NCBI GenBank assembly: GCA_030430915.1
Contig: JAUIKH010000005.1
Span: 1 to 41,637, forward strand
Source: a bacterium
GTDB taxonomy: Bacteria > Patescibacteriota > Saccharimonadia > Saccharimonadales > SZUA-47
Reading direction: 5' to 3'
Length of the DNA stretch: 41,637 bases
Made by a program: the position numbers and the translations under genes. Positions 1 to 41,637 of the stretch are shown here, piece by piece. The notes beneath the pieces are model-generated. The model ran no database searches. It was not told where the DNA came from and worked only from the letters and a program-made list of their open reading frames with translations. Within the stretch, counting starts at the first letter, position 1, and each line of letters opens with the position of its first letter.

Positions 1-475
1 TGATTTTTATTGTGTGTTCTCCTTCTTCTAGGTCACCTAGATAGTAGTTGTTAGAATATAGTCTAGTAATTTTCTCTTCATCTATATACAAATGAGCATG
101 ACCTTCACCCACAATGTTTTCACTACTAGCTTTTTCTGGTGCGAATGAAAAATTAATGGTTTCAAAGCTTATGTTCCATCCAGACTTGGCATCTTTTTTT
201 ACTGTAAAATTATTTACTTTCGGGACTGGTGATCCTTCTGGTATTTCAAAACTTGAATGCATATGATCATGACTATCGTTATTAGTCATGCCGTCATGAG
301 AATGGTTAGCCATGTTTTCTTCTGACATTGTTGTTTCAGAAGTAGAGGTGTCATTTTCTGCAGATGTCCCGAGTATATAACCCAGCGGGAAGGCTAATAG
401 CAGTGAGATAGCAACAGCAAGCAACAACGAATTATTGTTAGATTTTTTGCTATTTTTTTTACTTTTCTTTGGCAT
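1..475 (-). CDS. Membrane-anchored His-rich protein (3' end outside window)
   Basis: The start is the ATG complementary to 473-475, with a good Shine-Dalgarno AAGGAGA just upstream and a TATACT -10 box further up. The reading frame stays open to the window edge, so the C-terminus is missing. The N-terminus is very basic (Lys/Asn/Ser-rich, residues 1-15), followed by one hydrophobic segment (about 16-37) that acts as signal or anchor. A Ser/Thr/Glu linker with a His/Met-rich stretch (NHSHDGM, HDHMHSS) comes next. The following domain contains GEGHAHLYIDEEKI and LGDLEEGEHTIKI, which resembles small extracytoplasmic beta-sandwich domains of the DUF4399/copper-related type. The His/Met cluster suggests metal binding outside the membrane; this is inference. 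No specific function can be named. Confidence 0.8.
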   Translation of the reverse strand, partial: MPKKSKKNSKKSNNNSLLLAVAISLLLAFPLGYILGTSAENDTSTSETTMSEENMANHSHDGMTNNDSHDHMHSSFEIPEGSPVPKVNNFTVKKDAKSGWNISFETINFSFAPEKASSENIVGEGHAHLYIDEEKITRLYSNNYYLGDLEEGEHTIKI

Positions 476-594
476 TTGAATCTCCTTAAATGTTTATGCT
501 AAGTATAACAAAAAACTGTCCTCAAAGCCTCAATTTGACTAAACTTTAAAAAACTATTCTAATACTGTATACTTTATTTTAAGGACAGGTGATA

Positions 595-1443
595 ATGAGA
601 GAAAAAGAACTATTAGTAGTTAAAGCTGGAACGGCAGTAGTTTCGAACCAAGAAAAAACCAGACTTGATGTTAATAATATTACGAATATAGGACGTGATA
701 TTTTTCAGCTAGGTTTTAGTCAGAAATCTGAAGCTGACATTGTACTCGTAAGCTCTGGAGCAGTAACCGCTGGCATTCAAAGGATTGATTTGAGGGGCGA
801 TGTTTTATCTAGACAAGAAGTTGATAATAATATTAGAAAAAAACAAGTAGCCGCGATGATTGGAGACCCAATTCTTACGCGGGTTTGGAGCGACTCTGTT
901 GGAGTGCCCGTTGCAGCTGATTTGCCTACTCATAATGATTTAGGGAGAGACGAGCATTGGCAAAGCCTATCTAATGTTATCTTTGAAGCGATAGACATGA
1001 ACGTATTGCCAAAATTTAACGAGGGAGATGCTAGGTCTACCGAAGAGCTTGAATCAGAAATAATAACCAAAGGTATAGAATTTAAAAGGTTCGCTGATAA
1101 CGATCCATTGGCTGCTATGCTGGCAATAAATCTTAGTAAGGCATCGTATGAACACTATCAAAAAACTAAACTTATCTACCTGACAAGTAAGCCAGGCATA
1201 TTAGAAGATATAGAAGATGAAAGCTCAGTAATTTCAGATATTTCTTTTGACGAGCTTGAAAAATTTTCTAGTGAATTAGTTAATGATTCTGAATCTAGCA
1301 ATGGAGGAATGGATTCAAAAATTGCGTCTACACTGCAGGCATTAAAAGGTGGAGTCGATGAAGTATTAATTGGTAGCGGAATCGGTAGTCAAGCACTTAA
1401 TAATCTAGTAAAACTTAAAGCCGGAACTCGCATAAGTTGTTAG
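595..1443 (+). CDS. proB: Glutamate 5-kinase, short form without PUA domain
   Basis: Amino-acid kinase family protein of 282 residues. Glutamate 5-kinase transfers phosphate from ATP to L-glutamate, the first step of proline synthesis, in the cytoplasm. Family motifs visible in order: VVKAGTAVV near the N-terminus, VSSGAVTAG (about residues 54-62), FNEGDARSTEELE matching the NEND region, FADNDPLAAMLA, and GGMDSKIASTLQA near the C-terminus. The C-terminal PUA domain of longer enzymes is absent, as in many short forms. ATG at 595 is preferred over GTG at 589 because AAGGA at 581-585 is well spaced from it; TATACT upstream may be the -10 box. No proA or proC lies nearby, so a proline role is not supported by context. 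Confidence 0.85.
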   Translation: MREKELLVVKAGTAVVSNQEKTRLDVNNITNIGRDIFQLGFSQKSEADIVLVSSGAVTAGIQRIDLRGDVLSRQEVDNNIRKKQVAAMIGDPILTRVWSDSVGVPVAADLPTHNDLGRDEHWQSLSNVIFEAIDMNVLPKFNEGDARSTEELESEIITKGIEFKRFADNDPLAAMLAINLSKASYEHYQKTKLIYLTSKPGILEDIEDESSVISDISFDELEKFSSELVNDSESSNGGMDSKIASTLQALKGGVDEVLIGSGIGSQALNNLVKLKAGTRISC

Positions 1444-1527
1444 CTATTTATTGTACTTATGGTTTTAGCATAAGGCTATGGTTTAATAAGTCTAACAAAG
1501 ATTTTGCGTTCATCGGAGCATCTTTTA

Positions 1528-1641
1528 CTATCCTAAGTTCAAAGGCATAAACAATGCAAAAAGGTTCAGGCCAACAATCCATATCGATAGACCAATTAAT
1601 GGGCGCTTCAAAAGAAACACCCTAACACTGGTACTTATCAT
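1528..1641 (-). CDS. Possible 37-residue hydrophobic peptide
   Basis: The 267-base gap between proB and the esterase gene contains an open frame starting MISTSVRVFLLKRPLIG and continuing through a hydrophobic stretch to a stop at 1528. It could be a single-span membrane peptide or the remnant of a transporter gene. There is no clear ribosome binding site and no family match that I recognise, so it may be chance. The rest of the gap shows only a weak hairpin (CTTATG/CATAAG, about 1458-1476). Confidence 0.2.
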   Translation of the reverse strand: MISTSVRVFLLKRPLIGLSIWIVGLNLFALFMPLNLG

Positions 1642-1709
1642 AAACCATATTCAAGCAAAATTACATAAAACTTAAATCATGTAAGAATGACTGAGTCGAA
1701 GACCAGAGC

Positions 1710-2546
1710 TCATTTGTTTTTTAAAAAGTCTATTATTTCTACAGATGTTGAGGGCTTTTTATGCCATGGTTTGAAAATTCTCCAATTTTTCCATTGGTGA
1801 CCTGTATTATCATAAACAATCTTTTTAGTCTCAGCTTTGTTATGGTTAACCTTTTGCCATGTATTGAATGTTTCTTTAAAAGACAACCAATTGAAATCAG
1901 AGTCACTTTTTGTCACTCCTCCCTCATATGGCACGGTTTTGTCTTGTTTACCATGTACCAGCATGATAGGTAAGGGCTGTATAGGGGTTAGTTTATTATC
2001 TACAGTGCCAATAGTTCCAGAAACTCCAGCAACTGCGCTGACTAGTTCAGGTTTCTCAGTAGCTAGCTTCATTGCCATGAACGAACCATTAGAAAATCCA
2101 GTTACATATATCGAAATCATATTTAAATCATATTTAAATATGATTTCTTCAACTAATTTAGTAATAAATTCAACATCATCAACACCTTGTTTCCAGCCGC
2201 TACCACAGCAAAAGCCAGCATTCCATCCTCTTTTTTGGGTATTTAGTGGCTGGATAGCTTGTGGATATATTACGATGTCCTTGTCTTCTACTACATTATG
2301 CAACCCCGTGTAGTAGGCAAAACGTCTAGCGCTGTCAGTATACCCATGAAGACCTATGTATACATTTGTATTATCAGTGATCTTTTTTGTTTTACTAATT
2401 AAGTACGATCTTTCTTTGTCATCAATCATTATGGTTTCATATCTTGAAAAAAGTAATCTTCTGTCTCTAGACGATAAACTAAAGAATAGTATGCTAGTAG
2501 TTACTAAAATCACTATTACTAAAACCAATGCTACAGGGTTACTCAT
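1710..2546 (-). CDS. PHB depolymerase / feruloyl esterase-like secreted hydrolase (LpqC type)
   Basis: 278 residues with an N-terminal hydrophobic segment (about 5-26) that makes it a membrane-anchored or exported alpha/beta hydrolase. Visible family features: LHGYTDSARRF (oxyanion region), GWNAGFCCGSGWKQGVDD (typical of COG3509 esterases), nucleophile elbow GFSNG at about residue 154, the acid loop HGKQDKTVPY, and a late His in TGHQWK. It probably cleaves ester bonds in polymers or host/plant-type substrates; the true substrate is unknown. The codons for EIIFKYDLNMIS coincide exactly with a 33-bp repeat that also occurs upstream of uppP. A GAGG-type ribosome binding site precedes the ATG. 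Confidence 0.8.
   Translation of the reverse strand: MSNPVALVLVIVILVTTSILFFSLSSRDRRLLFSRYETIMIDDKERSYLISKTKKITDNTNVYIGLHGYTDSARRFAYYTGLHNVVEDKDIVIYPQAIQPLNTQKRGWNAGFCCGSGWKQGVDDVEFITKLVEEIIFKYDLNMISIYVTGFSNGSFMAMKLATEKPELVSAVAGVSGTIGTVDNKLTPIQPLPIMLVHGKQDKTVPYEGGVTKSDSDFNWLSFKETFNTWQKVNHNKAETKKIVYDNTGHQWKNWRIFKPWHKKPSTSVEIIDFLKNK
2114..2146. repeat. 33-bp repeat, copy 1 (three 11-mers), inside esterase gene
   Basis: The 33 bases read AAATCATATTT, AAATCATATTT, AAATATGATTT: two direct 11-mers followed by their inverted copy, so the last 22 bases form a perfect palindrome. An identical 33-bp copy lies at 18705-18737. Here it is in frame and encodes part of the esterase. Confidence 0.9.
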
Positions 2547-2585
2547 GTAATGCCTCTATCTTATTCTACTGTATGTAAAACCGTC

Positions 2586-3305
2586 TTATTCAAATATGAT
2601 AACTTTATTAACTAGCTTTGAAATAGCAGATCTTTTGCCTTCGCCAAGGTAAGTCTTTAGTATTACCCATAAGCCAAAACCAAAAAGCATTAGATACTCG
2701 CCAATTAAAGCAATATCTAATTTTTTGCCGAATCTATTTGCAGACAGAGCTGTTACGACTAGCCCAGACACAATAATTAAAAATGAAGAAATTCTAAAAA
2801 ACTGCCATAGTCTAAAATGTTTCTTTTTTCTGGTTTTAAGTAGGACAATATCAGCCATAACAGTTAGAGAAATTGAAACACCCACTAATGCGACCCCAAA
2901 ATAATGTAATTTTTCCGCAGCTTCATTCCAGCCTAGCGGCATAAAAGCTATTAGATACAAACCAGCAACAATCAAAGTAATCAATAGGGTGATAAGAGCA
3001 GTATTTTTAAGTGTTCTTGTTAAATAGTTCCTCCATTTCCATAGCCCAAAAGCTGCTGCAAACATTCCTGCCATATAATAAGGGGCCGTATTCGAATACT
3101 TACTAAACTCACTAAATGCTGTCTCTGGCCTCCAAAGTTCAGGTTTAATAAGGAAGCAGACCATCAGTCCAATGTTTAAAACTAAGAGTCCATAAATACC
3201 CCAAAACCTTCCATGGAGCCTTTTAAAAAGTCTGGCAAGCAGTATTTTGTCCAAGACAACCTGGATTTTTCGGCTTTTAACTTTTATTCTGTAGCTTTTT
3301 GACAT
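2586..3305 (-). CDS. Multi-spanning membrane protein of unknown function
   Basis: 239 residues with a Lys/Arg-rich cytoplasmic N-terminus (about 1-30) and about six predicted hydrophobic segments: FWGIYGLLVLNIGLMVCFLI, YYMAGMFAAAFGLW, TALITLLITLIVAGLYLIAF, LHYFGVALVGVSISLTVMA, FLIIVSGLVVTALSA and YLMLFGFGLWVILKTYL. A conserved-looking loop, MPLGWNEAAEKLHYFG, sits between segments 3 and 4. The arrangement recalls DUF998 or Frag1/DRAM-like membrane proteins, but I cannot assign a family with confidence. No catalytic motif is visible. It lies downstream of the divergent PPOX-like gene and on the same strand as the esterase. Confidence 0.75.
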   Translation of the reverse strand: MSKSYRIKVKSRKIQVVLDKILLARLFKRLHGRFWGIYGLLVLNIGLMVCFLIKPELWRPETAFSEFSKYSNTAPYYMAGMFAAAFGLWKWRNYLTRTLKNTALITLLITLIVAGLYLIAFMPLGWNEAAEKLHYFGVALVGVSISLTVMADIVLLKTRKKKHFRLWQFFRISSFLIIVSGLVVTALSANRFGKKLDIALIGEYLMLFGFGLWVILKTYLGEGKRSAISKLVNKVIIFE

Positions 3306-3471
3306 TTCTATTTTTTCTATATTTCAACAGTATTATATCAGTAATTATAAAAATTCTTACACTATGTAAAATTTACCTATATAAAAGACCTCAAAAAAGA
3401 CAATATAACTAAAAATTTTGTTATAGTTAAACTATTAATGGAGAAACAGTATTTCGTTTTTTGATAGTAAA

Positions 3472-3897
3472 TTGGAAAAGTTCGTTAAAGAAAACGGAAC
3501 TGCCGTTCTTGCTACTGTTGATGGTGAGCAACCTAATACTTCAACTATCTTTTATGTTTATAAAAAGGGATCAATCGAATTTATTACAAAGACAGAAACT
3601 GCCAAATTTAATAACTTAAGGAAAAACTCGTTAGCAGCTATAACAATTACTAGTGTTGATAACCAAATTACGGTCAATATGACAGGCTCCGTTGTGCAGA
3701 TAAATAATAGTTCAGAATACGATGAAATAGTAAAAGAAATATCTAAGCTATCTTATGAAAAACTCAAGGATCTGGCGCCAATAGTTAAGCTAAAAAAGGG
3801 TAGCTTTGCAGCTTTTAAATTCATACCAAAAGAAGGCAAAATGATGGACTATTCATTACCGTCAAACAAGATTACAGAATATAAACAAGAATTTTAG
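3472..3897 (+). CDS. Pyridoxamine 5'-phosphate oxidase-like flavin-binding protein
   Basis: 141 residues with the split-barrel pattern of the PNPOx-like superfamily: NGTAVLATVDGEQPNTSTIFYVY at the N-terminus (family form: AVLATVDGDxPHxS), then FNNLRKNSLAAITI and VNMTGSVVQI. These proteins bind FMN, F420 or haem and usually reduce or sequester small molecules; the substrate is unknown. The start is uncertain. No in-frame ATG or GTG exists. TTG at 3472 lacks a Shine-Dalgarno site, whereas GGAG at 3440-3443 sits 7 nt before an in-frame ATT at 3451. An out-of-frame ATG at 3438 reads MEKQYFVF then stops, so a lost base in the run of T residues is also possible. Confidence 0.75.
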   Translation: MEKFVKENGTAVLATVDGEQPNTSTIFYVYKKGSIEFITKTETAKFNNLRKNSLAAITITSVDNQITVNMTGSVVQINNSSEYDEIVKEISKLSYEKLKDLAPIVKLKKGSFAAFKFIPKEGKMMDYSLPSNKITEYKQEF

Positions 3898-3898
3898 T

Positions 3899-4222
3899 TT
3901 ATCCGTATACTAGTATTCCGTATACTACTGGCAGCAAGGTAAGTATCTGTAAAAAATAAATTGTAATTATTGGCTTTTCTTTGTGTATAAGACCATAGAG
4001 GAAGAACAGCAACGCATATATTAAAAAGAAGGACCAAGTAGTAATCGATAAAGTAGAAGCATCCCTTTCTGAGTATATTTTGATAATTTGGGGGACTACC
4101 GCTACAGAAGTAAGAATACCCATAAAGGTTAAAGATCTATCTAAAAACCTAACCAATAGAGTCTCTTGTTTTTTTGTAATTCCAAGTTTTCGTTTGTGTT
4201 TGTGGTGATGAGGGTGGTTCAT
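3899..4222 (-). CDS. SemiSWEET-type small sugar transporter (PQ-loop/MtN3 family)
   Basis: 107 residues with three hydrophobic helices and the diagnostic first-helix sequence SVAVVPQIIKIYSERDASTLS, which carries the PQ motif. This is followed by TTWSFFLIYALLFFLYGLI and a third helix. SemiSWEETs are half-size sugar uniporters that work as dimers in the membrane; the substrate is not predictable here. The N-terminus is unusually His/Lys-rich (NHPHHHKHKRK). A TACTAT box ends 7 nt before the ATG, consistent with a leaderless transcript. The gene converges on the PPOX-like gene with only one base between stop codons. Loss of sugar synthesis pathways in small Patescibacteria would make a sugar importer useful, but that is inference. 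Confidence 0.85.
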   Translation of the reverse strand: MNHPHHHKHKRKLGITKKQETLLVRFLDRSLTFMGILTSVAVVPQIIKIYSERDASTLSITTWSFFLIYALLFFLYGLIHKEKPIITIYFLQILTLLPVVYGILVYG

Positions 4223-4276
4223 TTGCTTAATAGTATCATTAAACCCTTAAGCTTAGCCATTTAAGAACTATAAGTG

Positions 4277-4843
4277 TTAAAAACTGCCCTCTAGAACATG
4301 ATCTTCTGGTTTGTTATCTAAGCCATTGGCTTCGGTTTCTTCAGTGATTACCACACTAGTATATTCAAATAAGTCTTTGTCACTAGTGTATGTCAGAGAC
4401 CATTCACCCGGAAACTCTTCTGTTAATTTACCCGTAGAAATAATGCTTGGCCCTACCAACCAGCCTTCATAAAAGTCACCTTCAACAGGTTCACCAATTT
4501 TAGCTGTCACAGTGTGTACGTATTCACCTTCTACAGTCCTAGTTGCTGTTCCAGAGCCTTCATATACACCGACAGAAACTAATTCTATCTCTTCAATAAG
4601 TGGTATAGATTTACTTGGTTGTGAAGTCTCATTTGATAAATCGTTGGTGACTTCTGATTGTTGCGGTGTTGTTACGGTAGTATTCTGATTTTCTTCTTTT
4701 TCGGGCAACAAGAATAGTGCTAATACTGCTAAGATAATCATAAAGATAATAACAACAATAAAAATAATCATTGATTTTTTGGCACGATCAATATCCTGTT
4801 GTGACTCGTTTTTTGAACTTTTATTGTGGTCTTGTTGATTCAT
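4277..4843 (-). CDS. Membrane-anchored protein with RskA-like C-terminal domain
   Basis: 188 residues: polar cytoplasmic N-terminus (1-24), one transmembrane helix (about 25-47), a Thr/Ser/Gln linker, and an extracytoplasmic domain (about 85-188). The domain has YEGWLVGPSIISTGKL, then EYTSVVITEETE and a terminal KPEDHVLEGSF. This order matches the anti-sigma-K factor RskA C-terminal fold (xxWLVG..., VVVTxEP, PxGxVLLxG). No sigma factor gene and no zinc-finger anti-sigma domain is present, so a role in sigma control is not supported; the fold is also found in standalone surface proteins. The ATG is preceded by TATAAT with exactly 7 intervening bases and no Shine-Dalgarno site, implying a leaderless mRNA. 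Confidence 0.7.
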   Translation of the reverse strand: MNQQDHNKSSKNESQQDIDRAKKSMIIFIVVIIFMIILAVLALFLLPEKEENQNTTVTTPQQSEVTNDLSNETSQPSKSIPLIEEIELVSVGVYEGSGTATRTVEGEYVHTVTAKIGEPVEGDFYEGWLVGPSIISTGKLTEEFPGEWSLTYTSDKDLFEYTSVVITEETEANGLDNKPEDHVLEGSF

Positions 4844-4886
4844 GAGTACTATTATAAACCCTTTGCTCTAATACTTTTAATAATAA

Positions 4887-5192
4887 TTACAAGGCAATTA
4901 AACTTATTGAAACGTTAAGTTTGTCGCCAATTTTAATTTTTTCTGCCTCTCTGATTGGCTTTTTTATGAACAAGATAAAAGTTTTTGTCTCTGTGACTGG
5001 AAAAATAGAAGTTTTCCATGAGGATTTTCCTAAGTTAGAATATACCTTAATAGAGCCAAAGCCTTTTTTGTGTTCAAATGCAATTTCACGAAGATTTAAA
5101 TAATACTTACTCGGTAGGTCAACAAAAAACCAGCCTGATTCTCCATCCCACTTTTTTAATACGGCATCAAATGTATAGTTCGTAAATGTAAT
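4887..5192 (-). CDS. DUF1905 domain protein without a conventional start codon
   Basis: On the minus strand an uninterrupted frame of about 100 codons matches the DUF1905 family throughout: YTFDAVLKKWDGESGWFFV, DLPSKY, KKGFGSIKV, SSWKTSIFPV, FILFIKKPIREAEKI and GDKLNVSISL (family pattern: W.fV.LP, rGfG.v.V, WrTSLFP, vRka.gi..GD.v.v.l). Its biochemical function is unknown. No ATG, GTG or TTG lies between the upstream in-frame TAA and the start of the domain. The best-placed candidate is ATT at 5190-5192. The gene may use a rare start, or its 5' end may have been damaged near a run of seven T residues. Coordinates assume the ATT start. Confidence 0.7.
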   Translation of the reverse strand: MTFTNYTFDAVLKKWDGESGWFFVDLPSKYYLNLREIAFEHKKGFGSIKVYSNLGKSSWKTSIFPVTETKTFILFIKKPIREAEKIKIGDKLNVSISLIAL

Positions 5193-5217
5193 GTAGCAGA
5201 AAAAAATAGGATTAACT

Positions 5218-5227
5218 TATAATTATA
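5218..5227. promoter_or_regulatory. Overlapping divergent -10 boxes
   Basis: The 10-base palindrome TATAATTATA contains TATAAT on the plus strand (5218-5223) and on the minus strand (5227-5222). The plus-strand box ends 7 nt before the ATG at 5231, with no Shine-Dalgarno site, so that transcript is probably leaderless. The minus-strand box would serve the DUF1905 frame. Confidence 0.55.
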
Positions 5228-5230
5228 GTC

Positions 5231-5635
5231 ATGGATAAATTGGAAAAAGTTGTTAGTGAATATATTAAACTTTGTGAAGAAATCGGCTTTGATGAGAAGC
5301 TGGTTTTAAAAGATATTAAACATATAGATTTCTGGCTTACATATTATGCAAATACTTTAAGCAGCGTATCTAAAAGCGAGAAACCAACTATAGTTAAAGG
5401 CACATACAAAGCAATAAATGAACAAGCACAAAAAGAAAGACTAGGCATGACTGCAAAAGATGCTATTAAAAAGGTAAATATAGCTATAAATAGAATAAAG
5501 AAATGTTTTGACTATATTTCAGTAGATGAAATGATTCCTTACAAATATGGGTCCAGACTATATAGCCGTGATGAATATCTTGACACAATAATTACGCATA
5601 TTAATATGCATATAAAATACTTAAAAAAACAGTAA
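5231..5635 (+). CDS. Small helical protein of unknown function
   Basis: 134 residues, soluble, rich in Lys, Ile and Asp, with no signal peptide or membrane segment. Predicted mostly alpha-helical: an N-terminal helix MDKLEKVVSEYIKLCEEIGF, a central region with IDFWLTYYANTLSSVS, and a C-terminal THINMHIKYLKKQ with paired His. The His spacing and four-helix look are slightly reminiscent of DinB-like proteins, but the match is too weak to name. The ATG follows a TATAAT box by 7 nt (leaderless arrangement). The intergenic region after it, 5636-5754, holds the promoter for the surface protein gene. Confidence 0.65.
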   Translation: MDKLEKVVSEYIKLCEEIGFDEKLVLKDIKHIDFWLTYYANTLSSVSKSEKPTIVKGTYKAINEQAQKERLGMTAKDAIKKVNIAINRIKKCFDYISVDEMIPYKYGSRLYSRDEYLDTIITHINMHIKYLKKQ

Positions 5636-5754
5636 GCTTATATAAACTAACCTTATATTTGTATTTTTTAAAACTTTAGGTTATCATTCAAGCATAAACT
5701 GTTTTTAAACAAAAAGTTTTGTAAAATACATATAAAAAGAAGGGCGCGCAAAAA

Positions 5755-7362
5755 ATGAAGGATTATTACAATTCTTTTTTAAAGCCATTTTCAATATTTA
5801 TGGCTAGTTTGCTAATGTTTTCATTAGCTATTTTAATAACACAAAGTAAAGCAAATGCAGCAGGGGAGTTTATAACAACCTGGAAAACGGATTATGGTAA
5901 TCCATTAGATTCTAGCGTAACAATCCCTGTACACAGTGGATCAACCTATAACTACAGAGTTGACTGGGGAGATGGGGCTGTTAACGAAAATGTAACAGGT
6001 GAGATAACTCACGATTATGCCACCCCTGGTACTTACACGGTAAGTATTAGTGGAGAATTTCCAAGATTTTACATGAATAATCATTCTGAAGCCTATAAAC
6101 TCCAGACTATTGAGGAATGGGGAAGTATTTTATGGACTTCTATGCGTGATGCCTTCGAAGGAGCAAGTGCATTAGTGGTTAATGCTCCTGATAAGCCTGA
6201 TTTATCTAACGTTTCTGATATGTCTGGCATGTTTGCTAGGGCTACTTTATTCAATACGGATATTAATGATTGGGATGTTTCAGGGGTTACAGACTTTTCA
6301 TATATGTTTAGGGGCAATATGTTTTTTGACCAGCCACTGAATAATTGGGATGTCAGTTCTGCTTTAAATATGGAAGGAATGTTTAGAGAAACAAATAGTT
6401 TTGACCAGCCACTGAATAATTGGGATGTCAGTAATGTTACAAACATGATTTATATGTTTACAGAAGCTTTTTCTTTTAATCAGGATCTAAGTAGCTGGCG
6501 ACTACCAAATGTAGTTTCAATAGAGTACATGTTCTATAATGCCAGAGATTTTAATTATGATATTAGTCAATGGGATATTGACTCACTGCAAAGAGCTACA
6601 CACGTACTAACAAGTACAAGTTTTTCTACCGAAAATTATGAAGCACTTCTAAGCGGCTGGAGACAAGATAACGTACAGTCAGATGTGACCTTAACAGGGA
6701 TACCAGCAACCTACTGTAATAGCAAAAACGATAGAGATTATTTGGTGAACCAAATGGGCTGGGAAATATCAGATATGGGGGCAGAACCAGAAATCTGTGC
6801 ACCTACAAACATCAACTTTGAAAATTCTAGTGGTCTTTTTGTAGAAGAATTCCAAAAAGTCGGCACCGTAATTGGCGTGCTTACAACAGAAGACCCAAAT
6901 CAAGGGGAAACTTTTGAATATTCTACTAATTGCAGTGGGAATTATACAGACAATCAATTTTTTACAATTAATGGTAATGAGCTTTTAAATGGCCAAATAT
7001 TTAACTTTAGCCAGCCAACAGATGAAAATAGAGATAATATCTACCAAATATGTATCGTTTCTTCAGACTCTACTGGTTTCTTTGTAGAAAAGGAGTTTAC
7101 AATAGAGGTCACAGACACAGAAGAAGTGGTGGTCACAGGTGGTGCAGTGCTCGGTACTTCAACAACTGGCACTAACTCTAACAATGTTGTAAATGAATCA
7201 CAAACCAGCCAAGTTTTAGGTGATTCAGACGACACAGCAGACTTAGCAAGTACAGGTGTTTATCTCGTGTTTAGAATGTTAGTCGGGGCCGCAATAATGG
7301 TATCTGTCTATCATTTATTAAAACGTCATTCAGAATCTGTTTACAGAATAAATAAAAGATAG
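5755..7362 (+). CDS. BspA-type (DUF285) surface protein with PKD-like domain and LASTG tail
   Basis: 535 residues. An N-terminal signal peptide ends near KANAAGEF (about residue 37). A PKD-like fold follows (residues 40-100: YNYRVDWGDGAV, HDYATPGTYTVSISG). Next come about five 25-residue DUF285/BspA repeats (about 140-290) of the form FNxxLSxWDVSxVTNMxxMF. A middle domain starts near NINFENSSG. The C-terminus has LASTG, a hydrophobic helix (VYLVFRMLVGAAIMVSVYHLL) and a basic tail (KRHSESVYRINKR), the layout of a sortase substrate. BspA repeats mediate adhesion in oral and host-associated bacteria, so a role in attachment to a host cell is plausible. A ribosome site AGAAGGG precedes the ATG. 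No sortase gene is in the window. Confidence 0.85.
   Translation: MKDYYNSFLKPFSIFMASLLMFSLAILITQSKANAAGEFITTWKTDYGNPLDSSVTIPVHSGSTYNYRVDWGDGAVNENVTGEITHDYATPGTYTVSISGEFPRFYMNNHSEAYKLQTIEEWGSILWTSMRDAFEGASALVVNAPDKPDLSNVSDMSGMFARATLFNTDINDWDVSGVTDFSYMFRGNMFFDQPLNNWDVSSALNMEGMFRETNSFDQPLNNWDVSNVTNMIYMFTEAFSFNQDLSSWRLPNVVSIEYMFYNARDFNYDISQWDIDSLQRATHVLTSTSFSTENYEALLSGWRQDNVQSDVTLTGIPATYCNSKNDRDYLVNQMGWEISDMGAEPEICAPTNINFENSSGLFVEEFQKVGTVIGVLTTEDPNQGETFEYSTNCSGNYTDNQFFTINGNELLNGQIFNFSQPTDENRDNIYQICIVSSDSTGFFVEKEFTIEVTDTEEVVVTGGAVLGTSTTGTNSNNVVNESQTSQVLGDSDDTADLASTGVYLVFRMLVGAAIMVSVYHLLKRHSESVYRINKR
6324..6432 (+). repeat. 34-bp exact direct repeat, 75-bp period, within DUF285 region
   Basis: Positions 6324-6357 and 6399-6432 are identical over 34 bases, including synonymous sites, and are exactly 75 bases apart. 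They encode the repeat FDQPLNNWDVS. The identity points to recent repeat duplication or conversion inside the surface protein gene. Confidence 0.9.
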
Positions 7363-7432
7363 TTAGTAATTTAGGGTAGTCAAAGGCTTGATTCTTTTCT
7401 GTTATACTGTCTGTTATAAACAGGGGTAGTTT

Positions 7433-9100
7433 TTGAAAAAAGTAAAAAAAACTATTGGTTGGAAGCCATCATTTATTGGAATACTTTTTGCCGTAATCTT
7501 TCTACTGCTGTCTGTATTGCCGTCCTTACTCCCTAGACCTGCGTTAATTCAAGGCATAATTAGCGGTATTTCTATGGCTGTAGGATATGGATTAGGTGTA
7601 GCTACAAGCTCTCTTTTTCGATGGTTTGCGCAAAAAGAGGTCAGTAAAAAACATAAAAAAATAGCATGGTCAGTTTTAAAGATAGCTACTCCTATAGTTG
7701 CTATTATTGCCTTGTTTTTAGGACTTATTTGGCAGAATCAGGTCAGGGATCTTCTAGGCGTGGAGTTGATAAGCGTAGGCTACTCGTTGATAACTATTAT
7801 AGTTGCAGCGATTACATTTATTTTACTAATAAGTGTTTCTCGCCTAATTAGAAAAACAGGCAACAAGATAAATAATCTTCTTAAGAAAAAGGTGCCTATA
7901 AGGCTTGCTGTCGCTCTTGCTATTTCTGCAAGTTTTTTTCTAGTCTATTTTATTGTTAGTGGAGTGTTGGCAAGTACCTTTTATAAAGTAGTAGACGGGA
8001 TTTATGGTGCTAGGGATGGCACAGTACCTGAAGGCATTGTTCAGCCGAAAAGTGAATTACGCTCAGGAAGTCCAAACGCAATTATTAGTTGGGATAAAGT
8101 TGGGTATCAAGGAAGGGTTTTTGTTGGAGGCGGCCCTACTAAGAAGCAGATACAAGAATTTAATAATGTTCCTGCAGAAGAACCAATTAGAGTTTATGCT
8201 GGTCTGGCAAGTGCAGATACAGCTCAAAAACGAGCAGAACTAGCCATCGAAGAGCTTAAACGCACTAATGCATTTGATAGAGATATTTTGGTTATTGCGA
8301 CTGCTACGGGTACAGGCTGGCTTGATCCTAAAGTGGTTGATGCACTAGAATTTGTTCACAACGGTGATACAGCAATAGTAACTCAGCAATATTCCTATTT
8401 ACCTAGTTGGATTTCGTTTTTAGTTGATCAGGCAAGAGCAAGAGAAGCGGGCATGGTTTTGTACGATGCAGTTATGGAAGAAATTTTGAAACTGCCCGAA
8501 GACGAACGACCTAAAATATTATCTTACGGCTTAAGTTTAGGATCTTTTGGAGGCCAAGAAGCATTCAGCGGGGTTAACGATATAAGACGTTCAGTTGACG
8601 GTGCACTGTTTACTGGAACACCGGGGGCAACTAGACTTTGGCGTAACATTACAGACAGTAGAGATGAAGGTAGTCCGGAGTGGCAGCCTATCTATGATGG
8701 AGGTAAAAGTGTTAGGTTTGCATCTACTAAAGATGATATTTTATCTAATCCAGAAACATGGGATGATAAAACAAGAATACTATTTCTCCAGCATGCCAAT
8801 GATCCTGTTGTGTGGTTTGACTTCAGCCTAATATTTAATAAGCCAGATTGGCTAAATGAGCCTAGAGGAGGCCCTGTTTCTCCAAATACCAGGTGGTATC
8901 CTATAGTTACTTTTCTACATGTCGGTCTAGATCAAGCTGTAGCTGCTTCTGCTCCGCCAGAAAATGGACATTACTATGTCAATACACCTGCATATGCTTG
9001 GGGCGCAGTTTTACCTCCAGACGGATGGAGTGATGAAAAAGCAGAAAAGCTCCAAGAATTTCTTGATAACGATTTCAAATCCGCACGGATAAAAGAGTAA
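7433..9100 (+). CDS. Membrane alpha/beta-hydrolase (Abhydrolase_9 / DUF2319 family)
   Basis: 555 residues. The N-terminal third has four to five hydrophobic segments (about residues 12-30, 38-55, 76-100, 110-140 and 160-185), corresponding to the Abhydrolase_9 N-terminal domain. The C-terminal two thirds is the hydrolase: DILVIATATGTGWLDP, FVHNGDTAIVTQQYSYLPSW, the nucleophile elbow YGLSLGSFG (Ser near 368), a conserved FTGTPG, LQHANDPVVWF and FLHVGLDQA. The family is best known from Actinobacteria and its substrate is unknown; lipid or cell-envelope ester hydrolysis is the usual guess. The start is TTG at 7433, 5 nt after AGGGG at 7423-7427 region. TATACT upstream may be the -10 box. Confidence 0.85.
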   Translation: MKKVKKTIGWKPSFIGILFAVIFLLLSVLPSLLPRPALIQGIISGISMAVGYGLGVATSSLFRWFAQKEVSKKHKKIAWSVLKIATPIVAIIALFLGLIWQNQVRDLLGVELISVGYSLITIIVAAITFILLISVSRLIRKTGNKINNLLKKKVPIRLAVALAISASFFLVYFIVSGVLASTFYKVVDGIYGARDGTVPEGIVQPKSELRSGSPNAIISWDKVGYQGRVFVGGGPTKKQIQEFNNVPAEEPIRVYAGLASADTAQKRAELAIEELKRTNAFDRDILVIATATGTGWLDPKVVDALEFVHNGDTAIVTQQYSYLPSWISFLVDQARAREAGMVLYDAVMEEILKLPEDERPKILSYGLSLGSFGGQEAFSGVNDIRRSVDGALFTGTPGATRLWRNITDSRDEGSPEWQPIYDGGKSVRFASTKDDILSNPETWDDKTRILFLQHANDPVVWFDFSLIFNKPDWLNEPRGGPVSPNTRWYPIVTFLHVGLDQAVAASAPPENGHYYVNTPAYAWGAVLPPDGWSDEKAEKLQEFLDNDFKSARIKE

Positions 9101-9197
9101 ATATATAAACTTTTCATTGGTGAATTACTTGCCAATCAAGTTATTTATTGGTTTAAAAATTGATATTTATTACGCTTGCTTTTATGTAAGTAGCAAC

Positions 9198-9667
9198 ATG
9201 GATAAAAAATTAAACTACCAAAACTTCCAACAAAAAACTTGCCCAAGGCCATTCCACTAAGGAAGTTAATCGGTCCAAGCTTTATACTTCTCGGGCTGGG
9301 GAGTGGGGAAGTTATACTTTGGCCGCTTTTAGCTAGCAATTACGGAATGGGCATTATATGGGGTGCAATAATTGGTATAACTTTGCAGTTTTTCATGAAT
9401 ATGGAAATATAGCGTTACGCTCTAGCTAGAGGAGAGAGTGTATTTGTAGGGCTTACTCGTAAAATTAAGTCTATTCCCTGGTGGTTTATTTTATCTACAT
9501 TTTTCCCATGGATATGGCTAGGTATAGCAGCAGCATCTGCCACACTATTTGTAAGCGTTTTTGGTATGAGCGATGAATCTGTTAAGTATGTGGCAATTGT
9601 AATGCTACTGGCTATGGGACTTATATTGTCTCTTGGTCCGGTTCTGTATAAGACAAAATGTCTATAA
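9198..9667 (+). pseudogene. Decayed Nramp-family metal transporter
   Basis: Translation of this stretch gives the N-terminal part of an Nramp-type divalent metal transporter: KAIPLRKLIGPSFILLG, LGSGEVILWPLLASNYG, then YALARGESVFVGLTRK and WWFILSTFFPWIWLGIAAA. Three lesions are visible. A run of six A residues at 9204-9209 shifts the ATG at 9198 out of frame (one lost A would restore MDKKIKLPKLP). A TAG at 9410-9412 replaces the expected Glu codon in NMEIERYALARG. The frame ends at 9665-9667, after about four helices instead of about eleven. The remaining sequence to 9822 is AT-rich and shows no further recognisable coding. The gene is clearly dead. Confidence 0.85.
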
Positions 9668-9821
9668 CCCACTCCATGAATATTGCTTGTTTTTTACTTT
9701 GTTTACATGCTGGGTATTTGTACTCATTAATAAAATTATAACAAAACTAAAACACTATAAATCCATAGTTATAGTAATTAATTTACCTTGTAGATATGAT
9801 TTACACATATTCGTACCATAT

Positions 9822-10112
9822 CTATAAATCTTTATTTGGATTGCCAGAAGTTTTCTTGCCCCAACTCCATCTTGGCTTTGGACTCTTTTTAGAACTGAAC
9901 CAAATAAATACAATCGTTACAATCAGAACAGCTATTAAAAAGTAACCAACTTCTTTTGTGTAAGTGTTTGCGGGAACATCTTTTAAAAATACTAGAGCAA
10001 GTCCAATTACTACCAGAAGATAAATAGCAAGCAGTATCCAACTTTTTAAATTTCCTGGCTTCCAGCCAATCCCGTAGTTTTTATTCTTAAACCAATTTTC
10101 TTCAGATTTCAT
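9822..10112 (-). CDS. Small two-helix membrane protein of a conserved unknown family
   Basis: 96 residues. The N-terminus has the pattern WFKNKNYGIGWKPGNLKSW, which matches a widespread family of small membrane proteins (W-F-x-x-K-x-Y-G-x-G-W-x-P). Two hydrophobic helices follow (WILLAIYLLVVIGLALVFL and VGYFLIAVLIVTIVFIWF), and the tail is basic (KKSPKPRWSWGKK). No enzymatic function is known. A GATACT box ends 6 nt before the ATG, consistent with leaderless expression. This is the last native-looking gene before the accessory island. Confidence 0.75.
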   Translation of the reverse strand: MKSEENWFKNKNYGIGWKPGNLKSWILLAIYLLVVIGLALVFLKDVPANTYTKEVGYFLIAVLIVTIVFIWFSSKKSPKPRWSWGKKTSGNPNKDL

Positions 10113-10150
10113 AGTTATAGTATCTCACATAAAAAAGTATGTTCCTATGT

Positions 10151-10213
10151 GCTATCTATGTTCGCAGCACAGCAGATAGCGAAAGGCGCGACTTACGTCA
10201 ATAAATTGTCGCG
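10151..10213. other. Cluster of inverted repeats at left edge of the accessory island
   Basis: Three dyads overlap here: GCTATCT (10151-10157) with AGATAGC (10174-10180), TTCGC (10161-10165) with GCGAA (10179-10183), and CGCGAC (10087+100, i.e. 10187-10192) with GTCGCG (10208-10213). The first two are mutually exclusive. The stretch is more GC-rich than its surroundings. It could be a structured RNA, a recombination site or a terminator remnant; nothing here decides between them. Confidence 0.4.
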
Positions 10214-10242
10214 TCGCTTGAGTTTATACCCAATCCAGAACT

Positions 10243-10341
10243 ATGAAAAAAGACACCCGAGATGGACGTCTCTTTTCATGGCTCACAACAATAGAGGAAG
10301 TTATAACTGTGATCAAGCAGGATTTAGCACTAATCGTCTAA
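10243..10341 (+). CDS. Possible 32-residue peptide
   Basis: An open frame begins MKKDTRDGRLFSWLTT and ends DLALIV before TAA at 10339-10341. The composition looks like a short amphipathic helix rather than random translation. There is no Shine-Dalgarno site and no family that I recognise. It lies in the otherwise gene-free 10113-10352 stretch. It may be a real small protein, the 3' end of a lost gene, or chance. Confidence 0.25.
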   Translation: MKKDTRDGRLFSWLTTIEEVITVIKQDLALIV

Positions 10342-10352
10342 GTGCTCCTCAG

Positions 10353-10673
10353 CTACTTACTTAGCCGTTGCTTTGCATTTGAGAAATGATTGATTGCATT
10401 GAGCAGCGGTATTGCTTCGCCCCCAAGCTCCGTAAGGCTATACGTAACGTCAGATCTCGATTTTTCCATACGGTCGATAAGGCCGCTCTCTAGCATGTCC
10501 TTCAATCGCTTTGATAAGGTAGCAGTGTTAACTTCTTCTATCCTTCTCTCAAGCTCGTTAAATCTCAAGGCACTATCGTCTGAGAGCTCATCTATTACAC
10601 GCAACGTCCAATAATCGCTCAAAATCTTGAGGCTGGGAAGACAGATCGGTTGTTTTGTGTTCAAAGTTGCCAT
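10353..10673 (-). CDS. HxlR-family winged-helix transcription regulator
   Basis: 106 residues with the HxlR winged-helix layout: ILSDYWTLRVIDELSDDSALRFNELERRI, then NTATLSKRLKDMLESGLIDRM (recognition helix and turn), then YSLTELGGEAIPLLNAI. These regulators act as dimers and respond to aldehydes, quinones, thiol stress or metabolites. The usual N-terminal sensing Cys is represented by a single Cys at residue 11 (QPICLPSL). It is divergent from an NAD(P)-binding oxidoreductase gene, a common HxlR pairing, and the shared 83-base intergenic region carries an inverted repeat. Codon use and G+C resemble the island genes rather than the genome to the left. Confidence 0.85.
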   Translation of the reverse strand: MATLNTKQPICLPSLKILSDYWTLRVIDELSDDSALRFNELERRIEEVNTATLSKRLKDMLESGLIDRMEKSRSDVTYSLTELGGEAIPLLNAINHFSNAKQRLSK

Positions 10674-10697
10674 AAATATACTTGCTTTAAATATTGA

Positions 10698-10720
10698 AGT
10701 ACTTTATTATTAATAGTACT
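10698..10720. promoter_or_regulatory. Candidate HxlR operator
   Basis: Two AGTACT half-sites (10698-10703 and 10715-10720) flank an AT-rich 11-base centre, forming an imperfect 23-bp dyad between divergent genes. The spacing and TACT/AGTA ends resemble HxlR/YodB-type operators. Assignment rests on position and symmetry. Confidence 0.55.
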
Positions 10721-10756
10721 GTATTAATTATAGCACTCGCTTGAAGGAGGGGCAAC

Positions 10757-11389
10757 ATGAACGTATCAATAATAGGAACAGGCAACATGGCCAAAGGAAT
10801 TGGAACACGCTTAGTAAGCGGGGGTCACTCAGTAACGATTCACGCTCAAGACGAAGCCAAAGGCAAAGAGCTCGCAGAGCTACTTAAGAAAGTTAATAAT
10901 ACTGCTGTTGTGAGCGTAGTGCCTGTTGGTACTGATTCTGATGAGATAGTAATAGTGGCTACTCCATATGCTGAAATCGTAAATGTAGGCAAAGAGTATA
11001 ACGGACTTACTGGTAAAGTAGTTGTAGACATTACTAACCCTGTAGACTTCAACACGTTCCAGCTTATTCCTGAAGCAGGACAATCTGGAGCACAGGAAGT
11101 TGCTAAGATTTTAAGTGAAGCGAACGTGGTTAAAGCATTCAACACGACGCTCGCAGGCACATTAGAGGCTGGTGAAGTTGAAGGTAAAGAACTCGATGTC
11201 TTTATTGCTAGTGATGACGATGAAGCTAAAGCTAAGGTGTCTGAACTCGTAAAAACAAGCGGCATGCGCCCTGTTGATGTAGGTACACTTTCTGAAGCTC
11301 GACACTTAGAAGGATTCGGTCTGATTCAGATGAAAATCCAAGATCAAATCGGTACGGGCTGGATGAGTGCTCTTAAGTTCCTTGGATAA
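10757..11389 (+). CDS. NAD(P)-binding oxidoreductase (NADPH-dependent F420 reductase-like)
   Basis: 210 residues. The Rossmann fold starts immediately: MNVSIIGTGNMAKGIGTRL (GxGxMxxxI). Then VVIVATPYAE-type strand (EIVIVATPYAEI), VVDITNPVDF, and VVKAFNTTLAGTL, which matches the conserved VVKAFNT of the F420_oxidored/ProC-like group. Without evidence for F420 in this lineage the cofactor pair is probably NADPH and an unknown substrate. It is controlled in all likelihood by the divergent HxlR repressor through the dyad at 10698-10720. A very strong ribosome binding site (AAGGAGGGG, about 10743-10751) precedes the ATG, unlike most genes outside the island. A hairpin terminator follows at 11453. 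Confidence 0.85.
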   Translation: MNVSIIGTGNMAKGIGTRLVSGGHSVTIHAQDEAKGKELAELLKKVNNTAVVSVVPVGTDSDEIVIVATPYAEIVNVGKEYNGLTGKVVVDITNPVDFNTFQLIPEAGQSGAQEVAKILSEANVVKAFNTTLAGTLEAGEVEGKELDVFIASDDDEAKAKVSELVKTSGMRPVDVGTLSEARHLEGFGLIQMKIQDQIGTGWMSALKFLG

Positions 11390-11452
11390 TCCGAAACCGT
11401 ATACTATCTCGCTAAATCTGTTCCTACATGTTCTGGCGAGGGAGCCCAAATA

Positions 11453-11484
11453 AATAACAGAGGCTAATTACCTCTGTTATTTTT
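11453..11484 (+). terminator. Rho-independent terminator, shared by both strands
   Basis: AATAACAGAGG (11453-11463), a 7-base loop, then CCTCTGTTATT (11471-11481) form a perfect 11-bp stem followed by T residues. It ends the oxidoreductase transcript. The 3' end of the truncated recombinase frame on the minus strand lies within this hairpin. Confidence 0.85.
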
Positions 11485-11661
11485 GGTTCTAACTTTTGGC
11501 TCACCCCGATCTGCATATTCCTTAATTAAAGTTGCATTTATACTCTCAGCTTTATTCCTGCAAGCTTCGCGCTGTGCAGGAATTGAAAATCCTTCTTTAT
11601 TTGTGTTTCCTTTCGTCGCTTGATTAGTTGTTGATACTCGTAAGTAGATTGCTACTTTCAT
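11464..11661 (-). pseudogene. Truncated serine recombinase (N-terminal fragment)
   Basis: The fragment reads MKVAIYLRVSTTNQ, then EGFSIPAQREACRNKAES and LIKEYADRGE, which is the start of the resolvase/integrase catalytic domain of large serine recombinases; the nucleophilic Ser is in YLRVST. Full-length enzymes have several hundred residues; here only 65 remain. Homology stops after YADRGE, and the next residues (PKVRTKNNRGN) run into the terminator hairpin. The ATG at 11661 has a good ribosome site (AGGAG), so the start is intact and loss happened at the 3' side. This is direct evidence that the island carries mobile-element remains. Confidence 0.8.
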
Positions 11662-11674
11662 TTTTTCTCCTCGT

Positions 11675-11693
11675 TTATGTTGTAAGAACATAA
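11675..11693. repeat. Inverted repeat just upstream of the recombinase start
   Basis: TTATGTT (11675-11681), GTAAG, AACATAA (11687-11693): a perfect 7-bp dyad with a 5-bp centre, 14 nt upstream of the recombinase ATG. It may be a binding or crossover site of the recombinase or its operator. Confidence 0.45.
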
Positions 11694-11763
11694 TGGAGGG
11701 TTAAGAAGCGCTTGTGTCACAATAAAAGATGTTTGAGGAGATACTCACATATAATTGAAGCGG

Positions 11764-11793
11764 TTGCATGTATACCCCTAGGGGGTATACAAT
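11764..11793 (+). promoter_or_regulatory. csoR promoter with embedded CsoR operator
   Basis: The 21-base palindromic site GTATACCCC-TAG-GGGGTATAC region (11770-11790) has the C-tract/G-tract form known for CsoR operators. It fills the spacer between a -35 box TTGCAT (11764-11769) and a -10 box TACAAT (11788-11793). Repressor binding would block RNA polymerase directly. The -10 box ends 6 nt before the csoR ATG, so the mRNA is probably leaderless. Confidence 0.85.
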
Positions 11794-11799
11794 ATTAGT

Positions 11800-12084
11800 A
11801 TGATTCAAGATATAAAAAAACGCGCAACACATCGATCAAAGATTATTGAGGGACAGTTTAAGGGCTTGGTTAAGGCGATCGAGAATGAGGAATACTGCAT
11901 CGATATACTCACGCAGAGCCTTGCAATTCAACAATCGTTAAAGTCATTAAATAAGCTAGTACTAGAAAACCATCTTAAAACTCACGTAAAAGATGGTATG
12001 GGCTCTGATGACACGGAAGTTCAGGATAAGTTAATTGAAGAGCTTATTGATCTCTATGAGCTTACTGCTGTAAAGAGTAAATAG
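11800..12084 (+). CDS. csoR: CsoR-family copper-responsive repressor with Cys-His-His ligand set
   Basis: 94 residues, the usual size for this all-helical tetrameric repressor family. It represses its own operon by binding the palindrome in its promoter and releases DNA when Cu(I) binds. The canonical ligands are Cys-His-Cys spaced 25 and 4 residues apart. Here the same spacing gives Cys33 (EEYCIDIL), His58 and His62 (ENHLKTHV), so the last Cys is replaced by His. This could retain Cu(I) binding or shift metal preference. The gene starts an operon: its TAG shares one base with the GTG of the ATPase gene, implying translational coupling. Context (CopB-type ATPase, His/Met-rich proteins) supports copper or silver sensing over nickel or formaldehyde. 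Confidence 0.88.
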   Translation: MIQDIKKRATHRSKIIEGQFKGLVKAIENEEYCIDILTQSLAIQQSLKSLNKLVLENHLKTHVKDGMGSDDTEVQDKLIEELIDLYELTAVKSK

Positions 12085-14177
12085 TGAGTAGCCAACAAAA
12101 AATAGTCTACGTGTGTCCTATGCATCCTGAGGTAGTTGAAGAAAAACGTGGCACCTGCCCCCAGTGTCACATGGCGCTTGAAAAGAAAGAGATAAATGAA
12201 GATCACGAAGGCCATGATAAACATGATGGCCACAACCCAAACATGTTCCGTAAGAAATTTTGGATCTCGTTAGCTTTAACGATACCGGTACTTTATTTTT
12301 CAGAAACGATACAGGAGCTGCTTGGATTTAGCGCGATTAGCTTCCCCGGCAGTACTTATATTCCAGCTATTCTCGGTGTAGTTATATTCTTTTATGGTGG
12401 TCTCGTGTTCCTACGAAGTGGACGTGCAGAAGTTGCAAATCGTGAGCCAGGAATGATGACGCTTATATCTATGGCTATCTCTGTTGCATTTATATATAGT
12501 TCACTAATTACGCTGAACGTCGTCAATGGCAAAAGCTTCTGGTGGGAGATGGTATCACTTATTACTATAATGTTGCTTGGCCACTGGCTAGAAATGGCAT
12601 CTATTTCTAATGCACAGGGTGCACTTAAAGAGCTGGCTAAGCTACTGCCTGATGAAGCTGAGCTGGTTACAAAAGATGGGGCAAAAGCAGTTTCTATCAG
12701 CGAACTTACAGTAGGCGATAAAGTCCTCGTGCGCCCAGGTGCAAGTATCCCAACTGATGGCGTGATCGTTAAGGGCGAATCGAAAGTAAACGAATCTATG
12801 CTGACTGGTGAATCAAAACTCGTGAGTAAGACCAAAGATGCAGAAGTTATCGGCGGCACCATAAATGGTAGCGGCTCACTCACCGTGAAGGTAACGAAGC
12901 TTGGTGACGACACTGCACTGTCTGGCATTATGAAAATGGTAGAGGATGCGCAGAACAGCAAATCGCGCACACAGCTACTGGCTGACACCGCTGCAAAGTA
13001 CCTGTTTTACTATGCGCTATTTGCAGCACTTGTCACTGCAATAGCTTGGGTGTTTTTCGCTGATTCGAGTGCCAACTACATACTAGAGCGAGTTGTAGCG
13101 GTCCTTATTATCGCTTGTCCGCACGCTCTTGGCTTAGCGATCCCACTTGTCACTGCAATATCTACATCTAAAGCAGCCAACGCAGGATTGTTAATCCGTG
13201 AGCGTGCTGCGCTTGAGTCTGCTCGTAACATTGATGTTGTCTTGTTCGATAAAACGGGAACGCTGACTAAGGGCGAACAAGGAGTGGTGAGTATTGTTGC
13301 TGACGATGACAAGAAACTCCTATCCATTGCAGCAGCAATTGAAGCTGACTCAGAGCATCCAATTGCCAGTGCTATCGTACAAAAAGCCAAAGATATGGGT
13401 GTGCCAACTAAAGAGGCAGATGGGTTCAATGCGCTTGAAGGCCGAGGCGTGACCGCAAAAGTTGATAACAAAACCTATTATATTGGTGGGCCGCAACTTC
13501 TCAAACAGCAGAAAGTGACGCTTAGTAAAAAGTACAAAACTGCAATTGATGAAGCTCATAGTAATGGACAAAGCATTATCTATGTACTTGAAGGTAAAAA
13601 TGTCCTAGGCGGTTTATTAATTGCTGACGTCATTCGCGAAGAGTCAAAACAAGCCGTAGAAGACCTACAAAGCTCTGGCAAGCGAGTAGCGATGCTCACA
13701 GGAGACTCCGAGGGCGTTGCGAAGTGGGTGTCGAGTGAGCTTGGGCTTGATGATTATTATGCCGAAGTGTTGCCAGGCGATAAGTCTGATGTGGTAAAGA
13801 AGCTACAGAAAGATGGCTCAAAAGTCGCCATGGTTGGTGACGGTGTAAATGATGCTCCTGCGCTTACTCAGGCAGATATCGGTATCGCCATCGGTGCTGG
13901 TACTGATGTTGCTATTGAATCAGCCGGTATTGTGCTTGCAAGCAGCGATCCACGAGGCGTTAGTAAAATCGTGAAGCTTTCCAAGAAAACATTCGCGAAA
14001 ATGGTACAGAATCTTATATGGGCAACTGGCTATAACCTGATCGCTGTGCCATTAGCGGCAGGAGCGCTTGCGTTCAGTGGTTTCGTGCTTTCGCCTGCGG
14101 TTGGTGCAGCTCTTATGTCACTTTCAACCATTATTGTGGCACTCAACGCCCAACTGCTCAGAAAGGTTGAACTATGA
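12084..14177 (+). CDS. copB: Copper-type P1B-ATPase with CPH motif (CopB class)
   Basis: 697 residues. The N-terminal heavy-metal binding domain reads VYVCPMHPEV and GTCPQCHMALEKK (about 9-36), followed by a His-rich linker (EDHEGHDKHDGHNP). Membrane segments surround an actuator domain with MLTGES. The transport helix carries ACPHALGLA (CPH near residue 344), typical of the CopB/P1B-3 subgroup that exports Cu(I)/Cu(II) or Ag(I), rather than CPC of CopA. The phosphorylation site is DKTGTLTKGE (about 388), the nucleotide-binding His is in SEHPIA, and the hinge is VGDGVNDAPALTQADIGIAIG (split motif, about 584). The GTG start overlaps the csoR stop by one base. It is the core effector of the operon. 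Confidence 0.93.
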   Translation: MSSQQKIVYVCPMHPEVVEEKRGTCPQCHMALEKKEINEDHEGHDKHDGHNPNMFRKKFWISLALTIPVLYFSETIQELLGFSAISFPGSTYIPAILGVVIFFYGGLVFLRSGRAEVANREPGMMTLISMAISVAFIYSSLITLNVVNGKSFWWEMVSLITIMLLGHWLEMASISNAQGALKELAKLLPDEAELVTKDGAKAVSISELTVGDKVLVRPGASIPTDGVIVKGESKVNESMLTGESKLVSKTKDAEVIGGTINGSGSLTVKVTKLGDDTALSGIMKMVEDAQNSKSRTQLLADTAAKYLFYYALFAALVTAIAWVFFADSSANYILERVVAVLIIACPHALGLAIPLVTAISTSKAANAGLLIRERAALESARNIDVVLFDKTGTLTKGEQGVVSIVADDDKKLLSIAAAIEADSEHPIASAIVQKAKDMGVPTKEADGFNALEGRGVTAKVDNKTYYIGGPQLLKQQKVTLSKKYKTAIDEAHSNGQSIIYVLEGKNVLGGLLIADVIREESKQAVEDLQSSGKRVAMLTGDSEGVAKWVSSELGLDDYYAEVLPGDKSDVVKKLQKDGSKVAMVGDGVNDAPALTQADIGIAIGAGTDVAIESAGIVLASSDPRGVSKIVKLSKKTFAKMVQNLIWATGYNLIAVPLAAGALAFSGFVLSPAVGAALMSLSTIIVALNAQLLRKVEL

Positions 14178-14539
14178 GAGCTGTATCTACGCTCACACGA
14201 TCAGTCATTGCACTACTGATGCTCTTCACACTTGCTGTTTCCAGTGCTCCAGTAAATGCATATCAGAGCCACGAAATGCACACTTCTACATCAGAAATGT
14301 CGCAAGATATGATGCACGAACACGTACGGGACTGTGCTGCAGCGTGCGGTGCTGTAGAAAGAAATGAAAGCAGGAAGTTGATTGTAAATCAGCGCAAAAA
14401 AGAAAAAGAAGTTGAACCAGAACAAGATCCGTATCCACTCAATACTCGAAACTACCAATACCCATCATACAAATTTAGAACCGTATTCATTGAACCGCAG
14501 AACAACATATATCTGAGGCACGCCCTGCTGAGACTTTGA
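14174..14539 (+). CDS. Secreted Met/His-rich protein of the copper operon
   Basis: 121 residues, starting with ATGA overlap on the ATPase stop. A clear signal peptide (RSVIALLMLFTLAVSSAPVNAYQ, cleavage near residue 29) is followed by a metal-binding-looking region: HEMHTSTSEMSQDMMHEHVRDCAAAC, with five Met, four His and two Cys. The rest is basic and then Pro/Tyr-rich without a fold that I recognise. Position and composition suggest extracytoplasmic capture or delivery of Cu(I) to or from the ATPase; this is inference. It is slightly similar in style to DUF2946-type small exported proteins but lacks enough pattern to assign. Confidence 0.8.
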   Translation: MRAVSTLTRSVIALLMLFTLAVSSAPVNAYQSHEMHTSTSEMSQDMMHEHVRDCAAACGAVERNESRKLIVNQRKKEKEVEPEQDPYPLNTRNYQYPSYKFRTVFIEPQNNIYLRHALLRL

Positions 14540-14583
14540 GATCTTACTTTTTAAGTGATTCAACTAAAAGTAAGGATACTCTA

Positions 14584-15105
14584 ATGAAAGATAATAAATT
14601 TGGCATACTAATAACGATTCTCGTTGTGGGAATACTAGGAGTAGCGGTTGTATTCGGAAAAGACACTGTCGATAGAATTAGGCTAGGTAACGAGCAAGCA
14701 GACAACGGCAGACAGCATGTTTCTAGCTCTGAAGCTCCGCAATATGATGAAGGAGAGCCGCCTACTTCTGGTGACCATGGCGACCCTGTTCCTCCGCAAG
14801 CGTACTCTCAGGAACTGCCCGACTACAACACTATTCATAACCTAGAACATGGTTATATTTACGTATCGTATCAGCCAGATCTACCTCAAGAAGATATTGA
14901 AAAGCTAACAAGTCTCTTCTTCAACAGAAGCAATGAAGAGTTTAGTCCGACAAAAGTCATTATGGCACCACGGGCAGCAAACGAATCACCAATTGTTTTG
15001 TCCTCATGGAGGAGAAGCATGACGTTTGAGTCGTATGACGAGCAGCAGATGATGGACTATTACTTAAGTAACGTGAATAAGAGCCCCGAACCTACGGCGA
15101 GTTGA
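14584..15105 (+). CDS. DUF3105 membrane-anchored protein of the copper operon
   Basis: 173 residues from the ATG at 14584, which has TAAGGAT upstream; an earlier in-frame TTG is less likely. One N-terminal transmembrane helix (about 6-25) precedes an extracytoplasmic DUF3105 domain: PPTSGDHGDPVPPQAY, IHNLEHGYIYVSYQPDLP, and VIMAPRAANESPIVLSSW. The HxxxHG-like pattern NLEHGY and GDHGD is conserved in this family, whose function is unknown. DUF3105 genes often accompany copper or cytochrome genes, and here the gene lies between the Met/His-rich protein and the HCxxCGG protein, supporting a metal-handling role by association. Confidence 0.85.
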   Translation: MKDNKFGILITILVVGILGVAVVFGKDTVDRIRLGNEQADNGRQHVSSSEAPQYDEGEPPTSGDHGDPVPPQAYSQELPDYNTIHNLEHGYIYVSYQPDLPQEDIEKLTSLFFNRSNEEFSPTKVIMAPRAANESPIVLSSWRRSMTFESYDEQQMMDYYLSNVNKSPEPTAS

Positions 15106-15107
15106 GC

Positions 15108-15665
15108 ATGAGAGTTAACCTTTGGTTCATATGGCTACTCATCAAAACAAGACCGTTTAGGTTCTTGTTGCTATGGTTTTCAATGCTTTGGGTATTTACG
15201 TATCTTACTAGCTTAGATCTCTTTGGCGCGATTTGGTCGAATCCAGTATTGAGTTTTGGCGACAAAATTTCGTTTATGTTCGATTCATTTATGAGCATCA
15301 TTTCAAATTTCAGTGATTTGAGAGTACTCTCGCTCATTGTCTTTTCGTTTGTTACGGCTGTTAACTTGACGTTGTTGTGGCAAACGATCAAACGAAAGAG
15401 TAAAGCCAAAGGCGCTAAAGCAAGCACCTTTGGTAGCGTCGGAGCAATTGTTGGCTCGCACTGTATTGCATGTGGCGGATCATTCCTAGCACCATTAATA
15501 ACCACTTTAGCTGGAAGCGGTGCGTACTTTAGTGGAGCAAGGGTTAACACGGCAATCGCGATAAGTGTTGTTATCAATGTACTGGCGATATTTTTCGTCG
15601 GCTACATGACTCTGAAGCTTGCTGATCAGGAGAAGAATTTCATATTGGAGGCGGATCATGTTTAA
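15108..15665 (+). CDS. Membrane protein with HCxxCGG motif, copper operon
   Basis: 185 residues with about four hydrophobic segments: near 8-36, 60-75, 80-105 (VLSLIVFSFVTAVNLTLLW) and 150-175. Between segments 3 and 4 is GSVGAIVGSHCIACGGSFLAPL, which places Cys-x-x-Cys next to a His at a membrane boundary. Such a pair could bind Cu(I) or form a redox disulphide. I do not recognise a named family. The ATG at 15108 lies 3 nt after the DUF3105 stop. The end of the gene overlaps a 19-codon mini-frame (15658-15717) that contains the next gene's ribosome site. Confidence 0.8.
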   Translation: MRVNLWFIWLLIKTRPFRFLLLWFSMLWVFTYLTSLDLFGAIWSNPVLSFGDKISFMFDSFMSIISNFSDLRVLSLIVFSFVTAVNLTLLWQTIKRKSKAKGAKASTFGSVGAIVGSHCIACGGSFLAPLITTLAGSGAYFSGARVNTAIAISVVINVLAIFFVGYMTLKLADQEKNFILEADHV

Positions 15666-15717
15666 GGGTAAAAACAGAAGAATTAATTTACAGCGAATAA
15701 CCATAAAGGAGGAGTAA
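15658..15717 (+). CDS. Possible 19-residue coupling peptide
   Basis: A mini-frame MFKGKNRRINLQRITIKEE begins with ATG overlapping the stop region of the preceding gene and ends TAA 1 nt before the next ATG. Its last codons are the strong ribosome site AAGGAGGAG. It may couple translation of the two neighbouring genes rather than make a functional peptide. Confidence 0.2.
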   Translation: MFKGKNRRINLQRITIKEE

Positions 15718-15718
15718 G

Positions 15719-16570
15719 ATGGAAAAACAAGAAAATACAACAGAAGAAAAACCTAAACAAGAAACGATACATTCCAGTAAGAAAAGCTGGTTTGTTAAAG
15801 GTGGAATTGTTGCTTTGGCGCTGCTGCTATTCAGTGGAAGCTACTATGGCTATCTCTATGCCTCAACTCCTTCTCACCTAAGAAATCCTGAGTTTGAGCA
15901 CTATCACCTAAGAACGCAGATTATTGTCGATGGTAAGCCTGTTGACTTCTCGCATGATGAATTTCAAGAGGACTACGACAAGAATTCGTGTAGTGCTGAA
16001 CTTACTGGCCAACCAATAGACTTTCATGACGAGATGGATCAAATGGCGCACGTGCATTGGCGCGGGATAACTGGTGGTGAGTTTCTCAAATTCTACGGCT
16101 GGAATCTAATAGGCGGTGAAGACGATTCCCTAGGTCGTCGATATGACCAAGGCATGATGCGCATGCACCATGTAAGGACTGCTGGGGACTTGCTCCCAGA
16201 GGTATCAGACAGCGCAAAATACTATATCTACATTGGTGATGAAAATAGTTACGAGCAGAAGAACTGGGACGAATTTCTCGAAATGGACTTAGAGGACTTT
16301 CTTGGTAAGAAGAGCTACCTAAACACGGATGGTGAAACTTCTTTCAACCCACTAGATTGGCTTACACAAAAAGCTTACGCACACGGTGATGAGGACGATG
16401 ATCACAATGAAGCATCTGAGTTCGAGAGTGATGAAGAAAAACTAGAAAGAATCAACAATTTAATAGGCAATATCGTCATGTTTGTGCAAGAGACAGAGCC
16501 TTCTGATGAGCAAATTCAGGACCGGTTCGACAGTCTTGTGCCACTTAGCGATAGTGTTTGTGGAGGATAA
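15719..16570 (+). CDS. His/Asp-rich membrane-anchored protein of the copper operon
   Basis: 283 residues with a very strong ribosome site (AAGGAGGAG). One N-terminal transmembrane helix (about 29-47) anchors an extracytoplasmic part. It begins EFEHYHLRTQIIVDGKPVDF, continues with CSAELTGQPIDFHDEMDQMAHVHWRGITGGEFLKFYGW, and contains GMMRMHHVRT. Near the C-terminus is AHGDEDDDHNEAS followed by an acidic helix ending in DSVCGG. The many His and Met residues at regular spots suggest a metal-binding fold. I do not recognise a named domain. Its position between an HCxxCGG membrane protein and a BNR propeller protein ties it to the operon. Two Cys (NSCSAE and the C-terminal one) could form a disulphide. 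Confidence 0.78.
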   Translation: MEKQENTTEEKPKQETIHSSKKSWFVKGGIVALALLLFSGSYYGYLYASTPSHLRNPEFEHYHLRTQIIVDGKPVDFSHDEFQEDYDKNSCSAELTGQPIDFHDEMDQMAHVHWRGITGGEFLKFYGWNLIGGEDDSLGRRYDQGMMRMHHVRTAGDLLPEVSDSAKYYIYIGDENSYEQKNWDEFLEMDLEDFLGKKSYLNTDGETSFNPLDWLTQKAYAHGDEDDDHNEASEFESDEEKLERINNLIGNIVMFVQETEPSDEQIQDRFDSLVPLSDSVCGG

Positions 16571-16573
16571 ACG

Positions 16574-17452
16574 ATGAATAACAAAATATTTTGGATCGTA
16601 ATTGCAGTAGTGGTTGTCATTATTGGAGTGTTCGTTCTGGCAAGCGATGACCAGCAGGGTGGCGAAGATACGGCAACCACGCAGTCTTTATCGCTTTCAG
16701 ACATTCATGGTCTTGAAGTTGATATTAATGATTCCGACAGGCTCTACTTGCCTAATCATCAAGGTCTGTATGTGCAAGGTGCAGACAGAGAAATAACGAG
16801 AGCAAGCGAAATATCTGATGATTTGATGAGCTTTGTAGTAAGTCCTACTGATAACAGCGTATTCTATGCCAGTGGGCACCCAAAGACTGGTGGTAACTTT
16901 GGCTTGATTCGCTCAGATGACGGTGGCGTGACCTGGAAGGCTGTGTCCGAAGGTCTTGACGGCCCTGTAGATTTTCATACTATGGCAATTGATGCGAAAG
17001 ACGATGACTACATTTATGGATATTATGCGGGTGCTCTTCAGCGTTCATTGGATCGCGGAGAGTCTTGGGAATACCTAAACGACGCACCCGACCAAATAAT
17101 CCAACTGAGTGCTGGTGTGGCTCAGGGGCAACTATATGCAGCAACCACTAACGGACTATATCGTAGCGATGATAGAGGTGAGAGCTGGGATCAATTCGCA
17201 TTTGATGGCGAGACCATCATTGCAATAGAGGTGAATCCAACGTCAGGTCAGTTGATTGCTAACACGAGCGCGCAGGGATTAGTTTTCTCAAATGATAAAG
17301 GACAAACTTGGAATAAGAGCGAGTTTGGAGCTACTGATACGGTGTTGTACCTTTCGTCATCAGCTTCAGAGCCAGAAAAATCTTACTTAATAACAAAGTC
17401 GCTAAAAATTTATAAAAGCGTAGATAATGGCGCCACTTGGTCTCTCCGTTAG
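16574..17452 (+). CDS. F510_1955-type BNR propeller protein, end of copper operon
   Basis: 292 residues: an N-terminal transmembrane helix (about 5-24) and an extracytoplasmic beta-propeller with five Asp-box repeats: SDDGGVTW, SLDRGESW, SDDRGESW, SNDKGQTW and SVDNGATW. The pattern matches the F510_1955 family glycosylhydrolase-like proteins often found with copper resistance genes in Actinobacteria and Firmicutes. Catalytic sialidase residues are not evident, so it more likely acts as a binding or assembly propeller than as a glycosidase. The ATG lies 3 nt after the preceding stop. It is the last gene in the plus-strand operon that begins at csoR. No hairpin terminator immediately follows. 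Confidence 0.8.
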   Translation: MNNKIFWIVIAVVVVIIGVFVLASDDQQGGEDTATTQSLSLSDIHGLEVDINDSDRLYLPNHQGLYVQGADREITRASEISDDLMSFVVSPTDNSVFYASGHPKTGGNFGLIRSDDGGVTWKAVSEGLDGPVDFHTMAIDAKDDDYIYGYYAGALQRSLDRGESWEYLNDAPDQIIQLSAGVAQGQLYAATTNGLYRSDDRGESWDQFAFDGETIIAIEVNPTSGQLIANTSAQGLVFSNDKGQTWNKSEFGATDTVLYLSSSASEPEKSYLITKSLKIYKSVDNGATWSLR

Positions 17453-17488
17453 CAGTATAGTAAGCCAACCTCACAATTTGAGTGTCAC

Positions 17489-17682
17489 GGTCATGGAACC
17501 TGGTCGGGTTTTGGGGTGCTTGGTCGCCTACGGGGAAACAGGTCGCGGTTAGAACTTTTTATCAGGGGTGAAATGAAAAAACCACCATTTCTGGTGGTTC
17601 TAACATTTGTAGCTTGTAATCACTACTGTACTTATTCTCTGAGACTCAGGAGTGAATGAGGGACAGGTCATGGAACCTGGTC
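17489..17682. repeat. 17-bp direct repeat pair between the island and tRNA-Asn
   Basis: GGTCATGGAACCTGGTC occurs at 17489-17505 and again at 17666-17682. The stretch between also has GGTCG twice more. The pair flanks the tRNA terminator and lies at the island boundary, so it may be attachment-site remains. The remaining sequence between 17453 and 17703 shows no coding. Confidence 0.6.
17574..17599 (-). terminator. Terminator downstream of tRNA-Asn
   Basis: Read on the minus strand, AACCACCA, GAAA, TGGTGGTT (17599-17580) form an 8-bp stem followed by a T run. It lies about 105 bases beyond the 3' end of tRNA-Asn and would end its transcript. Confidence 0.8.
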
Positions 17683-17703
17683 ACTCGATTTCACTGCTGG
17701 GCT

Positions 17704-17778
17704 TGGCTCCGGAGACTGGATTCGAACCAGCGACCTCGAAGTTAACAGCTTCTTGCTCTACCACTGAGCTACTCCGGA
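17704..17778 (-). tRNA. tRNA-Asn (anticodon GTT), CCA encoded
   Basis: The minus-strand sequence folds as a standard tRNA: acceptor TCCGGAG/CTCCGGA, D-stem GCTC/GAGC with a short loop, anticodon loop CTGTTAA (anticodon GTT), T-arm GCTGG-TTCGAAT-CCAGT. The discriminator base is G, as expected for Asn, and the CCA end is encoded (17706-17704). There is an A-G mismatch at the top of the anticodon stem. The accessory island adjoins its 3' side; the GIY-YIG cassette adjoins its 5' side. Confidence 0.95.
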
Positions 17779-17800
17779 AAATTTCACTTTATTCTAGTAG

Positions 17801-17840
17801 CTTGCTCTACCTTCGCTGTACAGCGAAGAGCTACTGCGGA
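17801..17840 (-). repeat. tRNA-Asn 5'-half repeat with palindromic D-loop, copy A
   Basis: On the minus strand this copy reads TCCGCAGTAGCTC, then the perfect 16-bp palindrome TTCGCTGTACAGCGAA, then GGTAGAGCAAG. The outer parts equal the tRNA-Asn 5' half (one G to C change), and the palindrome replaces the D-loop bases AGT. It lies 22 nt upstream of the intact tRNA and overlaps the 3' end of the GIY-YIG gene, supplying its TAG stop. Confidence 0.92.
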
Positions 17841-18079
17841 ATAAAAGATTTAATGAACATCCGCCCGTTACCTGATTTGAGTTGCTTTTCTCTTATCAAG
17901 GCTTCAGAGCGAGTGGCAACTGATTCTTTATAAATCAATTCCCATTCACCCGGAAATCTAGATGTGTAAGACTTGAAGGTATGATCATTGTGCTCCTCTA
18001 GTCTTTTATCTATATTGTGGGTTTGTCCTATATAGTACTTCTTACAATTACCATTGTATATAGCGTATATAAAGAACAT
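17831..18079 (-). CDS. Small GIY-YIG nuclease
   Basis: 82 residues covering one GIY-YIG domain: FFIYAIYNGNCKKYYIGQT (the Tyr...YIG pair), DKRLEEHN (catalytic Arg in DKRLxEH), then WELIYKESVATRSEALIREKQLKS with the metal-binding Glu. This is the standalone URI/UvrC-type class. Its family includes restriction and homing nucleases; the target here is unknown. The gene sits between two 40-bp tRNA-derived repeats, and its last codons (ending FIPQ, stop TAG) are read from repeat A. TAAAAT (18091-18086) ends 6 nt before the ATG, so its transcript is probably leaderless and starts within 15 nt of repeat B. The transcript would run on into tRNA-Asn. Confidence 0.88.
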   Translation of the reverse strand: MFFIYAIYNGNCKKYYIGQTHNIDKRLEEHNDHTFKSYTSRFPGEWELIYKESVATRSEALIREKQLKSGNGRMFIKSFIPQ

Positions 18080-18092
18080 ATAATTATTTTAA

Positions 18093-18132
18093 CTTGCTCT
18101 ACCTTCGCTGTACAGCGAAGAGCTACTCCGGA
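18093..18132 (-). repeat. tRNA-Asn 5'-half repeat with palindromic D-loop, copy B
   Basis: On the minus strand it reads TCCGGAGTAGCTC, the palindrome TTCGCTGTACAGCGAA, then GGTAGAGCAAG. It matches copy A at 39 of 40 positions and matches the intact tRNA exactly outside the D-loop substitution. It lies just upstream of the GIY-YIG promoter. Confidence 0.92.
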
Positions 18133-18217
18133 TTAAAGATAAAGTATACTACTAATTTAGCAAAGTTTATCAGGGGTAGATTATACGGATTTTTTAGGCC
18201 AACGTCAACAAAAGACT

Positions 18218-18640
18218 CTATCTAGAGAGTCTTAAGTACGGTTTATTTAAATAAAATAGAAATTTTTTAGTTTTACGATCTAGTAATATCAAGTGAGAGT
18301 GCAGGTGTGTAACCGTTTTTCTGTTTGACTTTGGGGCCCTAGACCACAAATCATAGCCTTCTTTCTCGTAGGAACTTACAATATCAAAGTACTCAATTAT
18401 TTCATGAGAGGAAAAATCAGACAGGGAATCAGTGTGTTTTTTAGGCACTATCATCAAGTGATCTTTAACGCCTTGTCCATCCCAGACAGAATAAGCAAAT
18501 TTATTTTTAATAATAAAAAAAGATTTAGTTTCTTTAAAAACTTCATCACTTGAAGGGCTACAAAAAACACATCTATTTTGCATCTTATTTTTGCGGTACT
18601 TTGAATAACGCTTTTCTTCTTTTATTGAGCGAGTAGCCAT
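18218..18640 (-). CDS. HIT-family nucleotide hydrolase/transferase
   Basis: 140 residues. A CVFC pair near residue 24 (part of the zinc site seen in Hint/Fhit-type HIT proteins) precedes a HIT domain: FFIIKNKFAYSVWDGQGVKDHLMIVPKKH, then the catalytic triad motif VTHLHSHLIL (HxHxHxx). HIT enzymes cleave nucleoside phosphoramidates or dinucleoside polyphosphates in the cytoplasm. The N-terminus is strongly basic (KEEKRYSKYRKNK). TATAAT ends exactly 6 nt before the ATG with no Shine-Dalgarno, so a leaderless mRNA is likely. It stands alone, convergent with nothing and separated from the tRNA cassette by about 85 bases. Confidence 0.88.
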   Translation of the reverse strand: MATRSIKEEKRYSKYRKNKMQNRCVFCSPSSDEVFKETKSFFIIKNKFAYSVWDGQGVKDHLMIVPKKHTDSLSDFSSHEIIEYFDIVSSYEKEGYDLWSRAPKSNRKTVTHLHSHLILLDRKTKKFLFYLNKPYLRLSR

Positions 18641-18704
18641 ATAGCTATTATAAAACTATAATAATACTAATCAACAAGAAATGACTTTTTAAAAATTTAT
18701 TTTA

Positions 18705-18737
18705 AAATCATATTTAAATCATATTTAAATATGATTT
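18705..18737. repeat. 33-bp repeat, copy 2 (three 11-mers), upstream of uppP
   Basis: Identical over all 33 bases to 2114-2146: two direct AAATCATATTT units and one inverted AAATATGATTT. It ends 33 bases before the uppP -10 box, in the position of an upstream operator or activator site, between the divergent HIT gene and uppP. Confidence 0.9.
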
Positions 18738-18770
18738 AAGCACTTAGTTTTTTTATGCACTGCGCTATCG

Positions 18771-18776
18771 TATAAT
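18771..18776 (+). promoter_or_regulatory. uppP -10 box (leaderless)
   Basis: Perfect TATAAT ending 7 nt before the uppP ATG, without a Shine-Dalgarno site. The -35 region is only a T run, so an activator acting from the 33-bp repeat is conceivable. Confidence 0.6.
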
Positions 18777-18783
18777 TACTGTT

Positions 18784-19557
18784 ATGTCTATTTTAGAAGC
18801 GATAGTACTAGGAGTGATACAAGGAATAACAGAGTTTATACCTGTTTCTAGCTCTGGTCATCTATTAATAACACACGAGATATTCAATAATGCAAGCAAC
18901 TCATTGGCTTTCGATGTAGCATTGCATGTAGGTACGCTACTTGCTCTTTTGCTTTATTTTAAGGGTGACTTATTGGATTTGGCTAAGAATATTAAATCCA
19001 AGAACAAACAAGGTAGACTTGCAAGATTGTTGATAATTGCAACCATACCTGCTGCACTAGCTGGTTTGATGCTCGGGGGCTATATAGATGACAATCTTAG
19101 GACACCTTTCATAGTTGCCATAACTTTAGCTTTTGGCGGAGTGCTAATGATTATAATAGACGTAATTTCTGGCAATAAAGAACCCAAAGAGGTGAATACA
19201 AAACAGGGCTTAAGTATTGGCTTTGCCCAAATGTTGGCACTGGTACCTGGAGTTTCACGCTCAGGAGTAACAATTACCACCGGTATGTTAGTTGGCTTAG
19301 GCAGGGAACAAGCAGCCAGATTTTCCTTTTTGCTAGCAGTTCCAATTATTGCTGGTTCAGCATTGGGTGTTCTAGTCGGTGGAACTTCTGAGGTAACGGT
19401 GGGAGAAGCACAAATAATAGCTGGTATCATTGCTGCATTTATTAGTGGTTTATTGTCCATCAAGTTCCTACTTGGGATAATTGAGAGGGTTGGCCTAACA
19501 CCTTTCGGAATTTATAGGATTATACTTGCGGTCATAGTTGTTATACTTTTAGTGTAG
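18784..19557 (+). CDS. uppP: Undecaprenyl-diphosphatase (BacA type)
   Basis: 257 residues, eight-helix membrane enzyme that removes a phosphate from undecaprenyl diphosphate to recycle the lipid carrier for peptidoglycan synthesis. Both signature motifs are clear: GITEFIPVSSSGHLL near the N-terminus (residues about 15-28) and ALVPGVSRSGVTIT (about 154-166). Length and helix pattern are normal for the family. The start follows a perfect TATAAT by 7 nt. A gene for an anchored unknown protein follows after 31 nt on the same strand and may be co-transcribed. Confidence 0.96.
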   Translation: MSILEAIVLGVIQGITEFIPVSSSGHLLITHEIFNNASNSLAFDVALHVGTLLALLLYFKGDLLDLAKNIKSKNKQGRLARLLIIATIPAALAGLMLGGYIDDNLRTPFIVAITLAFGGVLMIIIDVISGNKEPKEVNTKQGLSIGFAQMLALVPGVSRSGVTITTGMLVGLGREQAARFSFLLAVPIIAGSALGVLVGGTSEVTVGEAQIIAGIIAAFISGLLSIKFLLGIIERVGLTPFGIYRIILAVIVVILLV

Positions 19558-19588
19558 AATGTATATAAGGTAAGGTTTAAATAATTTT

Positions 19589-20248
19589 ATGAGTAAAAAC
19601 AGTAAATCTAGAAAAATATTACTAACTATAAATATAATTGCTCTGATAGGGTTGTCTGGTGCAACGGCTTATCTATTTATGGAGAATCGTGATTTACAAG
19701 AGCAAGCCACACTATCAAATGAAGAGAAGAACCAAAGAATAATAGATGAAGTAAATGAAGTCTACAGCCTGCCTGATGAAGACCCAGTGATTGGGTATGT
19801 AAAAGATGTTGATAAATTTAAAAATGATTTTCCAGCTTTTGAGAACGATGACGTTAAGCTGGATGATATCCTACTGTTTTATCGTAAGGCTAGGCTAAAT
19901 GTACTGTATAGACAAAGTGAAAAGCGAGTGGTTAAAACTGCTAATGTAGCAGTACCTTTTTCTGTTGAGTTAGTAGGTTCGGAAAAGGCGATTTCTGATG
20001 CAGAAAAGAAATTAGGTAAATTCAATGATCAGATTACGATTACTAAAACAGTTAGTGACGGCATAACACAATCCTTTGTAATAGATGTTGAAGGTGATCA
20101 ATCAGCTGTTGCTGAAGCAATTGCAGAAGAGCTAAAATATGAAATTGGTTCTACATTACCTTCGAATATCCAAGCTAACGACCAAACAGAAATAGTAATC
20201 ATTGTTAAGGACTCAACTACAAAACCTACAACTGAGCAAACACCGTAA
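19589..20248 (+). CDS. Membrane-anchored protein of unknown function
   Basis: 219 residues. Basic N-terminus, one transmembrane helix (about 10-30), then a short coiled-coil-like stretch (MENRDLQEQATLSNEEKNQR) and an extracytoplasmic domain. The middle has VYSLPDEDPVIGYVKDVDKFKNDFPAF and DILLFYRKARLNVLYRQSEKRVV, and the end is Thr/Gln/Pro-rich. This architecture is common among uncharacterised Saccharibacteria proteins, but I know no function. It follows uppP by 31 nt and converges on the HX4D protein gene. Confidence 0.75.
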   Translation: MSKNSKSRKILLTINIIALIGLSGATAYLFMENRDLQEQATLSNEEKNQRIIDEVNEVYSLPDEDPVIGYVKDVDKFKNDFPAFENDDVKLDDILLFYRKARLNVLYRQSEKRVVKTANVAVPFSVELVGSEKAISDAEKKLGKFNDQITITKTVSDGITQSFVIDVEGDQSAVAEAIAEELKYEIGSTLPSNIQANDQTEIVIIVKDSTTKPTTEQTP

Positions 20249-20276
20249 TAATTAGAAAAATCAAATAGATTTGAAG

Positions 20277-21236
20277 CTATTGTACAACTGGTAAATTGCC
20301 GTCTTCATCGTAGGTGTAAACACCACCATCTATAGTTTCTATGCCAGTTATTAGTCTGCCCATTAGTCTTGGTATGTCTTCTTTATCAGTGACTCTCATA
20401 GGAAGATTGTCGATAAAAAACCTAGGATTTTCTTCTTCTAGTCTAATTGCAGTTGCAATAGTTTCAGTCTTTTCGATACCGGTAAATTTTAAAATACCTT
20501 CACTTACCCGTCCTATTACTTTTGTTTTGTGCCGATCACCAGCTAATTCTTTATTAACTGTTCCGGGCAGGGCGACGCCAATTAGCATAGGGGGTGCGGA
20601 CTTTTGTTTTTTACCTATAGCCCTATGTCTCTCCATATCGTGCGTGACGTTCAAACTCGCAGCCTTATTATAAAGTTTCATGTGTTGCTCATTAAATTTA
20701 CCATCAGTGCTCAAAGTTCTAGGTATAGTAAGGTATGTTCTATCAAAGCCTAGCTCAAATAGCTCTCTTGCTGGAGTTGGCTCATCACCTAACTTAACAC
20801 CAAGAAAATCCACCATTTTACTAACGATTAATCCGCTTCTATGAGGTATATCAGCCCGCTTAATGGTGTAAGACAGAGCTAAGTGTGACAATGCTATATC
20901 TATAAGTTCTGCATGATCAGTGCCGTTTATTACATTATTTCCACCTTTTAAAAGCTCAATTAATCTGTTTATCCCGTCACTTTCTTCGTATGTTTCAGCA
21001 AAAACATTTTCCAAGGCAGGAAATCTAGTATCAATATCGTTAGCAATCGTAGCGCCAATGTCTGGGTCTAAAACTTTTCCTTCACCATTTATTGATGTGT
21101 GTGTCATTCTTTGACCAGGATATTTTTCAGGATCAATATCCAAAGTAACTAACATTGGATGTGAACCTTCATGTTTTTGAGCGATACCGTGAAGTTCTTC
21201 CATCATTGCTAGCTCAGCGTTTTTTATGTAACTCAT
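20277..21236 (-). CDS. Unknown protein with HX4D acyltransferase-like motif
   Basis: 319 residues from the ATG at 21236; a longer frame upstream lacks protein-like sequence and runs into the riboswitch, so it was not used. No signal peptide or membrane helix is obvious. Landmarks: NGTDHAELIDIALSHLALSY, where His-Ala-Glu-Leu-Ile-Asp fits the HX4D catalytic motif of glycerolipid acyltransferases; RTYLTIPRTLSTDGKFN; and PPMLIGVALPGTVNKE, in the place where PlsC-type enzymes have a conserved Pro-Glu-Gly block. The match is partial, so the acyltransferase idea is only a hypothesis. The gene is divergent from the riboswitch-controlled operon. Confidence 0.7.
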   Translation of the reverse strand: MSYIKNAELAMMEELHGIAQKHEGSHPMLVTLDIDPEKYPGQRMTHTSINGEGKVLDPDIGATIANDIDTRFPALENVFAETYEESDGINRLIELLKGGNNVINGTDHAELIDIALSHLALSYTIKRADIPHRSGLIVSKMVDFLGVKLGDEPTPARELFELGFDRTYLTIPRTLSTDGKFNEQHMKLYNKAASLNVTHDMERHRAIGKKQKSAPPMLIGVALPGTVNKELAGDRHKTKVIGRVSEGILKFTGIEKTETIATAIRLEEENPRFFIDNLPMRVTDKEDIPRLMGRLITGIETIDGGVYTYDEDGNLPVVQ

Positions 21237-21274
21237 AAGATTAAAGGTACTATAGCAAATGTGGCTAAAAATAC

Positions 21275-21444
21275 TATATCTAGTGTATGAACTTAATGGT
21301 AAACTACTAATACTTAACAATTATTAAAGTTGGAAAAGAGTTAAAATCTCTTACTGTGCCGCAACTGTAATTTCGTTTTTTTAAACGAATAAGTCAGACA
21401 CAACTTATTAAAGTTAATTCCCGAGCAGGAAGACTTATATATAG
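21275..21444 (+). promoter_or_regulatory. Cobalamin riboswitch aptamer
   Basis: Conserved elements of the B12 aptamer appear in order: ATTATTAAAGTTGGAA (the TTAATaGGGAA region), AAGAG-TTAAAAT-CTCTT (P4 stem with the A-rich loop), TGCCGCAACTGTAA (the B12 box core, about 21357-21370), a hairpin TTCGTTT/AAACGAA, AAGTCAGAC, and GAGCAGGAAGACTT (21423-21436, the 3' conserved segment). CTATAT (21275) and ATATAG (21439-21444) can close P1. B12 binding is known to stabilise such aptamers and switch the downstream hairpin. The region is divergent from the minus-strand gene ending its start at 21236. Boundaries are approximate. Confidence 0.82.
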
Positions 21445-21452
21445 CAATATAT

Positions 21453-21486
21453 CCCTCTTTCTGTTCTATAAGAAAGAGGGTTTTTT
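21453..21486 (+). terminator. Riboswitch expression platform: terminator that also buries the ribosome site
   Basis: CCCTCTTTCT (21453-21462) pairs with AGAAAGAGGG (21471-21480), followed by six T residues and, one base later, the ATG at 21488. The 3' arm contains AGAGGG, which is also the only Shine-Dalgarno site for the gene. The hairpin can therefore stop transcription or block translation when the aptamer is in the ligand-bound state. Confidence 0.85.
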
Positions 21487-21487
21487 A

Positions 21488-22939
21488 ATGTCATTTGAGT
21501 TAGAACACACAGATATTTCTCCAGAATCGAGGGTCGATAGATTTGGAGTGGTTTTAGCTAGAGAGATGTTTAATAGAAACGCTATAGAAAAGCGTGCACA
21601 GGAATTAATAGAAAACTCTGAAGATATTAAAAACTCAGAAATTGAAAATGAAATCTATAATAATGCAGCAACAGGGTTATTTGAAAAAATTACAGCAGCT
21701 GGTCATTTAAGTCACATTGAATTTGAAGGCGATCAAGAAGAAATTCACGAAGCAACAATAAAAAGGCTGCTGAATGGGAGGCTGGAAAATACTCCCGACT
21801 GGGAGAATCATAGGAATTTTGCCGAAATATGCGAGGAGTTAACAGTATACGAAACGTTTAAAAAAATAAAAACAGGTGAATTACCTGCTGACACTATGAT
21901 AGTAACTCACAGTAATTTGCCTGATGAAAATGTTGATGAAGAAGAAAAAATACATGTAGGCTATAGAACTTTGAATGCAAAGGGTATGTTAAGAACCTAT
22001 AGCTTCAACCAAAATGAAAACGGTGAATGGGTTAGAATTCTTGAACAAGTTTCTAGAAGTAACAGCGATGACAACAGTACGAGAGACTGGTTCAATTCTC
22101 ATGCATCGGCAGTACCGATAACTTCAACTGGGGCACTGAGTGAGCAGGTAATTGTGTCATCTAAAAGATTACCTAACGGAGTAGTTAGTCTAGTGGAAGA
22201 ACTAGATGGTCCAGATAGATTATATGGTGAATCAGAAGCAGAACTAATCGAAAACAATAGACCGGACTATTCTGTCTTAAGAGAAGTCTCAGCTGAGCGT
22301 GAAAATACGCTAGGCGTTTATATAAATGAAATTAATCAATACGACACAGAGTTAAAGCAAAAGCAGGAAATTGGAGAAATTAGTTACGCTGTTAGGTTAA
22401 ATAAATTTGATAAAAAAATAAATGAAATTAATATGAGAATATTATTGCTCGCACCACAGTATACAAAAGATACTTATGGCAAAGCTTCTGTACAAAATAT
22501 TGAAGCTGCGTCTATTGCCTTTTATCAGGGGGATCATTTACTTGCTCAAAGAGAGCTTGAACAAGGCCATAGAGTTAGAAATAAGAAAGCTAGTGTTGGT
22601 TGTGGTGGTTCAGGTAAGGCAGACAGTGACTCGGACTTTGATATTGATTCAAAAATAAATCCATTCGAACAAGCCGTAGAAAAGGCTAGTGAGGATAAGG
22701 AAGATTGGAAATGGTCTAAAGGCGTTTGTCAGGTAAAGTCGTGCTCATCAAGACCAGGCCAAACAGAAGTTGGACCTTGTAGTGTATGTAAGAACTGTCA
22801 GAAAAAATTTGATGCAGGTGAAGACCCAACCAAAGAAGCTGATTACACGCCATCTGAGGGCAGGGAAAAATCAGGAGGATTAATGGTGTTTTTAAGTAAT
22901 GTTACTGTTGAAGGAAAGAATTTGAAGAAAGCAGCCTAG
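21488..22939 (+). CDS. Unknown B12-riboswitch-controlled protein with Cys-rich C-terminus
   Basis: 483 residues, soluble, acidic, without signal peptide. Residues 1-360 are predicted mainly helical with a mixed central part (VGYRTLNAKGMLRTYSFNQN, LPNGVVSLVEELDGPDRLYG). A linker VGCGGSGKADSDSDFD follows. The C-terminus (from about 413) has a Cys cluster, C-x4-C-x11-C-x2-C-x2-C, including CSVCKNCQKKFD, which looks like a metal or zinc ribbon. No catalytic family is recognised, and it does not resemble known B12-dependent enzymes or B12 transporters. Control by a cobalamin riboswitch and the 1-nt spacing to a NadD-like gene suggest a role in cobalamin- or nucleotide-linked metabolism. Confidence 0.8.
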   Translation: MSFELEHTDISPESRVDRFGVVLAREMFNRNAIEKRAQELIENSEDIKNSEIENEIYNNAATGLFEKITAAGHLSHIEFEGDQEEIHEATIKRLLNGRLENTPDWENHRNFAEICEELTVYETFKKIKTGELPADTMIVTHSNLPDENVDEEEKIHVGYRTLNAKGMLRTYSFNQNENGEWVRILEQVSRSNSDDNSTRDWFNSHASAVPITSTGALSEQVIVSSKRLPNGVVSLVEELDGPDRLYGESEAELIENNRPDYSVLREVSAERENTLGVYINEINQYDTELKQKQEIGEISYAVRLNKFDKKINEINMRILLLAPQYTKDTYGKASVQNIEAASIAFYQGDHLLAQRELEQGHRVRNKKASVGCGGSGKADSDSDFDIDSKINPFEQAVEKASEDKEDWKWSKGVCQVKSCSSRPGQTEVGPCSVCKNCQKKFDAGEDPTKEADYTPSEGREKSGGLMVFLSNVTVEGKNLKKAA

Positions 22940-22940
22940 A

Positions 22941-23513
22941 ATGATTAAAAATATCGGCATTTTTGCTGGGTCATTTGATCCGATTCATGATGGCCATATA
23001 GAGATGGCTAAATCAGCACTACATAATATTGATTTAGATAAGTTGTATTTCATGGTTGAAGAAAAGTCATGGAGCCGCAAAAAAGCAGTAAGTAAGGAGC
23101 ATAGAGAGAATATGGTTAAAGTTGCGACAAAATCGCAAGATAAACTAGATATTCTAAGCTTAGAAGATGAAAAATTTAGCATAGAGCATACGCTACCAAA
23201 ACTTGAAAAAAGATTTAGAGGTAATAATCTGTTTTTTATCTTGGGATCAGACGTATTTATCAAGATGTCAGAAGAAACTTGGCCTACTATAGAAAATCTT
23301 ACCAAACACTATTTGGTTGTATTTGAGCGTAAATCGGTCAATGAACGAGAAATATCAGAACATAACAAAAGCCTAGGGTTCATGTTGGCAATATTACCAT
23401 CGCCTATGCCGGATCATTCTTCTACCGATGTCAGACTAGATTTAGAAAATAGACATCTATGGCTACCTAAAGAAGTTGAAGAATATATAAAGAATAATAA
23501 TCTGTACAGCTAA
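22941..23513 (+). CDS. nadD: Nicotinate-nucleotide adenylyltransferase-like protein
   Basis: 190 residues, the usual NadD size. NadD adenylates nicotinate mononucleotide in NAD synthesis. The nucleotidyltransferase core motif GIFAGSFDPIHDGHIEMA is at the N-terminus, a central FFILGSDVFIKM matches the NadD LGxDxxxxl region, and the C-terminal DHSSTDVRLDL matches the SSTxIR motif. Other members of the cytidylyltransferase superfamily (for example PPAT) differ at this last motif. It starts 1 nt after the riboswitch-controlled gene, so its expression is probably under the same B12 control. It converges on the antiporter gene with 12 bases between stop codons. Confidence 0.82.
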   Translation: MIKNIGIFAGSFDPIHDGHIEMAKSALHNIDLDKLYFMVEEKSWSRKKAVSKEHRENMVKVATKSQDKLDILSLEDEKFSIEHTLPKLEKRFRGNNLFFILGSDVFIKMSEETWPTIENLTKHYLVVFERKSVNEREISEHNKSLGFMLAILPSPMPDHSSTDVRLDLENRHLWLPKEVEEYIKNNNLYS

Positions 23514-23525
23514 ACCAACCGGCTT

Positions 23526-25226
23526 TTAAGCGTCGTTTTCTTTCTCTTCATTAAAGTGTGATTGTAAGTAAGCTAGATGTTTATCTCTAAATTTTCTGAA
23601 CTCAGACTTTTTCAAACCATTTTTCTTAATGAATGCGCCTATTTTTTCACTTCCAATGTAATGAGGCAACATTACATAACCAGCACCAATTTCATAAAGT
23701 TCTGCTGCTTCATTAATACTGTCTGCATGGCAGATCACCACGGCTTTTTCATTAACTTGTTCAATTGTGCGAAGTAGAAACTTAGTTGTTTCAAAGTCTG
23801 TAACGACAGAAACAATTAATTTAACATGGTTAATCCCAGCTTCTTCCAGCAGCTCTAGGTCTGTCATATCACCGTACAGATAATTTATTCCAGAAGTTTC
23901 TAGATGATCAATTACTTCAGGATCGTAATCAATAACTGCAAAGTTTTTCTTTAATTTTTGAAATACTTTAATAAATTCTAATCCACCTTTTTTATAACCG
24001 AAAAGCAACATTTCGTTAAAATGCTGTTTCTTGTTTTCTGGTTTGGTTTTTCGGCGCTCGAATACATCTAGATTTTTTTCAAATACAACATATAGTTTTT
24101 CATCATAGAGAATTATGTATGATGAAACAGCAATCGTAATCAGTCCAACTACCGTCATAAGTGAAAGAGTTTCAGATGATATTTGTCCTGATTTGTTAGC
24201 GAGTAGTAGCATTACAAGAGAGAACTCACTGATCTGAGCTACAGCTAATGAGGTTTTAAAACTAGTTTTTTTTGTATAGCCTAATAAGCCCATAATAGTC
24301 ATGACAATTATTGGATTACCAATAATGACAAATGCAGATAAGACAAGTGCTATTGGTAGGACTTCAACTATGTTGCTTAAATCTAGTTGTGATCCTAGCA
24401 CAACAAAGAACAGAACGATAAAGAAATCCCGTAGTGGTTTAAGTCTTGAAGCTGCTTCTTGAGCGTAGCTGAATTGGGATAGTGCAATACCTGCAGCTAA
24501 AGCACCAACTTCTAGTGAGAAGCCAGACTGTTTAAAAATAGCACCTATACCTAGCCCCCATGCGATGGAAAAAAGAAATAAAAGTTCTTGTGAACCTGAA
24601 ATGGTTTTGGTGAAAAGGGGCAGTAAGTATTTAGTAAAAATATAAAGTAGAAATACTACTGATAATCCTTTAAGACTTAACTCAATTAGATCTTCGGCGT
24701 TAAGGCCGCCACTTCCGTTTGCGCTGACAAAAAGTAACGCAAAGGTGGCAATAATGTCTTGGACTAACAAGAATCCAGTAGCTATCTTGGCGTGTAGCCT
24801 GGTCTGCTCTTTTTTATCGCTTAGAAGTTTAAGAATAATAATTGTGCTAGAAAAAGCTAAGCCTAAAGCTACATAAAAAGTTGCCGTAGTGCTTAAGTCT
24901 GTTAGAGCAGAGACTAACAAATAACCGAAGAACGTCGTAAATATAACTTGACCCACACCTGTTAATACTGCTACACGTCCTACTTCTTTAATGACTCTTG
25001 GGTTCAAGCCTAGCCCAACTAAAAACAGCAGTAGAGCTATCCCCATATCAGAAAAAATTGTCAAAGTTTCATTATCTGTAACTAAGTTAAATACAGTAGG
25101 ACCAACAATTAAGCCAGTGATAATATGCCCAATTATTAAAGGTTGACGCAAGATACGCATCAATAGTGCTATACCTGTGCCGATGGCTATTATTAAGCTT
25201 AGTTCAATAAATAGTGTATGTTCCAT
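23526..25226 (-). CDS. KefB-type cation:proton antiporter with TrkA-N domain
   Basis: 566 residues. The first 380 hold about twelve hydrophobic helices of the CPA2 family: PLIIGHIITGLIVGP, ALLLFLVGLGLNPR (typical for KefB/GerN-type), LALGLAFSSTIIILKLL and EVGALAAGIALSQ. The C-terminal 180 residues form a TrkA-N/RCK-like Rossmann domain: NEMLLFGYKKGGLEF, FAVIDYDPEVIDHLE, YLYGDMTDLELLEEAGI. Such transporters exchange K+ or Na+ for protons and are gated by nucleotides or redox molecules bound to this domain. The nucleotide loop is GYKKGG rather than GxGxxG. No glutathione-linked KefF partner is present. Confidence 0.9.
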   Translation of the reverse strand: MEHTLFIELSLIIAIGTGIALLMRILRQPLIIGHIITGLIVGPTVFNLVTDNETLTIFSDMGIALLLFLVGLGLNPRVIKEVGRVAVLTGVGQVIFTTFFGYLLVSALTDLSTTATFYVALGLAFSSTIIILKLLSDKKEQTRLHAKIATGFLLVQDIIATFALLFVSANGSGGLNAEDLIELSLKGLSVVFLLYIFTKYLLPLFTKTISGSQELLFLFSIAWGLGIGAIFKQSGFSLEVGALAAGIALSQFSYAQEAASRLKPLRDFFIVLFFVVLGSQLDLSNIVEVLPIALVLSAFVIIGNPIIVMTIMGLLGYTKKTSFKTSLAVAQISEFSLVMLLLANKSGQISSETLSLMTVVGLITIAVSSYIILYDEKLYVVFEKNLDVFERRKTKPENKKQHFNEMLLFGYKKGGLEFIKVFQKLKKNFAVIDYDPEVIDHLETSGINYLYGDMTDLELLEEAGINHVKLIVSVVTDFETTKFLLRTIEQVNEKAVVICHADSINEAAELYEIGAGYVMLPHYIGSEKIGAFIKKNGLKKSEFRKFRDKHLAYLQSHFNEEKENDA

Positions 25227-25281
25227 ATTTTTGTTATTGTGCTTATTCTTATATCTTATATTACTGTAGTGAAATTATCAA

Positions 25282-25310
25282 TTGACATTAAATTATGCTT
25301 AAGCTATTGT
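25282..25310 (+). promoter_or_regulatory. Strong sigma-70-type promoter of an orphan transcript
   Basis: A perfect TTGACA -35 box (25282-25287) is followed after 17 bases by TATTGT (25305-25310) and an overlapping TATAAA. This is one of the two perfect -35 boxes seen in the window. Confidence 0.7.
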
Positions 25311-25326
25311 ATAAATACTTCTTGAT

Positions 25327-25442
25327 AGTTTTGGGAGCAAAACTCTATAGAAAGATAAAAATTAAACAAAACAAAAGAATTCAATATGCTGTAGCGTGTA
25401 AGTCAGCGTGCTACTCAAGGTGTTGAATTAAAGGAGACAAAT
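25327..25442 (+). other. Structured leader of the 30-codon gene
   Basis: Two hairpins: AGTTTT/AAAACT (25327-25332, 25339-25344), and a compound stem AATTCAA/TTGAATT (25378-25384, 25423-25429) enclosing GTAGC/GCTAC (25391-25395, 25410-25414). The outer stem ends right at the ribosome site AAGGAG (25431-25436). This leader is about 120 nt and matches no riboswitch that I recognise. Confidence 0.5.
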
Positions 25443-25535
25443 ATGTCAGTTAAAGTAAAAGTATATCCTTCAGTAGAGAGCAGGATAGAAGTTACTGTTA
25501 GACGTCCTAAGTGGCAGACGTTTCTAACTTACTAA
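25443..25535 (+). CDS. 30-residue basic peptide in an orphan transcript
   Basis: The frame MSVKVKVYPSVESRIEVTV continues to RRPKWQTFLTY and ends TAA. It has an ideal ribosome site (AAGGAG, 6 nt before ATG), a strong promoter and a structured leader. The peptide is basic, alternates hydrophobic residues like beta strands, and has no membrane helix. GTTAG/ACGTC pair with GACGT/CTAAC near the stop (about 25498-25528), with T residues further down, which may terminate the transcript. Function unknown: possibly a small RNA- or ribosome-binding protein, or a leader whose RNA structure matters more than its peptide. It is flanked by two minus-strand genes and so has its own transcript. Confidence 0.6.
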   Translation: MSVKVKVYPSVESRIEVTVRRPKWQTFLTY

Positions 25536-25553
25536 TTTTTTTATATACAACAT

Positions 25554-26261
25554 TTATTGTTGATTTGTTGAATCAGATTCTTCGGGTTTTGCTTCTTCTT
25601 GGATGTTTTCGTTATTTTCTGTGCTGTCAGTTTGGTCGGAACTGCTCTTAATAGCTTCTTCAATAATCTTAGCAAATGCTTCTGGTGTGCTAATTTCAGA
25701 ATTATCGACTTTAACACCAGCAACTATGAAAGTTGGAGTACTTGATACATCATTATCTTTCCCAAGTTGGATGTCGGCGTTAATGGTAGCCAAAGTTGTG
25801 CTATCTGCTACGTCTGTCCTGTATTGCTCCATATTTAAGCCTAACTCTTCAGCGTATTCTTCAAAAATTTGAGATGGGTTTGTAACGCCAACGGCAGAAT
25901 TCCAGTTGTTTTGTCTTTGATAAAGCAAATCATGCATTTCCCAAAACTTACCTTGTTTAGCTGCTGCTTCTGCAGCTCTATGTGCAGCTTGAGCATTTCC
26001 ATGTATGTTTATTAACGGGAAGTGTCTGTATTCGAATCTTATTTGGTCTTTAAATTGCTCTTTTACTTGTGTCACAATTGGTGCATATTGACCGCAAGCA
26101 GGGCATTCAAAATCTCCATACTCTGTAACTGTAATAATTCCCTGTTCTTGACCATAGTAGTTATTTGAGGGTTCACCTGATGCACTATTATCTTTTCCTA
26201 GTATCACTGCTCCACCAATGATTGCAACTACTGCTAAAACAATCAGAATAATCTGTTTCAT
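25554..26261 (-). CDS. DsbA-like thiol:disulfide oxidoreductase, membrane-anchored
   Basis: 235 residues from the ATG at 26261, which has AAGGAG at good spacing; an earlier in-frame ATG lacks one. One N-terminal transmembrane helix (about 2-20) anchors an extracytoplasmic thioredoxin domain: ITVTEYGDFECPACGQYAPIV carries the CPAC redox centre, then FEYRHFPLINIHGNAQAAHRAAEAA (helical insertion typical of DsbA-like BdbD/DSBA_4 proteins), and the cis-Pro in SSTPTFIVAG. It forms or isomerises disulphides in exported proteins. The C-terminus is a long acidic Ser/Glu tail. It may act on Cys-containing surface proteins. Confidence 0.92.
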   Translation of the reverse strand: MKQIILIVLAVVAIIGGAVILGKDNSASGEPSNNYYGQEQGIITVTEYGDFECPACGQYAPIVTQVKEQFKDQIRFEYRHFPLINIHGNAQAAHRAAEAAAKQGKFWEMHDLLYQRQNNWNSAVGVTNPSQIFEEYAEELGLNMEQYRTDVADSTTLATINADIQLGKDNDVSSTPTFIVAGVKVDNSEISTPEAFAKIIEEAIKSSSDQTDSTENNENIQEEAKPEESDSTNQQ

Positions 26262-26358
26262 ATATAACTCCTTATTTGAATACATTGTATATTAGTCAGT
26301 CTGTATTTGGCTATAATCATTCTTGCGCTTATGTTCCCAATAAGACACAATAATAAGT

Positions 26359-27384
26359 ATGTCAGCATTTTTATTTCTGTTTCTTTTAATTCTTTTAATT
26401 GTTGTTTCTGCTCTATGTGCAGGAATTATTAATGGCATGTATTCTTTAAATCATTATCAGCTTCGAAGAAAAGCTCAATTAGGAGATAAAGATGCAAAAG
26501 TTGTTTATCCAATCCATGCTCTCAAATACCAATTATTACTTACGCTTTTAATCATTAATATAGCTTCCAATGCCACAATTGCGATCTTAATTGATAGTAA
26601 GACCAGTGGACTTATTGCTATTTTGTTTACTACTATTTTTATTCTTATTTTTGGTGAAATCATACCTATGATATATCTACGTAAGTACGTGATTTATATA
26701 ACCGCTAGAATTGCCCCGATTCTTAAAAAAATAGTAACAATTATGAGTCCTGTAACTAAGCCGGTAGCAAAAATACTAGAAGATTGGATAGGCAGTGAAT
26801 CACAGATTTTTTATAGTAAAGATGAGCTGCTAAAGATATTTGATGATAGCCATCTTTCAAAGGAAAGCAGCATTCCGAACAGTGACATAAAAATGCTAAA
26901 AAACGTTTTACGGTTTAGCGAAAAGAAAATAAGAGACGTAATGACACCAAGAAGAATGGTTAATCTTGTAGCCCAAGATGACGAGGTAGGTCCAATTCTA
27001 ATGGATGAGCTTCATAAGTCTGGTCATTCTAGATTTCCGGTAGTTGCTGATAACAAACATTCTAATTTTGTTGGTACGCTTTTCATTAGGGATTTGGTAG
27101 GTGAAACAGGCACAAAAAAAGTAAAAGGTTTAATGTCAAAAGACGTTAAGTATATCCACGAAGAAGAATCGCTAGAGCATGCTCTAAAGACGTTTCTAAA
27201 GACACGACATCATTTGTTTGTGGTTGTAAATAACTTCGAAGAATTTGTAGGGGTAATTAGTATAGAAGATGCACTAGAAGAAGTAATAGGTAAAGAAATA
27301 GTTGATGAATTTGATAAGCATGATGATCTACGCGCAGTAGCAAAAAGTATAGCTGAAAAAGAAGCCAAAAGTCGTAAAAATTAA
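26359..27384 (+). CDS. CNNM/CorC-type membrane protein with CBS pair
   Basis: 341 residues. Three to four N-terminal helices (about 3-28, 58-80, 84-110) form a CNNM/DUF21 domain with ILIFGEIIPMIYLRKY, and two CBS domains occupy residues about 185-320: IRDVMTPRRMVNLVAQDDEV, SGHSRFPVVADN, FVGTLFIRDLV, and LFVVVNNFEEFVGVISIEDALEEVIG. These proteins are linked to Mg2+/Co2+ efflux and were once called hemolysins; the C-terminal CorC_HlyC domain is absent here, as in short forms. The start region lacks a Shine-Dalgarno, and TATAAT lies about 40 bases upstream. Confidence 0.88.
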   Translation: MSAFLFLFLLILLIVVSALCAGIINGMYSLNHYQLRRKAQLGDKDAKVVYPIHALKYQLLLTLLIINIASNATIAILIDSKTSGLIAILFTTIFILIFGEIIPMIYLRKYVIYITARIAPILKKIVTIMSPVTKPVAKILEDWIGSESQIFYSKDELLKIFDDSHLSKESSIPNSDIKMLKNVLRFSEKKIRDVMTPRRMVNLVAQDDEVGPILMDELHKSGHSRFPVVADNKHSNFVGTLFIRDLVGETGTKKVKGLMSKDVKYIHEEESLEHALKTFLKTRHHLFVVVNNFEEFVGVISIEDALEEVIGKEIVDEFDKHDDLRAVAKSIAEKEAKSRKN

Positions 27385-27487
27385 AAGTTCACTAATATAA
27401 AGTCCAAAACTAAAGAAGATGGTATAATTACCCCTGAGTATAAACAGTTGGTCTTGACTAATTGTTAATAAACAACAAAGGAGAATT

Positions 27488-29245
27488 GTGAGTAGAGTTC
27501 TAGCATCAAAAACCACCGAAAAAGTCGGCAAGAAAACCGTAGTTAAAGGATGGGTTAATTCGCGTCGTGACCATGGCGGATTATTGTTTATTGATTTGCG
27601 TGATCATAGCGGGATTGTGCAGCTAACCGTAAGGGCCGATTCAGAGGTTTTCGAGTTAGCAGAGAGCTTGAGAGATGAATTTGTGATTGAAGCCGAGGGC
27701 ATTATTGAGAAACGAGATGAAGAGCTAAAGAATCCAAACATTCCCACAGGAGAAGTAGAGTTAGTTGTATCAAAATTGAGAATATTAAACAAAAGCGCTC
27801 CTTTACCATTTCAGATAGATACTACTCAGAATATTTCAGAAGAACACAGACTAAAATATCGTTATCTTGATTTACGCCGAGAAAAAATGCAGACGATGCT
27901 TAGAAATCGAGCGGAATATTATGAGTATATTAGAAATTATATGCAGAATGAGGAGTTCATCGAGGTAGCTACACCAATACTTGCAAACTCAAGTCCTGAA
28001 GGAGCAAGGGACTTTTTGGTTCCATCAAGAGTTCATCCTGGCAAATTCTACGCTTTACCCCAAGCCCCTCAACAATTTAAACAGCTGTTGATGGTGGGCG
28101 GGGTTTCTCGCTACTATCAAATAGCAACGTGCTTCAGAGACGAGGACCCAAGGGCTGACAGACTATACGGTGATTTTTATCAGCTAGATCTTGAGATGTC
28201 ATTTGTTGAAGATGGTGAAGAGGTACGAACATGCGTTGAACCATTAATAAAAAACTTGGTTACAGATTTTGCCAATAAAAAGCTCAAATTTGAAGAAGTG
28301 CCAAGACTAACATACAAAGAAGCTATGAATCGATTTGGTAGTGATAAGCCTGACATGAGGTTCGATATTGAACTACGGGATTTAACAGAAGAACTTAAAA
28401 ACTGTGGATTTGGAGTGTTTTCAAAGGCAATAGAAGCAGGTGGTTCTGTCAAAGCTATTTGTGTATCAGAAAATTTCAGCCGTTCTCAGATAGATAAGCT
28501 AACAGAAATGGCAAAATCTGAAGGTGCAGGAGGGTTACCGTACATGACGGTAGAGGGCGGTAAAGCTGTTTCGTCTATTGCTAAATTTTTTAGCCCTGAA
28601 GATTTAGAGACAATCGTAAAAAAGACTGACGCAAAAGACGGAGACACAATATTATTTGGGTCAGATAAGCTGGAAAAAGTTAACAAGGTTCTAGGCAGTC
28701 TACGCAGTTATTTGGGGGATGAGCTTGGCCTAAAAGATTCTAATGAAGTTGCTTTGGCTTGGGTTATAGATTTTCCATTTTATGAACTTGATGAAAAAAC
28801 AAATAAGGTAGATTTTGGGCACAATCCGTTTTCAATGCCAAAAGGTGGGGTAAAAATTTTGGAATCCGAAAATAAGCTAGAAATTGTTGCCGATCAGTAT
28901 GACATGGTTATGAATGGTTATGAAATATGTTCCGGTGCTGTTAGAAACCACAACCCAGATGTCATGTACAAAGTTTTTGATGTGTTAGGGTACGATAAAA
29001 AATATGTGGAAGATAAATTTGGTGCATTATTGAATGCCTTTAAATATGGAGCTCCACCTCATGCTGGAGCTGCCTTTGGCCTAGATAGAATATTTATGGT
29101 TTTGATGGGAGAGGAAAACATAAGAGAAATTGTTGCGTTTCCAAAAAATGGTTCCGGCGTAGACGTAATGATGAATTCTCCAAGTAAAGTTGACGAATCT
29201 CAACTTGACGAACTGTCTATCGAAGTAAAAGAATTAGAAAATTAA
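27488..29245 (+). CDS. aspS: Aspartyl-tRNA synthetase
   Basis: 585 residues, the normal bacterial length. It charges tRNA-Asp with aspartate. The N-terminal anticodon-binding OB fold contains VVKGWVNSRRDHGGLLFIDLRD. The class II core shows YRYLDLRR, PEGARDFLVPSR, PQAPQQFKQLLMV, motif 2 FRDEDPRADR followed by YQLDLEMSF (about residue 216), a bacterial GAD insertion, and motif 3 GAAFGLDRIFMVLMG (about 531). At motif 2 the usual RADRQPEFTQ is RADRLYGDFYQ here. GTG is the start, 5 nt after AAAGGAG. The next gene begins 5 nt after its stop. Confidence 0.96.
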   Translation: MSRVLASKTTEKVGKKTVVKGWVNSRRDHGGLLFIDLRDHSGIVQLTVRADSEVFELAESLRDEFVIEAEGIIEKRDEELKNPNIPTGEVELVVSKLRILNKSAPLPFQIDTTQNISEEHRLKYRYLDLRREKMQTMLRNRAEYYEYIRNYMQNEEFIEVATPILANSSPEGARDFLVPSRVHPGKFYALPQAPQQFKQLLMVGGVSRYYQIATCFRDEDPRADRLYGDFYQLDLEMSFVEDGEEVRTCVEPLIKNLVTDFANKKLKFEEVPRLTYKEAMNRFGSDKPDMRFDIELRDLTEELKNCGFGVFSKAIEAGGSVKAICVSENFSRSQIDKLTEMAKSEGAGGLPYMTVEGGKAVSSIAKFFSPEDLETIVKKTDAKDGDTILFGSDKLEKVNKVLGSLRSYLGDELGLKDSNEVALAWVIDFPFYELDEKTNKVDFGHNPFSMPKGGVKILESENKLEIVADQYDMVMNGYEICSGAVRNHNPDVMYKVFDVLGYDKKYVEDKFGALLNAFKYGAPPHAGAAFGLDRIFMVLMGEENIREIVAFPKNGSGVDVMMNSPSKVDESQLDELSIEVKELEN

Positions 29246-29250
29246 TTTTA

Positions 29251-30090
29251 ATGAACTTTGGAGTAATCACAGACACTCAATATGCAGATATTCCAGATTT
29301 TAAACTAGATAAGCATGATAGAAGATACAGACTTTCAATTAAAAAACTTCAAGAAGCAATTATTGAGTTCAACAAGCATGAACTAGATTTTGTTATAAAC
29401 CTAGGTGATTTAATTGATCAAAAATTTGAAAGTTTCGATGATATTTTACCAGTTTTTAAAAATCTAAAAGCGCCCGTCTGGCATGTACTTGGTAATCATG
29501 ATTTTGATTCGGGTGATCGTGAACTACATACTAGATTACCCCTTAAGTTAGTGACAGATAAGTTAGGACTTAATTCAAACTATTACAGTAAAAGCTCAGG
29601 AGACTGGACATTTATAATGCTCGATTCAAACGAAGTAGGGGTTATTGAGGGTCCCAACGACTCTAAAGAATTTTTATACGGAGAAAGGGTGCTTAATAAA
29701 CTAAAAGAAGAAAATATCTATAATTCTAAACCCTGGAACGGAAGTTTAGGAGAGAAGCAAATTAGTTGGCTAAAGGAAGTATTGAGTAGTGCTGAAAAGG
29801 CTGGGCAGCAAGTAATTGTTTTTGCGCACCATAGTTTGTATCCTAAGCATCGAGAAAATATGCTTTTTCCAAAAAAAATAATAAACGAGCTGGAAAATCA
29901 TAAAAATGTAGCCGTATTTATGAATGGGCACAATCATAATGGCGACTATGGGATAAAAAACGGTATTCACTTTGTAACATTTCGAGGTATGGTGGATACT
30001 GCCAAAAATTCTTTTGCAATTGTAGAATTAAGCAAGAAAATAAAAATTTCAGGTTTTGGACGTGAAACCAGTAGAGTCTTGGAAATATAG
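29251..30090 (+). CDS. Calcineurin-like metallophosphoesterase (ADPRibase-Mn type)
   Basis: 279 residues, cytoplasmic. The metallophosphoesterase blocks are complete: GVITDTQYAD (D-x-H-like first site, with Gln replacing His as in the ADP-ribose/CDP-alcohol diphosphatase branch), INLGDLIDQ, WHVLGNHDFDSGDRE, VFAHHSLYPKHREN and MNGHNHNGDYG. Family members with DTQYAD and this loop hydrolyse ADP-ribose, CDP-choline or similar nucleotide diphosphates with Mn2+. It begins 5 nt after aspS and is probably co-transcribed with it. Confidence 0.88.
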   Translation: MNFGVITDTQYADIPDFKLDKHDRRYRLSIKKLQEAIIEFNKHELDFVINLGDLIDQKFESFDDILPVFKNLKAPVWHVLGNHDFDSGDRELHTRLPLKLVTDKLGLNSNYYSKSSGDWTFIMLDSNEVGVIEGPNDSKEFLYGERVLNKLKEENIYNSKPWNGSLGEKQISWLKEVLSSAEKAGQQVIVFAHHSLYPKHRENMLFPKKIINELENHKNVAVFMNGHNHNGDYGIKNGIHFVTFRGMVDTAKNSFAIVELSKKIKISGFGRETSRVLEI

Positions 30091-30165
30091 ACATTGCAGA
30101 AATTAGACTAAATCTAAAGAAAATTATTTTCTCAAACCATAATCGAAATAGTGTAAAATATTAAT

Positions 30166-32058
30166 ATGCCCGAAGAAGATAAAAATATCAATAGCGCAGA
30201 TAATATTGATATAAAAAGTGAAGAGTCTGAAAAAGATAACGATAAGTTTGTTGATAGTCTAGAGAAAGGTAACAATAATAGTAATATACCTAACGCTAAA
30301 TCAACAGAAGATTCAAATACTGGAAAAGTTGAAATAACAGCTGGGGTTGATGAACAGATATCTGAACTAAGCAATACTGAAACTGATAAAGCTGTTGATA
30401 AAATTGTCAGCGAAGAAAGTGATGAGTTGATGGAGGCTCAGGACAAAGAACGTGAAAGGCAATTCGCTCCTCCTGAAACTAAAAAGGGCATGTTTACAAA
30501 AATTAAAAGTGTTATTCATGCTTGGTGGGATAATAAAGTACTTAGGTATTCTACTTTTGTAGCTTTAGCAATATTTCTAACTGCATTAATTTTTATACCA
30601 ACTACAAGGTATTTGGCTTTAAATACATTTGGGGTCAGAGTAAGCTCTTCTATAACAGTTGTTGATAGTCAGACAGGATTACCTCTAAAGAATATACCCG
30701 TAAAATTGCAGAATCAGGAATTGCGGTCTGATGATGAAGGAAATGTTAATTTTTCTAATCTGAAACTTGGCAATTCCGATCTAGCAATAGATAAACTTGG
30801 GTATGCAGAATATACAAAAGACATTACGTTAGGCTGGGGCAGTAATCCTTTGGGTCCACAGCCTTTAGTAGCCACTGGGACACAATTTGTATTCAATCTG
30901 ACCGATTGGCTTGGCGGCGAGCCTGTAACCAATGCAGAAGCAACAAGCGGTGAAGACACAGCTAAATCAGACGATAACGGAAAAATTACGTTAACTGTTG
31001 GAGAGTTTAATCAAGACAGCATTGCGACAATTGTTGCCGAAGGCTATAGAGATGAGCTTATTAAGCTATCGGAACTAGCCCAACAAGAATTAGAAGTTAA
31101 AATGGTTCCTGCCAAAAAACACCCTTTTGTGAGTAATAGATCTGGTAAATACGATTTATACAAAATAGATGTTGACGGTAAAAATGAAGAAGTACTTCTA
31201 GCAGCAACAGGCGAAGAGCGGGAGGTACCTTACGTTTTACCGAGTCAAGAAAGTAACTTTGCAGCATTTGTGTCTTCAAGAGACGCGGAACAAAATAAGG
31301 ATGGATTCATACTGGATGGTTTATTCATTATAGATTTGATTAATGGTAAAACAGATAAAGTTACTAGATCTGAACAATTAGAGGTAGTGGGCTGGATTGG
31401 TAATAAGCTGCTGTATGTGGCAGTTGTAGAAGGTGTAAGTGCAGAAAACCCAGAACGCAGCAAAATATTTTCATATGATATAGACACCAAAGAAAGAATT
31501 GAGCTTGCTTCTTCTAACTATTTTAACGACGTAAAATTAGTGCAAGACAGAGTTTATTATGCTATTTCAGGGTTTGGAGTTCCTGCTAGCAAAGCTAAAA
31601 CGTTCTCTATTGATGCCAGCGGTAATGAAGAAAAAAACGAAGTAGATACTCAAACCTGGTCAATTATCAGGGCGGATTTCGAAACAATTGTATTTAACGC
31701 AATAAATCAGCAATGGTTTGAACAAAAGATTGACCAGACAGCTATAAAATTAGAGCAGGAGCCCGCTAAAAAGACAAATAGAAACTATGTTACTTCCCCT
31801 GATAAAAAGCTAGCTGCCTGGACCGATATAAGAGACGGAAAAGGTGTCTTGCTTAGCTACAATATTGAAGACAAAACAGATGATGTTTTGTTGACGCATT
31901 CGGGTTTAGACAATCCGATTTATTGGGTTAATGACAGCTATATTATTTATAGAATATCTAACAGTCAAGAGTCTGCTGATTACATATACAATTCAATAAG
32001 TGGAGATACTAATAAAATTTCCGATGTTGTTGGTAACAGATCTAGATATTTCTATTAA
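30166..32058 (+). CDS. Membrane-anchored protein with carboxypeptidase-regulatory-like and propeller domains
   Basis: 630 residues. The first 120 are acidic and disordered (Asp/Glu/Asn/Ser-rich). One transmembrane helix (about 131-155, TFVALAIFLTALIFIPTTRYL) puts the rest outside. A CarboxypepD_reg-like Ig fold follows (SITVVDSQTGLPLKNIPVKLQ, SDDEGNVNFSNLKLG), then a second one (DTAKSDDNGKITLTVG). The C-terminal 280 residues resemble TolB/WD-type propeller blades: HPFVSNRSGKYDLYKIDVDGKNEEVL, KLAAWTDIRDGKGVLLSYNIED, NPIYWVNDSYIIYR. A surface scaffold or binding role is likely. TAAAAT ends 6 nt before the ATG (leaderless arrangement). Confidence 0.85.
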   Translation: MPEEDKNINSADNIDIKSEESEKDNDKFVDSLEKGNNNSNIPNAKSTEDSNTGKVEITAGVDEQISELSNTETDKAVDKIVSEESDELMEAQDKERERQFAPPETKKGMFTKIKSVIHAWWDNKVLRYSTFVALAIFLTALIFIPTTRYLALNTFGVRVSSSITVVDSQTGLPLKNIPVKLQNQELRSDDEGNVNFSNLKLGNSDLAIDKLGYAEYTKDITLGWGSNPLGPQPLVATGTQFVFNLTDWLGGEPVTNAEATSGEDTAKSDDNGKITLTVGEFNQDSIATIVAEGYRDELIKLSELAQQELEVKMVPAKKHPFVSNRSGKYDLYKIDVDGKNEEVLLAATGEEREVPYVLPSQESNFAAFVSSRDAEQNKDGFILDGLFIIDLINGKTDKVTRSEQLEVVGWIGNKLLYVAVVEGVSAENPERSKIFSYDIDTKERIELASSNYFNDVKLVQDRVYYAISGFGVPASKAKTFSIDASGNEEKNEVDTQTWSIIRADFETIVFNAINQQWFEQKIDQTAIKLEQEPAKKTNRNYVTSPDKKLAAWTDIRDGKGVLLSYNIEDKTDDVLLTHSGLDNPIYWVNDSYIIYRISNSQESADYIYNSISGDTNKISDVVGNRSRYFY

Positions 32059-32088
32059 TAAAAATCAATAAGCTTATGCTACAATTAC

Positions 32089-32103
32089 CACATAATATGT
32101 GGG
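32089..32103. promoter_or_regulatory. Small perfect dyad at the start of the next transcript
   Basis: CCACAT-AAT-ATGTGG is a 15-base perfect palindrome lying just after a TACAAT -10 box (about 32081-32086), in the position of an operator at the transcription start. Confidence 0.4.
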
Positions 32104-32113
32104 GTATAAAAAT

Positions 32114-32752
32114 TTGAAAAAAACTGTACTGTTGGCTATTTTGTTTTTTCTTTCTGTGAGTGTTACTGTTCCTGGCATTATTTATGCACAGGAAAATAAT
32201 TCAGATGCTCAAGAAACTGTAGAAGATAATTTCAGCCAAGAAAAAATAAGAGCAAGAGTAGATACTTATAAAGAGTCCGCAAAAAACGATATTTCACAAT
32301 CGGAGTCGAAACGAATTGCATCTGTATGTAAAGATGCGCAAGTAAAACTCCAAACTGTTAAAGCAAGAGTCGATTCAGCAGCATCACAAAAAAAGGAAAA
32401 ATTAAACGGTTTAAGCACCAAGTTAGACGTACTATTACAAAAAATAAAAAAAACGTCTGTTGATACGTCGGAGATTGAGGCAATCATTGCACAAATAAGA
32501 AGTGAAAAAGAGCTACTAATAACAACACTATTAGATCATGAAACTACAGTAAATGACCTAGTTCTCATAGATTGCGAATCTGACCCCGAAGCATTTAAAG
32601 CGGCACTAGTTACTGCCAGAGAGCAAAGAAAAAATCTGCTAAGCCAATTAGATACATTCAAAAGTTTACTAAAGGAACAGCTTAAAACTAACCTGCAAAG
32701 TCTGAAAAGTAACTTAGCTAATCAAAATAATAATCCAAACAGTGAGGAATAG
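32114..32752 (+). CDS. Exported coiled-coil protein of unknown function
   Basis: 212 residues starting at TTG 32114 with GGGG about 10 nt upstream; a longer GTG start at 32099 is possible. A signal peptide (KKTVLLAILFFLSVSVTVPGIIYAQ) is followed by a mature domain of long helices with heptad-like patterns (EKIRARVDTYKESAKNDISQ, VKARVDSAASQKKEKLNG, EIEAIIAQIRSEKELLITTLL). It has one Cys in each half (VCKDA and IDCESD), possibly a disulphide. No family is recognised. The acidic anchored protein gene follows after 14 nt, and the two probably form an operon. Confidence 0.78.
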   Translation: MKKTVLLAILFFLSVSVTVPGIIYAQENNSDAQETVEDNFSQEKIRARVDTYKESAKNDISQSESKRIASVCKDAQVKLQTVKARVDSAASQKKEKLNGLSTKLDVLLQKIKKTSVDTSEIEAIIAQIRSEKELLITTLLDHETTVNDLVLIDCESDPEAFKAALVTAREQRKNLLSQLDTFKSLLKEQLKTNLQSLKSNLANQNNNPNSEE

Positions 32753-32766
32753 ATAAGGATTTAACA

Positions 32767-33675
32767 ATGGAAGAATCAGAAGATAACCAAAATATAAAAG
32801 TGGAAGACTCATCTATTAACACGGATATTAATAATGAAAGCCCAGAAGAAATTATAACTGTTAAAACACCGCCTAAAACAGAAGAAGTTAACCAAACTGA
32901 AATACAAGAAGGTGGAGATGTACCTGTCAGTAAAACCATTGATGTTTCAGATGCGTCTTTAGAAGACATAAACAAGGATGAAATTGCGGAAACTAATCCT
33001 GCAGATAAACTAGACGAAGAAACAGTAAAAGAACAAGCTGTAAATCAAAACAGTAATGATAATAGTGATGAAAAATTAAGTGAAGTAGGTGATAAACAGC
33101 CATCAGAAGATATACAGGTTAAAAGTTCAGAAAGCTTGGATCTGCCGCCTGCACCTACACCAATTTCAAACAGTCAACAACAGACAGCACAAGAAGATAA
33201 AGAAAAAAATTCAGACACTGATGGGTCTGAAAATAATCAAACAGAGGATATGCAAGCCAAGAGACAAGCTTTAAATGCTGCATTAGAAAATGAAATCAAC
33301 AAAACTGAACATCCTGAAGAAGATAAAGATAAACCACTTGCTGACACAAAACCAGCTGAAGTAGGAGTTTCTGCTTCACAGATGAAGAAAAAATCTAAGT
33401 CTCACCATAATAATAAGAAACTAGCAGCGGTAGTTGTGGTAGTCGTCGCATTTTTACTAGCAGGTGTGGCTGTTTACGTTTATTTGAGTACCAATAGCAA
33501 TACACAACAAGCTAATGTAGTAACTCCAAATAATAATGTATCTCAAGAGAGCAGCCCCGCAGACATCAGTGATATAGATGAAATTGAATCCGAAATACAC
33601 AGTACCATTAATTCTTTGAATAGCGAAGAAGAATTCAGTGATGATAGTTTTTCTGATGCATCACTAGGCTTATAA
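32767..33675 (+). CDS. Acidic, largely disordered membrane-anchored protein
   Basis: 302 residues. Residues 1-205 are extremely rich in Glu, Asp, Asn, Gln, Ser and Lys with no fold visible. A Lys/His patch (MKKKSKSHHNNKK) is followed by one transmembrane helix (about 219-240, LAAVVVVVVAFLLAGVAVYVYL) and a short Ser/Asn/Glu tail outside. The layout resembles other anchored proteins in this window (4277-4843, 30166-32058), suggesting a lineage-specific class. Function is unknown. Confidence 0.75.
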   Translation: MEESEDNQNIKVEDSSINTDINNESPEEIITVKTPPKTEEVNQTEIQEGGDVPVSKTIDVSDASLEDINKDEIAETNPADKLDEETVKEQAVNQNSNDNSDEKLSEVGDKQPSEDIQVKSSESLDLPPAPTPISNSQQQTAQEDKEKNSDTDGSENNQTEDMQAKRQALNAALENEINKTEHPEEDKDKPLADTKPAEVGVSASQMKKKSKSHHNNKKLAAVVVVVVAFLLAGVAVYVYLSTNSNTQQANVVTPNNNVSQESSPADISDIDEIESEIHSTINSLNSEEEFSDDSFSDASLGL

Positions 33676-33710
33676 AATTTAGGCTGAGTTTATAAATCTT
33701 TGATTCAGAA

Positions 33711-34547
33711 TTATTTTTTTTGGTGTACAACTAATTGTGGGAACGGTATCTCAATACCTTGCTTATCAAAAGCAATCTTCAATCTCTTTCTTAGTTCCCC
33801 TGTTACTCGCCATTGTTGCATTGGCTGAGTTTTACCGACTATTTTAATCATAATTGCAGAGTCAGCAAAATCATCCACTCGCATGAACGTAGGAGCCTCA
33901 ATTATGTCATCCTTCCATTCTTCATCATTCTGCATATCTTCGCCGATTTTATTTACTAGCTTTTCAAGTTTTTCAATATCAGTACTATATCCTACGCCCA
34001 TATCTAAGTTAACATTGGCAAACTCCATAGTCATATTGGTTGCTATTTTTATTTCACCGTTAGAAATATGATGAACCATGCCATCTAGATCTCGAAGAAC
34101 AGTTTCTCTCAGTGTTATTTCCTCTACCACACCTGAAACTTCCTTGTTAATTTCAACAACATCACCCACACGGTAATGGTTCTCTACGAGTATGAAAAAA
34201 CCTGACAGGAAATCTTCTACCATCGATTGAGCTCCAAAACCCAAGGCTACACCTGCAATACCAGCTCCGGCTAGAAGAGGCGCTATGTCTATTCCAAGCT
34301 CAGATAAGATCAAAAGAAAGGCAATAACCCAAATAATTCCTCTAACTGCTGCGTTTAAAGTGCTAATCAGGGTGTCTTTTCTTTGAACTTCTTCTCTTTT
34401 ATTTTTGTATTTTTCTGATCTTAGAGATTTATCTATTACTTTTCTAACTGCCGTCATAGCAAAATTATGAGCTATCATTGCTAATGCTATTATTAGTCCA
34501 ATACTGAACACATGACTTTTTAAGAAATTAATTATTGTGTCTATCAT
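33711..34547 (-). CDS. mscS: Small-conductance mechanosensitive channel (MscS)
   Basis: 278 residues from the ATG at 34547. TATACT ends exactly 7 nt upstream of it, so this start is preferred over ATG at 34553 or longer forms. Three N-terminal helices end in the pore helix: LLAGAGIAGVALGFGAQSMVEDFLSGFFILVE, with the Gly/Ala packing of TM3. The beta domain follows: YRVGDVVEINKEVSGVVEEITLRETVLRDLDG and the conserved HHISNGEI. The C-terminal part, with GELRKRLKIAFDKQGIEIPFPQ, is typical. The channel releases solutes under osmotic downshock. It is divergent from the MazG operon. Confidence 0.95.
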   Translation of the reverse strand: MIDTIINFLKSHVFSIGLIIALAMIAHNFAMTAVRKVIDKSLRSEKYKNKREEVQRKDTLISTLNAAVRGIIWVIAFLLILSELGIDIAPLLAGAGIAGVALGFGAQSMVEDFLSGFFILVENHYRVGDVVEINKEVSGVVEEITLRETVLRDLDGMVHHISNGEIKIATNMTMEFANVNLDMGVGYSTDIEKLEKLVNKIGEDMQNDEEWKDDIIEAPTFMRVDDFADSAIMIKIVGKTQPMQQWRVTGELRKRLKIAFDKQGIEIPFPQLVVHQKK

Positions 34548-34604
34548 TAACATTAGTATAACAAAAACTTTATAAGCTATGATATATGAAAGAGGAGTAA
34601 AAAA

Positions 34605-34952
34605 ATGACATTTGATGAATACCAAAAACAAGCCATAACTACAGAGTTAATGGAAAGAGGTAAAGACGTAAGCGCAAACGACCCAGCAATGGTTGCCAAA
34701 GTTCTAGGATTAGTGGGTGAAGCAGGAGAGGTAGCAGAAAAATTTAAAAAAATTGTTAGAGACAAAAAGGGAGTTATAAGCGATGAAGAAAAAACTGAAA
34801 TAGCTAAGGAGCTAGGTGATGTGTTGTGGTATTTGAGCGCAATAAGTGACTATTTAGAAGTAAACCTTGAAGAAGTTGCAAAAACAAATCTCAATAAGCT
34901 ATTTGATAGACGTGAGCGCGGCAAAGCTAGAGGTAGCGGAGACAATCGATGA
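34605..34952 (+). CDS. MazG-like nucleotide pyrophosphohydrolase
   Basis: 115 residues, the size of single-domain MazG-like enzymes. The Mg2+-binding pattern EXXE...EXXD is visible in GLVGEAGEVAEKFKK and IAKELGDVLWYLSAI. It hydrolyses nucleoside triphosphates to monophosphates and pyrophosphate, presumably cleaning non-canonical nucleotides. The N-terminus TFDEYQKQA is typical of the MazG-like family. A good ribosome site, AGAGGAG, precedes the ATG. Its stop overlaps the next gene by ATGA, giving a three-gene operon: MazG, Nudix, PCD. Confidence 0.92.
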   Translation: MTFDEYQKQAITTELMERGKDVSANDPAMVAKVLGLVGEAGEVAEKFKKIVRDKKGVISDEEKTEIAKELGDVLWYLSAISDYLEVNLEEVAKTNLNKLFDRRERGKARGSGDNR

Positions 34953-35398
34953 GCTATGATACTCAAAGACCGCACATTGCGTCCTACGTTATATTTAAAA
35001 ATGAAGAAGGAAAAGTTGCGTTTGTCCTAAGGAGCAATACAAGTTGGATGAACAACTTCTACAGCTTACCTTCAGGCAAAATAGAAACTGATGAATCCGC
35101 ACTAAAAGCAGCAATAAGAGAGGCAAAAGAAGAGGTTGGAGTAAGCATTAAAGAAAAAGATTTAAGGCATTTACTGACAACACATAGGAAGAACGAAGGT
35201 GATCATGCTCCAGAATGGATAGATATCTATTTTGAAGCCAGCGCATGGCAAGGTGAGTTGTATAATGCAGAGCCTGAAATGCATTCTAAGCTTGAGTGGC
35301 TTGATCCTGATAATCTGCCAAATAATACAGTAGATAATGTAAAGGCGGATTTTAGGGCTATAAAAGAAGGGAGAACATACAATGAGTTTGGCTGGTAA
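34949..35398 (+). CDS. Nudix hydrolase
   Basis: 149 residues. The Nudix box GX5EX7REUXEEXGU is complete (GKIETDESALKAAIREAKE then EVGV, about residues 44-66). Surrounding features (RPHIASYVIFKNEEGKVAFVLRSNTSW, SLPSGKIE) fit MutT/NUDT1-like NTP or nucleoside diphosphate-X hydrolases. It overlaps the MazG stop by 4 bases and the following PCD gene by 17 bases, so translation is coupled. Together with MazG it suggests nucleotide-pool sanitation; the substrate cannot be told from sequence. Confidence 0.93.
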   Translation: MSYDTQRPHIASYVIFKNEEGKVAFVLRSNTSWMNNFYSLPSGKIETDESALKAAIREAKEEVGVSIKEKDLRHLLTTHRKNEGDHAPEWIDIYFEASAWQGELYNAEPEMHSKLEWLDPDNLPNNTVDNVKADFRAIKEGRTYNEFGW

Positions 35399-35648
35399 AA
35401 AATGGAAAGAGGTCGACTACTTTCCTGACAAAAAATCACAAAAGGCTCTAATAAAGGATTTTAATTTTAATGATTTTAAGGAAGCGTTAAAGTTTGTAAA
35501 TGACGTAGGGAATTTAGCAGAGCAAGCCAACCATCATCCCGATATAAATTTTGGTTGGGGATATGTTCGTATTTGGCTTACATCACACAGTGAACACTCA
35601 ATTACAGAAAAAGACCACGAGTTAGCCGCTAAAATAGATCTTCTTTAA
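35382..35648 (+). CDS. Pterin-4a-carbinolamine dehydratase family protein
   Basis: 88 residues, near the usual PCD/DCoH size. The active-site block EQANHHPDINFGWGYVRIWLTSH, with the HHPD motif, and the C-terminal ITEKDHELAAKIDLL are diagnostic. The classic reaction dehydrates 4a-hydroxytetrahydropterin formed by aromatic amino-acid hydroxylases; no such hydroxylase is visible here, and in bacteria PCD proteins also act in molybdopterin or as folding/regulatory partners. It overlaps the Nudix gene by 17 bases, and its 3' end overlaps the convergent Mur ligase gene by 20 bases. Confidence 0.93.
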   Translation: MSLAGKKWKEVDYFPDKKSQKALIKDFNFNDFKEALKFVNDVGNLAEQANHHPDINFGWGYVRIWLTSHSEHSITEKDHELAAKIDLL

Positions 35649-36948
35649 GATTTTTAGTATATTCACTTTTTGGGAAGTTTACTCTTAACCATTCGTCTAA
35701 ACTGCCTCCACCACCAGCCGAAAAGCATAAAACCATATCTCCAGATGCTGTATGGTCTGTTATGGCTTGTTTCAGGTCTGAGTCTAGTTTGGCTGGTTGT
35801 TTAAGTGCTGGTTTCTTGATAAGTTCACATAGTTTTTCTGGGGTTAACATCTCTAGATTTTTATCTTCACGGGCTAGATAGCTAGGCACCACATATAATT
35901 TCTTTACTCCTGCAAATATGTTTTCTAGCGAATCTTTAATGAAATGCTGTCTTGTATTGTGCAATCCTTCATATACAACAACTACATTAAACCCTGCCAC
36001 TTCGTGAGCCAGCTGTAGGGCGCCTAGTATTTTTTCTGGCGTATGTGCATAGTCACTATATAGATTTGGCACTATTTCTTCAAACCTGCGTGATATTCCT
36101 GGGAAATTATTAATAATGTCTACCATTTCATTATAATTTGCTAATCCTAATTTTTCTAAGGCTACCATGGCTGCATGGGCATCAGCTCGGTTAACTTTAC
36201 CCATTAGTTTTATATGGTTTAGGTCTGTGTTCGAAGCCAATACGACATTATTTATGCCAGAAGTTTGACCAATTTTCTCAGCATCTTCGTACCAAATTAT
36301 GGATTTTCTTGACTGGTTTAAAAATTTTACAAAGGCCGTATAGTACTCCTCGCGAGTCGGATAAATATCTGGATGATCATAATCTATGCCTGAAATTACA
36401 GAAAGTTCTGGGTTAAAGCTTAAAAAATTATGATCGTATTCATCGGCCTCGTAGACAAAATATGTAGAATTCGGGTTAAACTCTCCCATGTTGCCAAAGC
36501 CCAACATAGCTCCTACTGAATAACTGACATCAATACCTAAGTTTTTAAATAGCCATACAACCATAGCTGTTGTCGTAGTTTTGCCGTGAGTGCCAGCAAC
36601 AGCTACCATTTTCTGATTTTTTATTTGAATAAGTTTGTTTAAAAACTCATCTCGTTTTGTTGAAATTATATTTTTCTTTTTGGCAAAAACTAGTTCTGGG
36701 TGTTTAGAATTTTCTTTAGATATTGCTGAAGAATAAACAAACCAATCAATGTTATTCATGGAGTGAATTTGCTCTATAGAATGTTTATCCTGTCCAATAT
36801 GTATCGATGTTATGCCTTGTGACTTCAAATAGTCTATGTACTTACTATTTTGTTTATCAGAACCAGAAACTTCAAAACCTGCTTGTTTAGCAATTAAGGC
36901 AAGAGGTCCTAATCCAGCTCCGCCAATACCACAGAAAAATACATGCAT
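35629..36948 (-). CDS. murC: Mur ligase, UDP-N-acetylmuramate--L-alanine ligase type
   Basis: 439 residues from the ATG at 36948. A perfect TATAAT ends 6 nt upstream, which makes this second Met the true start and the transcript leaderless; the first Met, six residues upstream, would overlap the -10 box. The N-terminal Rossmann domain reads MHVFFCGIGGAGLGPLALIA (MurC/Mpl type). The ATP loop is GTHGKTTTTAMVV (about residue 112), the Mg2+-binding region FVYEADEYDHNFL, then SGIDYDHPDIYPTREEY, and the substrate block YSDYAHTPEKI. MurC adds L-Ala to UDP-MurNAc; the related Mpl adds a tripeptide, and sequence alone slightly favours MurC. Confidence 0.85.
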   Translation of the reverse strand: MHVFFCGIGGAGLGPLALIAKQAGFEVSGSDKQNSKYIDYLKSQGITSIHIGQDKHSIEQIHSMNNIDWFVYSSAISKENSKHPELVFAKKKNIISTKRDEFLNKLIQIKNQKMVAVAGTHGKTTTTAMVVWLFKNLGIDVSYSVGAMLGFGNMGEFNPNSTYFVYEADEYDHNFLSFNPELSVISGIDYDHPDIYPTREEYYTAFVKFLNQSRKSIIWYEDAEKIGQTSGINNVVLASNTDLNHIKLMGKVNRADAHAAMVALEKLGLANYNEMVDIINNFPGISRRFEEIVPNLYSDYAHTPEKILGALQLAHEVAGFNVVVVYEGLHNTRQHFIKDSLENIFAGVKKLYVVPSYLAREDKNLEMLTPEKLCELIKKPALKQPAKLDSDLKQAITDHTASGDMVLCFSAGGGGSLDEWLRVNFPKSEYTKNLKEDLF

Positions 36949-37036
36949 ATAATCATTATACTTCATGCTTATTATTAGAGTAACTATAAAAAATCTGAAT
37001 TCTGCTATAATTAAACAAAACCAGAGTAAAAGAAAA

Positions 37037-38242
37037 ATGATAAAAAAACATATTCACAAAACCGTTATAAAGCATCATACATGGCGCAATGATAAACATG
37101 ATGAGCTAACTGAAATATATTCGTCCATTGCTATAAGAAGCATAGGTTTCGGTATGATAGGCATATTTATTCCTATCTATCTGTATGATTTGGGTTTTGC
37201 AGTTCAAGAAATATTTCTTTTTTATGCCTATTTTTTCATATTTAGAATACCGCTAAGCTTTATTGGAGGAAGAATTGTGGGTCAGTTAGGTCCCAAGCAT
37301 TCAATTGCTATCAGCACAATAATGAGCATAATTTTTCTTAGCCTATTGATATCTCTATCATTAGTGGGCTGGCCGTTGCTATTATTAGCTTTAGTGTTTA
37401 CTTCTGCCAATGGACTGTTCTTTATTGCGTTACACACTGATTTTTCAAAAGTCAAGGATAAAAAGCATGGCGGTAAAGAACTCGGTTGGTTAACTATATT
37501 TCAAGACATTGGTAGTGCCGCTGGGCCAATAGTTGGTGGGGTTATAGCATCGGTGTTTTATCCAGAGTTTTCAATTGTCATTGCAATATTTGCACTACTT
37601 GCTTCTCTTATACCTCTATTTATAACTAATGAACCCGTCAAAGTACATCAACATTTAAAATACAAAGGATTTGGCTTAAAGAGACACGTAAAAAACTTTA
37701 TTGCAATTAGTTCTTTGAATATACAAGTTGTTAGTAATAAACTTTTGTGGCCTTTATTTTTAGCGTTAGTAGTTTTTGCTGACCAGAAGTATGCAAAGTT
37801 GGGAATTATTGTTGGGGTATCAGTATTTATAGCAATATTTAGTGCTCATATGTTCGGCAAATTTATAGATAACAAAAAGGGATTATATTTATTAAGGTAC
37901 GGAGTTGCGATGAATACATTGCTAAGTTTAGTCAGGGGGCTAATTTCGACAACAGGAGGTGCTATTGCGGTTAATATTCTTGAAAAACCTGTAATCCTGT
38001 CATATAGGATGCCTTTAGTAAAGGCTTTATATGATAGCACTGATAATTATGAGGGACATCGAATTGTTTACTTAGTTTGGTTTGAGGTTTACGTTGCCAT
38101 TGCCAAAGCAATATTTTGCATTTTTTTATTTATACTATGTTTTTTTATTGACCCATTTGAAGTACTTAAATTAGGTTTTTTGATTGCAGGTATTACAGGA
38201 ATTTTAATGTTAAAACAAAATTTCAGCACCTTAAGACCCTAG
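37037..38242 (+). CDS. Major facilitator superfamily transporter
   Basis: 401 residues from the ATG at 37037; TATAAT lies about 25 bases upstream. About twelve hydrophobic helices in two halves with a basic central loop (FITNEPVKVHQHLKYKGFGLKRHVKNF). Helix 2-3 has GGRIVGQLGPKHSIAIS, matching the MFS loop pattern GxxxDxxGxk loosely. Substrate is unknown; efflux of small molecules is the commonest role for this size. The N-terminus is His/Lys-rich (MIKKHIHKTVIKHHTW). It is divergent from the Mur ligase. Confidence 0.85.
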   Translation: MIKKHIHKTVIKHHTWRNDKHDELTEIYSSIAIRSIGFGMIGIFIPIYLYDLGFAVQEIFLFYAYFFIFRIPLSFIGGRIVGQLGPKHSIAISTIMSIIFLSLLISLSLVGWPLLLLALVFTSANGLFFIALHTDFSKVKDKKHGGKELGWLTIFQDIGSAAGPIVGGVIASVFYPEFSIVIAIFALLASLIPLFITNEPVKVHQHLKYKGFGLKRHVKNFIAISSLNIQVVSNKLLWPLFLALVVFADQKYAKLGIIVGVSVFIAIFSAHMFGKFIDNKKGLYLLRYGVAMNTLLSLVRGLISTTGGAIAVNILEKPVILSYRMPLVKALYDSTDNYEGHRIVYLVWFEVYVAIAKAIFCIFLFILCFFIDPFEVLKLGFLIAGITGILMLKQNFSTLRP

Positions 38243-38284
38243 ACATGCATAATTATTGTATTTTTTCTAATGTATAATTAGCTT

Positions 38285-38887
38285 ATGTTAAAAAAGACTA
38301 GCGGCAATAAGAACCCATTAATAAAAATCTTTATTTTCGGAACCATTAGTTTATTATTTGGATTTTTGTTTGTATTTGGTTTGATAAATAACTCTAACGG
38401 TGCTGTTGAGCGATATAATAAGCTAATTGCTGTTGATAAAGCTGGAGGAGATGTAGAAAGCGCTTTAAATGAACTAAGGACCTATATTTACTCTCACATG
38501 AACACCGAATTAGGCGGTCCAAACGGGATATATCCACCAGTGCAACTAAAAGGCACTTACGAGAGACTAACGCAAGCTGAACAACAAAAGGCAAAGCAGG
38601 TTAATGATAATTTGTATTCAGAAGCTCAAAGATTTTGTGAGGCCAATGGGTCCCAAGGCTTTTCAGGCCGCAATAGAATTGATTGTATAAATAAGTATGT
38701 TGATGATAACGGCGTAACAGCCGAACCAATTGATGATTCTCTTTATAAATATGATTTTGTTTCACCGATATGGTCGCCAGATCTAGCTGGATTTAGCTTA
38801 ATTATATTTATAGCATTCCTATTAATCACAATTTACTATACGTTTGTTTATTTTAGAATTAGATACATGGTTAATATTGGAAAGTAA
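38285..38887 (+). CDS. Membrane protein with large extracytoplasmic loop, unknown function
   Basis: 200 residues. An N-terminal helix (about 13-38) and a C-terminal helix (about 165-190, FSLIIFIAFLLITIYYTFVYF) flank an extracytoplasmic loop. The loop contains SALNELRTYIYSHMNTELGGPNGIYPPVQLKGTYER and two Cys (RFCEANGSQGF, RIDCINKY) likely joined by a disulphide. The HMNTxLGGPNGIYPPVQL stretch looks conserved, as seen in uncharacterised Saccharibacteria proteins. TATAAT ends 6 nt before the ATG (leaderless). A bidirectional terminator follows. Confidence 0.78.
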   Translation: MLKKTSGNKNPLIKIFIFGTISLLFGFLFVFGLINNSNGAVERYNKLIAVDKAGGDVESALNELRTYIYSHMNTELGGPNGIYPPVQLKGTYERLTQAEQQKAKQVNDNLYSEAQRFCEANGSQGFSGRNRIDCINKYVDDNGVTAEPIDDSLYKYDFVSPIWSPDLAGFSLIIFIAFLLITIYYTFVYFRIRYMVNIGK

Positions 38888-38915
38888 AAACACCTACGAT
38901 TTTGGTAGGTGTTTT
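38887..38915. terminator. Bidirectional terminator
   Basis: AAAACACCTAC (38887-38897) and GTAGGTGTTTT (38905-38915) form an 11-bp stem with a short T-rich loop; A and T runs flank it on both sides. It serves the plus-strand gene before it and the minus-strand gene after it. Confidence 0.88.
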
Positions 38916-38937
38916 ATACTATTTAGCTATCCTCTAG

Positions 38938-39666
38938 TTAAGGTGTAGCTGGGGGTTCTTCTGTTGGTGTTTCTTCTGTTGGTGTCGGTGTTGTTGGTGT
39001 TTCTGGTGTAGTTGGAGCTGTAGGAACTTCCTCTGTTGGTTGTTCTTCTTGAGGTTGAGCTTGTTCAGTTGGCTGAGTTGTTTGTTGCTGCGGCAGTTCT
39101 TGTTCTCCGTTTTCTTTGTATTCTGTTATTGCTGTGACAACTTTACCATCATTTTTAAGGTTCTCCCAATACAGCACCTGATCTCTTCTTATGAACATGA
39201 AGTCTTGAGGGCCGTGCAATTCATTGCCAAGCTTAGCTAGGCTAATATTTGATTGTTGTTGTTGACTAGCATTTTCCGGTTGTATTGGACTGTCAACTCT
39301 AACGTAGTAGATATCTTTTAACACGAACAGATCATTATTATATACGGCTAATTTACCAAAATATACCTGTCCATCTTGACTGTTTAGGAAGACAGCTTGG
39401 TATTCATCAGTGTTTATTAGGTTTGCTTCTTTGTTCTGAGTAGCTTCACCACCAAAAATTAGTATTATAATTAATGCTATTGTTATTATTGCACCACCAA
39501 ATAAAACAAATAGAAAACTTAGTTTTCCAAATTTTGAATGTTCATGTTCATTACTCTTTTTTGGCATACTTGGCTCCGGAGTTTTTACAGGTTCCTCCGA
39601 TGAAACCGGCTGTTGTTTGTGTGGTTGCTGATTTAACGGGCGAGTGCCTCTGTTAGCAAAATCCAT
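38938..39666 (-). CDS. Membrane-anchored protein with Pro/Thr/Glu-rich tail
   Basis: 242 residues. Polar N-terminus (PLNQQPHKQQPVSSEEPVKTP), one transmembrane helix (about 47-70), an extracytoplasmic domain with YQAVFLNSQDGQVYFGKLAVYNNDLFVLKDIYYVRVD and LGNELHGPQDFMFIRRDQVLYWENLK, then a low-complexity tail of about 55 residues of TPT, PTEE and QPQ repeats. The tail could span a cell wall or S-layer. The globular part is widespread in Saccharibacteria as far as its pattern suggests, without known function. The ribosome site AAGGTGGGA is clear. Confidence 0.78.
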   Translation of the reverse strand: MDFANRGTRPLNQQPHKQQPVSSEEPVKTPEPSMPKKSNEHEHSKFGKLSFLFVLFGGAIITIALIIILIFGGEATQNKEANLINTDEYQAVFLNSQDGQVYFGKLAVYNNDLFVLKDIYYVRVDSPIQPENASQQQQSNISLAKLGNELHGPQDFMFIRRDQVLYWENLKNDGKVVTAITEYKENGEQELPQQQTTQPTEQAQPQEEQPTEEVPTAPTTPETPTTPTPTEETPTEEPPATP

Positions 39667-39807
39667 TTAGATCCCACCTTACCTTTCTTTATCTCATTTA
39701 ACTTATGCTTAACAGTGTACTCCATGTTTAGGCATAAAGGCAACAAAATTTTACAACCTTTATCGAAAGAAGGGAGGTTTTTAAATTAAACTAATTTCTA
39801 AAAAGAG

Positions 39808-39837
39808 TTGACAAGTGTTAAGCCTTGGAGGTATGGT
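39808..39837 (+). promoter_or_regulatory. Promoter of the 66-residue protein gene
   Basis: TTGACA (39808-39813) followed after 18 bases by TATGGT (39832-39837). A perfect -35 box and a purine-rich ribosome site (AGAGGGG) suggest high expression. Confidence 0.65.
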
Positions 39838-39876
39838 GTAACTACTAATTAATGTTAAGAGGGGAAAAGAGTAACA

Positions 39877-40077
39877 ATGGCTTACAAGCACACAAACTCA
39901 AAAGGTGTAACTTATTACTTAAACTCAAAAGAAGTAACACTTCGAGGTGGAAAGCAACAAACAATTTACTATTTCAGCAAAGACGAAAGAGCTGAATCTA
40001 TCGATGCAGTTCCAGCTGGAATGCAAGTCAATGAGAACCCAAGAAACGGTTTCTTGACAGTATCACGCAAGAAATAG
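39877..40077 (+). CDS. Small conserved basic protein, 66 residues
   Basis: The sequence (MAYKHTNSKGVTYYLNSKEV, then LRGGKQQTIYYFSKDER and NPRNGFLTVSRKK) is compact, basic and beta-rich, without membrane segment. It looks like a small conserved cytoplasmic protein that recurs in Saccharibacteria and other Patescibacteria (recalled, not checked). Strong promoter, good ribosome site and a dedicated terminator point to an abundant single-gene transcript. Function unknown. Confidence 0.85.
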   Translation: MAYKHTNSKGVTYYLNSKEVTLRGGKQQTIYYFSKDERAESIDAVPAGMQVNENPRNGFLTVSRKK

Positions 40078-40096
40078 CTTCTTATCAGTAATTCAA

Positions 40097-40131
40097 AAAA
40101 AGTCCTAAGCCATATAAGGCTAGGACTTTTT
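40097..40131 (+). terminator. Rho-independent terminator
   Basis: AGTCCTAAGCC and GGCTAGGACT pair with one bulged A around an ATATAA loop, followed by TTTTT. It ends the transcript of the 66-residue protein gene. Confidence 0.9.
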
Positions 40132-40185
40132 GGATTTAGTATTTCTATATGAGACACTTATAGCATAAGCTTTTAAGATACTATG

Positions 40186-41637
40186 ATGTTAAAGACTATT
40201 AAAAAAAACAAATCACTCATTTTTATTCTTGTATTTGCATTGATTGGTTCAGTTGTGCTTCTAAGGCTAAATGCAGCTCCTGCTACAACTTTTAAACATC
40301 CAGGCATTTTATTAAGTCAAAACAGGCTAGACTTTATAAAAGATAAAGTCAACAGTAATCAAGAGCCATGGAAAAGCGCTTATGATCAGCTAGCCTCTAC
40401 GAGTGCCTCAAACTATACATATACAGCCAGTCCTGTAACAGAGCTAAAATGTTCAACAAGCCTAGGCATAAATGAAGGCTTTGAGCAGGCAGGGTGTAGT
40501 GAGTTTAATGCGAATTCTGCTGCAGTTTATACACAAAGTCTTCGTTTTATTGTTACGGGCGATGATAGGTATGCTCAAAGCGCAATTGATATTATGAATC
40601 AATGGGCTGATACGCTGACATATATACCATATGATTTTCCTGGCGACCCTGATCTGTCTAATGGCTGGCCTGCTTATTGGCAGAACAAACTTCTCGTTGG
40701 TTGGTCAGCTGAGTCAATGTTAAGAGGAGCTGAAATACTAAGGTATAACTATTCTGGATGGGATCAGTCTGACATTGATAAGTTTGAAACAATGCTAAGA
40801 AACCTATATTTGCCTGTACTAATGTCAGATAGAACTGGCAATGGTAACGGAGGTGTAACTTGGGCTGAGGCAGTAACAAACATAGGCATATTTCTTGATG
40901 ACAGTGCTATATACGAAGAAGGTATAAATATGTGGAGACATAGATCAAGTGCGATCGTTTACTTAGATAGGGATGGTTCACAGCCTGCATATCCGAAAGA
41001 TCTTGAGACTGGTAAGAATACTTACGGTACACCCGATTACATAAGGCAGTTATGGAGAATGCAATCAGGTGAAAGTTTTATCGATGGTCAAGAACAAGAA
41101 ACATGCCGTGACATGGGTCATACGATGATGGGCTTTGGGGCAATGGCTAATACTGCCGAAACTGCGAGAATTCAAGGATTAGATTTATATAACGATCCAG
41201 AATATAAAGATCGATTTATAAAAGGTTTAGAGCTGAACACAGACTATATTAATCAGATGCTTGACAGAATGAATAGTACCGGGCAATCAATGTCTCAAGT
41301 TGGAGACTCTAATTGGATCCCAAGTGGATGGCCTAACTGTAATGATTTTAAGGATGGTGGAAGCAGTGCCTATTTGGGCGCAGAAATTGCATATAATCAC
41401 TATGCAAATAGAATGGGCGAATCACTTCCAAATACTAAAAAACTTATTGAAAGAGTTCGGCCTCAAAAATCTTATGGGAATCACATGTTATGGGAGACTC
41501 TAACTCATGCTGAATCAGGAAGCTTGAACGATACTTCAATAGTTCAAGAACGCTTCCCAGGAGACCCCAACCCAAGAGTGACAGGAAAATCATACTGGGG
41601 TGCAGCCATACATGGCAACGGTGACCCTGCTCGACAT
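40186..41637 (+). CDS. Alginate lyase-family protein (3' end outside window)
   Basis: The frame is open from ATG 40186 to the last base (484 codons). An N-terminal hydrophobic segment (SLIFILVFALIGSVVLLRL) serves as signal or anchor. The remainder shows the alpha/alpha-toroid pattern of the alginate lyase family: HPGILLSQNRLDFIKDKV, SLRFIVTGDDRYAQSAIDIMNQWADTL, ETCRDMGHTMMGFGAMANTAETARIQG, and YGNHMLWETLTHAESG. Family members cleave uronate polysaccharides by beta-elimination. Whether it degrades alginate or another acidic glycan is open. TAAGAT ends 6 nt before ATG 40186, so that start is preferred over the adjacent ATG at 40183. Confidence 0.85.
   Translation, partial: MLKTIKKNKSLIFILVFALIGSVVLLRLNAAPATTFKHPGILLSQNRLDFIKDKVNSNQEPWKSAYDQLASTSASNYTYTASPVTELKCSTSLGINEGFEQAGCSEFNANSAAVYTQSLRFIVTGDDRYAQSAIDIMNQWADTLTYIPYDFPGDPDLSNGWPAYWQNKLLVGWSAESMLRGAEILRYNYSGWDQSDIDKFETMLRNLYLPVLMSDRTGNGNGGVTWAEAVTNIGIFLDDSAIYEEGINMWRHRSSAIVYLDRDGSQPAYPKDLETGKNTYGTPDYIRQLWRMQSGESFIDGQEQETCRDMGHTMMGFGAMANTAETARIQGLDLYNDPEYKDRFIKGLELNTDYINQMLDRMNSTGQSMSQVGDSNWIPSGWPNCNDFKDGGSSAYLGAEIAYNHYANRMGESLPNTKKLIERVRPQKSYGNHMLWETLTHAESGSLNDTSIVQERFPGDPNPRVTGKSYWGAAIHGNGDPARH

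Follow-up and report, generated by a model that had tools for sequence, protein, structure and literature searches.

A GIY-YIG nuclease cassette at tRNA-Asn of a Saccharimonadales bacterium and its relatives: candidate one-gene elements that enter and restore tRNA genes

In the window, by which we mean the whole 41,637-nucleotide stretch of a Saccharimonadales genome that was analysed, a small GIY-YIG nuclease gene shares the promoter of a tRNA-Asn gene. It lies beside partial copies of that tRNA, each interrupted by the same palindrome, and related arrangements recur at the tRNA genes of many other genomes. Our best explanation, to which we give a probability of roughly 0.6, is that this cassette is a member of a large family of tRNA-targeting, homing-like selfish elements that hold one gene, reside inside tRNA transcription units and regenerate the tRNA they invade. 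A sequence-only reading of this DNA had proposed a tRNA-targeting mobile or homing element. The first part of that proposal is strongly supported by the recurrence of the element, its presence and absence at a single syntenic locus of the family, its tracking of tRNA isotype and its tandem and lone copies; homing driven by the nuclease is a step that we infer.

On the minus strand (17704–18208, read 5′ to 3′), a promoter is followed by repeat B, the GIY-YIG ORF, repeat A and an intact tRNA-Asn. The order from repeat B onwards was already given by the sequence-only reading and is correct to the base. Repeats B (18132–18093) and A (17840–17801) are 5′ remnants of tRNA-Asn, identical at 39 of 40 positions, and their D-arm differs from that of the intact tRNA-Asn only in that the D-loop bases AGT are replaced by the palindrome TTCGCTGTACAGCGAA. 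This palindrome is exact over 16 bp in both repeats (18119–18104 in B, 17827–17812 in A) and extends to 18 bp once the flanking C/G is included. Base-level reading agrees with the earlier description of both the repeats and the palindrome, and also with the claim that repeat A supplies the stop codon of the nuclease gene, a TAG at 17833–17831. The gene itself (18079–17831) encodes 82 amino acids that form a catalytic domain only (Pfam PF01541, E = 1.8e-15), and the cassette holds no second gene. The intact tRNA-Asn(GTT) at 17778–17704, recognised by ARAGORN and by Rfam RF00005, is the last product of the transcription unit. Downstream of it lies an exact 17-bp direct repeat, GGTCATGGAACCTGGTC (17489–17505 and 17666–17682), which ACC(A/C)AGTTCCATGACC-like motifs 3′ of tRNA-Asn in two relatives (G001 and G003) resemble.

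The tRNA-Asn loci of eight other genomes of the family were compared with that of the window, and five or more of them have the window's neighbouring genes (UppP or HIT). The element is present at tRNA-Asn in the window genome and in G001, where the tRNA comes after a remnant and a GIY-YIG gene of 71% identity, and it is absent from the homologous site in the seven other genomes. This comparison of loci with and without the cassette, which had been suggested by the sequence-only reading, thus gave two occupied and seven empty sites. As no near-identical pair of an occupied and an empty genome was found, insertion is deduced at the family level; in a hunt for an empty tRNA-Asn within the same genus, readable copies either had a GIY-YIG gene upstream or sat too near a contig end.

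Across the nine family genomes that were read, the tRNA-Asn unit is always preceded by the same TTGAC-N17/18-TATA(A/C)T promoter, an element that can also be written as TTGAC..TATAATCTACC(C/T)CTG. In the window this sigma70-like promoter (TTGACG-N17-TATAAT, 18208–18180, minus strand) matches the consensus at 11 of 12 positions, in a region where shuffled sequence also yields about two promoter-like sites. The spacing from this promoter is 47 nt to repeat B and 401 nt to the intact tRNA-Asn. The distance from promoter to intact tRNA in empty relatives is 44–48 nt (G005, G008 and G003), or 35–48 nt when G009 is included. As the promoter is as far from repeat B as it is from the tRNA in empty relatives, repeat B marks the native tRNA start. 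The nuclease gene therefore lies within the tRNA transcription unit and shares the tRNA promoter. The palindrome interrupts the remnants, but the intact tRNA-Asn of the window genome is identical to that of three empty genomes (G005, G007 and G010). Sequence immunity of the intact tRNA was thus not seen, and a nuclease directed against intact tRNA-Asn would also cleave the DNA of its host.

Next, we consider how often this arrangement occurs. With the window protein as the sole query, 393 genomes of the same class gave matches at 26 loci in 22 genomes, and an intact same-strand tRNA (Asn, Gln, Pro, Leu, Ser or Glu) adjoins the gene at 10 of these 26. Upstream of the gene, the tRNA-adjacent loci carry a second, defective copy of their tRNA. 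The complete layout of repeat B, GIY-YIG gene, repeat A and tRNA-Asn is found in G039 with the palindrome TTCGCTGGACAGCGAA, and G042 has repeat B, the gene and repeat A with TCCGCTGGCCAGCGGA, followed by another GIY-YIG gene start at the contig end. A profile search gave 80 loci from many phyla, and within the phylum profile matches occur in 261 of 380 genomes, with up to 14 per genome. Among 234 matches on 210 loci, the tRNA lies directly 3′ of the gene in 96 (type I) and directly 5′ in 53 (type II); 75 have neither and 10 are at contig ends. Within the windows tested, 149 of the 224 GIY-YIG genes with enough flank therefore have an intact tRNA beside them on their own strand, and 0 of 224 have one on the opposite strand. 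Some 20 isotypes and many phyla are represented among these tRNA-adjacent genes. The tRNA density of one genome predicts about 2.5 such cases in 224; the difference from 149 is to be read as an effect and not as an exact probability, since the loci include homologues and are therefore not independent, and since the follow-up profile was built from tRNA-adjacent members. The search of relatives for the unit near tRNAs and small GIY-YIG genes, also suggested beforehand, therefore shows that it recurs. Chance or an assembly artefact is ruled out as the source of the layout, because it recurs in independent genomes, with other palindrome variants in G039 and G042 and at many tRNAs elsewhere.

Other known kinds of origin were considered and rejected. 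The cassette holds no integrase gene, and it is the 5′ half of the tRNA that is duplicated and not the 3′ end, which speaks against an integrase element. A phage or plasmid origin was dismissed, as a phage collection gave 0 matches to the protein and plasmids gave one weak match; IMG/VR contigs contained eight distant relatives, one of them with a tRNA nearby. A group I intron was discarded for the window locus, which has no RF00028 match, and the introns in the tRNA-Asn genes of relatives are not around the ORF. At three loci (L123, L133 and L139) such introns (RF00028) interrupt the anticodon loop of a tRNA-Asn gene that lies directly 3′ of a GIY-YIG element, and one genus has tRNA-Asn genes with and without an intron (G659, G673 and G666). 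To our knowledge, tRNA-Asn introns like these are new. HNH-like nuclease genes were also seen right after tRNA-Asn (L231) and after a tRNA-Asn 5′ half (L008), where perhaps an unrelated nuclease occupies the same niche.

On the flank opposite the intact tRNA, part of this tRNA is repeated in 85 of the 96 type I cases and in 31 of the 53 cases of type II. Type I remnants are 5′ parts and type II remnants are mostly 3′ parts, with breaks often around the anticodon arm. This architecture implies that the element must arrive with a copy of one tRNA end and leave the native end behind. Elsewhere in the Asn clade, the gene mostly runs directly into the tRNA, whose own GTAG provides the stop codon. 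As the gene abuts the tRNA there, repeat A and its spacer in the window are probably the lone remnant of a second element copy that has lost its gene; similar double remnants are found in G039 and G590. At four loci (L232, L234, L235 and L236), units of about 100–200 bp that end in an extra copy of the tRNA 3′ end lie 3′ of tRNA-Asn, some of them with a terminator-like hairpin of their own.

Hairpins are a frequent feature of the remnants. Perfect stems of 7 bp or more are present in 50% of 112 remnants, whereas control windows have them in 6% of cases and the corresponding part of intact tRNAs in 5%. Two kinds predominate, TCCGCC..GGCGGA and CCTGCCTGCCGGCAGGCAGG, and the kind follows the nuclease clade, with 7 changes compared with 12–19 in shuffles. 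In 13 homologous remnants of the Asn clade, among which the palindrome of repeat B covaries, all 130 of 130 pair cells are standard, with 11 two-sided changes and 0 one-sided changes. The lack of G-U or half-changed pairs hints, in these small numbers, at selection or copying of the palindrome at the level of DNA.

The same observations bear on the possibility that the nuclease or the hairpin remnant has been domesticated as a host function that regulates or matures the tRNA of the same transcript. Such a role would fit the common promoter and transcript, the position of the stop codon within the tRNA or the remnant, the purifying selection on the protein described below and the fact that the hairpin would form in RNA. 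It is made improbable by the patchy presence of the element at one locus, by its varied isotypes and tandem copies, and by the finding that, within one genus, a single kind of tRNA gene is used by unrelated elements. The palindrome without G-U or one-sided changes, small as the numbers are, is also a better fit to selection on DNA, and folding of the transcript predicts no help of the hairpins to tRNA folding. A related idea, that the hairpins insulate the tRNA by stopping the remnant from competing for its 3′ half, was rejected: in equilibrium folding of the transcript from repeat B to the tRNA, the acceptor-stem probability is near zero with or without the palindromes.

The protein consists of little more than its catalytic domain, as PF01541 spans residues 1–71 of 82. 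Y16, G18, R26 and E64 are invariant columns in the family alignment, so the active-site residues of the GIY-YIG domain are conserved. A separate DNA-binding region, such as the C-terminal part of SegB or I-TevI, is absent from the 82 residues. In profile comparison, the nearest solved relatives are UPF0213 proteins (1zg2 and 1ywl) and the catalytic parts of SLX1. The two UPF0213 chains, which were deposited as hypothetical proteins, are like the window protein in size and in having a single GIY-YIG domain. The nuclease is under purifying selection, with a dN/dS of about 0.09 where dS is unsaturated; between the window and G039 genes dN is 0.17 and dS is 1.9, and dS is saturated in other pairs.

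Within the family, nuclease clade goes with tRNA isotype. On a nuclease tree that is based on few alignment columns, isotype changes 72 times, compared with 99–112 times when shuffled, and the nearest nuclease neighbour has the same isotype in 67 of 142 cases against a mean of 11.6. Vertical inheritance could explain part of this tracking. Near-identical copies (79–100% identity) stand in tandem at a single tRNA at seven loci, and different elements are stacked at one tRNA at L042. In one genus, tRNA-Asn is the site of four or more GIY-YIG elements that are unlike one another, and the position of the hairpin in the remnant differs between them.

tRNA genes are classic integration sites, so that the GIY-YIG gene could in principle be cargo at passive hot spots that take in DNA by an integrase or by illegitimate recombination. 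Copies of the tRNA 3′ end 3′ of tRNA-Asn in several family genomes agree with this. We regard it as very improbable, since the unit is only about 290–430 bp long with GIY-YIG as its sole gene, duplication affects 5′ and 3′ halves equally often, and it is always the same gene family, with the strand reversed in 0 cases.

We therefore return to the tRNA-targeting selfish element. Such an element would consist of a bare GIY-YIG gene and a replacement copy of one end of a tRNA gene. On insertion, the native end would be left as a palindrome-bearing remnant (here repeat B beside the native promoter), and the tRNA end brought by the element would complete a working tRNA, without loss to the host. 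The nuclease would be expressed from the tRNA promoter, within the pre-tRNA transcript. Movement, tandem copies and losses would most likely result from a DNA break made by the nuclease and recombinational repair through shared tRNA sequence. Such breaks and repair through tRNA homology would explain why lineages stay with one isotype, why tandem copies and lone remnants occur, and how the family has spread between phyla. The missing DNA-binding domain and the identical intact tRNA argue against plain classical homing, which keeps the palindrome, in place of the intact tRNA, as a possible substrate. Candidate roles for the palindrome are that of nuclease substrate, of protective interruption or of a REP-like unit; we favour a structure on which the nuclease or recombination would act over a passive scar.

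The palindrome is also dispersed alone and is thus not unique to the cassette. The window genome has 4 further exact copies of TTCGCTGTACAGCGAA in 869 kb. It also lies within two longer repeat families, one at three intergenic sites (L031, L033 and L036, on contigs C2, C40 and C56) and one at two sites near tRNA-Met and tRNA-Lys (L032 and L037, on C38 and C53), where the L037 copy has one mismatch. In the carrier genomes checked TYCGCYNNNNRGCGRA occurs 5–36 times, compared with 0–2 for reversed-pattern controls, and 340 kb of G462 contain many exact solo copies of TCCGCCAGCTGGCGGA, both inside and between ORFs. Across 60 genomes, the median number of TCCGCC..GGCGGA palindromes is 12.5 in those with at least eight GIY-YIG copies compared with 1 in those with one copy (p = 1.8e-9, with phylogeny ignored).

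A sister group of small GIY-YIG genes lies between inverted repeats, ATCCCGTTAGAG..CTCTAACGGGAT (L014, L028, L161, L171, L189, L198, L210 and L211). Its right end coincides with the ATGA before the apparent start of a downstream gene, and its left end often has a matching ATGA(N), which resembles a target-site duplication at start codons. Solo palindromes with TCCCGTTAGAG arms and no GIY-YIG gene between them, of 48 and 31 bp and MITE-like, were seen at L343 and L344 of G493; these were the only two in 11 genomes, both in one genome, and had no start-codon duplication. At L018 and L016, GIY-YIG genes within inverted-repeat arms lie inside apparent 16S and 23S rRNA gene sequence, respectively. 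The second GIY-YIG gene of the window genome (L027, G000:C56:9992-10210) has inverted repeats that start with ACCCAGCACC, like L030 of another genome.

RAYT/REP systems combine a nuclease-type gene, adjacent palindromes and dispersed solo palindromes, and RAYTs are HUH/Y1 enzymes. The cassette likewise joins one nuclease gene to palindromes that are both adjacent and dispersed in the genome, whereas it has no Y1/HUH transposase, its only gene is GIY-YIG and hairpin mobilisation is a candidate activity. A doubtful alternative is that the GIY-YIG protein moves palindromes around the genome by acting on them in hairpin or cruciform form, with the tRNA cassette as the autonomous home and solo palindromes as non-autonomous offspring. 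The solo copies in the window genome and in G462, the agreement of palindrome type with nuclease clade, the inverted repeats and target-like duplications of the sister group, and the structure specificity of bare SLX1-like nucleases are all consistent with it, as is the correlation of palindrome and GIY-YIG counts, uncorrected for phylogeny as it is. However, palindromes also occur in G002 and G003, where no cassette is present at tRNA-Asn, the variant in the G039 cassette is found nowhere else in that genome, and we know of no GIY-YIG enzyme that transposes hairpins. A wider proposal, which we hold only tentatively, is a minimal mobile element made of a lone GIY-YIG domain and a palindrome that would be cut or nicked as a hairpin or cruciform. 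It would colonise and regenerate tRNA genes, invade start codons and rRNA genes in a form with terminal inverted repeats, and spread solo palindromes, as a GIY-YIG counterpart of RAYT/REP.

The element-borne replacement end that we propose for tRNA genes has a parallel in homing genes that carry a replacement target end, such as those at fungal mitochondrial atp6, where the target is kept working and a remnant is left. In the cassette, unlike in these genes, the target is a tRNA, the remnant holds a palindrome and the part brought by the element has not diverged from the host sequence.

In T4/T6, SegB is a free-standing GIY-YIG homing endonuclease at phage tRNA genes, which cuts near tRNAs and drives tandem amplification via microhomology between a tRNA and its own gene (PMC13096335). 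The cassette resembles it in its GIY-YIG catalytic domain, its free-standing gene beside tRNAs and its tandem amplification through short homology, whereas SegB belongs to phages and has a DNA-binding region, and the cassette is chromosomal and encodes a bare 82-residue domain. The parts of that paper available to us survey phages and do not describe tRNA half-copies or palindromes, unlike the isotype-specific tRNA remnants and hairpins of the cassette family. Its discussion states that free-standing GIY-YIG enzymes cut donor alleles only inefficiently, which by analogy could ease the problem of self-cutting raised above. Insertions with GIY-YIG ORFs have also been described in CPR rRNA genes, where they were called unlike group I/II introns (PMC11270868). 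As far as the accessible text goes, they share with the cassette the host group and the presence of GIY-YIG ORFs in RNA-gene insertions outside groups I and II, and differ in that they concern rRNA only and interrupt the RNA gene, whereas the cassette regenerates its tRNA intact. In the literature searched, GIY-YIG elements at chromosomal tRNA genes are not described; as its coverage was incomplete, especially for subscription papers and preprints, we regard the family only provisionally as undescribed so far.

If the main reading is correct, tRNA genes in Patescibacteria, Bacteroidota and other phyla would be the hosts of large-scale parasitism by elements that are only a few hundred bases long, encode one nuclease domain and restore the gene they enter. 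This would extend the link between SegB and phage tRNAs to cellular chromosomes, and would offer a candidate explanation for the short dispersed palindromes of ultra-small genomes. The many isotypes, breakpoints and palindromes would then be natural replicates in which to study how a nuclease without a DNA-binding domain remains faithful to its site.
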